A DNA stretch of 34,161 bases from Fructobacillus fructosus KCTC 3544 (GTDB taxonomy: Bacteria > Bacillota > Bacilli > Lactobacillales > Lactobacillaceae), in assembly GCF_001438695.1 (NCBI RefSeq), contig NZ_JQBH01000008.1, forward strand, positions 1-34,161, written 5' to 3'. Below the pieces are notes generated by a model. The model made no database searches, was not told the origin of the DNA, and was given only the letters and a program-made list of their open reading frames with translations. Within the stretch, counting starts at the first letter, position 1, and each line of letters starts with the position of its first letter. This document shows positions 1 through 34,161 of the stretch, one piece after another. A program made the position numbers and the translations under genes.

Positions 1-50
1 GATAATTATACAGTGGACGATGCATAAAATCTGTCCATTTTATCAGCATA

Positions 51-2276
51 CGAGCAATTGCCGATGCTGCTGATAAGGCAAAGAAGGCAGTCGATGCCGA
101 TGATTCCTTGACGCCAGCTGACAAGACTAAGCGGAAGGCGGCCATCGATAAGGCAGCCGACAAGGCCAAGAACGACGTTGACAACGCGAAGAGTGCTGAC
201 GATGCCATTAAGGCTACGACGGATGGTGACAAAAACATCGCCGGTTTGAACGATGCCAAGAACGCAGCTGATGCCAAGATTGACCAAGCTGTCAAGGACA
301 CGAAGGCCAAGATTGCATCTGACGATGCCCTTTCAACTGATGAAAAGAAGGCACAAAGTGACAAGGCTGATCAGGACGCAGCCACAGCTAAGTCCAACAT
401 CGATGACGCCACGAACAATGACGAAATCGATGCAGCCACAACTAAGGGTTCAGAATCAATTGATGCCGACTACAAGGCTGGTTCCATGTCTGGTGTTAAA
501 GACCAGAACAAGACCGACATTGATGATGCAGCTGATAACGCCAAGAAGGCTGTCGATGCCGATGATTCCTTGACGCCAGCCGACAAGAGCAAGCGGAAGG
601 CAGCGATCGACAAGGCTGCTGCCAAGGCCAAGAACGACGTTGACAATGCGAAGAGCGCCGACGATGCCAATAAGGCCACAACGGATGGTAACAAGAACAT
701 CGCCGGTTTGAACGATGCTAAGAACGCAGCGGATGCTAAGATTGACCAGGCAGTGGCTGACACAAAGGCTAAGATTGCTTCTGATTCATCATTAACTTCT
801 GATGAAAAGAAGGCACAAATCGACAAGGCTGATGAAGATGCTGCCACAACCAAGGCAAACATCGATGACGCCACGAACAGTGACGAAATCGATGCAGCCA
901 CAACTAAGGGTGTTGAAGCTATTGATGCTGACTACAAGCCAGGATCAATGGACGGTGTTAAGAACAAGAACAAGTCCAATATTGATGCAGCGTCTGACGA
1001 TGCTAAGAAAGCAATTGATAACGATGGTTCCTTAACACCGGATGCAAAGGATAAGCGCAAAGCTGCCATTGATAAGGCTGCTGCTAAGGCTAAGAGTGAC
1101 ATCGACAATGCCAAGAGTGCGGATGATGCTGACAAGGCCACGGTTGATGGTAACCAGAACATCGCCGGTTTGAACGATGCCAAGAACGCAGCGGATGCCA
1201 AGATTGATAACGCCGAAAAGTCAACGAATGGTAAGATTGATGATGATTCAGCGTTAACAACTGATCAAAAGAAGTCGCAAAGCGATAAGGCTGCAGCTGA
1301 TGCTGCCGCTGCAAAGGCCAACATCGATAATGCAACCAATAGTGACGAGATCACGGCAGCAACAGTCAATGGTGTTAAGGCCATTGCAGCTGACTACAAG
1401 GCTGGTTCGATGGATGATGTCAAGAACCAGAACAAGGCCAACATTGATGATGTGGCAAACGATGCCAAGAAGGCCATTGATAACGATGGTTCATTGACGC
1501 CGGCTGCCAAGAATAAGCGTAAGGCTGCCATCGATGAGGCTGCTGCGAAGGCCAAGGCTGATATTGATAACGCGAAGACCGCTGACAAGGCAGGTACAAA
1601 TGCTGATGATGGTGCAGCTACTATTGCTGGCTTGAACGGTGCTAAGGATTCTGCTGGTGTTCAAATTGATCATGCTGCCGACAAGGCTAAGTCCGATATC
1701 GACAATGATGCTTCATTGTCCGGTAAGGAAAAGAACAACCAGGATCAGCAAGTTGATCAGGCCGTGGCAAATGCTAAGGCGGCCATTGATTCAGCGATTG
1801 ACCTGGATGCAGTGAGCCAGTTGAAGGATTCTGGTCTTGCCGTTATTAACAAGATTCATCAATCAGGATTACCACTCGGTCAACAGCAACAATCCGCTAA
1901 TCGCTTTGTTGAAAACGAAGCAGCAAAGGTGCGTGCTGAGATTGAAAACGATCCTTACTTAACACAAGCTGAAAAGACTGCTCAGTTCGCAGCTTTGGAC
2001 GCAATGATTCAAGACGTTAAGCAGTCAATTGCCTCTGCTAAAGATAGCGATGCACTTGAACAAGTACTCGTTTCTGGCAAGCAAAAGATTGAATCCGTTT
2101 ACCATATGGGTGTCAAGAAGACGGAACAACCAGTTCAGAAGCCGGTTGTAAAGAAGGATAGCCCAATGCCTGAAACAGCTAGTCGTGTGAGTCGTCATGC
2201 TCAAGAAACGATTGGCCTGGCATTGACCGCTAGTCTTTCAACATTCTTCTTAACTAAGAAGCGTCACGATAAGTAA
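51..2276 (+). CDS. 5'-truncated DUF1542-type repeat surface protein
   Basis: This frame encodes an Ala/Asp/Lys-rich, probably helical repeat protein resembling the DUF1542 repeats of Gram-positive adhesins. The repeat unit is 154 residues (462 bp), made of two related halves, each beginning near a 'SLTxxxK' motif. About four units are visible and the last is diverged. The C-terminus has MPETAS (codons from 2166), then a hydrophobic stretch and the basic tail KKRHDK, which is a sortase-type cell-wall anchor with an atypical motif in place of LPxTG. No start codon with a ribosome site is visible: repeat similarity begins mid-unit near 51 and an in-frame stop lies at 3-5. The first possible start in the track is a TTG at 108, which sits inside a repeat. 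I therefore regard this as the 3' part of a larger gene, cut by an insertion, a rearrangement or a contig end. Role in adhesion is inferred. Confidence 0.8.
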   Translation, partial: RAIADAADKAKKAVDADDSLTPADKTKRKAAIDKAADKAKNDVDNAKSADDAIKATTDGDKNIAGLNDAKNAADAKIDQAVKDTKAKIASDDALSTDEKKAQSDKADQDAATAKSNIDDATNNDEIDAATTKGSESIDADYKAGSMSGVKDQNKTDIDDAADNAKKAVDADDSLTPADKSKRKAAIDKAAAKAKNDVDNAKSADDANKATTDGNKNIAGLNDAKNAADAKIDQAVADTKAKIASDSSLTSDEKKAQIDKADEDAATTKANIDDATNSDEIDAATTKGVEAIDADYKPGSMDGVKNKNKSNIDAASDDAKKAIDNDGSLTPDAKDKRKAAIDKAAAKAKSDIDNAKSADDADKATVDGNQNIAGLNDAKNAADAKIDNAEKSTNGKIDDDSALTTDQKKSQSDKAAADAAAAKANIDNATNSDEITAATVNGVKAIAADYKAGSMDDVKNQNKANIDDVANDAKKAIDNDGSLTPAAKNKRKAAIDEAAAKAKADIDNAKTADKAGTNADDGAATIAGLNGAKDSAGVQIDHAADKAKSDIDNDASLSGKEKNNQDQQVDQAVANAKAAIDSAIDLDAVSQLKDSGLAVINKIHQSGLPLGQQQQSANRFVENEAAKVRAEIENDPYLTQAEKTAQFAALDAMIQDVKQSIASAKDSDALEQVLVSGKQKIESVYHMGVKKTEQPVQKPVVKKDSPMPETASRVSRHAQETIGLALTASLSTFFLTKKRHDK
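234..2082 (+). repeat. 462-bp tandem coding repeats
   Basis: The sequence 'aacatcgccggtttgaacga' occurs at 234, 696 and 1158, exactly 462 bases apart, and a diverged copy aligns at 1620. Units 1-3 are highly similar at DNA level, unit 4 is degenerate. The period keeps the reading frame (154 codons), so unit number could vary by recombination without frameshift. Confidence 0.9.
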
Positions 2277-2300
2277 GCAAGTGTAAAAACTGCTCATTTA

Positions 2301-2336
2301 AAAAGCAGCTGAAAGAATATTCTTTCGGCTGCTTTT
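2301..2336 (+). terminator. Rho-independent terminator after the surface protein
   Basis: A stem of about 15 pairs (aaaagcagctgaaag with ctttcggctgctttt, one wobble pair) around the loop aatatt, ending in a T run. It lies 25 bases after the stop codon. Confidence 0.85.
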
Positions 2337-2363
2337 TCATTTTGGATATTAAATTTAAGAAAG

Positions 2364-2398
2364 GAGCCTCCTATCATAAAAGATAGGAGGCTCTTTTT
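2364..2398. terminator. Terminator between convergent genes
   Basis: A perfect 12-bp stem (gagcctcctatc / gataggaggctc) with an ATAAAA loop and a T run on the plus side; the minus side has a weaker T-rich tail. It sits just beyond the stop of the minus-strand Pr6Pr gene. Confidence 0.8.
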
Positions 2399-2400
2399 GT

Positions 2401-3009
2401 TTACTTGGCCAGACGCTTATCAATGTAATAAAGCAGGTAGCCAAAGACTAGGAAAAAGATTAGTAGGGCAGCGACAAAGCAGAACACAGCATGCCAACCA
2501 ATTAGCTCAGAATTGATAAAGTAGTAAGGATAGTGCTCACCGGTCAGTGGGTAGACAATTTTAAAGTTGGCTGCAATCACAGTGAACGCATAATAAATAA
2601 GCGGAATGCCTAACCAATAGAGAGGCGCTTTGATGGAAAAACGGCCCTTTTGATCAAAAAGGAGCCAGTCTAGGATAACCATGCTTGGTACCACGAGGTG
2701 AACCAGTAAGGTACCGGTGAATTGCCAGGCACCGTGGATATTAAAGGAGTGAGGTGCTAAAATTCCCCAATAAATTAGCATAGTCACCGTAATGGCGAGT
2801 GTTACCGCTCCCTTAATGTTTGGGGAACGCACTTGATTGTGATGGATCAAAAGACCAATGAAGTATAGGATGCAAAGTACGTTTGACAACGTCGTATAGT
2901 AAAGTAGCATCGCTGGCTTAAGTTCCGTGTTGATGGCAACACCCACTAACCCAATAGTAATCAGTAGTATACGGTAAATCTGTCGGAACCGTGTAGAACG
3001 AATCGTCAT
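2401..3009 (-). CDS. Pr6Pr-family membrane protein
   Basis: A 202-residue polytopic membrane protein with about six hydrophobic segments. Features shared with the Pr6Pr / FAR-17a-AIG1-like family are the YTTLSN segment (Thr39/Thr40) and HLVVPSMVILDW (His104). In the distant eukaryotic AIG1/ADTRP relatives a Thr and a His form the active site of fatty-acid-ester hydrolases. Whether bacterial members are enzymes is not established, so I give no reaction. The start is the ATG at 3009 with an AGGA site about 12 bases upstream. It is a single gene, convergent with the surface protein and divergent from the reductase at 3270. Confidence 0.75.
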   Translation of the reverse strand: MTIRSTRFRQIYRILLITIGLVGVAINTELKPAMLLYYTTLSNVLCILYFIGLLIHHNQVRSPNIKGAVTLAITVTMLIYWGILAPHSFNIHGAWQFTGTLLVHLVVPSMVILDWLLFDQKGRFSIKAPLYWLGIPLIYYAFTVIAANFKIVYPLTGEHYPYYFINSELIGWHAVFCFVAALLIFFLVFGYLLYYIDKRLAK

Positions 3010-3189
3010 GATAAAGTCATCCTTTCATGCAGCCGATAGTGAATCTTGACTAATTGAGTATACTATAAAATAAAAGGCAAGTCATGTAATTGTTTTGTAA
3101 CTTTTTTGTAATCATTTAGAAATGATGATGTTTTTATTTATACATTTCGTGAAATAATTATCAAGTTTGATAAAAAGATTGCTTGTTTG

Positions 3190-3198
3190 TGTTATAGT
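3190..3198 (+). promoter_or_regulatory. Extended -10 promoter candidate
   Basis: TGT followed directly by TATAGT forms an extended -10 element about 70 bases upstream of the flavodoxin-fold gene. No convincing -35 at 16-18 bases is seen. Confidence 0.4.
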
Positions 3199-3269
3199 AA
3201 ATCGGTATAAGGGGAAGGTTTGACTTTCTTAGCTATAATTATACAAACAATCAGATGAGGAACGCCACA

Positions 3270-3884
3270 ATGAAAATTTTAATTATACAAGGACAGCCGG
3301 ACGATCAATCTTTTGCCCATGCGAATGCCATGCATAGTTATGAAGTTCTTCGGGAAGATGGTGTGGAAGTCAGGTTCGTTGATTTGGCGATTGATGATTT
3401 TGATCCAGTTTTACGTTACGGGTACCGTGCTCGAATGGAAAGCCAATCTTACATTCAAGAGGTACAACATAAAGTTGCATGGGCAGATCACATTTGTTTT
3501 TTCTTCCCAGTATGGTGGGGGGCCGAGCCGTCCGTTTTGAAGGGCTTGATTGATCGCGCTTTCACACCGGGATTTGCGTATAAACGGAATGGACCACTGC
3601 ATGTGCAGGGACTGTTGCAGGGTAAAGAAGCGAGTCTTTTTTTGACGTCTGATGACCCCGCCTTTTTTCAGCGTCGGTATGGTGGTGTTGTTTCGCATTG
3701 GAAGCGTGATATTCTTGGCCATGCTGGAATTAAGCTGACCAAAACGATGATTCTCGGTGGGGACCGTTGGCTCAATGATGAGGAAGAACGGACCGATTTT
3801 ATTGATCGTTGTTCCCAAGAGATTGAGGCAATGGCCGTTCGTGATATGCACCATTCACTTCTAAAAGAGTTACTTAAAAAATAA
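3270..3884 (+). CDS. NAD(P)H-dependent oxidoreductase, flavodoxin-like fold
   Basis: A 204-residue protein of the NAD(P)H:quinone oxidoreductase / YwrO-KefF type: MKILIIQGQPDDQSF at the N-terminus (FMN/FAD phosphate loop region), the FFFPVWWGAEPSVLKGLIDRAF core motif around residues 80-100, and a GFAY segment. Such proteins bind a flavin and reduce quinones or similar electrophiles with NAD(P)H in the cytoplasm. I start it at the ATG at 3270, not at 3255, because the upstream ATG overlaps the Shine-Dalgarno GAGGAA (3257-3262), which sits at correct distance from 3270. It is monocistronic. A second paralogue lies at 17002. Physiological substrate unknown. Confidence 0.85.
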   Translation: MKILIIQGQPDDQSFAHANAMHSYEVLREDGVEVRFVDLAIDDFDPVLRYGYRARMESQSYIQEVQHKVAWADHICFFFPVWWGAEPSVLKGLIDRAFTPGFAYKRNGPLHVQGLLQGKEASLFLTSDDPAFFQRRYGGVVSHWKRDILGHAGIKLTKTMILGGDRWLNDEEERTDFIDRCSQEIEAMAVRDMHHSLLKELLKK

Positions 3885-3896
3885 TGATGACACAAT

Positions 3897-3936
3897 AAAA
3901 GTCGCCACCCATCGTTTAGAGGGTGACGACTTTTTT
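3897..3936. terminator. Bidirectional terminator
   Basis: Stem aaaagtcgccaccc / gggtgacgactttt (one wobble) with a ten-base loop and T runs on both strands, between the convergent reductase and GT2 genes. Confidence 0.85.
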
Positions 3937-3941
3937 AGTGA

Positions 3942-5006
3942 TTAGGCTCGATCAAACCATTGACGGTTCGTTGTCTGGTTTAATGGGGTTAAGCGAGCTT
4001 TCGTGTTTTGCTTTGTTTCACGACCAACATTGGCTGTTGCCAAAACCCCGGTTTCTTGTTCAATATAGAAGAGGGGCCGGCCTTTAACTTCGGTAAAGAC
4101 TTTTCCAATGTAGGTGCCAACTACCCCAATGGCGATGAGGTTAAGTCCTCCGAGGAGCCAAATGGAAATCATTAAGGACGACCAACCGGCGGTTGGATTA
4201 CCAATCAATTTTTCAACAATCGTATAGATAATTTCAATACCAGCAATTGATGAAACAACAAGACCAAGGTTGAAAAGCAACTTAATTGGTTTAACAGAGA
4301 AGGAGGTAATGCCGTCAATGGCAAAGTTTACCATCTTTTTCAATGGATACTTTGACGTGCCAGCTTCTCGTTTGGCCCGCTGATAGTAAACCTTAGCGGA
4401 TGGGTAGCCAATCAAGGGAACCATGGCCCGTAAGAAGAGATTCTTTTCTGGCATGGCGAGTAATGCTTGAACGGCTGTCTTTGACATTAAGCGAAAGTCA
4501 GCGTGGTTTGGAACGAGTTCGACGCCTAGCCAGCCAGCGACTTTGTAAAAGGCCAGAGCTGAGTTTTTCTTAAACCAGGTATCGGTTTCACGAGAGGAAC
4601 GAACCGCATAGACAATTTCGTTTCCTTCAAGATACTTGTCGACCATTTGACCAATAATTTCCGGGCTATCCTGTAAATCGGCATCAAGCGTGATGGTGAT
4701 GTCTGCCAGTTTGATGGCCTCACTGAGTCCGGCAATTAAAGCCGGTTGGTGACCGAAGTTACGAGAGAGTTTGATCGTTAAAACATCTGTGTGCTCTCGT
4801 TCTAAGCTCTGCATGATGGGGTAGGTTTGGTCCTTTGATCCGTCATCAACAATTAGAATAAAGGAGCCAGTGGCGATTTTATTTTGTTGAATTAAATCAT
4901 CTTTAATACCCTGCAACTTTGACACCGTGTGTTGGAGCATCTCCTCTTCGTTATAAGCAGGTAGGATGAGTGCTAACTTAGGTGTCTTTTTAACTTGTGT
5001 GAGCAT
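3942..5006 (-). CDS. GT2 polyprenyl-phosphate glycosyltransferase (YkcC/GtrB-like)
   Basis: A 354-residue family 2 glycosyltransferase. It opens with LALILPAYNEEEML, then has LIVDDGSKDQT (nucleotide-binding Asp) and ITLDADLQDSPE (the DxD-type metal site), and two C-terminal membrane segments followed by a short cytoplasmic tail. Members move a sugar from a nucleotide donor to undecaprenyl phosphate on the inner face of the membrane. The start ATG at 5006 has AAGGAG six bases upstream. It is the second gene of an operon, 23 bases after the PMT-like gene, which matches the ykcB-ykcC pairing in Bacillus. Together they probably make and use a lipid-linked sugar for glycosylating an envelope polymer or protein; the acceptor is unknown. 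Confidence 0.85.
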   Translation of the reverse strand: MLTQVKKTPKLALILPAYNEEEMLQHTVSKLQGIKDDLIQQNKIATGSFILIVDDGSKDQTYPIMQSLEREHTDVLTIKLSRNFGHQPALIAGLSEAIKLADITITLDADLQDSPEIIGQMVDKYLEGNEIVYAVRSSRETDTWFKKNSALAFYKVAGWLGVELVPNHADFRLMSKTAVQALLAMPEKNLFLRAMVPLIGYPSAKVYYQRAKREAGTSKYPLKKMVNFAIDGITSFSVKPIKLLFNLGLVVSSIAGIEIIYTIVEKLIGNPTAGWSSLMISIWLLGGLNLIAIGVVGTYIGKVFTEVKGRPLFYIEQETGVLATANVGRETKQNTKARLTPLNQTTNRQWFDRA

Positions 5007-5029
5007 GGCGAACTCCTTTCTTTTTGTGA

Positions 5030-7207
5030 TTATGAAGCAGCAGAGGAAAGGTCATAGAGGGTAGAGTTACCTGATTGGCCACCCATGCCACCCATTTGCA
5101 TGCCAGTTGACTGGCTTGAACTTGATGAAGAAGATGAGCTGTAGCTAACCTTTGTACCATTCTTCTTGACCCATGTCAGGATCTTTGAAATGTCACCAGT
5201 CGATGCCTTGGTGTTCCCAATAACGAAGTAGCGGAGTTGTCCACTTTTGACGAGCTTCTTAAATTGGGCTAAAGTCATTGTCGGATCAGTACCGTTATAA
5301 CCACCGATGGCCATGACCGCCTTCTTCGACTTGATGATGTAGCCAGAAGCGGAATTGGAATCAGTTGTTGCAAAGAGGTACTTAGCAGAACCTTGGTGCT
5401 TTTCTGTGTAAGAAAGCAATGCTGAATCAACTGAACCACCCATGTCGGAAGATCCCTTTGAGGAAAGTAGTGAAGGGTTAGCATTGGGGATTGCTGCCGA
5501 AGTGTGTGACAGGGTTGGCGTTAGTGCCCAGAATCCTGAAAGCAGCGAAACGACGATGATTGAGAGAGCAATCTTGAGCTTTGTGGCCACGATTTTGTTA
5601 AAGAACCAAAGGGCGGCAACCGCAAGGCCAAGCAAGATAATGATAATGCCTGCAACCGGGTAGTAAGACCAAGCATAGTAGGCTTGGAGGGCTGTTGTGC
5701 CAACAATCGTGATGGCCAGAAGAGACTTGGCAATGAGACCTTGCTTTAAGCCGCCTTCCTTCACCATCTTAGCAACGGCAACGGCCCCAATGGCCGTCAG
5801 GGCTGCGATGGCTGGTGCTAACATGATCGTGTAATAAGGGTGGAAGAAGGAAGCCACGGAGAAGAATCCGTAGACTGGAACGAACCAGCCGGCCCAGAGA
5901 AGAACGTCTGATTGTTCGTCTGAAATACTGTACCACTTGCCGCCCTTCTTGCGGAAGGCCCACCAACCAGCACCAATTCCAAGGACTGCGAATGGTAAGA
6001 ACCAACCGATTTGAGAACCAAGATCAGATTGGAAAAGACGGAAAGGACCGGCAGAACCGATGGCAAAAGCTGAATTACCACCACCGGCCATACCACCCTT
6101 ACCACCTTTACCAGGGTTGCCCATCTTACCGGACGGCTTCGTGCCTGTTGGGGCACCGTTTTTGGAACCTGATGGTTTAGTCCCTGTTGGTGCTCCTGTT
6201 TTAGAACCAGTCGGTGCTTGACCTGTTGGAGCAGTTCCCTTTGTACCGGTCGTTCCACCAGGAGGTGTGTTCCCGGTGTTGGTACCCGTTGTACCAGTCG
6301 TCGTGTTCTTAGTAGTAGACTTGGTACCTGTTGGTTTTGTGCCGCCAGGTCCGCCGTTGCCACCCGTCTTCTTAGAAGACTTGCCCATACCAGCGAATGT
6401 GCCGCCAGTACCGGAAGTTTGTCCCAAGAGTCGTTGTGTACCGTTATAACCAAAAGCTAATTCCATTAAGGAGTTGGTTTGAGAGGAACCAATGTAGGGA
6501 CGGCTCGAAGTGGAGACGGAATCAACACTGGCTGGATAGGCAACGGTGAAGATACCAAGAGAGGCCATGGCAGCCAATAGCCAAAGGACTTTTTTCTTCC
6601 AGGGCAACTTGATTGCCACCCAGTAGAAGACAAGCATGGCTGGTAAAATCATGAAGGCCTGCAACATCTTGATGTTAAAGGAAATACCAATGAGGGCAAA
6701 GGCAATGAGAACGAGCCAGAACCTCTTTTTGGCGACGGCCCTGGTTAACGTGTAAACCGCTAAGAGTAAGAAGAAAACCAGAATAGCGTCCATGTTGTTG
6801 GTTCGCGAGTTGGCAACGACCGTTGGCGTTAAAGTCATCACTAGTGCGGCTAAACGACCAGCCCATGGACCGAACTTGGGGGTAATTAACTTGTAGAGAA
6901 GGGCGACGGAGCCAATCCCTGCCAGAACGGAGGGAAGGACAATTGACCAACCGTGAACCCCGAAGATTTTGGCTGAAATCGCCATGAACCAAAGGGCAAC
7001 TGGTGGCTTATCAACGGTGATAAAGCCGGCTGGATCGAAAGCCCCATACCAGAAATTATGCCAGGATTGAACCATTGATGTAATGGCTGCTGTATAGTAA
7101 GAATTAGCCGAACCAGCATCCCAGATTCCCCAGCCGTATAAAAAAGCGGCGAGGATTAGGATACTGAATAAGTACCAATCCATTTTTTTCAAAGACAGTT
7201 TTTTCAT
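5030..7207 (-). CDS. PMT/ArnT-like membrane glycosyltransferase (YkcB-like) with Gly/Thr-rich insert
   Basis: A 725-residue polytopic protein of the GT39/GT83 superfamily. The N-terminal half carries FDPAGFITVDKPPVALWF, the conserved extracytoplasmic motif of lipid-phosphate-sugar-dependent transferases, among about eight membrane segments. Residues about 262-378 are a low-complexity Gly/Thr/Lys/Pro region with repeats such as APTGTKPSG, followed by more membrane segments and a C-terminal extracellular domain ending in a poly-Ser stretch and a Gly/Met-rich tail. I start at 7207: AGGAGG lies seven bases upstream, whereas the upstream ATG at 7237 has no such site. It is the first gene of the operon with the GT2 transferase, whose product likely supplies its lipid-linked sugar donor. 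Acceptor not deducible. Confidence 0.85.
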   Translation of the reverse strand: MKKLSLKKMDWYLFSILILAAFLYGWGIWDAGSANSYYTAAITSMVQSWHNFWYGAFDPAGFITVDKPPVALWFMAISAKIFGVHGWSIVLPSVLAGIGSVALLYKLITPKFGPWAGRLAALVMTLTPTVVANSRTNNMDAILVFFLLLAVYTLTRAVAKKRFWLVLIAFALIGISFNIKMLQAFMILPAMLVFYWVAIKLPWKKKVLWLLAAMASLGIFTVAYPASVDSVSTSSRPYIGSSQTNSLMELAFGYNGTQRLLGQTSGTGGTFAGMGKSSKKTGGNGGPGGTKPTGTKSTTKNTTTGTTGTNTGNTPPGGTTGTKGTAPTGQAPTGSKTGAPTGTKPSGSKNGAPTGTKPSGKMGNPGKGGKGGMAGGGNSAFAIGSAGPFRLFQSDLGSQIGWFLPFAVLGIGAGWWAFRKKGGKWYSISDEQSDVLLWAGWFVPVYGFFSVASFFHPYYTIMLAPAIAALTAIGAVAVAKMVKEGGLKQGLIAKSLLAITIVGTTALQAYYAWSYYPVAGIIIILLGLAVAALWFFNKIVATKLKIALSIIVVSLLSGFWALTPTLSHTSAAIPNANPSLLSSKGSSDMGGSVDSALLSYTEKHQGSAKYLFATTDSNSASGYIIKSKKAVMAIGGYNGTDPTMTLAQFKKLVKSGQLRYFVIGNTKASTGDISKILTWVKKNGTKVSYSSSSSSSSSQSTGMQMGGMGGQSGNSTLYDLSSAAS

Positions 7208-7340
7208 CAAACTTGCCTCCTTCGATAGGATAAACATAGTTTAAATTGGTATGCCTATATTAAAATTAAATGAGTTTCAAGTGAAAATTAAATGTTTGGA
7301 CCAGGTGAATGGCAATAAAAGTGGTGCACTAAATAGAAGG

Positions 7341-7386
7341 AAAAGGACTTTTTGTTACGATTTGCTAGTAACAAGGTCGTCTTTTC
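7341..7386. promoter_or_regulatory. Extended inverted repeat between divergent genes
   Basis: GTTAC at 7354-7358 pairs with GTAAC at 7368-7372, flanked by partly complementary AAAAGGAC and GTCGTCTTTT. It could be an operator or hairpin near the promoter of the hydrolase gene; a TAAACT -10-like element preceded by TGG follows at about 7400. Function not shown by sequence. Confidence 0.3.
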
Positions 7387-7437
7387 ATCAAAGAAGTTAT
7401 GGTAAACTAGTCACACGTTTTGACTGTGGAGGATGGT

Positions 7438-8247
7438 ATGAAGACAAGTCAGTTAGTGGATTATGAAGTGTTTGGTGCTGGAACACCCATCGTTTTCTTG
7501 CACGGGATGGCGTTGAATAAGGAAAGTAACCGTCTCTTTTTTGAACCGTTTTTGCGAACTTCGGATTACCAGCGAATCTATTTAGATATTCCGGGGATGG
7601 GGGCGAGTGCGCCAACGTCGCAGGCAACGGGGCAACAAGTGGCTGAAACGCTCTTTCGTGCCATTCGAGAAATCATCGGCGAACAGTCTTTTGTTTTCTA
7701 TGGGCATTCCTTTGGTGGTTACATGGCTCAGGTTCTTACGGAGATGTTTGCCGGCCAAGTCATTGGTCTTTTCCTAACGGGCTCAGTGGTAACCGCCGAC
7801 AAGTCCAAGCGCTTACTTGCGAAACCAACCCAGGTAATTGTTGACCAGGTCGAAGTAACTGCCGATGCGCACTATTATGATGATTTTTTGACGATGAGTA
7901 GTCAAATTAGTCAGGCCAACTGGGAGACCTATCGACGACTGATCGTTCCAGGACTAAAAACCGTTAACCATGCCTTTTTGCAGGAGCTACACCAACATTA
8001 CACCGTTGCAAATGAAGACCAATTACGGCAGAAGAATTACCGGATACCGTTGACAATGATGATTGGTAAAAACGACCAAGTGGTCGGCTATCAGGAACAG
8101 TGTCAATTAGCTGAGCAAAGTGAGGGAGACGAACTTTTTTTGTTAAGTCGAACGGGACATAACGTGATGATTGACCGACCGGTCCTTACGAAGCTAGTCT
8201 TTCAAAATTTCTTGACCACTGTTGCGACTTTTAGCAAGGGATTATAG
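7438..8247 (+). CDS. Alpha/beta-fold hydrolase
   Basis: A 269-residue alpha/beta hydrolase without signal peptide, so probably cytoplasmic. Seen: the oxyanion-side HGM motif (VFLHGM), the nucleophile elbow GHSFGG (Ser91), the acid in GKNDQVVG (Asp213) and the catalytic His in RTGHNVM (His241). The region between is the usual helical lid. The start is the ATG at 7438, preceded by GGAGG; the TTG at 7420 lies upstream of that site and is rejected. It stands alone between the divergent ykcB-like gene and a terminator. Substrate cannot be told; esterase, peptidase (prolyl aminopeptidase-like) or thioesterase are all possible. Confidence 0.8.
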   Translation: MKTSQLVDYEVFGAGTPIVFLHGMALNKESNRLFFEPFLRTSDYQRIYLDIPGMGASAPTSQATGQQVAETLFRAIREIIGEQSFVFYGHSFGGYMAQVLTEMFAGQVIGLFLTGSVVTADKSKRLLAKPTQVIVDQVEVTADAHYYDDFLTMSSQISQANWETYRRLIVPGLKTVNHAFLQELHQHYTVANEDQLRQKNYRIPLTMMIGKNDQVVGYQEQCQLAEQSEGDELFLLSRTGHNVMIDRPVLTKLVFQNFLTTVATFSKGL

Positions 8248-8254
8248 GACAAAT

Positions 8255-8296
8255 AAAAAGAGGAAGACCTCAGATTGCGGGCCTTCCTCTTTTTAG
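8255..8296. terminator. Bidirectional terminator
   Basis: AAAAAGAGGAAG pairs with CTTCCTCTTTTT around a loop; T runs on both strands. It separates the convergent hydrolase and ABC transporter operon. Confidence 0.8.
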
Positions 8297-8318
8297 TGGG
8301 AACTAGGTTGTCCGTGGT

Positions 8319-9152
8319 TTAGCCAAACCACTTGTTTTCAATTTCCTTCATGTAGCCATCCTTCTTCAGCTTATCGAGTTGTTCGTTAACTTTCTTTTGC
8401 AAAGTTTTGTCGCTCTTCCGGAAACCGACCACATCGTCATCTGCTTGGAAACCGCCATCGATGATTTGGTACTGGTCGAGGGTTCCTTGCTGCTTCAAGA
8501 AGTAGCGGGCGTAATCTTCATCAACCAAGATTCCGGTCAAGCGGTCAGCATTCAAGTCCGCGAAGGCCTTGTCGAAAGTGTCATAGCCCACCGCTGTTTG
8601 GTCTTTGATGTATTGCTTTAGAATCTTTGGTTGATCAGCCAGTGCCGTTTCAGCAGAAGATTGCGTCTGCAGGCCAAGGGTTTTGCCCTTCATGTCAGAA
8701 TACTTTGTTACCCCGGAAGATTTCTTCACAACGAGGGCTAAAGGCGCGTTGTGATAGGGCTTTGAGAAACTGACTTTTTTGGCCCGATCGGCTGTTTTCG
8801 TGTAGCCGTTCCAAATAGCATCGATGTTTCCGGTGTTTAACTCCGTTTCTTTCATCGACCAATCAATTGGTTGCCACTTGACTTTGATGCCAAGGTTGTC
8901 AAAGACCTTCGTGGCCAAGTCAATATCAAAACCAACGATTTGGCCGGAAGAGTCGCGGAAGCCCATCGGAACGAAAGTGTCATCTAGCCCAATCGTGATG
9001 GTTTTTTTCTTTTCAATCTTTGACCATTGATCCTTTTTCCCAGAAGACTGACTATTGCCTGGCTTGAGCCCGACAACGAGGAGCAAAGCGATGGCACCTG
9101 CAAAGATGATTCCGATGATGCTGTTGATGATGATTTTTTTATTCTTTTTCAT
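8319..9152 (-). CDS. Amino acid ABC transporter substrate-binding protein (probable histidine)
   Basis: A 277-residue family 3 solute-binding protein: an N-terminal hydrophobic segment (residues about 8-28), then the two-lobed domain with TITIGLDDTFVPMGFRD, IVGFDIDLATKVF and the FSKPYHNAPLALVV motif. It binds a polar amino acid outside the cell and passes it to the permease. There is no Cys in the signal region, so it is not a standard lipoprotein and is probably held by an uncleaved N-terminal anchor or released by signal peptidase I. Its ATG overlaps the stop of the ATPase gene by four bases. Histidine as substrate is inferred from the T-box bulge upstream. Confidence 0.85.
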   Translation of the reverse strand: MKKNKKIIINSIIGIIFAGAIALLLVVGLKPGNSQSSGKKDQWSKIEKKKTITIGLDDTFVPMGFRDSSGQIVGFDIDLATKVFDNLGIKVKWQPIDWSMKETELNTGNIDAIWNGYTKTADRAKKVSFSKPYHNAPLALVVKKSSGVTKYSDMKGKTLGLQTQSSAETALADQPKILKQYIKDQTAVGYDTFDKAFADLNADRLTGILVDEDYARYFLKQQGTLDQYQIIDGGFQADDDVVGFRKSDKTLQKKVNEQLDKLKKDGYMKEIENKWFG

Positions 9153-9787
9153 TTTGATACCTCTTTTGTAAAGTCGAATGTGCGGTCTGAAATGGTTTTT
9201 TCAAAAGGCAAGTCATGGGTGACCACTAGTTGACTAACGCCCTCTTTTTTCAGCTGTAACATAATGCTTTCCACCTGCCTTGTTGACTGTTCGTCCAAGC
9301 CAGAAGTCGGTTCATCGTAGATGATGACTTGTGGCTCCATTGCCAGGGCTCTGGCAATCGCGACCCGCTGTTTTTGCCCACCAGAGAGTTGGTATGGATA
9401 TAAGTTGGCCTGTTCGGTAATGTTTAATTTACGGAGTAGTTCGCTTGTCTTTTGGGTGATGCTCGGTTGATCTGCTTTTTTCACGATTTTTGGTGCTAGT
9501 TCGATGTTCTCTTTCACGGTTAAGTGTGGGAAAAGGTTGAAATCTTGGAAAATGAGGGCAAACTGTTTGCTGACCTGGGGTGTTCCCACTGGAAATTGTT
9601 CGTTTTCAATGGTAATCGTGCCAGACTGGGCTTCCTCTAAGCCGGTTAGGACTTTAATCAGGGTTGTTTTCCCAATTCCGGAAGGCCCCATGACAGTGAG
9701 AATTTCACCGTCATCAAGTGTGAGGGACAGATTCTTGAAGATTGTTTTGTCACCAAATTGTTTGGTTAGGTTTTGAATTTGAATCAT
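9149..9787 (-). CDS. Amino acid ABC transporter ATP-binding protein (probable histidine)
   Basis: A 212-residue ATPase of the polar amino acid uptake family. Walker A is GPSGIGKTT (residues about 34-42), Q-loop in FQDFNLFPHLTVKENIELAP, signature LSGGQKQR, Walker B VIIYDEPTSGLD, and H-loop VVTHD. It is somewhat shorter than the usual 240 residues because the C-terminal tail after the H-loop is brief. It lies three bases after the permease gene and overlaps the binding-protein gene by four bases, so the three are translationally coupled in the order permease, ATPase, binding protein. It energises uptake from the cytoplasmic side. Confidence 0.88.
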   Translation of the reverse strand: MIQIQNLTKQFGDKTIFKNLSLTLDDGEILTVMGPSGIGKTTLIKVLTGLEEAQSGTITIENEQFPVGTPQVSKQFALIFQDFNLFPHLTVKENIELAPKIVKKADQPSITQKTSELLRKLNITEQANLYPYQLSGGQKQRVAIARALAMEPQVIIYDEPTSGLDEQSTRQVESIMLQLKKEGVSQLVVTHDLPFEKTISDRTFDFTKEVSK

Positions 9788-9790
9788 GGG

Positions 9791-10432
9791 TTACCTCCAA
9801 CGGTTTAGTTTCTTTTCACTTTGGCGTAGTAGGACGGTGACAAAGCCGGTCATGAGCAGGTAGAGAACTCCAACGATTAGGTAGGGGATGAGTGTCACTT
9901 CTCGACTAGCGGCAATGGAACCTGCTCGAAGGATGTCGCCTAGTCCAATCACGTAAATTAATGAAGTGTCCTTCACCAGATTAATCACTTCGTTACCGAA
10001 GGGCGGCACGATGATTTTGATGACCTGGGGCAGGATGATGCGGAAGAAAGACTGACTTTTACTAAGTCCCAAGACCTGAGCAGCTGCCAACTGTCCTTGA
10101 GGGATCGCCTGTAGGCCACCACGGAAAATCTCAGCTAGGTAAGCCGCATAGTTGATAATAAAGGCGAAGATAGCGGCATCAAAACGGGAAAAAGTGATGC
10201 CAACCATTGAAAGGCCGTAGTAGATAAAAATCAATTGCAGTAAGAGGGGAGTTCCCCGCATGATCCAGATATAGGCATTAATAATCCAACGTAAAACAAA
10301 GTATTCTGAACGCATGCCAATGGCAACAAGAATGCCAATCGGAATCGACCCGATTAAAGTTAAAAGAAAGACCAGAACGGTCATTTGTAAACCGGACAGA
10401 ATGCCCGGTATAAAGCTGATAAATTGTTCCAT
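9791..10432 (-). CDS. Amino acid ABC transporter permease (probable histidine)
   Basis: A 213-residue HisM/GlnP-type permease with about five membrane segments and the EAA loop (EIFRGGLQAIPQGQLAAAQVLGL, residues about 99-121) that docks on the ATPase. I start at the ATG at 10432, eight bases after GGAGA; an upstream ATG at 10456 lies in the terminator tail of the T-box and is rejected. It is the first gene after the second T-box, so transcription of all three transporter genes depends on readthrough of that leader. One permease subunit is encoded, so the channel is probably a homodimer. Confidence 0.88.
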   Translation of the reverse strand: MEQFISFIPGILSGLQMTVLVFLLTLIGSIPIGILVAIGMRSEYFVLRWIINAYIWIMRGTPLLLQLIFIYYGLSMVGITFSRFDAAIFAFIINYAAYLAEIFRGGLQAIPQGQLAAAQVLGLSKSQSFFRIILPQVIKIIVPPFGNEVINLVKDTSLIYVIGLGDILRAGSIAASREVTLIPYLIVGVLYLLMTGFVTVLLRQSEKKLNRWR

Positions 10433-10450
10433 GTTAAGTTCTCCAATAAT

Positions 10451-10707
10451 AAACAAAAACGCCCCCTAAGTATTACTACTTAGAGGGCGTTGCACGCGGT
10501 CCCACCTCATCATTCTTTCACCATCACTGATGAAAGCTCACGGCGTTTGTTAAGAACGCCTTGTCTGGTAACGGGGATTAATCCGGCGCTGGCTACTGAT
10601 ATTCACCAACACACTCCCAGGTGTGTTTCGTTCATTGTCATTGTCTACTTTCAGCTAACGTAAACTCTCTTAGAATGACTGATGAATTACTCGTCCCGGT
10701 CGTTGCT
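10451..10707 (-). ncRNA. T-box riboswitch, second copy (T2), upstream of the ABC transporter
   Basis: On the minus strand the leader contains an AGAGAG stretch and a Stem I region, the conserved T-box GAGGTGGGACCGCG (within 10492-10508), and a terminator hairpin (10458-10491) ending in TTTTGTTT before the permease ATG. The T-box bulge reads UGGG, where the variable base G would pair with discriminator C73; in bacteria C73 is characteristic of tRNA-His. In the expected specifier region the sequence is GAA-TATC-AGTAG, one base shorter than in the first copy, so a His codon is not visible here. Uncharged tRNA would favour the antiterminator and switch on transport. Confidence 0.88.
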
Positions 10708-10845
10708 TTAGATTGAATGCCTGTATGAAGCACTCTTTGATTTGTTTTCTTGCATTAAATGATGATGTCGTTGGTTGCTTTTTTTCTGGCCATGTTTTTC
10801 AAGGCCACCAAAGCACTTACTTAAAATTTCAGTTGATTCAGTCAT
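10708..10845 (-). CDS. His-rich 45-codon small ORF between two T-boxes
   Basis: ATG at 10845, TAA at 10708-10710, with GGAGAAG (10851-10857) at a good distance upstream. The peptide starts MTESTEILSKCFGG and contains five His in 45 residues, all CAT, including three in a row at residues 27-29, and many Lys/Ser/Gln. It follows the terminator of the first T-box exactly as a regulated gene would, and its stop codon touches the start of the second T-box. I do not recognise the peptide. It may be a leader peptide whose ribosome position senses histidine, a small functional protein, or the remnant of a deleted gene. Too short for standard gene callers; translation is unproven. Confidence 0.45.
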   Translation of the reverse strand: MTESTEILSKCFGGLEKHGQKKSNQRHHHLMQENKSKSASYRHSI

Positions 10846-10863
10846 CTATCCTTCTCCAATCGA

Positions 10864-11126
10864 AATAAAAACGCCCCCTAAGTATTACTACTTAGAGGGC
10901 GTTGCACGCGGTCCCACCTCATGATTCTTTTACCATCACTGGTAAAAGCTTAAGACGTCTGTTGACGTCTGGTCCGTAACGGGGACAAACCGACCTAACC
11001 TACTGATGATTCAATCAGGCACTCACGGGTGTGTTTCGCAAACCTGCTCCTTGTGATTCTCTCAGCTGTGAATCACTTTCTGTTAAGGAGGATCAGTTGC
11101 TACTCTTCCGCTCAACGTTTTAATTT
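10864..11126 (-). ncRNA. T-box riboswitch, first copy (T1)
   Basis: A second complete T-box leader on the minus strand: Stem I with an AGAGA stretch and TGCGAA loop element, T-box GAGGTGGGACCGCG (10904-10920) and terminator hairpin (10870-10903) with a TTTTT tail. The bulge is again UGGG (fits tRNA-His). The specifier region reads GAAT-CAT-CAGTAG, with the His codon CAT complementary to 11006-11008. The terminator and antiterminator segment is identical to the other copy over more than 50 bases, while Stem I has diverged. It controls the small ORF and, through readthrough, probably the second T-box and transporter. Confidence 0.88.
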
Positions 11127-11132
11127 TCATTT

Positions 11133-11161
11133 ATTATAAAACGATTCATTTTTTAATGCAA
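11133..11161 (-). promoter_or_regulatory. Promoter of the tandem T-box leader
   Basis: Minus strand: TTGCAT (11156-11161), a 17-base spacer, TATAAT (11133-11138). The predicted start is near 11126, just before T-box T1. I see no comparable promoter between the two T-boxes, so one long leader is likely. Confidence 0.75.
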
Positions 11162-11178
11162 GTTTAATTTTAAAAGAA

Positions 11179-11211
11179 ATTAAAAAGTCGCATTCCAGCG
11201 AACGCGACTTT
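11179..11211 (-). terminator. Terminator of the amino acid permease gene
   Basis: AAAGTCGC (minus strand, 11204-11211) pairs with GCGACTTT (11184-11191) around a 12-base loop, followed by TTAATTT. It lies six bases after the permease stop and insulates it from the T-box promoter. Confidence 0.8.
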
Positions 11212-11216
11212 GAGAA

Positions 11217-12617
11217 CTAATCTTTTTGTTGCAGCTTTGAATGGCGAACGCCGTAGACAAAGTAGAAGATGATACCGGCAACCAGCCAAATGGAGACCGA
11301 AGTCTTCGTAATACTTGGCAGCATGAAGATGAAACCAATGGAACAGAGGCCTGCAAAGACAGGGAGTACTGGGTACCATGGCATCTTGAAACCATCGTTT
11401 GGAATATCCTTGCGACGACGCAGTGGAATAATTCCGAATGAGATGAAGGCAAAGGCAATTAACGTTCCAGCGTTAATCAGTGAGGCAAGCTCACTAAGTG
11501 GCACAAGACCGGCAAATACGGCTTGAACAACGGTAGCGACGATGATGGCTTTATCTGGAACCCCTTGCTTCTTGGAAACATGTCCCATAGCCTTTGGCAA
11601 CAGTCCATCGCGACCAAGGGCGTAGACCAAGCGAGAACCACCAATGAACATGGTCATCATGGCGGTAAAGATACCGAAGAGGGCACCGACCGTAATCAGC
11701 TTGTTGAAAGTGGCGAGGTGTACGACTTTCATAGCGAAGGCGGCGGGATCATCGACACCAAGTTGCTTGTAGTTGACAATTCCCGTCAAAACAAATGAGA
11801 AAGTCACGTAGAGGACAACGGCGATGACCACCGTTCCAAGGATTCCACGGACAACGTTCTTTCCAGGGTTGATTGTTTCAGCTGAGTTAGCAGCCAGGGC
11901 ATCAAAGCCGATAAAGGCGAAGAAGACGGTGGCCGCAGCTGTTAGAATACCGCCCATTCCAAAGATACCGCTATGGAATTCACTTGGGTAGAATGGGACG
12001 TAGTTATCGGACTTAATGTAGAAAACACCAACGGCGATAAAGAGGATAATGATGGCGACTTTGACGACAACGGCAAAGTTTTCAACCTTTGTCGACATGG
12101 CTGAACCGCGCATAATAATGGCAGCGATAATCAACACAATGGCGACGGCCGTAATGTTAATCACGCCACCTTCCATTGGTCCAGCCTGCAGTGCCTTTGG
12201 CAAGTTAATACCGACGGCGGACAAAAGGTTATCATTGAAATAAGCAGCAAAACCGGTGGCTTCGGCTGAGACAGCCAGGAAATACTCCAGAATCAGCGAC
12301 CAACCCAGAATCCAACCGATAATTTCACCGAAGACGACCGATCCGAATGAATAGGCGGAACCGGCAACGGGCATGGCGGATGAGAATTCGGCATAAGCCA
12401 TCCCCACCATTCCCGAAACCAAAGCAGCCAACAAGAAGGCGATGGCCACGGCAGGACCAGCGTGTGAAGCCGCTTCATGGCCTGGCAAGATAAAGATACC
12501 AGTACCGATGACGGCTCCGATTCCAAGACCAATCAGATCCTTGGTCTTGAGTGTTTTTTTCAATTGGGCGTCAGCCTGCATATAGGAGCTGACGGATTCT
12601 TTTTTGAAAATGTTCAT
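11217..12617 (-). CDS. APC-family amino acid permease
   Basis: A 466-residue transporter with 12 predicted membrane segments. The first segment carries the family motif GIGAVIGTGIFILPG, the unwound substrate-binding helix of amino acid-polyamine-cation permeases; later motifs include FFAFIGFDALAANSAE and GGSRLVYALGRDGLLP, as in the YfnA/cationic amino acid subgroup. It most likely imports an amino acid with protons; the substrate cannot be set from sequence. The start ATG at 12617 is preceded by GAGAAG. It is divergent from a LysR regulator whose gene starts 104 bases away, so regulation by that protein is likely. Confidence 0.88.
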   Translation of the reverse strand: MNIFKKESVSSYMQADAQLKKTLKTKDLIGLGIGAVIGTGIFILPGHEAASHAGPAVAIAFLLAALVSGMVGMAYAEFSSAMPVAGSAYSFGSVVFGEIIGWILGWSLILEYFLAVSAEATGFAAYFNDNLLSAVGINLPKALQAGPMEGGVINITAVAIVLIIAAIIMRGSAMSTKVENFAVVVKVAIIILFIAVGVFYIKSDNYVPFYPSEFHSGIFGMGGILTAAATVFFAFIGFDALAANSAETINPGKNVVRGILGTVVIAVVLYVTFSFVLTGIVNYKQLGVDDPAAFAMKVVHLATFNKLITVGALFGIFTAMMTMFIGGSRLVYALGRDGLLPKAMGHVSKKQGVPDKAIIVATVVQAVFAGLVPLSELASLINAGTLIAFAFISFGIIPLRRRKDIPNDGFKMPWYPVLPVFAGLCSIGFIFMLPSITKTSVSIWLVAGIIFYFVYGVRHSKLQQKD

Positions 12618-12639
12618 ACGTTCTTCTCAAACTTCCTTT

Positions 12640-12667
12640 ATTGATACAATCTATCTTAATTGATACA
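12640..12667. promoter_or_regulatory. Candidate LysR binding region in divergent promoter
   Basis: The 9-mer ATTGATACA occurs twice (12640-12648 and 12659-12667), 19 bases apart, in the 104-bp gap between permease and regulator. Spacing of about two helical turns fits a multimeric regulator. No clear T-N11-A palindrome was settled on. Confidence 0.4.
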
Positions 12668-12721
12668 CTATGATAAGTAAAATTAATAAATAAAATAGTT
12701 ATATAAGGAAAAACGATTGAA

Positions 12722-13591
12722 ATGAATCGACTACTCGTGCTTGAAACCATTATTCAGATGCAGTCTTTCACTAAGGCTGCCAAAGTCCTCGGCTACACTC
12801 AGTCTTCAGTATCGCAGATGGTTGCAGGCTTAGAAAAAGAGTTTGGAATTCAGATTTTAAAACGTTCCCGGAACGGCGTTTCGTTAACTGCTGAAGGAGC
12901 GGAGATTTATCCACTCATTATTCAGACACTTCGCCAGTACCAGGCCTTGCAGGAACGGGCTGCTGCTTTGACTGGGTTAAAGACGGGAACGGTTCGGATT
13001 GGGGCCATTACTTCTGTTTCGTGCTACTGGCTGCCTGAGCTCTTTAAATCATTTAAGGGAATGTACCCAAACATTGAGTTTGTCTTACAGCAGGGTGATT
13101 ACGGCATGATTTTGACGTGGCTGAAGAATGGTGAGATTGACTTCGGGCTGATGACAGCCAACTATGGCGAGGGCTTCAACAAAGTCATTTTGCACACAAC
13201 CGAGATGAAGGCTTTCCTGCCAAGTGGCCATCCATTGACGAAACTTGATCAGATTCCACTTCGAAAACTAACATCCGATCCCTTCATTTTGGTGGAAGGG
13301 GGTGGCTACGCCGAACCAATTGAGGCCTTTCAAAAGTCCGGTTTGCTACCAAACGTGCGGTATCGGATTCAAGATGACTATACCATCATGTCCATGGTAG
13401 AAGCCGGTCTTGGTATCAGTGTTCTTTCAGAATTGGTGGCTTCACGAACCAACTTTGATGTACAGGTCCGTTCCGTTGAACCAAAGATTGAACGGCCAGT
13501 TGCGATTATTTACCGTGATAAGGCGACGCTTCCGATAGCTAGTCAGCACTTTATTGACTTTTTGATTCAACATAAAAAAGAATTATTGTAG
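12722..13591 (+). CDS. LysR-family transcriptional regulator
   Basis: A 289-residue LysR protein. Residues 1-60 form the winged helix-turn-helix (SFTKAAKVLGYTQSSVSQMVAGLEKEFGIQILKR), followed by the linker helix and a two-lobed effector domain starting near residue 90 (GTVRIGAITSVSCYWLPELF). It resembles members controlling transport or amino acid metabolism. The ATG at 12722 has AAGGAA upstream. It is transcribed away from the APC permease, the classical arrangement in which the regulator controls its divergent neighbour and itself. Effector unknown. Confidence 0.88.
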   Translation: MNRLLVLETIIQMQSFTKAAKVLGYTQSSVSQMVAGLEKEFGIQILKRSRNGVSLTAEGAEIYPLIIQTLRQYQALQERAAALTGLKTGTVRIGAITSVSCYWLPELFKSFKGMYPNIEFVLQQGDYGMILTWLKNGEIDFGLMTANYGEGFNKVILHTTEMKAFLPSGHPLTKLDQIPLRKLTSDPFILVEGGGYAEPIEAFQKSGLLPNVRYRIQDDYTIMSMVEAGLGISVLSELVASRTNFDVQVRSVEPKIERPVAIIYRDKATLPIASQHFIDFLIQHKKELL

Positions 13592-13592
13592 C

Positions 13593-13634
13593 AAAAAGCG
13601 ACCTGATCCATATCAAAGGGACGGGTCGCTTTTT
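13593..13634. terminator. Bidirectional terminator
   Basis: AAAAAGCGACC pairs with GGTCGCTTTTT around a ~20-base loop. It ends within the stop codon region of the convergent TetR gene and serves both strands. Confidence 0.8.
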
Positions 13635-14178
13635 ATTGTTCATCGATGAAGAAGGCGTCGGGAAGAAAGTTGGTCACGATAGTTGCCATCTCAGCGGGTG
13701 ATTCTGGTGTGCCACGCTTTAGCCACTCAAAGAGAACAGCCGGTAAGGCACCCGTGAAAAAGGGGATGAGGTAGGGTTCGTTCCAAGGCAGTTCCTTGGG
13801 TTTTCGTCCTTTTTTAGCAGTGTCTCGAAAATAATTAAAGATATAGGCGGAGAGACCGCTATCAAAGAGAAGGATAAAACGCTCTTTTTGTCCACGGAAA
13901 AAGACGAAGACGTCTTTTAAATCCAATTGGACGTCTTTTCGAGTCCAGGCGAATTGTTTGGATTGCTGCCGCCGCTCATCAATGAGTTCTTCTAAATAGT
14001 AATTGAGGATGTCTTCCTTACTATCAAAGTTTCGATAGTAAGAGGTCCGTCCAACACCGGCTGTCTTAATTAAAGAAGCAATCCGAATTTCTGAGAATGG
14101 ATGCTCTTCCAACTCTTTAAAAAGGCCGTCGACAATCTGTTCTTTTACCCGTGCGTTTTCTTGCTGACCGTAGTTCAT
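13633..14178 (-). CDS. TetR-family repressor of the MFS exporter
   Basis: A 181-residue TetR/AcrR protein. The N-terminal DNA-binding domain (residues about 10-55) includes FSEIRIASLIKTAGVGRTSYYRNFDSKEDILNYYLEEL; the C-terminal part is a helical ligand/dimer domain of the kind found in several Lactobacillales regulators. The start ATG at 14178 is followed upstream by AGGAGC at 14189 (minus strand). It is divergent from the DHA2 exporter, and a perfect palindrome lies between that promoter and gene, so it probably represses the exporter and responds to its substrate. Confidence 0.87.
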   Translation of the reverse strand: MNYGQQENARVKEQIVDGLFKELEEHPFSEIRIASLIKTAGVGRTSYYRNFDSKEDILNYYLEELIDERRQQSKQFAWTRKDVQLDLKDVFVFFRGQKERFILLFDSGLSAYIFNYFRDTAKKGRKPKELPWNEPYLIPFFTGALPAVLFEWLKRGTPESPAEMATIVTNFLPDAFFIDEQ

Positions 14179-14237
14179 GGTAATGCTCCTCGTTCTGCTT
14201 AGCTACATTGTACCAGATATTTTTTAAGTGGAACATA

Positions 14238-14265
14238 TTGACACAGTCAAAAATCGTGCTAAACT
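14238..14265 (+). promoter_or_regulatory. Promoter of the MFS/DUF4811 operon
   Basis: TTGACA (14238-14243), 16-base spacer, TAAACT (14260-14265) with a TGC extended -10 element. It lies upstream of the palindromic operator. Confidence 0.6.
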
Positions 14266-14281
14266 AGATTTTGTGATTAAG

Positions 14282-14298
14282 TGGTACAAAATGTACCA
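14282..14298. promoter_or_regulatory. Probable TetR operator
   Basis: Perfect inverted repeat TGGTACA-AAA-TGTACCA, positioned just downstream of the -10 element and upstream of the exporter's ribosome site. A further half site TGTACCA occurs at 14209-14215 near the regulator's own start, which fits autoregulation. Confidence 0.7.
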
Positions 14299-14315
14299 TA
14301 TTAAGGAGAATATTT

Positions 14316-15791
14316 ATGGAAAACAAACCAACCTATAACCGTGGGCTTGTTTTGGCAATCATGTTGATTGCGGCCATTGCCGGTGCGTTAATGCAGACTT
14401 CTCTTGGAACGGCTTTGCCAACCCTGATGAAGGCCTTCGACATTGACCTCTCAACTGCCCAACAAGCAACCACTTGGTTCCTGCTCGCAAACGGGATGAT
14501 GGTCCCACTATCAGCCTACTTGGCTAAGAAGGTGAAGACCAAGACCTTGCACGTTGTCGCCTACGCGATGCTGCTCGCCGGTGTCTTGATTTCAATGTTC
14601 ACGCCTGAAAACGCGGATTCATGGTGGATCTTCGTGGCTGGTCGGATTTTGGCCGCCATTGCCGTTGGAATCATGATGCCCCTTTTGCAGATTGTCATCG
14701 TCAACATGTACGGTCAAGATGAACGTGGGGCAGCCATGGGAATGATGGGACTGGTTGTCGGAATGGCACCAGCCATCGGCCCAACGTTGACTGGTTGGAT
14801 CTTGGATAAGGACCACAGCTTCCTCGGTTTGACTTTGTCAGCCCACTGGCAGTCGATTTTCCTCATTCCGGCTATCATCTTGGCCATTGCCGTGGTCTTG
14901 GCACCAATCATGATGAAGAACGTGGTGCCAAACCAGAACGTTAGCCTCGATGTCTTGTCACTCGTGCTTTCAACGGTCGGCTTCGGCTTCTTCCTCTGGG
15001 GATTCACGAACGTTGCCACTGCTGGTTGGGGTGACTTTGCTCAGGTAATTGCACCAATTATTGTTGGAATTGCCTTCCTGCTCGTCTTCGTCTGGCGTCA
15101 ATTGAAGTTGGACGTACCGTTCTTGGACGTCCGTGTCTTCAAGGTAAAGTCATTTACGACTCCAACGATTGCCTTGATTCTTGCGATGATGGCCATGTTC
15201 GGTGTTGAAATGATGTTGCCAACTTACCTACAAAACGTTCGGGGCATGTCAGCCTTGAACTCTGGTTTGACTTTGATGTGGGGAGCACTCTTCATGGGCT
15301 TCTTGTCACCAGTTGCCGGTGTTTTGTACAACAAGTTCGGTGTCAAGTTGCTCTCATTTGTTGGTTTCGGTCTCCTCTTTGTGGGAACCCTACCATACAT
15401 CTTCTTGACGGCCGAAACGCCAACCATCATCGTTACGGTGCTCTACGCCATCCGAATGGCTGGTGTGGCCTTGACTTTGATGCCACTGACGACCGCTGCC
15501 ATGTCGGCTTTGCCTGATGAAAAGGCGTCGGATGCAACGGCTGCCAACAACACGCTTCGTCAGGTTTCAACGTCAATCGTTGTTGCCTTGATGACTTCTG
15601 TTGTTCAAAACATCATCAACAACCAAACGCCTGGTAAGGCATTGAAGTTGTCTGATCCAATTGCCTATGCAAGCAAAGTCTTGACAGCTTCGCTTGATGG
15701 GTTCCAAGCGGCCTTTGCCATTTCATTGGCCTTTGCGGTGATTGGCTTTGTTATAACTTTCTTCATTAAGAACCAAAAGGAGGCCAAGTAA
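14316..15791 (+). CDS. DHA2-family MFS multidrug exporter (14 TM)
   Basis: A 491-residue major facilitator protein with 14 predicted membrane segments. The start of the first segments, ALMQTSLGTALPTLMKAFDIDLSTAQQATTWFLL, and the antiporter motif C version GMAPAIGPTLTGWI near residue 150 place it with EmrB/QacA/LmrB-type proton-driven drug exporters. AAGGAG precedes the ATG at 14316. It forms an operon with the DUF4811 gene, whose ATG overlaps its stop by one base. Control by the divergent TetR protein is suggested by the operator. Substrates unknown; lincosamide, dye or bile-type compounds are common in the family. Confidence 0.88.
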   Translation: MENKPTYNRGLVLAIMLIAAIAGALMQTSLGTALPTLMKAFDIDLSTAQQATTWFLLANGMMVPLSAYLAKKVKTKTLHVVAYAMLLAGVLISMFTPENADSWWIFVAGRILAAIAVGIMMPLLQIVIVNMYGQDERGAAMGMMGLVVGMAPAIGPTLTGWILDKDHSFLGLTLSAHWQSIFLIPAIILAIAVVLAPIMMKNVVPNQNVSLDVLSLVLSTVGFGFFLWGFTNVATAGWGDFAQVIAPIIVGIAFLLVFVWRQLKLDVPFLDVRVFKVKSFTTPTIALILAMMAMFGVEMMLPTYLQNVRGMSALNSGLTLMWGALFMGFLSPVAGVLYNKFGVKLLSFVGFGLLFVGTLPYIFLTAETPTIIVTVLYAIRMAGVALTLMPLTTAAMSALPDEKASDATAANNTLRQVSTSIVVALMTSVVQNIINNQTPGKALKLSDPIAYASKVLTASLDGFQAAFAISLAFAVIGFVITFFIKNQKEAK

Positions 15792-16321
15792 TGTTAATTT
15801 GGATTATTGCGCTGCTTGCCGTACTGACAATGGTGTCGATCTTCGCTCTTAAAATGAAGAGTTTGAAGGTTATCTTTGGTGGGCTCTTCGCCATCTTGAT
15901 GCTTGCTTCTTCTGTTATGCTTGCTGCCAACATGAACGGCCACTACGGAATGGAAAAGACGACCACGACTTCAACAAAGCAGGTTTACTCGATCTTGCCC
16001 GCCCAGTCACCGGTCGGTGCCGTTGCTGTAAAGAAGATTGGTTCTGACAACTACGTCTTGGTTTACAAGGATGCAGAATCTGATGTCCAAGCAAGCACTC
16101 ACTTTGTGCCGAACACAAAGAAGGTTGTTGAAGCGGTCAAGCAAAAGGCCACCTATCAAAAGGGAAACGTTACCACTGCAGAAGTGAAGACGAAAACCGT
16201 TAAGTGGACCTATAAGTCCGACTTCTACAAGTTCTTATTCAAGCAAAAGGATGAAGACAATATTGTTTCTGTTCGCCACACGTTGATCGTGCCAGAAAAT
16301 TGGCAGGTCGTGGAAAAATAG
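15791..16321 (+). CDS. DUF4811 membrane protein, exporter partner
   Basis: A 176-residue protein with two N-terminal membrane helices (residues about 3-20 and 27-47) and a C-terminal extracytoplasmic domain rich in beta-prone segments (VGAVAVKKIGSDNYVLVYKD). It matches the DUF4811 family, which in lactobacilli is typically encoded just after an MFS drug exporter. The one-base overlap with the exporter gene suggests translational coupling. It may be an accessory subunit; the mechanism is not established. Confidence 0.8.
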   Translation: MLIWIIALLAVLTMVSIFALKMKSLKVIFGGLFAILMLASSVMLAANMNGHYGMEKTTTTSTKQVYSILPAQSPVGAVAVKKIGSDNYVLVYKDAESDVQASTHFVPNTKKVVEAVKQKATYQKGNVTTAEVKTKTVKWTYKSDFYKFLFKQKDEDNIVSVRHTLIVPENWQVVEK

Positions 16322-16341
16322 ACAAAAAGAACGAACTTATC

Positions 16342-16379
16342 AAAAGGAGAGAGGGGGATTTCCCTTCTCTCCTTTTTTT
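16342..16379 (+). terminator. Terminator of the exporter operon
   Basis: AAAAGGAGAG.GGG pairs with CCC.TCTCTCCTTTT (one unpaired position each side), loop GGATTT, then a T run. Confidence 0.85.
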
Positions 16380-16482
16380 CAGCCGATTGTTGCTAAAATA
16401 TGCTAATATAGTATGGTTCGCTTCCACGGTTTCTCGTGGTGAAGTGAAAAAGAATTGAGTAGAGAGATTGGGAGAGAAGTAA

Positions 16483-16875
16483 ATGACGGAAGAGAAACAA
16501 GCCGCGGTAAGCAGCACCAATGATGTTGTGAATCGTTTGAAGAAAGTATCAAAAAAGAATTGGCTCATTATCGGAGCAATTGTTGTTGTTTTGCTTGGCT
16601 TTTTCATGTGGAAAGATTACCAGAACAAGCACCTTTCTGGTTCTTATAAAGCAGAGGTTAACTTAGTTCTAACTTCAGCAACTGATACCATGACGTTTGA
16701 TGGTGATAAGGTAACGGAAAAGAACGACGGAGCGACGAACAAGGGAACTTACAGCATTAAGGGTGACCAAGTAACGGTGAAACTTGATGGTGAAAGCTAT
16801 ACTGGCAAGTTGTCGAGCGATCGTTCGTCATTTGATATGAATATTTCCGGAATGCATTTGACATACAAAAAGTAA
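16483..16875 (+). CDS. Small membrane-anchored protein of unknown function
   Basis: A 130-residue protein with a Lys-flanked membrane helix (residues about 27-43, NWLIIGAIVVVLLGFFMW) and an extracytoplasmic domain with repeated beta-strand pattern (SGSYKAEVNLVL, GTYSIKGDQVTVKLDG, YTGKLSSDRSSFDMNI). This pattern resembles small lipocalin-like or DUF-type envelope domains, but I do not recognise a named family. The ATG at 16483 has GGAGAG upstream. The gene is single, bounded by terminators on both sides. Confidence 0.75.
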   Translation: MTEEKQAAVSSTNDVVNRLKKVSKKNWLIIGAIVVVLLGFFMWKDYQNKHLSGSYKAEVNLVLTSATDTMTFDGDKVTEKNDGATNKGTYSIKGDQVTVKLDGESYTGKLSSDRSSFDMNISGMHLTYKK

Positions 16876-16882
16876 GTGTACG

Positions 16883-16922
16883 CAGCCGTTTTGAAGGAAT
16901 CAACCTTTGAAATGGCTTTTTT
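16883..16922 (+). terminator. Terminator of the small membrane protein gene
   Basis: AGCCGTTTTGAAGG pairs (with wobbles) with CCTTTGAAATGGCT around AATCAA, followed by a T run. Confidence 0.75.
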
Positions 16923-17001
16923 ATTTGTGACAAAAGAGTAAAAGTTAATTAGTGTATAATATCGATAAAAAATGACGGTTTTGTACGGACAGGGGACGAA
17001 G

Positions 17002-17577
17002 ATGAAAATTGCTGTTATTACCGCTTACCCAAACCATACTGGGTATAATTATGCGATAAAAAAACAAGTGTTAGAACATATTCATGGTGAGCATGATGTG
17101 GTAGATGTTGATTTATACCAAGAACAGTTTAATCCCGTTTTGCAATTCGATGCTGAGCATCGCAGGCGGGACCTTGATAAGGACCCATACACGGCAAAGT
17201 ATCGGGATATTATTCAAGAAGCGGACTTTTTAATTTTTATCTATCCGATTTGGTGGAGTAGTATGCCCGCTATTCTAAAGGGATTTATTGACCGTGTTTT
17301 TGTTCAGGGATACGCTTATCGTTATAATGGTGTTCTACCTGTCGCATTGTTAAAAAACAAAAAGGCTTGGATTATTACAACAAATGATACACCGCTACTA
17401 TATGCTAAATTTTTCCAACAGGATTATGGAAGCATCTTAAAAAAGCAAATTTTGAAAATGTGTGGGATTAAAACTGTTAAACACTCACAGCTTTATTTTG
17501 TCCGTAATTCGACAGCAAAGAAACGGGAGCGATTTTTGGAAAAAGTTGGCAGAACTGCGAGTGATTTGTTTGGCTGA
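17002..17577 (+). CDS. NAD(P)H oxidoreductase, flavodoxin-like fold (second paralogue)
   Basis: A 191-residue protein of the same family as the one at 3270: MKIAVITAYPNHTGYNYAI, then FLIFIYPIWWSSMPAILKGFIDRVF and GYAYRYNG, the flavin-binding and dimer motifs of NAD(P)H quinone reductase-like proteins. I start at 17002 since AGGGGA lies five bases upstream and a TATAAT at 16955-16960 predicts a transcript start near 16967, too close to the alternative ATG at 16972. Codon use is more AT-rich than in the flanking exporter genes, a hint of different origin. Substrate unknown. Confidence 0.82.
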   Translation: MKIAVITAYPNHTGYNYAIKKQVLEHIHGEHDVVDVDLYQEQFNPVLQFDAEHRRRDLDKDPYTAKYRDIIQEADFLIFIYPIWWSSMPAILKGFIDRVFVQGYAYRYNGVLPVALLKNKKAWIITTNDTPLLYAKFFQQDYGSILKKQILKMCGIKTVKHSQLYFVRNSTAKKRERFLEKVGRTASDLFG

Positions 17578-17639
17578 GCATTTTTTGAGGTCAGGAGTAC
17601 TGAGTTTTTGCTTGATACAGTAGTTATTTGGAGGGAGTG

Positions 17640-17828
17640 ATGAGGCAACCTGATAATCTTTTGTCTGTTTGTGGAGCAGGCATTCTTTACGCTTTGATTA
17701 ATAATTTTATCTATCGCATGAATGATAATTGGCTAGTCGGTGTGGCTGTCTTTTTGATTATCTACATGATGCTGCGTTTTGCCTGGGTGCTTTATAGAAA
17801 GTTAACGGCTGATAAGGACAACGGATAA
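17640..17828 (+). CDS. Small two-helix membrane protein, hypothetical
   Basis: A 62-residue protein with two hydrophobic helices (LLSVCGAGILYALINNFIY and NWLVGVAVFLIIYMMLRFAW) and a charged tail. The ATG at 17640 follows GGAGGG by a good distance; a TTG at 17628 is upstream of that site and is rejected. It lies 62 bases after the reductase without a clear terminator between, so they may be cotranscribed. I do not recognise it. Confidence 0.6.
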   Translation: MRQPDNLLSVCGAGILYALINNFIYRMNDNWLVGVAVFLIIYMMLRFAWVLYRKLTADKDNG

Positions 17829-17834
17829 AAATAA

Positions 17835-17877
17835 AAAAGCCCTGCTCACGTTCATGTGAGCAGGGCTTTTCGACTTT
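17835..17877. terminator. Strong bidirectional terminator
   Basis: AAAAGCCCTGCTCAC / GTGAGCAGGGCTTTT, a perfect 15-bp stem with loop GTTCAT, with T runs on both strands, between the convergent small gene and the dehydrogenase. Confidence 0.88.
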
Positions 17878-18891
17878 TTAAGCTTCTGGTTTAACCAAGA
17901 AGTTTTCTTCGAAGTTGCCGTTCAAGGCGTTTTCAAAGTTCTTGTATGAGATCGAAATCATGTCGTGCAAGGCGTTTTCCGTGTAGGAACCAATGTGTGG
18001 TGTCACCACAACCTTTGGATAGAGCGCCTGGAATTCGGCCATGATGGAACCCTTTTCTTGCAAAGCCGCTGGCTTAACTTGACCGAAGTAAGCGCGTTCG
18101 TTTGAAATCACGTCCGTGGCAAAGCCCTTGATGTCGCCGGCCTTAACAGCGGCGATAATGGCTTCTTCGTCCGTAATTTCGGCACGGGCCGTGTTGACCA
18201 AGACAGCCGATGATTTCATCAGCTTCAACTGGTCAGCAGCGAAGAACTGGTCGTTTGAACCCTTGAAGTAAGGAACGTGCAAGGAAACAATGTCTGCTTC
18301 CTTCAACAAGTCTTCCATTGAGGCGTAAGTCAGGATGTCTTCGATGCCATCCTTGGGGTATGGGTCGTAACCCAGCACCTTGGCGCCAACACCCTTCCAA
18401 AGCTTGGCTTCAGCCAAACCAATCTTACCGGTACCCAAGATACCAACCGTCAAGGATTGGAATTCAGGAACGAAGGAAGCGGGGTTTGGACGGAAGTCGC
18501 CGTCTTCTGACGAAGCAACGGCACCGGCCAAGTTCCGGTTTTGCATGATCCCCAAGCCAAAGGCCAAGTCAGCCACGGCGTATGGAGAGTATGCTGGCAC
18601 GTAGGCCACGATTTGGCCGTTTGCCTTGGCAGCGTCCAAGTCAATGTGGTTGTAACCAACCGTCCGAGTGAAGACATACTTGATGCCCCATTCAGCCATT
18701 TGGTCTAAGTTTTGCTTGTCGGCCACGTTGTTGGCCCGGAGCAAAACACCGTCAAAGCCCTTGACCAAATCGATGTTGTCATGGGTCAGGTTTTCGGACT
18801 TGTAAGTCATTTCGAAGCCTTCTTTGTTCAAGGCGTCGAAGTGGGGAACTTCGTTATCACGAGTTCCAAAAGAAATAATCTTAAAAGCCAT
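17878..18891 (-). CDS. D-2-hydroxyacid dehydrogenase (D-lactate dehydrogenase-like)
   Basis: A 337-residue NAD-dependent D-isomer-specific 2-hydroxyacid dehydrogenase. Seen: the dinucleotide motif GILGTGKIG (residues about 150-158), catalytic Arg236 (NTARAEI), Glu265 (DVISNE) and His299 (TPHIGS), the complete triad. It interconverts 2-oxo acids and D-2-hydroxy acids such as pyruvate and D-lactate in the cytoplasm. The residues around Glu265 differ from the usual DVYEGE of main fermentative D-LDH, so the substrate may be another oxo acid (for example a branched or aromatic one). AGGAGG lies five bases before the ATG. It is the second gene of an operon with the AEC permease, 24 bases apart. Confidence 0.87.
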   Translation of the reverse strand: MAFKIISFGTRDNEVPHFDALNKEGFEMTYKSENLTHDNIDLVKGFDGVLLRANNVADKQNLDQMAEWGIKYVFTRTVGYNHIDLDAAKANGQIVAYVPAYSPYAVADLAFGLGIMQNRNLAGAVASSEDGDFRPNPASFVPEFQSLTVGILGTGKIGLAEAKLWKGVGAKVLGYDPYPKDGIEDILTYASMEDLLKEADIVSLHVPYFKGSNDQFFAADQLKLMKSSAVLVNTARAEITDEEAIIAAVKAGDIKGFATDVISNERAYFGQVKPAALQEKGSIMAEFQALYPKVVVTPHIGSYTENALHDMISISYKNFENALNGNFEENFLVKPEA

Positions 18892-18915
18892 GTTGGCCTC
18901 CTAATTCGATTTTGT

Positions 18916-19989
18916 TTACTTAAAGAGTGACAAGTCGCCCAAGAGTTGCACGATGATGATCCAGAATGGGATGGCCACCGTTGCAAAGATGGTTGAGATA
19001 AGTGACGTGTTTGACGCCATCAATGATTGGCGGTTGAAGGCCATGGCGTAGTTAACGGCCACCGTTGCAACCGGCGTTGCCATCATGATGACCATGGTTG
19101 CCAAGGCAACGTGGTCAACGGGCAAGATGCCCATGGCTGAGGTGACAACAACGAGCAAGATCATGATGATAGGCACAATCACGACTTTGTTAAATGAGTA
19201 GTACCAAGCCGTCTTGTTCTTCAAAGCTTCGCCGAATGACATCTGGGCCAAGTTGGCACCGATGGCCAACCAGGCAAGTGGGGATGCCAATGATGACAAG
19301 GTCTTAAACCATGAGTTCAACCATGGCAAAGTCGCATCGATTCGGTAGAAGGCGACGTGTTGGGCCACCGTCTTACCAGTCGTTGAATTTGTTACGTTGG
19401 CAAGAACCTGTGGGGCAGCGTTTTGAACCAACCAGAGGATTAAACCAAGGAAGGTGGCGATGACGATTGGGTTCAAGAACATCTTCTTGATGTGCTCGGC
19501 CTTCATCTGTTGACCTGACATCTTGATGTAAGCGTATGAGTACAAGAAGATTCGGTAACCGATGTTAAAGATGGAAGAGTACATGATTCCCTTGGCACCG
19601 TAAACGGCCCCAACGATTGGCATTCCGAAGAAAGTCGTTGAACCAAAGGATGTCAAAATACCTAAAACATCACGTTCATCCTTACCGTACTTGGAGTATA
19701 ACCAAGGCATGCTAATAATTAAGATGATGTAAATCAAGATTCCCCAGACCAAAACAGACATTCCCTGTTCCAAAGTCTTTTGGTTCAAAGGGGCCATAAA
19801 TGACGTGAAGGCCAACAGTGGTAAAGCAACGGTCATGGTAACCGTTGTTAATGTTTTAACAGCACCTTCCTTGAGGCGGTTTGTCTTGCGCAACCAGTAA
19901 CCAAGCAAAATCGTACCAATCGTAGCAACGATGGCGCCGATGATGGAGGCGTTGGTCACGACTTTGTGAATTGAATCTGCGATATTCAT
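18916..19989 (-). CDS. AEC-family (auxin efflux carrier type) permease
   Basis: A 357-residue membrane protein with about ten hydrophobic helices, of the AEC family that in lactic acid bacteria includes malate permease MleP. Seen: the PLLAFTSFMAPL segment, SFGSTTFFGMPIVGAVYG in the middle, and the C-terminal MMATPVATVAVNYAMAFNRQ region with its unwound-helix Pro. AGGAGA precedes the ATG at 19989. Being cotranscribed with a D-2-hydroxyacid dehydrogenase, it likely moves a hydroxy or oxo acid (for example lactate or malate) across the membrane. Direction and substrate are inferred, not shown. Confidence 0.82.
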   Translation of the reverse strand: MNIADSIHKVVTNASIIGAIVATIGTILLGYWLRKTNRLKEGAVKTLTTVTMTVALPLLAFTSFMAPLNQKTLEQGMSVLVWGILIYIILIISMPWLYSKYGKDERDVLGILTSFGSTTFFGMPIVGAVYGAKGIMYSSIFNIGYRIFLYSYAYIKMSGQQMKAEHIKKMFLNPIVIATFLGLILWLVQNAAPQVLANVTNSTTGKTVAQHVAFYRIDATLPWLNSWFKTLSSLASPLAWLAIGANLAQMSFGEALKNKTAWYYSFNKVVIVPIIMILLVVVTSAMGILPVDHVALATMVIMMATPVATVAVNYAMAFNRQSLMASNTSLISTIFATVAIPFWIIIVQLLGDLSLFK

Positions 19990-20039
19990 GAAAGTCTCCT
20001 ATGATACTTTGTTATTAAATTGTCAAACTCAGACATACC

Positions 20040-20068
20040 AGTATCTCATTGCCTTCTTAAAAAGTCAA
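20040..20068 (-). promoter_or_regulatory. Promoter of the AEC permease-dehydrogenase operon
   Basis: Minus strand: TTGACT (20063-20068), 17-base spacer, GATACT (20040-20045) with a TGA extended -10. Confidence 0.6.
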
Positions 20069-20122
20069 TAATATAGGGTGTAAAATCATAAAAAAGTTTA
20101 AAAATTTTAACGTACGGAACGG

Positions 20123-20151
20123 TTGTTCGATTTTAAATTATCATGTATAAT
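20123..20151 (+). promoter_or_regulatory. Orphan promoter ahead of a hairpin
   Basis: TTGTTC (20123-20128), 17-base spacer, TATAAT (20146-20151), pointing right into the inverted repeat at 20165-20217; no plus-strand gene follows. Confidence 0.5.
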
Positions 20152-20164
20152 AAGGGTATTCTTT

Positions 20165-20217
20165 ATGAATAACGAAAAAGCCCCAGACCATTGGTCTGGG
20201 GCTTTTTCGTTATTCAT
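20165..20217. terminator. 26-bp perfect inverted repeat / bidirectional terminator
   Basis: Arms 20165-20190 and 20192-20217 are perfectly complementary over 26 bp, with core AGCCCCAGACCA and a flanking A5/T5 tract, extended outward by AACG and ATGAAT. It ends the minus-strand LemA operon and would also stop plus transcripts about 60 bases after the orphan promoter. Confidence 0.85.
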
Positions 20218-20270
20218 AATTGCTATTAAGGGAATTAGCTAGAAATGGTCTAATTCTTTTTTGAAGGGTT

Positions 20271-20897
20271 TCACTTACTAAAATCAACGGTTGGATTAGC
20301 CTGGGCATTAGAATCTGCTTGGAAGTAAGCCATCTTTTGGTGGTTAGTCATGGAAGCAATCAGTGAGGATGGGAAGGAAACCACGCGGTTGTTGTAAGCT
20401 TGAACGGCTTTGTTATACTTTTTGCGTTCATAGGTAACCCGGTTGTTAACTCCTTCTAATTGAGCCATCAACGTGTTCATTTGATCAGAAGATTTTAAGT
20501 TTGGGTAGTTTTCATTGATGGTTGAAACCATCAAATTAAAAGCACGGTCCTGGGATTGCATGGCACTCGTCTTCTGGTCTTGGCTGCTAGCGTTGTCGTA
20601 TGACTGCTTAGCGGAATTATACTGTGTTCTGGCTTCAGCAATTTTACCGTACACGGCGGATTCTTGTCCTTGCGAACCTTTAACGGCATTTACGAGGTTT
20701 GGAATCAAATCCGCACGGTTTTGTAGGGCGGTTTGCACCTCACCGGTTGCGGCATCAACGTTTTGTTGTTCGCGGTTTAAGCCGTTTGAACCTGAAACAA
20801 AGAAGGTGATGAGTAGGAGGAAGAGGACGCCAATACCGATCAAAATTTGAAACGAACGTTTTTTATAGAAGGGTTGTGTTGCGTTGATAACTGTCAT
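20271..20897 (-). CDS. LemA family protein
   Basis: A 208-residue protein with one N-terminal membrane helix (residues about 16-35) and a long helical domain carrying the LemA hallmarks: NREQQNVDAATGEVQTALQNRADLIPNLVNAVKG and ENYPNLKSSDQMNTLMAQLEG. LemA proteins are usually found beside TPM-domain proteins, as here. The biochemical role is unknown; a link to envelope stress and two-component systems has been suggested for relatives. AAGGAA precedes the ATG. It is the last gene of the four-gene minus-strand operon. Confidence 0.88.
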   Translation of the reverse strand: MTVINATQPFYKKRSFQILIGIGVLFLLLITFFVSGSNGLNREQQNVDAATGEVQTALQNRADLIPNLVNAVKGSQGQESAVYGKIAEARTQYNSAKQSYDNASSQDQKTSAMQSQDRAFNLMVSTINENYPNLKSSDQMNTLMAQLEGVNNRVTYERKKYNKAVQAYNNRVVSFPSSLIASMTNHQKMAYFQADSNAQANPTVDFSK

Positions 20898-20959
20898 GTT
20901 GTTTTCCTTTATCTGCTTTTGTTAGTGTTATTTTATTTTAGCTCAGCTGTTTTTTCAAT

Positions 20960-21964
20960 CTAAAAGTCGGAACCGCCACCGCCGAAGTCGCCACCGCCAA
21001 AGTCACCACCGCCAAAGTCACCACCACCTGCGTCGCCTCCCCAGCCCCCAAAGTCGGAACCGCCACCAAAGCCACCGGAACCATCAAAGTGGTCGTGGTG
21101 ATCATCGTCGTGATGGGAGAAGAGCCAGGAAAGCAGCCAGCCAATAGAGAACCAAGAAAAGCCGTTCATTCGGCCAAAAGAACCACGCGAAGGATTCGAC
21201 CGTGGACCTCCGCTGGTGTCTTGATAATTTTCGTAATCATAGGCTCGGTTCGTCGGTTCTTTTTTCTTTTTTAAGGAAGAAAGGACTTTCCAAATGGTTA
21301 AGACGACAAGGACGAGTAAGAAAAGAACAAGGCCATTCGGTAGGTCGTTTTGTTCTTTCTGAGTGGTTGCTTGCTTTCCCTGTTGAGTACCCGTTTGATT
21401 GTGGGGGGATGGATTACCCGCATAGGCCCCCCGGACGTCTAAGAAGAGGTCCAGGATTCCTTGGTCGTTTTGACTGGTGCTCGAAGACTTTAGTTTCGAC
21501 TGGTTTTCAAGCAATAGCTTGTGAAGGGTGGCATCTGGTAGGTACTGTTCCATCCCCGTTCCCGTTGCAATCCGGACGTTGTTCTTACCACCGTTTTTAG
21601 CAAAGACAATGAGGACGCCATTGTCGTATTTTTTGGAACCAGGGTGCCAATCACTTCGGAGGGTGAGGTCGTTGGTAAAGTCGGCGATGGATTGGCCATC
21701 CGTCGAATTGACGGTCAGAACGGCAATTTGGACTTGATCGTCATAACTGGCCATCTTTTCGTTAGCCTGACGAATTTGGTTGACAGTATCAGATGATAGG
21801 ATGTTGGCATAGTCCGAGACGAGGGGGTAGTTGCTGTTTGGCATGAGCGTTTCGGGGTTTTCCGCTGAAACGGGGTGGGCCTGGTAAAAACCAAGCCCTG
21901 ATAGAAAGAAAAGGGTTGCCATGAATAATAGCAATCCCTTCTTGTTGTGAATTAGGTTAACCAT
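20960..21964 (-). CDS. TPM-domain (YgcG-like) membrane protein with Gly-rich tail
   Basis: A 334-residue exported protein. It has a signal peptide (cleavage likely after HPVSA), a TPM domain at about residues 47-180 (DYANILSSDTVNQIRQANEKMASY, VQIAVLTVNSTDGQSI, GVLIVFAKNG), a linker, a membrane helix near 212-230, a His/Asp cluster (HHDDDHHDHFDG), and a C-terminal tail of repeated GGGDF units. AGGAGG lies four bases before the ATG. YgcG-type proteins of this plan are widespread and often paired with LemA. Function is not settled; TPM domains have been linked to phosphatase activity and membrane protein assembly. Confidence 0.87.
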   Translation of the reverse strand: MVNLIHNKKGLLLFMATLFFLSGLGFYQAHPVSAENPETLMPNSNYPLVSDYANILSSDTVNQIRQANEKMASYDDQVQIAVLTVNSTDGQSIADFTNDLTLRSDWHPGSKKYDNGVLIVFAKNGGKNNVRIATGTGMEQYLPDATLHKLLLENQSKLKSSSTSQNDQGILDLFLDVRGAYAGNPSPHNQTGTQQGKQATTQKEQNDLPNGLVLFLLVLVVLTIWKVLSSLKKKKEPTNRAYDYENYQDTSGGPRSNPSRGSFGRMNGFSWFSIGWLLSWLFSHHDDDHHDHFDGSGGFGGGSDFGGWGGDAGGGDFGGGDFGGGDFGGGGSDF

Positions 21965-21975
21965 TGATCCTCCTG

Positions 21976-22914
21976 TTAGTTCTTTGGATCGGCTTTCTTG
22001 AGCTTATTTGCTGAGGCGCCACGGTCATTGGCTTTGTTGTCCAAGATGAGTTCGCGAATCAAGTTCACGACTTCGGGGTTTTCTGGCAGCTTGGAATGCT
22101 GGGCATTGTCTCCCGAAACAGTGGTTTGTGTGTACTTAGCAACGTGTTTTTGGAAGATGTACTTACCAGATAACACTGATTGGACGTTCACGGTCCCATC
22201 GTCCGTGTAGTCATCAGAACCTGCAACCGAATAGACGGACAAATCGGTTGGTAACGAATCAGCCCCATTGATAAAGTCACTGAGCATCTGTGTCTTCTTC
22301 GTGGTCGAGGATTCCGAGAAGTTAAAGGGCGTTCCAAGGGTCATCAACGTCCGAATATGGAAGTTAGTGGCTGAATAATAGTTTTCCAAGTAATCCGTCC
22401 AGATCAATCCCCCGTTCGAATGGCCGACTGCCGAAAAGTTACGGAAGTGGTACTTCGATTGCAATTCAGTCATGACGGTACCCAGTGATTGGGCATCGGC
22501 CTGGATGGTTGGATAATTATCCTGGTTTTTCTCAAAGCCAACAACGATGAACGGCTGCCGGTTTGAAGTGGAGAGGTGGCCAGAATAGGAAAGGGAACCA
22601 TCGTTATTAACCTGTACCTTCAGAATAGAATGGGCCGTTCCCTTGGTTTCGCCATTCAGCGTTGTGAATAGCGAGTTGAAACGTTGGATGGTTGCCGATG
22701 ATCCAGGCACGAAAATGACGGGTTGAATTCGTGATTTTTGGATGGCGCGATCGTTTTGGTGCTCCGATAGCATCCAGATACGGCCCAAAACAGCCAAAAT
22801 AATGACTGCTGTCACGGTTAATACGAGGGCGATTCGGGAAGAACGAGCAGCGTTTTTCCAAGTTTGCCAGACTTTTTTTGGAAAATGAATCACTGACTGG
22901 AATGGGTTAAACAT
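21976..22914 (-). CDS. DUF915-type surface alpha/beta hydrolase
   Basis: A 312-residue protein with one N-terminal membrane anchor (residues about 26-45) and an extracytoplasmic alpha/beta hydrolase domain: PVIFVPGSSATIQRF (oxyanion side), the nucleophile elbow GHSNGG (Ser166) and a late His in GDNAQHSKLPENPEV. This matches the DUF915 'cell surface hydrolase' family of lactic acid bacteria. The ATG at 22914 has GGAGG six bases upstream and overlaps the end of the EIIC-like gene by eight bases; the ATG at 22932 is further inside that gene and is rejected. Substrate unknown. Confidence 0.85.
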   Translation of the reverse strand: MFNPFQSVIHFPKKVWQTWKNAARSSRIALVLTVTAVIILAVLGRIWMLSEHQNDRAIQKSRIQPVIFVPGSSATIQRFNSLFTTLNGETKGTAHSILKVQVNNDGSLSYSGHLSTSNRQPFIVVGFEKNQDNYPTIQADAQSLGTVMTELQSKYHFRNFSAVGHSNGGLIWTDYLENYYSATNFHIRTLMTLGTPFNFSESSTTKKTQMLSDFINGADSLPTDLSVYSVAGSDDYTDDGTVNVQSVLSGKYIFQKHVAKYTQTTVSGDNAQHSKLPENPEVVNLIRELILDNKANDRGASANKLKKADPKN

Positions 22915-24130
22915 CTGCTTCCTCCTTTTCAATTGCTTTGGCGAATGGCCAGTAAATTAGCACGGCTCCGAATAGAATAATCCCCGTAACGATGATGGCA
23001 TCAAAGGGGGTTTGCGAAGCAAAGAACGACAGTAAAAGGTGGGGCGTTCCACTAGGAACTGAGAAAACAGTTGGTCGTAAAATGCCGACTTTGATGAAAA
23101 AGGAAGTGACTAAGGCGCCGTAAGTAGATGCTAGGACCATGGGAACCAGCGTCAAGGGGCGAAAAAAGAGTGGCAGCCCATAGGCCAGAATCTTATTCGA
23201 ATCGAAGACGGCCGGTACAAGTGACCAAAGTCCGAGTCGGCGAAGCCGACGACTTTTGAGGAAGAGTAAACAGATCGTTAGGGCCAATGTCGAGCCGACG
23301 CCTCCAATTAGAATGGAGGTGGTCAAAACGGAATAAGGGTTCTGTGGGTAGGGCAAGGTGGCCATGACGGCTTGGTAAACAGCGTTCAAGTTCGCATTTA
23401 CCTGTGAAAGGTCGGTCGCCGCCGTCGTTAAGTCCGTCGGAATGGCAAAGCCTAGGGTAAAGAGTATGGGGGTCAAAAAGGCCGTCAGCGCCAAGCCATA
23501 CCAGTGAGAGAAGAAATTCATCGAAAAGAAACCGTTAAAGGAACCTTGGTTGATCTGTGATGGAATGGCCGAGTAGAGGTAAGCAACGCTGGCGAGCACA
23601 ATCGCGGCCCAGAACAGGTAAGCAAAGCCAAAGTCTGTTAAAAGACCCTTTGTCCATTTGCTTAGATAAACGTAGCTGAGATTCGTTATATAGGTAAGAA
23701 GGAGAACAAGAATAAGGTGAATGGCTGACTGGTTACTGTACGTAAAGGTCGCAAAGCCATAGAGGAGGGCCAGCGCAAAGTTAACCAAAACTGGCAGTAG
23801 TTCATCCTTTGAAAAACCAAGGTCGTCTAACTTTGCTTCTAAGTAAGCCTTTGTCCACAAGGCGGCGACGAGTGCTATTAATAGGTAGTCAAACGCTGAA
23901 GTCAAAATGGTGATGCTTTGCGAAAGGGCAATCATTCGAATCCGGATATGGAGGATGGCTGGAACAATGGCGGAGGGGTCAAAGATTAGCTTCAGTGCCA
24001 AATGGAGATAGACATTGATGATGGCCAGTGGAATGACTTTTTGGAAAGCGGAGAAAAGCGTTTTAATTGGTAAGATGTCAATGAAGCGTTTATCGAAGCG
24101 AATCAGTTTATTTAAAGATTTGGTAAACAT
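22907..24130 (-). CDS. PTS EIIC-like membrane protein, atypical
   Basis: A 407-residue polytopic protein resembling the lactose/cellobiose-type EIIC family: the C-terminal VFSVPSGTPHLLLSFFASQ (cf. the PxxTPP loop) and IYWPFAKAIEKEE ending. In place of the conserved NEP motif of sugar-transporting EIICs it has SNK at residues 311-313, so the Glu normally contacting sugar is missing. No IIA or IIB gene is nearby. It begins the operon with the DUF915 hydrolase, TPM protein and LemA. It may transport something without phosphorylation or have another envelope role; I would not call it a functional sugar PTS component. Confidence 0.75.
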   Translation of the reverse strand: MFTKSLNKLIRFDKRFIDILPIKTLFSAFQKVIPLAIINVYLHLALKLIFDPSAIVPAILHIRIRMIALSQSITILTSAFDYLLIALVAALWTKAYLEAKLDDLGFSKDELLPVLVNFALALLYGFATFTYSNQSAIHLILVLLLTYITNLSYVYLSKWTKGLLTDFGFAYLFWAAIVLASVAYLYSAIPSQINQGSFNGFFSMNFFSHWYGLALTAFLTPILFTLGFAIPTDLTTAATDLSQVNANLNAVYQAVMATLPYPQNPYSVLTTSILIGGVGSTLALTICLLFLKSRRLRRLGLWSLVPAVFDSNKILAYGLPLFFRPLTLVPMVLASTYGALVTSFFIKVGILRPTVFSVPSGTPHLLLSFFASQTPFDAIIVTGIILFGAVLIYWPFAKAIEKEEADV

Positions 24131-24184
24131 GGGGGCCTTCTTTGTTCTAGTCCGCCCTGGTCAGGTATACACACGTACAATTTG

Positions 24185-24193
24185 TGCTATAAT
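24185..24193 (+). promoter_or_regulatory. Promoter of the dlt operon
   Basis: A perfect extended -10, TGC-TATAAT, at 24185-24193, with no good -35. The 5' leader then holds an inverted repeat (AATTG.CGG / CCG.CAATT, 24213-24238). Confidence 0.6.
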
Positions 24194-24276
24194 AGGCGAA
24201 GTATTTTGATGTGAATTGACGGTCAGTCTGCCGCCAATTATACACTATTTTAGAAAGAATTTGGGGGCATGTCGCG

Positions 24277-24417
24277 ATGTTTCAGCGCTTCATTAAACGG
24301 CCCTGGGTTGCCTTTGTGGCAAAAACCTTGGCCTATTTTCTAATCATGTTATTCTTGATTTATTTATATGGTTATTCCGGCGTTACCGGCGGTCACTTTA
24401 TCTATAACGAATTTTAA
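24277..24417 (+). CDS. dltX: DltX, small teichoic acid D-alanylation protein
   Basis: A 46-residue single-helix protein, missed by ORF filters. It has a basic N-terminus (MFQRFIKRPW), one membrane helix (residues about 12-31) and the family signature ending FIYNEF, which is diagnostic of DltX. It lies 12 bases before dltA, the usual place. DltX works with DltB/DltD in passing D-alanine from DltC to lipoteichoic acid outside the membrane. A GGGGG site is upstream; the other ATG at 24270 opens a different frame that stops early. Confidence 0.92.
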   Translation: MFQRFIKRPWVAFVAKTLAYFLIMLFLIYLYGYSGVTGGHFIYNEF

Positions 24418-24429
24418 GAGGTACTCATT

Positions 24430-25959
24430 ATGATTGAAAATATTTATAAGCATATTGATCAATACGCGGTTGCACATCCTGACCAAATTGCCTACGACGA
24501 AATGGGTGTTACGCACACATATGGTGATTTGAAGGCTTATTCGGATTCCTTGGCTGCTTACCTTGACGAACAAGGAATTGCTGAAAAAGCACCCATCATG
24601 GTTTTTGGTGGGCACCAATTCGAAATGGTCGCTGCCTTCTTGGCCGCTGTTAAGTCCGGTCACGCCTATGCGCCGGTTGACAAGGACTCAACCAATGATC
24701 GGATCGAAAACATCTTGGAAATTGGTCAACCAGCGGCGGTAATTGCCTTGGACGAACTGCCAATGGCCATTTCCTCTGTTCCGGTATACCAAGGGGAAGA
24801 ATTGAAGAAGGCCTTTACGGCTGGTAAGTCTTACGACTTGACCCATGGCGTTGTTGACGATGAGAACTATTACATCATCTTCACTTCCGGAACGACTGGT
24901 AAGCCAAAGGGGGTTCAGATTTCACACAAGAATGCCCTTTCCTACATCAACTGGATGCTTGGGGATGACTTTGATCTAAAGGATGGTCAAAACATTTTGA
25001 CCCAAACGCCGTTTTCTTTCGACGTTTCAGTCATGTCATGGGCCGGCGCTCTCTTGGCCGGTGGTGTGATGAAGGCCTTACCAAAGGAAGTGGCTGACGA
25101 CTTTAAGCAGCTCTTTGCGGCTTTGCCTGCAATGGAATTGGACCGTTGGGTTTCCACCCCTTCCTTTGCTAACGTGGCTCTGTTGTCACCAGACTTTAAC
25201 GCTGAAAATTACCCACGTTTGAAGACCTTCCTCTTCTGTGGCGAAGTCTTAACTTCTGCTACTGCAAAGAAGTTGCGTGAACGCTTCCCAGAAGCAAAAA
25301 TTTACAACACATATGGACCAACTGAAGCGACCGTTGCCGTTTCAGCTTTGGAAATCACGGATGCCGTTTTGGCCAAGTATGACAAGTTGCCAATTGGGTA
25401 CATGAAGGAAGATATGACGGCCACCATCATGGACAAGGAAGGCAACGTATTGCCTTCTGAAGAGCCTGGTGAATTGGTACTTTCAGGTCCGGCTGTTTCA
25501 AAGGGTTACCTGAATAATCCTGAAAAGACGGCTGCGGCTTTCTTGGAAGTGGATGGTCAACCGGGTTACAAGACAGGGGATCTCTGTTATGCCGATGCCG
25601 ATGGGCTTTTGCACTACAAGGGCCGGATGGACTTTCAGATTAAGTTGCATGGTTTCCGTATTGAATTGGAAGAAGTTGCTCAGCATTTGACGCAGTCAAA
25701 GTGGGTTGAACAAGCTGCTGCAGTTCCGCGTTACGACCAAAATGGCGACGTCAAGCAGATGTTGGCCATTGTCGTTCCCAAGAAGAACGACTTTGAAAAG
25801 CCAATGGAACTGACCAATGCTATTCGTGAAGATTTGAAGGACATCATGATGCCTTATATGATGCCAACCCGTTTTATCTACCGTGATAAGATGCCATTGA
25901 CGCAAAACGGAAAGATTGACTTGAAGGGCTTGATTGCTGAGGTGAACGGCAATGCCTAA
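24430..25959 (+). CDS. dltA: DltA, D-alanine-DltC ligase
   Basis: A 509-residue adenylate-forming enzyme that activates D-alanine with ATP and loads it onto the DltC carrier. Seen: the P-loop FTSGTTGKPKG (about 151-161), the NTYGPTEATVA motif, YKTGDLCYADADG and GRMDFQIKLHGFRIE hinge, and the C-terminal catalytic Lys in LTQNGKIDLKGL. Full length for the family (about 505). AGAGGT precedes the ATG. Its end overlaps dltB by eight bases. Confidence 0.96.
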   Translation: MIENIYKHIDQYAVAHPDQIAYDEMGVTHTYGDLKAYSDSLAAYLDEQGIAEKAPIMVFGGHQFEMVAAFLAAVKSGHAYAPVDKDSTNDRIENILEIGQPAAVIALDELPMAISSVPVYQGEELKKAFTAGKSYDLTHGVVDDENYYIIFTSGTTGKPKGVQISHKNALSYINWMLGDDFDLKDGQNILTQTPFSFDVSVMSWAGALLAGGVMKALPKEVADDFKQLFAALPAMELDRWVSTPSFANVALLSPDFNAENYPRLKTFLFCGEVLTSATAKKLRERFPEAKIYNTYGPTEATVAVSALEITDAVLAKYDKLPIGYMKEDMTATIMDKEGNVLPSEEPGELVLSGPAVSKGYLNNPEKTAAAFLEVDGQPGYKTGDLCYADADGLLHYKGRMDFQIKLHGFRIELEEVAQHLTQSKWVEQAAAVPRYDQNGDVKQMLAIVVPKKNDFEKPMELTNAIREDLKDIMMPYMMPTRFIYRDKMPLTQNGKIDLKGLIAEVNGNA

Positions 25960-27166
25960 TTTACAACCATACGCAGATCCGAATTACTTCGTTTACCTGC
26001 TATTGGCGCTAGTCCCACTGGCAGTTGGCCTGTACTTCGGTAAGCGCTTCGTTACTTATGAAGTGCTGGTGTCACTAGCCTTTATCTTCTTGATTTTCGA
26101 TGATAAGAGTCACTCGGGTCAGGGCTTGGCCTTGATTATTTACTCCATTTGGCAATTCTTGTTGGTTTGGGGTTACATCACCTACCGAAAGAAACAAAAT
26201 ACTGGCATGGTTTTCTATGCCACAGCGGCTCTATCGATCTTACCGATATTCCTGGTTCGGTTATCTGGCGCAGGGATTTTCCACGCCCAGTTATCACTCC
26301 TTGGATTCTTAGGGATTTCTTACTTAACTTTCCGATCGATCGGTATGATTATTGAGGCGCGTGATGGTGCCGTGAAGGACTTCCATCCGGTAATGTTCTT
26401 GCGCTTTATGCTCTTTATGCCAACGCTGTCTTCCGGTCCAATTGACCGCTATTCACGTTTTGCAAAGGATGCAGCAGTGGCGCCAGAACGTGAGCATTAC
26501 ATTGACTTACTTGGTAAAGCCGTGAAGAACCTCTTTCTCGGTTTTGCTTACAAGTTCATCATTGCCCACTACGCCGAAATGACTTATCATTACTTCCAAG
26601 GAATGGCGATGTCGGATGCTCATCATGGCATGTTGTTGTCATGGTGGTTAATTCCGGTGGCCTATTCCTATGGTATGTATCTCTTCTTTGACTTTGCAGG
26701 GTACTCGTTGTTTGCCCTGGCAATTTCATACGTGATGGGGATTGAATCACCCATTAACTTTAATAAGCCATATGGTGCCAAGAACATTAAGGAGTTCTGG
26801 AACCGCTGGCATATGTCACTTTCCTTCTGGTTCCGTGACTTTGTCTTTATGCGTTTCGTCTTCTTATTCTTAAAGCATAAGTGGATTAAAAACCGAAACA
26901 CCGTGTCAACGTTGGCGTATTTTGTTAACATGTTGGTGATGGGATTCTGGCACGGCTTGACATGGTACTATATCCTGTACGGATTCATGCACGGTGCTGC
27001 CCTAGCAGGAAATGATGTTTGGATTCGCTTCAAGCGCAAGCACAAGGATAAGATTCCACATAATAAATTTACCGAAGGTTTTGCGGTCGTTTTGACCTTT
27101 CACTTTGTCATGTTGACCTTCCTGGTCTTCTGTGGCTTCTTGGATACCTTCTGGTTCCATCGTTAA
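25952..27166 (+). CDS. dltB: DltB, MBOAT-family D-alanyl transferase
   Basis: A 404-residue membrane-bound O-acyltransferase. The conserved MBOAT histidines are visible: WNRWHMSLS (His287) and GFWHGLTW (His334, the proposed catalytic one). It forms the membrane tunnel through which D-alanyl-DltC donates its D-alanine. The ATG overlaps the end of dltA, suggesting translational coupling. Length is typical. Confidence 0.95.
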   Translation: MPNLQPYADPNYFVYLLLALVPLAVGLYFGKRFVTYEVLVSLAFIFLIFDDKSHSGQGLALIIYSIWQFLLVWGYITYRKKQNTGMVFYATAALSILPIFLVRLSGAGIFHAQLSLLGFLGISYLTFRSIGMIIEARDGAVKDFHPVMFLRFMLFMPTLSSGPIDRYSRFAKDAAVAPEREHYIDLLGKAVKNLFLGFAYKFIIAHYAEMTYHYFQGMAMSDAHHGMLLSWWLIPVAYSYGMYLFFDFAGYSLFALAISYVMGIESPINFNKPYGAKNIKEFWNRWHMSLSFWFRDFVFMRFVFLFLKHKWIKNRNTVSTLAYFVNMLVMGFWHGLTWYYILYGFMHGAALAGNDVWIRFKRKHKDKIPHNKFTEGFAVVLTFHFVMLTFLVFCGFLDTFWFHR

Positions 27167-27203
27167 AAAATGTTATTTGAGTAGAAAGAGTGAGGAAATA
27201 AAA

Positions 27204-27440
27204 ATGGATGTAAAAGCAGGTGTATTAGAAATTATCAAGGACGTGACTGGGGAAGACATGTCAAATCAAATGGACGAAAACCTCTTTGATTCAGGTTTGC
27301 TCGACTCAATGGCAACGGTCGAAATGCTCTTGGCTTTGGAATCTCGTTTCAACATCCAAGCCCCTGTTTCAGAATTGGCTCGTGAAGATTGGGATACCAC
27401 TAACAAGATTGTTGCCTCTGTCACTGCTTTGATGGGATAA
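27204..27440 (+). CDS. dltC: DltC, D-alanyl carrier protein
   Basis: A 78-residue carrier protein. The attachment site is Ser35 in DSGLLDSMATVEM, which receives the 4'-phosphopantetheine arm; the acpS gene lies in the next operon. GAGGAA sits eight bases before the ATG at 27204, while the longer frame from 27132 runs back into dltB without a ribosome site. Confidence 0.95.
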   Translation: MDVKAGVLEIIKDVTGEDMSNQMDENLFDSGLLDSMATVEMLLALESRFNIQAPVSELAREDWDTTNKIVASVTALMG

Positions 27441-27446
27441 AACCTC

Positions 27447-28739
27447 ATGTCGAACAAGAAAAAACTTTGGCAGATTTTTGGTCCGGTTTTAGTAGCCTTT
27501 GCACTGCTAGCCTTGATTTTCCTTCTGCCATTCTCTTTGACTCACTATAGTCAAAAGAGTTTACAAGAATCCTCTGTATCTTTCTCCACTCAGTTGGTGA
27601 AAGGGGAAGCGGTTAAAAATGCCGCTTTTGCGGATAAAAAAGTAAATTATGTACCGTTCTTTGGGTCATCGGAGCTTTCTCGAATTGATTCGTTGCATCC
27701 TTCTGTTTTAGCGGAGAAGTATCACCGTAACTACCAACCTTTCATGTTAGGAAAGGCAGGGTCGGATTCGCTGGTTCATTTCTTAAACATGCAGGAAATG
27801 CAAGGCACCTTAAAGACTAAAAAAGCCGTTTACGTGGTTTCACCGCAGTGGTTCACCAAGACTGGTTCTGATGCTGGGTTTGATTTGTTTTACTCACCAC
27901 TTCAGTTGGTTGACTGGTTGTTAAACATCGGAACGAACAAGCCGACGACGACCGATCAATTTGTCGCTTCTCAAGTACTTGAAAGGTCCGTTGTTAAGAA
28001 CAATGCTTACTACAACCGCCTATTGAAGCAAATTGAAAATGGCGATTCACTATCGGAAGCTAGTTTGTCAACGTTGCGCTTCAAGCATCGCATCCTATCG
28101 CGACAAGATGCTTTGTTCTCCCGCTTAGAAAAGTCTTCTAACTACAAAAATCGAGTGTTACCGGCTGCTAAGTCATTGCCACAAATCTATTCAAAGAACG
28201 CTTTGGATCGTTTGGGTTATGAAGAGGGAAAGAAGGGAACGTCGAACAACGCCTTCCACATTAAGAACTCTTTCTACACCACACGTGTAATGCCGGAAAA
28301 GAACTCGCTGAAGAACTCACAGAAGAACTATAACTATGAGCAATCAGTTGAGTACGCTTACTTCCAGTCGGTTCTTGATAACTTTGCAAAGAATCACACA
28401 GACGTCATGTTTGTGATTACGCCGGTTAACCAGCGTTGGGCAAAGTATACTGGTTTGAACAACGAGATGTACCAAGCTTCTGTTGCTAAAATCAAGTATC
28501 AACTGCAAAGTCAAGGATTTAATAACATTGCCGATTTGTCTCAAGACGGTGGTGAAGACTACTTCATGCAGGACACGATTCACGTTGGTTGGCGTGGTTG
28601 GTTAGCGCTGGATCAATATTTGAATCCTTTCTTGTCGAGTGGTACGACGAAGACTGATTATACGATTAACAATCGTTTCTTGTCGAAGGAATGGCAGAAC
28701 TTGAAACCAAGTGCACAAAACCTGTCTGATTTTAAATAA
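27447..28739 (+). CDS. dltD: DltD, D-alanyl transfer protein
   Basis: A 430-residue protein with one N-terminal membrane helix (residues about 8-30) and an extracytoplasmic SGNH-like domain. The catalytic Ser is in VPFFGSSELSR (about residue 75) and the Asp/His pair in QDTIHVGWRGWL. DltD completes transfer of D-alanine to lipoteichoic acid. It follows dltC by six bases and ends the operon before a terminator. Confidence 0.95.
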   Translation: MSNKKKLWQIFGPVLVAFALLALIFLLPFSLTHYSQKSLQESSVSFSTQLVKGEAVKNAAFADKKVNYVPFFGSSELSRIDSLHPSVLAEKYHRNYQPFMLGKAGSDSLVHFLNMQEMQGTLKTKKAVYVVSPQWFTKTGSDAGFDLFYSPLQLVDWLLNIGTNKPTTTDQFVASQVLERSVVKNNAYYNRLLKQIENGDSLSEASLSTLRFKHRILSRQDALFSRLEKSSNYKNRVLPAAKSLPQIYSKNALDRLGYEEGKKGTSNNAFHIKNSFYTTRVMPEKNSLKNSQKNYNYEQSVEYAYFQSVLDNFAKNHTDVMFVITPVNQRWAKYTGLNNEMYQASVAKIKYQLQSQGFNNIADLSQDGGEDYFMQDTIHVGWRGWLALDQYLNPFLSSGTTKTDYTINNRFLSKEWQNLKPSAQNLSDFK

Positions 28740-28749
28740 GTATGAAAAT

Positions 28750-28793
28750 AAAGCGCTGCAGTGGGAATTATTAGCCCCTGCAACGCTTTTTTG
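28750..28793 (+). terminator. Terminator of the dlt operon
   Basis: AAAGCG.TGCAG.GGG pairs with CCCCTGCA.CGCTTT around AATTATTA, followed by TTTTTG. Confidence 0.85.
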
Positions 28794-28806
28794 TTAAAAT
28801 AAAAAT

Positions 28807-29202
28807 ATGATTATTGGTATTGGAAATGACATGGAATCTATTAGCCGGGTGGCTGCCGTTATCGAACGCCGTCCGCATTTTTTGTCAACAATTTTAACCC
28901 CTGCAGAGATTGAAGCAGCTAACCAGCGCTCGGGGAAACACTACCTTGAGTTTATTGCGGGCCGTTTTTCTGCAAAAGAGGCGTATTCGAAGGCGCTCGG
29001 GACAGGGATTGGGAAGAGTGTGTCCTGGCAGGATATCACGATTTTAAACGCCGCTTCAGGCCAACCGATTATCCGTGTGCGGGGTCAAGAAAACGCTCTG
29101 TCCGTTGCCATTACCCACTCAGGGGATTTTGTTTCGACGATAGTGATTATTGAAAAACGATCCTATTTAAAACGATTAATGAAAAAGTTCTTGGAGAAAT
29201 AG
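28807..29202 (+). CDS. acpS: AcpS, holo-[acyl-carrier-protein] synthase
   Basis: A 131-residue phosphopantetheinyl transferase: MIIGIGNDMESISR (metal ligand Asp8) and GRFSAKEAYSKALGTGIGK (Glu58), then SVAITHSGDFV. It moves the pantetheine arm from CoA to acyl carrier protein and DltC. The start is fixed by the conserved IGIGND motif, yet no Shine-Dalgarno sequence precedes it and it begins only 14 bases after the dlt terminator. It lies five bases before alr. Confidence 0.93.
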   Translation: MIIGIGNDMESISRVAAVIERRPHFLSTILTPAEIEAANQRSGKHYLEFIAGRFSAKEAYSKALGTGIGKSVSWQDITILNAASGQPIIRVRGQENALSVAITHSGDFVSTIVIIEKRSYLKRLMKKFLEK

Positions 29203-29207
29203 ACCGA

Positions 29208-30353
29208 ATGACTGATCAGAATGAAGCCTTAAGACGCCGTGGGCTGGCTTTTCTTCGTTCAAAAAAAGCATTGATTCACAATGCCAAAGTCACGATGGCA
29301 TATGCGGGCGCCAAACGTCTGATTGCCGTTATCAAAGCCAATGGCTACGGCCATGGCGATGTATGGGTGGCCAGAACCCTCTATGATAACCTTCATGTAC
29401 ATGATTTTGCTGTGGCGACGCTTGCCGAAGGGGAGCGTGTTCGGCAAGCCATGCCCGAAGAAGAGGTCCAAATTGTGTTGCTCGGGGTTCAACCCGCGGA
29501 GTTCGCTCCTGAAATGGTGGCGCAACGTTTGGCACCCGTTGCTGGGTCGCTTGATTGGTTGCTGCGTGCAGTCGCTGCGCTCACGCAGAGTGATACTAAC
29601 GGTGTTTTGTCCGTTCACCTTGCCGTTGATACTGGCATGGGACGGCTTGGTGCTAAGAGTCAAGAAGAGTTGGCTGCCATGGTTGACTTTGTTCGAACAT
29701 GTCCGAAATTATCACTGGCCGGTGTCATGACGCACTTTGCGACTGCTGATGAAGATAATCCTGGATATTACTGCCAGCAGTTGGCTGACTTTATGAAGAT
29801 GGTAACGGGCCTCGGCATTGAGAAGGATAAGTGGCACTTGGCAAACTCAGGTTCGGCTCTTTTCCACCGCGATGATGTGCCAACTGATAATATTCGAGTG
29901 GGGTCCGTTCTCTATGGTTACAATCCAGCGATGCAGGATCGGGCTTTGCCAGTTGAGTTGAAGCCTGTCGCTTCGCTTGTGGGTCGCCTTTGGGGTGTGC
30001 ATTTGCTTAAAAAGGGCGAATCACTTTCTTATGGGGCAACGTACACGGCTAAAAAAGACCAATGGGTCGGGACGATTCCAATTGGATACGCGGATGGATT
30101 GAAACGAGTGCTTTCCGGAATGTCCGTTTTGGTAAATGGAAAACGAGAGAAAATCCTGGGTCGGATTACCATGGATCAAATTGTGATTTCGTTATCGGAA
30201 CGAGTTCCGATTAATACCCAAGTGACCTTTATCGGTCGTGACGGCGAAGAAGAAATTACGATTGAGGAAATGGCTGACTTTGGACACACAATCCCCCATG
30301 AACTATTGACCGGTTTCTCCGATCGAATTCCAAGGGTGGATGTTGCAGAATGA
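29208..30353 (+). CDS. alr: Alanine racemase
   Basis: A 381-residue PLP enzyme that makes D-alanine for peptidoglycan and for the dlt system. The PLP lysine is Lys43 in AVIKANGYGHG, the second catalytic base Tyr275 in ESLSYGATYTA; IGYADGLKR and GRITMDQIV are also conserved. GGAGAA inside the acpS end serves as ribosome site. The acpS-alr-mazF order is common in Firmicutes. Confidence 0.95.
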   Translation: MTDQNEALRRRGLAFLRSKKALIHNAKVTMAYAGAKRLIAVIKANGYGHGDVWVARTLYDNLHVHDFAVATLAEGERVRQAMPEEEVQIVLLGVQPAEFAPEMVAQRLAPVAGSLDWLLRAVAALTQSDTNGVLSVHLAVDTGMGRLGAKSQEELAAMVDFVRTCPKLSLAGVMTHFATADEDNPGYYCQQLADFMKMVTGLGIEKDKWHLANSGSALFHRDDVPTDNIRVGSVLYGYNPAMQDRALPVELKPVASLVGRLWGVHLLKKGESLSYGATYTAKKDQWVGTIPIGYADGLKRVLSGMSVLVNGKREKILGRITMDQIVISLSERVPINTQVTFIGRDGEEEITIEEMADFGHTIPHELLTGFSDRIPRVDVAE

Positions 30354-30393
30354 TCGAAAGGGTTTTTAACCCGTACATAGACAAGAGGAAAAC

Positions 30394-30759
30394 ATGACAG
30401 CAGATTATGAAAACGTCCGACGAGGCGACGTCTTTTTTGCCGACCTAAAACAAGGAATCGGTTCAGAACAGGGTGGGCTCCGGCCAGTGTTAATTGTTCA
30501 AAATAACCGCGGTAATCAAAATTCACCAACAACCATTGCGGTGGCCATTACATCCAAAATATCAAAGGCAAAGTTACCAACACACGTGGTGTTGCCAGCC
30601 GAGTTGGGTGTGATGAAAAAGGATTCGATTATTTTAGGAGAACAGATTCGCACAATCGATAAATTGCGACTCCGCGACCGAATTGCTCATATTGATGAAA
30701 ATGATGGTACGATGAAAGCGGTTAAACACGCTTTGGAGATTTCGTTAGGTATTAAATAG
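30394..30759 (+). CDS. mazF: MazF/PemK-type endoribonuclease toxin (no adjacent antitoxin)
   Basis: A 121-residue MazF (EndoA) homologue: RRGDVFFADLKQGIGSEQGGLRPVLIVQNN, SPTTIAVAITSK, LPTHVVL and the DSIILGEQIRTIDK strand. Arg30 and Thr53 match the catalytic pair of Bacillus MazF, so it looks active as an mRNA interferase. AGAGGA precedes the ATG. The gap to alr is only 40 bases, so the antitoxin gene that sits here in Bacillus is absent. Any antitoxin must be encoded elsewhere, or the protein acts alone. Confidence 0.9.
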   Translation: MTADYENVRRGDVFFADLKQGIGSEQGGLRPVLIVQNNRGNQNSPTTIAVAITSKISKAKLPTHVVLPAELGVMKKDSIILGEQIRTIDKLRLRDRIAHIDENDGTMKAVKHALEISLGIK

Positions 30760-30791
30760 TAAGCGGAAAGCGCCATTATTCCGTGTTCATC

Positions 30792-30819
30792 TTTAATTTA
30801 TTCTTAATCTATTCTTGAT
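30792..30819 (-). promoter_or_regulatory. Three CiaR-box-like repeats
   Basis: Read on the minus strand: ATCAAG, AATAG, ATTAAG, AATAA, ATTAAA, i.e. three hexamers separated by exactly five bases (plus-strand positions 30814-30819, 30803-30808, 30792-30797). The CiaR consensus of streptococci is two TTTAAG hexamers five bases apart. A CATAAT -10-like element follows at 30829-30834 on the plus strand. Confidence 0.55.
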
Positions 30820-30873
30820 AAATTGAGACATAATCATTAAACATTTTGGCGTGATATAGAAGGGAAGGTAAGC

Positions 30874-31572
30874 ATGGCAAAGGCAATTAAAATTTTATTG
30901 ATCGAGGATGATCAGAATTTAGCAGATAACATCGTTGGTTTCTTGCAAGACTTTGCGGACGTTAAAACAGTGACCGATGGTTTGGATGGCGAATTCGAAG
31001 CAAAGGAATCACCTTTTGATTTGATTATTTGTGACTTGATGCTTCCCGGTCAATCTGGTTTGGAAATCATCAAGAACGTTCGTGATGCCAAAGTCGTGAC
31101 GCCCGTCTTGATTTTGACTGCTAAGGCATCATTGGATGATAAGATTGAAGGCTTCAACGTTGGGGCTGATGACTATTTGACGAAGCCCTTCCACCGAGAA
31201 GAATTGTTGGTTCGTGTGAAGGCGCTTTTGCGCCGTACTGGTGTGTATTCGGAAGATAACACCATCACGGTTGGTGAATTGACCATTAACCTTGAAAACC
31301 GTGGTGTGCAAGTACATGGGAAGTCCGTTAAGTTGGTTGGAAAAGAATTTGATATTTTAACTTACTTAGGTCAAAACAAGAACATCATCGTGACCCGTGA
31401 TCAGATTTTCGATCGCGTCTGGGGTGTCGATTCCGACACAACGATTAACGTTGTGAACATTTATTTGAATAATTTGCGTCGTAAGTTAGAGGCAGTTGGA
31501 CAGGGAGGCCTGATCAAGACATTGCGTAACATCGGTTTTATCCTTGAGGTGCCTGATGACCAAGCTGATTAA
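30874..31572 (+). CDS. OmpR-family response regulator (CiaR-like)
   Basis: A 232-residue response regulator. The receiver domain has Glu11/Asp12, phospho-acceptor Asp54 (IICDLMLPG), Thr82 and Lys104; the C-terminal winged helix carries LVGKEFDILTYLGQNKNIIVTRDQIFDRVWG and NLRRKLE. The pairing with a sensor and an HtrA protease is that of CiaRH in streptococci, so I call it CiaR-like. It overlaps its kinase gene by 17 bases. Likely autoregulated through the hexamer repeats upstream. Confidence 0.9.
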   Translation: MAKAIKILLIEDDQNLADNIVGFLQDFADVKTVTDGLDGEFEAKESPFDLIICDLMLPGQSGLEIIKNVRDAKVVTPVLILTAKASLDDKIEGFNVGADDYLTKPFHREELLVRVKALLRRTGVYSEDNTITVGELTINLENRGVQVHGKSVKLVGKEFDILTYLGQNKNIIVTRDQIFDRVWGVDSDTTINVVNIYLNNLRRKLEAVGQGGLIKTLRNIGFILEVPDDQAD

Positions 31573-32872
31573 CCGCCGGCAACAGATTGATAATTTTGCC
31601 ACCTTAGCACTGGGTCTCATGGTAATCTTCTCCTTTTTAGCAGGAGTTATTTTTTGGATTTATACCTTTACGATTTACGATAATTCGGACCGGGTGATTA
31701 ACCAGTATGTGGCTTATTATCAGCAATCTGATAATGACGACAGCACCGATACGGATCCCGGAAAAAAGTCCACGAAGTCCGTGACCATGAATCACTACCC
31801 CGAAGAATTTCGTGGTAACATGCTCTATTTTGATGAAAAGGGCAATCAGATTGAGGGCCAAGCGACAACCGGAGCAAAGAATGTCTTAAATCGCAAGGTG
31901 ACGCTGAAGTTCGATAAAGATGATTTGGGTGAAAGTCCAAAAACGGTTTATAAAAACAAGACTTATCTTCGAATCCAGGCCGTTAAGTTTAAAAAAGGTT
32001 CGGTCATTGTTCCAGGTAAAGATGGGGTTCAATCTGCGGCCTATGGTTATGTCTTTGTCGATGTAACGGATACCGTTGTCAACCTCAAGAAGTTCCAGGA
32101 TGTCTTGATTTGGTCATTTATTTGGGCCTTCATCTTCGCTCTTTTCTTTGCTTACTACGTCTCCCGCCAGTCCATGAAACCAATTTTGCGGGCCTGGCAA
32201 CAGCAGCAAGACTTTGTTAATAACGCAGCACACGAGTTACGTACGCCAATGTCGGTTATTCAAGGGAAGCTGGAAACCATGTTGACCAAACCAACGGCGA
32301 CGATTCGAGAAGAGTCGGAAGCGGTGATCCTATCATTGTCAGAGGTCCGTCGTTTAAATTCCTTGACGAACAACATGTTGACGCTGGCCAAGTCCGGCTC
32401 GAACATGACAAAAATCGAAAAGGAAAAAACGGATATTAAGGCCTTTATGGATAAAGTCCTTTCGCCATACGTTGAAATGGGCAGTTTATCCTACAAAAAA
32501 GTTTCGCTAGACGTGGATGTTAACCAAGAGGTAGGAATCGACCGAAAACGTATTCATCAGTTGCTGGTTTTACTAATGGATAATGCACTGAAGTATTCGG
32601 ACGATGGTGACGCAATTCGGGTATCAGCTAAAATAGAAAAGCGGCGCTTGGTCATTGCAGTCGCTGATACTGGTCGGGGGATTTCTGCCTCCGCCAAGAA
32701 ACACATCTTTGATCGGTTTTACCGTGAAGATAAAACGGGAAATCGTAAAACGGGTGGAACAGGTCTTGGATTATCAATTGCTGAATGGATAGTCCGGGCA
32801 CACAATGGTAAAATTGTCGTAATGGATAATAAGCCGAAGGGAACGATTTTTAAAGTTGTTTTACCCTTATAA
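31556..32872 (+). CDS. Sensor histidine kinase (CiaH-like)
   Basis: A 438-residue membrane kinase. Two membrane helices (about residues 16-38 and 183-201) flank an extracytoplasmic sensor domain of about 145 residues; then the dimerisation domain with His226 (FVNNAAHELRTPMSVI) and the ATPase domain with N-box LLMDNALKYS, G1 ADTGRGI, F-box HIFDRFYRED and G2 GGTGLGLSI. The start is the ATG at 31556 with GAGGTG upstream, inside the regulator gene; the TTG at 31544 lies upstream of that site. It phosphorylates the adjacent regulator; the signal is unknown. Confidence 0.9.
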   Translation: MTKLINRRQQIDNFATLALGLMVIFSFLAGVIFWIYTFTIYDNSDRVINQYVAYYQQSDNDDSTDTDPGKKSTKSVTMNHYPEEFRGNMLYFDEKGNQIEGQATTGAKNVLNRKVTLKFDKDDLGESPKTVYKNKTYLRIQAVKFKKGSVIVPGKDGVQSAAYGYVFVDVTDTVVNLKKFQDVLIWSFIWAFIFALFFAYYVSRQSMKPILRAWQQQQDFVNNAAHELRTPMSVIQGKLETMLTKPTATIREESEAVILSLSEVRRLNSLTNNMLTLAKSGSNMTKIEKEKTDIKAFMDKVLSPYVEMGSLSYKKVSLDVDVNQEVGIDRKRIHQLLVLLMDNALKYSDDGDAIRVSAKIEKRRLVIAVADTGRGISASAKKHIFDRFYREDKTGNRKTGGTGLGLSIAEWIVRAHNGKIVVMDNKPKGTIFKVVLPL

Positions 32873-32911
32873 ATTGGCATTGATTAAGAAACGCTGAGAG
32901 GATTTGCAGAC

Positions 32912-33784
32912 ATGCGTCGCAACATTCATATTCTAAAAAATCATTTTTGGGTAACGGTTTCGATGGTTGTTGCCCTGCTGGTGGGTGCTGCCGTTGTGTA
33001 CGGATCGACTTTGCCAAATTCTTGGTATCAAACCCGCTTAGCCAAAGCAACGAATACAAACGCAGCAGGGACGGCGACTGTTTCAGCGGTTGCCTATACG
33101 TCAAACGATCAGGAAAAAACAGCCTTTTTGAAAGTGAAAGATGCTGTCGTAACAGTTCAAAACTTACAAAAATCTGCTTCGCTTTCAGATGGTGCGGATG
33201 CCTTTGATTCACAAAACAAGAAGACGGATAGCTCAAATTATGAAACGGCTTCTGAGGGTTCTGGTGTGGTACTACGTGCTTCTAACGGAACCGCAGACAT
33301 TATCACAAATTACCATGTGATTGAAAGCTCGGCCAAGATTCAAGTAGTGGATGCCAATGGTGATAAAGCCACGGCTACCATTATTAAATCGGACGCTAAC
33401 CAGGACTTGGCCTTAATTCGGGTGAAGTCCGCAGCCTTCAAGCAGGTGGCCACCTTGGCTAATTCTGACAAAGTCGTCACTGGTCAAAACGTGATGGCCA
33501 TCGGTTCGCCGTTAGGAGCGGCCTACTCATCGACGATGACGAAGGGAATCGTCTCCCAGGCTAAGCGCTCGTTAACTGCTAGCGAAACTAACAATCACAC
33601 GGTTTCGGTTATTCAAACGGATGCCGCCATTAACCAGGGAAATTCCGGTGGTGCGTTGATTAATGAATCGGGCCAGGTAATCGGGATTGCTTCCTCAAAA
33701 ATTACGGCCTCCGCACAAAACACGAATATCGAGGGGATGGGCTTTGCCATTCCATCGAATCAAGTGGCTGCGTTCATCAAGTAG
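32912..33784 (+). CDS. htrA: HtrA-like surface serine protease lacking a PDZ domain
   Basis: A 290-residue membrane-anchored trypsin-like protease. One N-terminal helix (residues about 12-31), then the protease domain with the full triad: His135 (ITNYHVIE), Asp165 (NQDLALI) and Ser245 (NQGNSGGALI). It stops right after GMGFAIPSNQVAAFIK, where typical HtrA proteins (about 380-430 residues) continue into a PDZ domain. The 3' flank shows no PDZ coding sequence. It is 39 bases after the kinase gene, so probably in the same operon. It should degrade misfolded exported proteins, but without PDZ control of substrate choice. Confidence 0.88.
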   Translation: MRRNIHILKNHFWVTVSMVVALLVGAAVVYGSTLPNSWYQTRLAKATNTNAAGTATVSAVAYTSNDQEKTAFLKVKDAVVTVQNLQKSASLSDGADAFDSQNKKTDSSNYETASEGSGVVLRASNGTADIITNYHVIESSAKIQVVDANGDKATATIIKSDANQDLALIRVKSAAFKQVATLANSDKVVTGQNVMAIGSPLGAAYSSTMTKGIVSQAKRSLTASETNNHTVSVIQTDAAINQGNSGGALINESGQVIGIASSKITASAQNTNIEGMGFAIPSNQVAAFIK

Positions 33785-33926
33785 CTAGAAGAAAAAGAGG
33801 GGCGGATTCCTTAGGAATCTATTTTAACTTTCAAGGCATTGCATAGGGTCTCAAAAAGCCCAGTGTAAAGCCTTTTTTATTTTTCAGCTTTCACTAAATA
33901 GCATGGTTTTTCAGACAAAATGACAC

Positions 33927-34033
33927 AAAAAGGGACACAAAAACAAACTCGATGATTGGGTGATATGACGGCGGTTATGCCGTTTTTTATTTGGAAAACA
34001 TACATAAAAAGGAACACAAAAGTAAACGATTAT
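33927..34033 (+). repeat. Imperfect direct repeat around a hairpin
   Basis: AAAAAGGGACACAAAAACAA at 33927 and AAAAAGGAACACAAAAGTAA at 34006 are similar, each followed by AAC or AACTC and GATGATT/GATTATT. A terminator-like hairpin lies between them. Confidence 0.5.
33968..33988 (+). terminator. Terminator-like hairpin
   Basis: ACGGC-GGTTAT-GCCGT followed by a T run. No gene ends nearby on the plus strand except htrA, 180 bases upstream. Confidence 0.6.
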
Positions 34034-34064
34034 TAGAAAATGTTTAATAAAGCTCTATTATACG

Positions 34065-34093
34065 TTGACTTTTCGTTTTGCTAGGGTTATCAT
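34065..34093 (+). promoter_or_regulatory. Promoter of the tRNA gene
   Basis: TTGACT (34065-34070), 17-base spacer, TATCAT (34088-34093), about 17 bases before the tRNA. Confidence 0.7.
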
Positions 34094-34109
34094 ACATACA
34101 TAAATTGAT

Positions 34110-34161
34110 TGTCTTGTAGTTCAGTTGGTAGAACACCGCACTGTTAATGCGAAGGTCGCTG
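34110..34161 (+). tRNA. tRNA-Asn (GTT), cut by the window end
   Basis: The D-arm GTTC-AGTTGGTA-GAAC and the anticodon arm CGCA-CTGTTAA-TGCG are clear; anticodon GTT (34143-34145) reads Asn codons. The start near 34110 puts the anticodon at position 34. The T-arm and acceptor 3' side lie beyond the window, so the acceptor pairing could not be checked. Confidence 0.88.

Follow-up and report, generated by a model that had tools for sequence, protein, structure and literature searches.

Between two histidine-specific T-boxes of Fructobacillus fructosus KCTC 3544, on the minus strand of the 34,161-nucleotide stretch of DNA analysed here (the window), lies a His-rich open reading frame (ORF) of 45 codons, which we read, with middling confidence, as a translated, T-box-controlled histidine leader ORF embedded in a His T-box leader. 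Uncharged tRNA-His would be read by the first T-box (T1), letting transcription pass upon histidine shortage; the ORF would be translated from the read-through RNA, and a ribosome facing scarce charged tRNA-His would slow or stop at a run of CAT codons. As the ORF ends right beside the next regulated element, the position of the ribosome relative to that end could constitute a second checkpoint on the same signal. This reading is built upon the anatomy of the ORF, its coding constraint, its exclusive use of CAT for histidine, the T-box match with its specifier, and synteny; translation, stalling and an effect on the next element would be its functional steps.

In order of transcription, the locus comprises a promoter-like site, T1, the T1 terminator, the ORF, the second T-box (T2), the T2 terminator and the genes for the permease (9791-10432; PF00528), the ATPase (9149-9787; PF00005) and the binding protein (8319-9152; PF00497, with same-locus orthologues in three relatives) of a histidine-type or amino-acid ABC transporter, all on the minus strand, and its nearest named relatives belong to Fructobacillus. 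The promoter-like TTGCAT-17-TATAAT before T1 (11161-11133) has identical hexamers and spacing in F. papyrifericola, F. durionis and CRL 2054. Since a consensus promoter scan returned nothing promoter-like between T1 and T2 (the same scan also missed the site before T1) and the TAnnnT hexamer is absent from the ORF stretch inspected, T2 would probably be transcribed only by RNA polymerase having passed T1. Besides both T-boxes, a permissive Rfam scan of positions 10400-11250 gave just four rows, far under their gathering scores.

T1 (11124-10892) and T2 (10712-10480) match Rfam RF00230 with 108.1 and 114 bits, respectively, both above the gathering score of 93 bits, which bears out the two T-boxes proposed in the earlier note on either side of the ORF. 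Each combines a CAC (His) specifier and a UGGG T-box sequence with a terminator, namely a stem of 15 pairs followed by a T run for T1 (10870-10903) and a hit of the terminator scan for T2 (10458-10491); CAC stands at the specifier place in the Rfam model alignment, placement by consensus being the reader's judgement. UGGG fits the CCCA end of tRNA-His, of which a single gene, with anticodon GTG, occurs among the loci of 30 tRNA matches in the window genome and whose discriminator is read as C from the ARAGORN sequence. At the same locus, the T-boxes of F. durionis (L060, 2402-2634) and CRL 2054 (L059, 2399-2632) bear UGGA, not UGGG; if the tRNA-His discriminator is C, this sequence should fail to pair with it. 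T1 and T2 cluster together at 86/90 support and share 56 identical nucleotides at their 3' ends, covering T-box and terminator (10455-10510 and 10867-10922 in the window), while their first three 40-column blocks, part of Stem I, are 48-56% alike; the identical 3' end next to a divergent Stem I looks like a sign of duplication or gene conversion. Elsewhere in the window genome (contig C1, 208949-212139), a second T-box stands ahead of a paralogous permease and ATPase, with neighbours resembling mreC and mreD by eye, and a T-box of this kind is present in each of the other 12 genomes of the genus.

Regarding histidine supply, three of the 13 genomes of the genus match His_biosynth strongly, with a best E of at most 4.1e-48. 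The best rows of the window genome (9.6e-6) and of F. papyrifericola (8.3e-6) lie just above the curated cut-off (24.8 and 24.9 vs. 23.6 bits) and cover just positions 148-223 of 228, and we take them as other barrel proteins. Both species are thus probable histidine auxotrophs and, the matches being weak and partial, histidine uptake probably matters to them.

The ORF itself runs from the ATG at 10845 to 10708 on the minus strand, preceded by a Shine-Dalgarno-like GGAGAAGG (10857-10850) 4 nt upstream of the start codon. The earlier note had given the ORF as 10708-10857 and credited it with a good ribosome site; the latter and the end at 10708 hold, and position 10857 proved to be the start of the Shine-Dalgarno-like sequence rather than of the coding frame. 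Its count of five CAT codons, three of them consecutive, is likewise correct: all five His codons are CAT, at codons 18, 27, 28, 29 and 43, the triplet run (10759-10767) being situated 51-57 nt ahead of the stop. The ORF had also been said to end exactly where T2 begins; the two do adjoin, and the T2 model, which starts at 10712, overlaps the final 5 nt of the ORF.

By itself, the His content is weak evidence against a chance frame: mononucleotide shuffles of the window ORF yield 1.46 His codons on average and five or more with P = 0.011, the corresponding value for the F. papyrifericola ORF being P = 0.016. Together with the shortness of the ORF, such modest values would leave room for an ORF arisen by chance in DNA or RNA conserved for reasons other than the peptide, an explanation we nonetheless regard as highly improbable considering the codon-like pattern of differences between the two species and the stops in the other frames checked. 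Indeed, stronger evidence than the His count comes from the orthologue at the same locus in F. papyrifericola (L061, 3869-3988). Aligned from the ATG without gaps, the two peptides share IL...FGGLEKHG...HH, and over codons 2-19, where 21 of the 54 bases differ, pS reaches 0.97 for a dN of 0.27, i.e. synonymous sites are saturated. The FGGLEKHG block holds five synonymous changes and no other, and the differences fall on codon positions 1, 2 and 3 in the numbers 5, 4 and 12 (19 codons). When the same differences were relocated at random in 20,000 trials, with created stops counting against a trial, the observed amino-acid score was reached with P = 7.5e-4 for codons 2-19 and P = 1e-4 for codons 2-29. 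Stops interrupt both other forward frames as well as the single reverse frame inspected. Across these two sequences, on which the whole coding test rests, the ORF displays the amino-acid-level constraint of a small-protein gene. Some ascertainment is inherent in the test because the relative was found via amino-acid similarity (E 6.4e-4, one genome); synteny and the position of the ATG lie outside that similarity search.

The F. papyrifericola locus starts with the same upstream amino-acid permease gene, followed by one T-box whose specifier place reads CAC, a 39-codon ORF and, directly after it, the binding-protein gene; two fetched loci of this species (L022 and L061) bear the same ORF and neighbours. 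There, the ORF has its own ribosome site, five CAT codons and an ATG placed as in the window, the distance from the end of the T-box model to the ATG being 47 nt in both (10892 to 10845 in the window, 3822 to 3869 in L061). Its His codons lie 36-66 nt ahead of the stop, which precedes by 1 nt the AAGAGG Shine-Dalgarno of the binding-protein gene. In either species, the ORF thus finishes against the next element under regulation: T2 in the window, and in F. papyrifericola the ribosome site of the binding-protein gene. The earlier note had proposed looking for conservation in relatives, and F. papyrifericola answers it with the preserved ATG position, CAT codons and preceding T-box, as well as the low dN relative to pS. 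Since this species keeps the same small gene behind the same type of T-box, the ORF probably represents a genuine control element that is translated, and not an accidental frame or a leftover. Of note, permease and ATPase are missing from the F. papyrifericola locus (L061, 3501-4831), although T-box, leader ORF and binding-protein gene are retained; the binding protein may work with the second His transporter, encoded at another place in this genome.

The corresponding locus of F. durionis and CRL 2054 is devoid of the ORF, a single T-box standing there immediately ahead of the permease, and the portion of the ORF beyond codon 29 aligns poorly with F. papyrifericola. Both observations could speak for a decaying remnant, either of a gene formerly under T1 control, as the earlier note had suggested in the alternative, or of an older T-box-ORF arrangement, without function in the window species. 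Such a relic is unlikely: the frame, the ribosome site and the distance to the ATG are kept, and the amino acids remain constrained in spite of the base differences accumulated over codons 2-19. The binding-protein tree is close to a star (window, F. papyrifericola, and F. durionis with CRL 2054), which is compatible with an ancestral ORF that underwent a single loss as well as with a single gain.

As to its distribution, a two-row profile gave a match at E <= 0.1 in 29 of 397 family genomes, convincing in just two, namely the window species and F. papyrifericola, the next best (E 0.0039) having internal stops. Among the 29 loci retrieved by the ORF searches (L028 and L139-L166), T-box cores occur in five, and only in F. 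papyrifericola does the core lie upstream of the match, on the same strand and within 600 nt. A weak peptide row in another genome of the genus (E 0.236) was discarded, the T-box core being absent nearby. A distant blastn search of plasmids returned no relative of the ORF, and none of 79 pattern matches of the two-row alignment to viral contigs was confirmed. When 110 fetched loci (L029-L138, partly mutual duplicates) with 144 T-box cores were screened for ORFs containing at least four His codons downstream of a core, nine rows were obtained, two of which are the F. papyrifericola ORF; the seven others are unlike it and were set aside, two from F. durionis falling inside the permease. Within the window genome, the loci of all 25 T-box matches were screened with a core motif that missed some T-boxes and also matched outside them, and the ORF is the only complete frame that starts with ATG, spans 20-60 codons, carries a ribosome site and lies no more than 120 nt from a core; two more rows are truncated by the end of the locus. 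Tandem T-box cores gave no pair in 80 named loci with the strict motif, which would miss variant cores, and among the four loci compared at this position a T2 behind the ORF is found in the window alone.

Regarding codon choice, His is encoded by CAT in 10 of 10 cases across the window and F. papyrifericola ORFs, two counts that are not fully independent because three His positions are aligned. In samples of long ORFs from the two genomes, CAT makes up 207 of 484 His codons (42.8%; window genome, 59 ORFs) and 115 of 377 (30.5%; F. papyrifericola, 51 ORFs). Set against the other third-position T/C codons within the same ORF, the preference gives P = 0.076 for the window, which is not significant, and P = 0.0028 for F. 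papyrifericola (Fisher test). CAT is decoded by the GTG anticodon of tRNA-His through wobble; as a queuosine enzyme family (TGT) is present, CAT need not be decoded slowly.

The FGGLEKHG block is more strongly conserved than the His run, suggesting that the peptide may have a role beyond codon counting. In ordinary attenuator peptides, it is mainly the codons that are needed, and a nascent-chain or small-protein role is thus conceivable. The ORF could then be the gene for a small, functional His-rich protein belonging to the histidine-uptake operon, e.g. a transporter partner or a metal or His binder, the T-box merely timing its synthesis to His shortage. IL...FGGLEKHG being kept at the amino-acid level where synonymous sites are saturated, the ribosome site of its own and a layout that implies cotranscription with the transporter would all suit such a protein. 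We consider it possible but doubtful, since a His-rich product appears ill-suited to conditions of His shortage, CAT-only usage points to decoding, and neither peptide has a useful family match. Searched with the two peptides, Pfam gave at best E 0.052 (13.5 bits vs. a cut-off of 27), NCBIfam nothing, PHROGs a best row of E 0.042 spanning 12 residues, and solved structures a best row of E 1.5.

Returning to the leader-ORF reading, the way in which ribosome position might bear on the next element was approached through RNA pairing. The duplex between the ORF and Stem I of T2 (-22.6) is no better than those of synonymous (-23.9 +/- 2.4) or mononucleotide (-30.5 +/- 4.5) shuffles, and an RNA attenuator made by the ORF with T2 was accordingly rejected. 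Alternative hairpins controlling a terminator, as in his attenuators, did not emerge from pairing with T2 Stem I, to which this comparison was confined, and both terminators flanking the ORF are those of the T-boxes. The proposal of the earlier note that a pause at the CAT run alters the folding of T2 thus finds no backing: T2 lies behind the ORF in one of four loci and the pairing does not exceed shuffles. From the layout, a ribosome finishing at 10708 would be beside, or on, the foot of T2 Stem I. One may imagine from this a double gate on one signal in one transcript, where T1 senses uncharged tRNA-His and the CAT run senses charged tRNA-His via ribosome speed, and where a stop-bound ribosome at 10708 blocks T2 antitermination from the foot of Stem I, T2 opening only upon an upstream stall. 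We give this elaboration little credence, gating of T2 through ribosome stalling being unsupported because the ORF-T2 pairing does not beat shuffles.

In F. papyrifericola, the binding-protein ribosome site is predicted to be mostly paired (0.18 unpaired in free RNA). With a ribosome modelled at His codons 24-28 under an assumed footprint, the site is uncovered and its exposure unchanged (0.18), which would argue against simple derepression by stalling; a ribosome modelled at the ORF stop covers the site, again with a footprint of assumed size. In the same species, the end of the ORF together with the binding-protein ribosome site finds a complement of 15 consecutive pairs in the stretch that follows the T-box terminator (L061, 3838-3996). 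This complementarity (-13.0 vs. -7.1 +/- 2.1, P = 0.008 over 500 mononucleotide shuffles) was picked after seeing the fold and serves as a lead only.

In the at (rtpA) leader of B. subtilis, a run of Trp codons belongs to a leader ORF ending near the ribosome site of the next gene. F. papyrifericola has this very layout, with the ORF stop by the ribosome site of the regulated gene, whereas in the window the stop abuts T2 instead. Both Fructobacillus loci share with the at operon a T-box for one amino acid and, behind it, a leader ORF in which the cognate codon is repeated in a run. T-box control and tRNA-dependent ribosome stalling in a leader peptide, the latter regulating translation, are combined in the B. 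subtilis anti-TRAP operon (PMC11255114). The view of the earlier note that no such system had been described therefore goes too far, although the anti-TRAP leader, as presented there, is without a second T-box. Differences are otherwise clear: the at operon is concerned with Trp and a regulator, whereas the present leader is concerned with His and a transporter and holds an ORF of 39-45 codons with a conserved peptide block, followed in the window by a second T-box as next element.

Tandem His T-boxes precede histidine transporter operons in five Enterococcus species, and the two T-boxes ahead of a histidine ABC transporter in the window resemble them; an ORF between the Enterococcus T-boxes, as found in the window, goes unmentioned in the portion of the article available (PMC9413887). 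The same article describes His leader-peptide attenuators in some other Firmicutes (PMC9413887), and the ORF resembles those of the E. coli type in that it is a short frame within a his-related leader and contains a run of His codons, and departs from them in that window ORF-T2 Stem I pairing does not exceed shuffles and the flanking terminators belong to T-boxes. The literature search, which covered few subscription papers, found nothing on Fructobacillus T-boxes, and no His leader ORF behind a T-box appeared among the matches listed. How tandem T-boxes act is still unknown according to a review (PMC7583486), and the present locus offers a natural case where the element between two of them can be mutated. 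By analogy, the arrangement in the window can be regarded as the T-box and leader-ORF type already known from B. subtilis, varied in amino acid, lineage and next element. If this holds true, it would constitute a further case of a T-box coupled to a translated codon-run leader, for another amino acid and in another lineage, and one where such a leader is placed ahead of another T-box.
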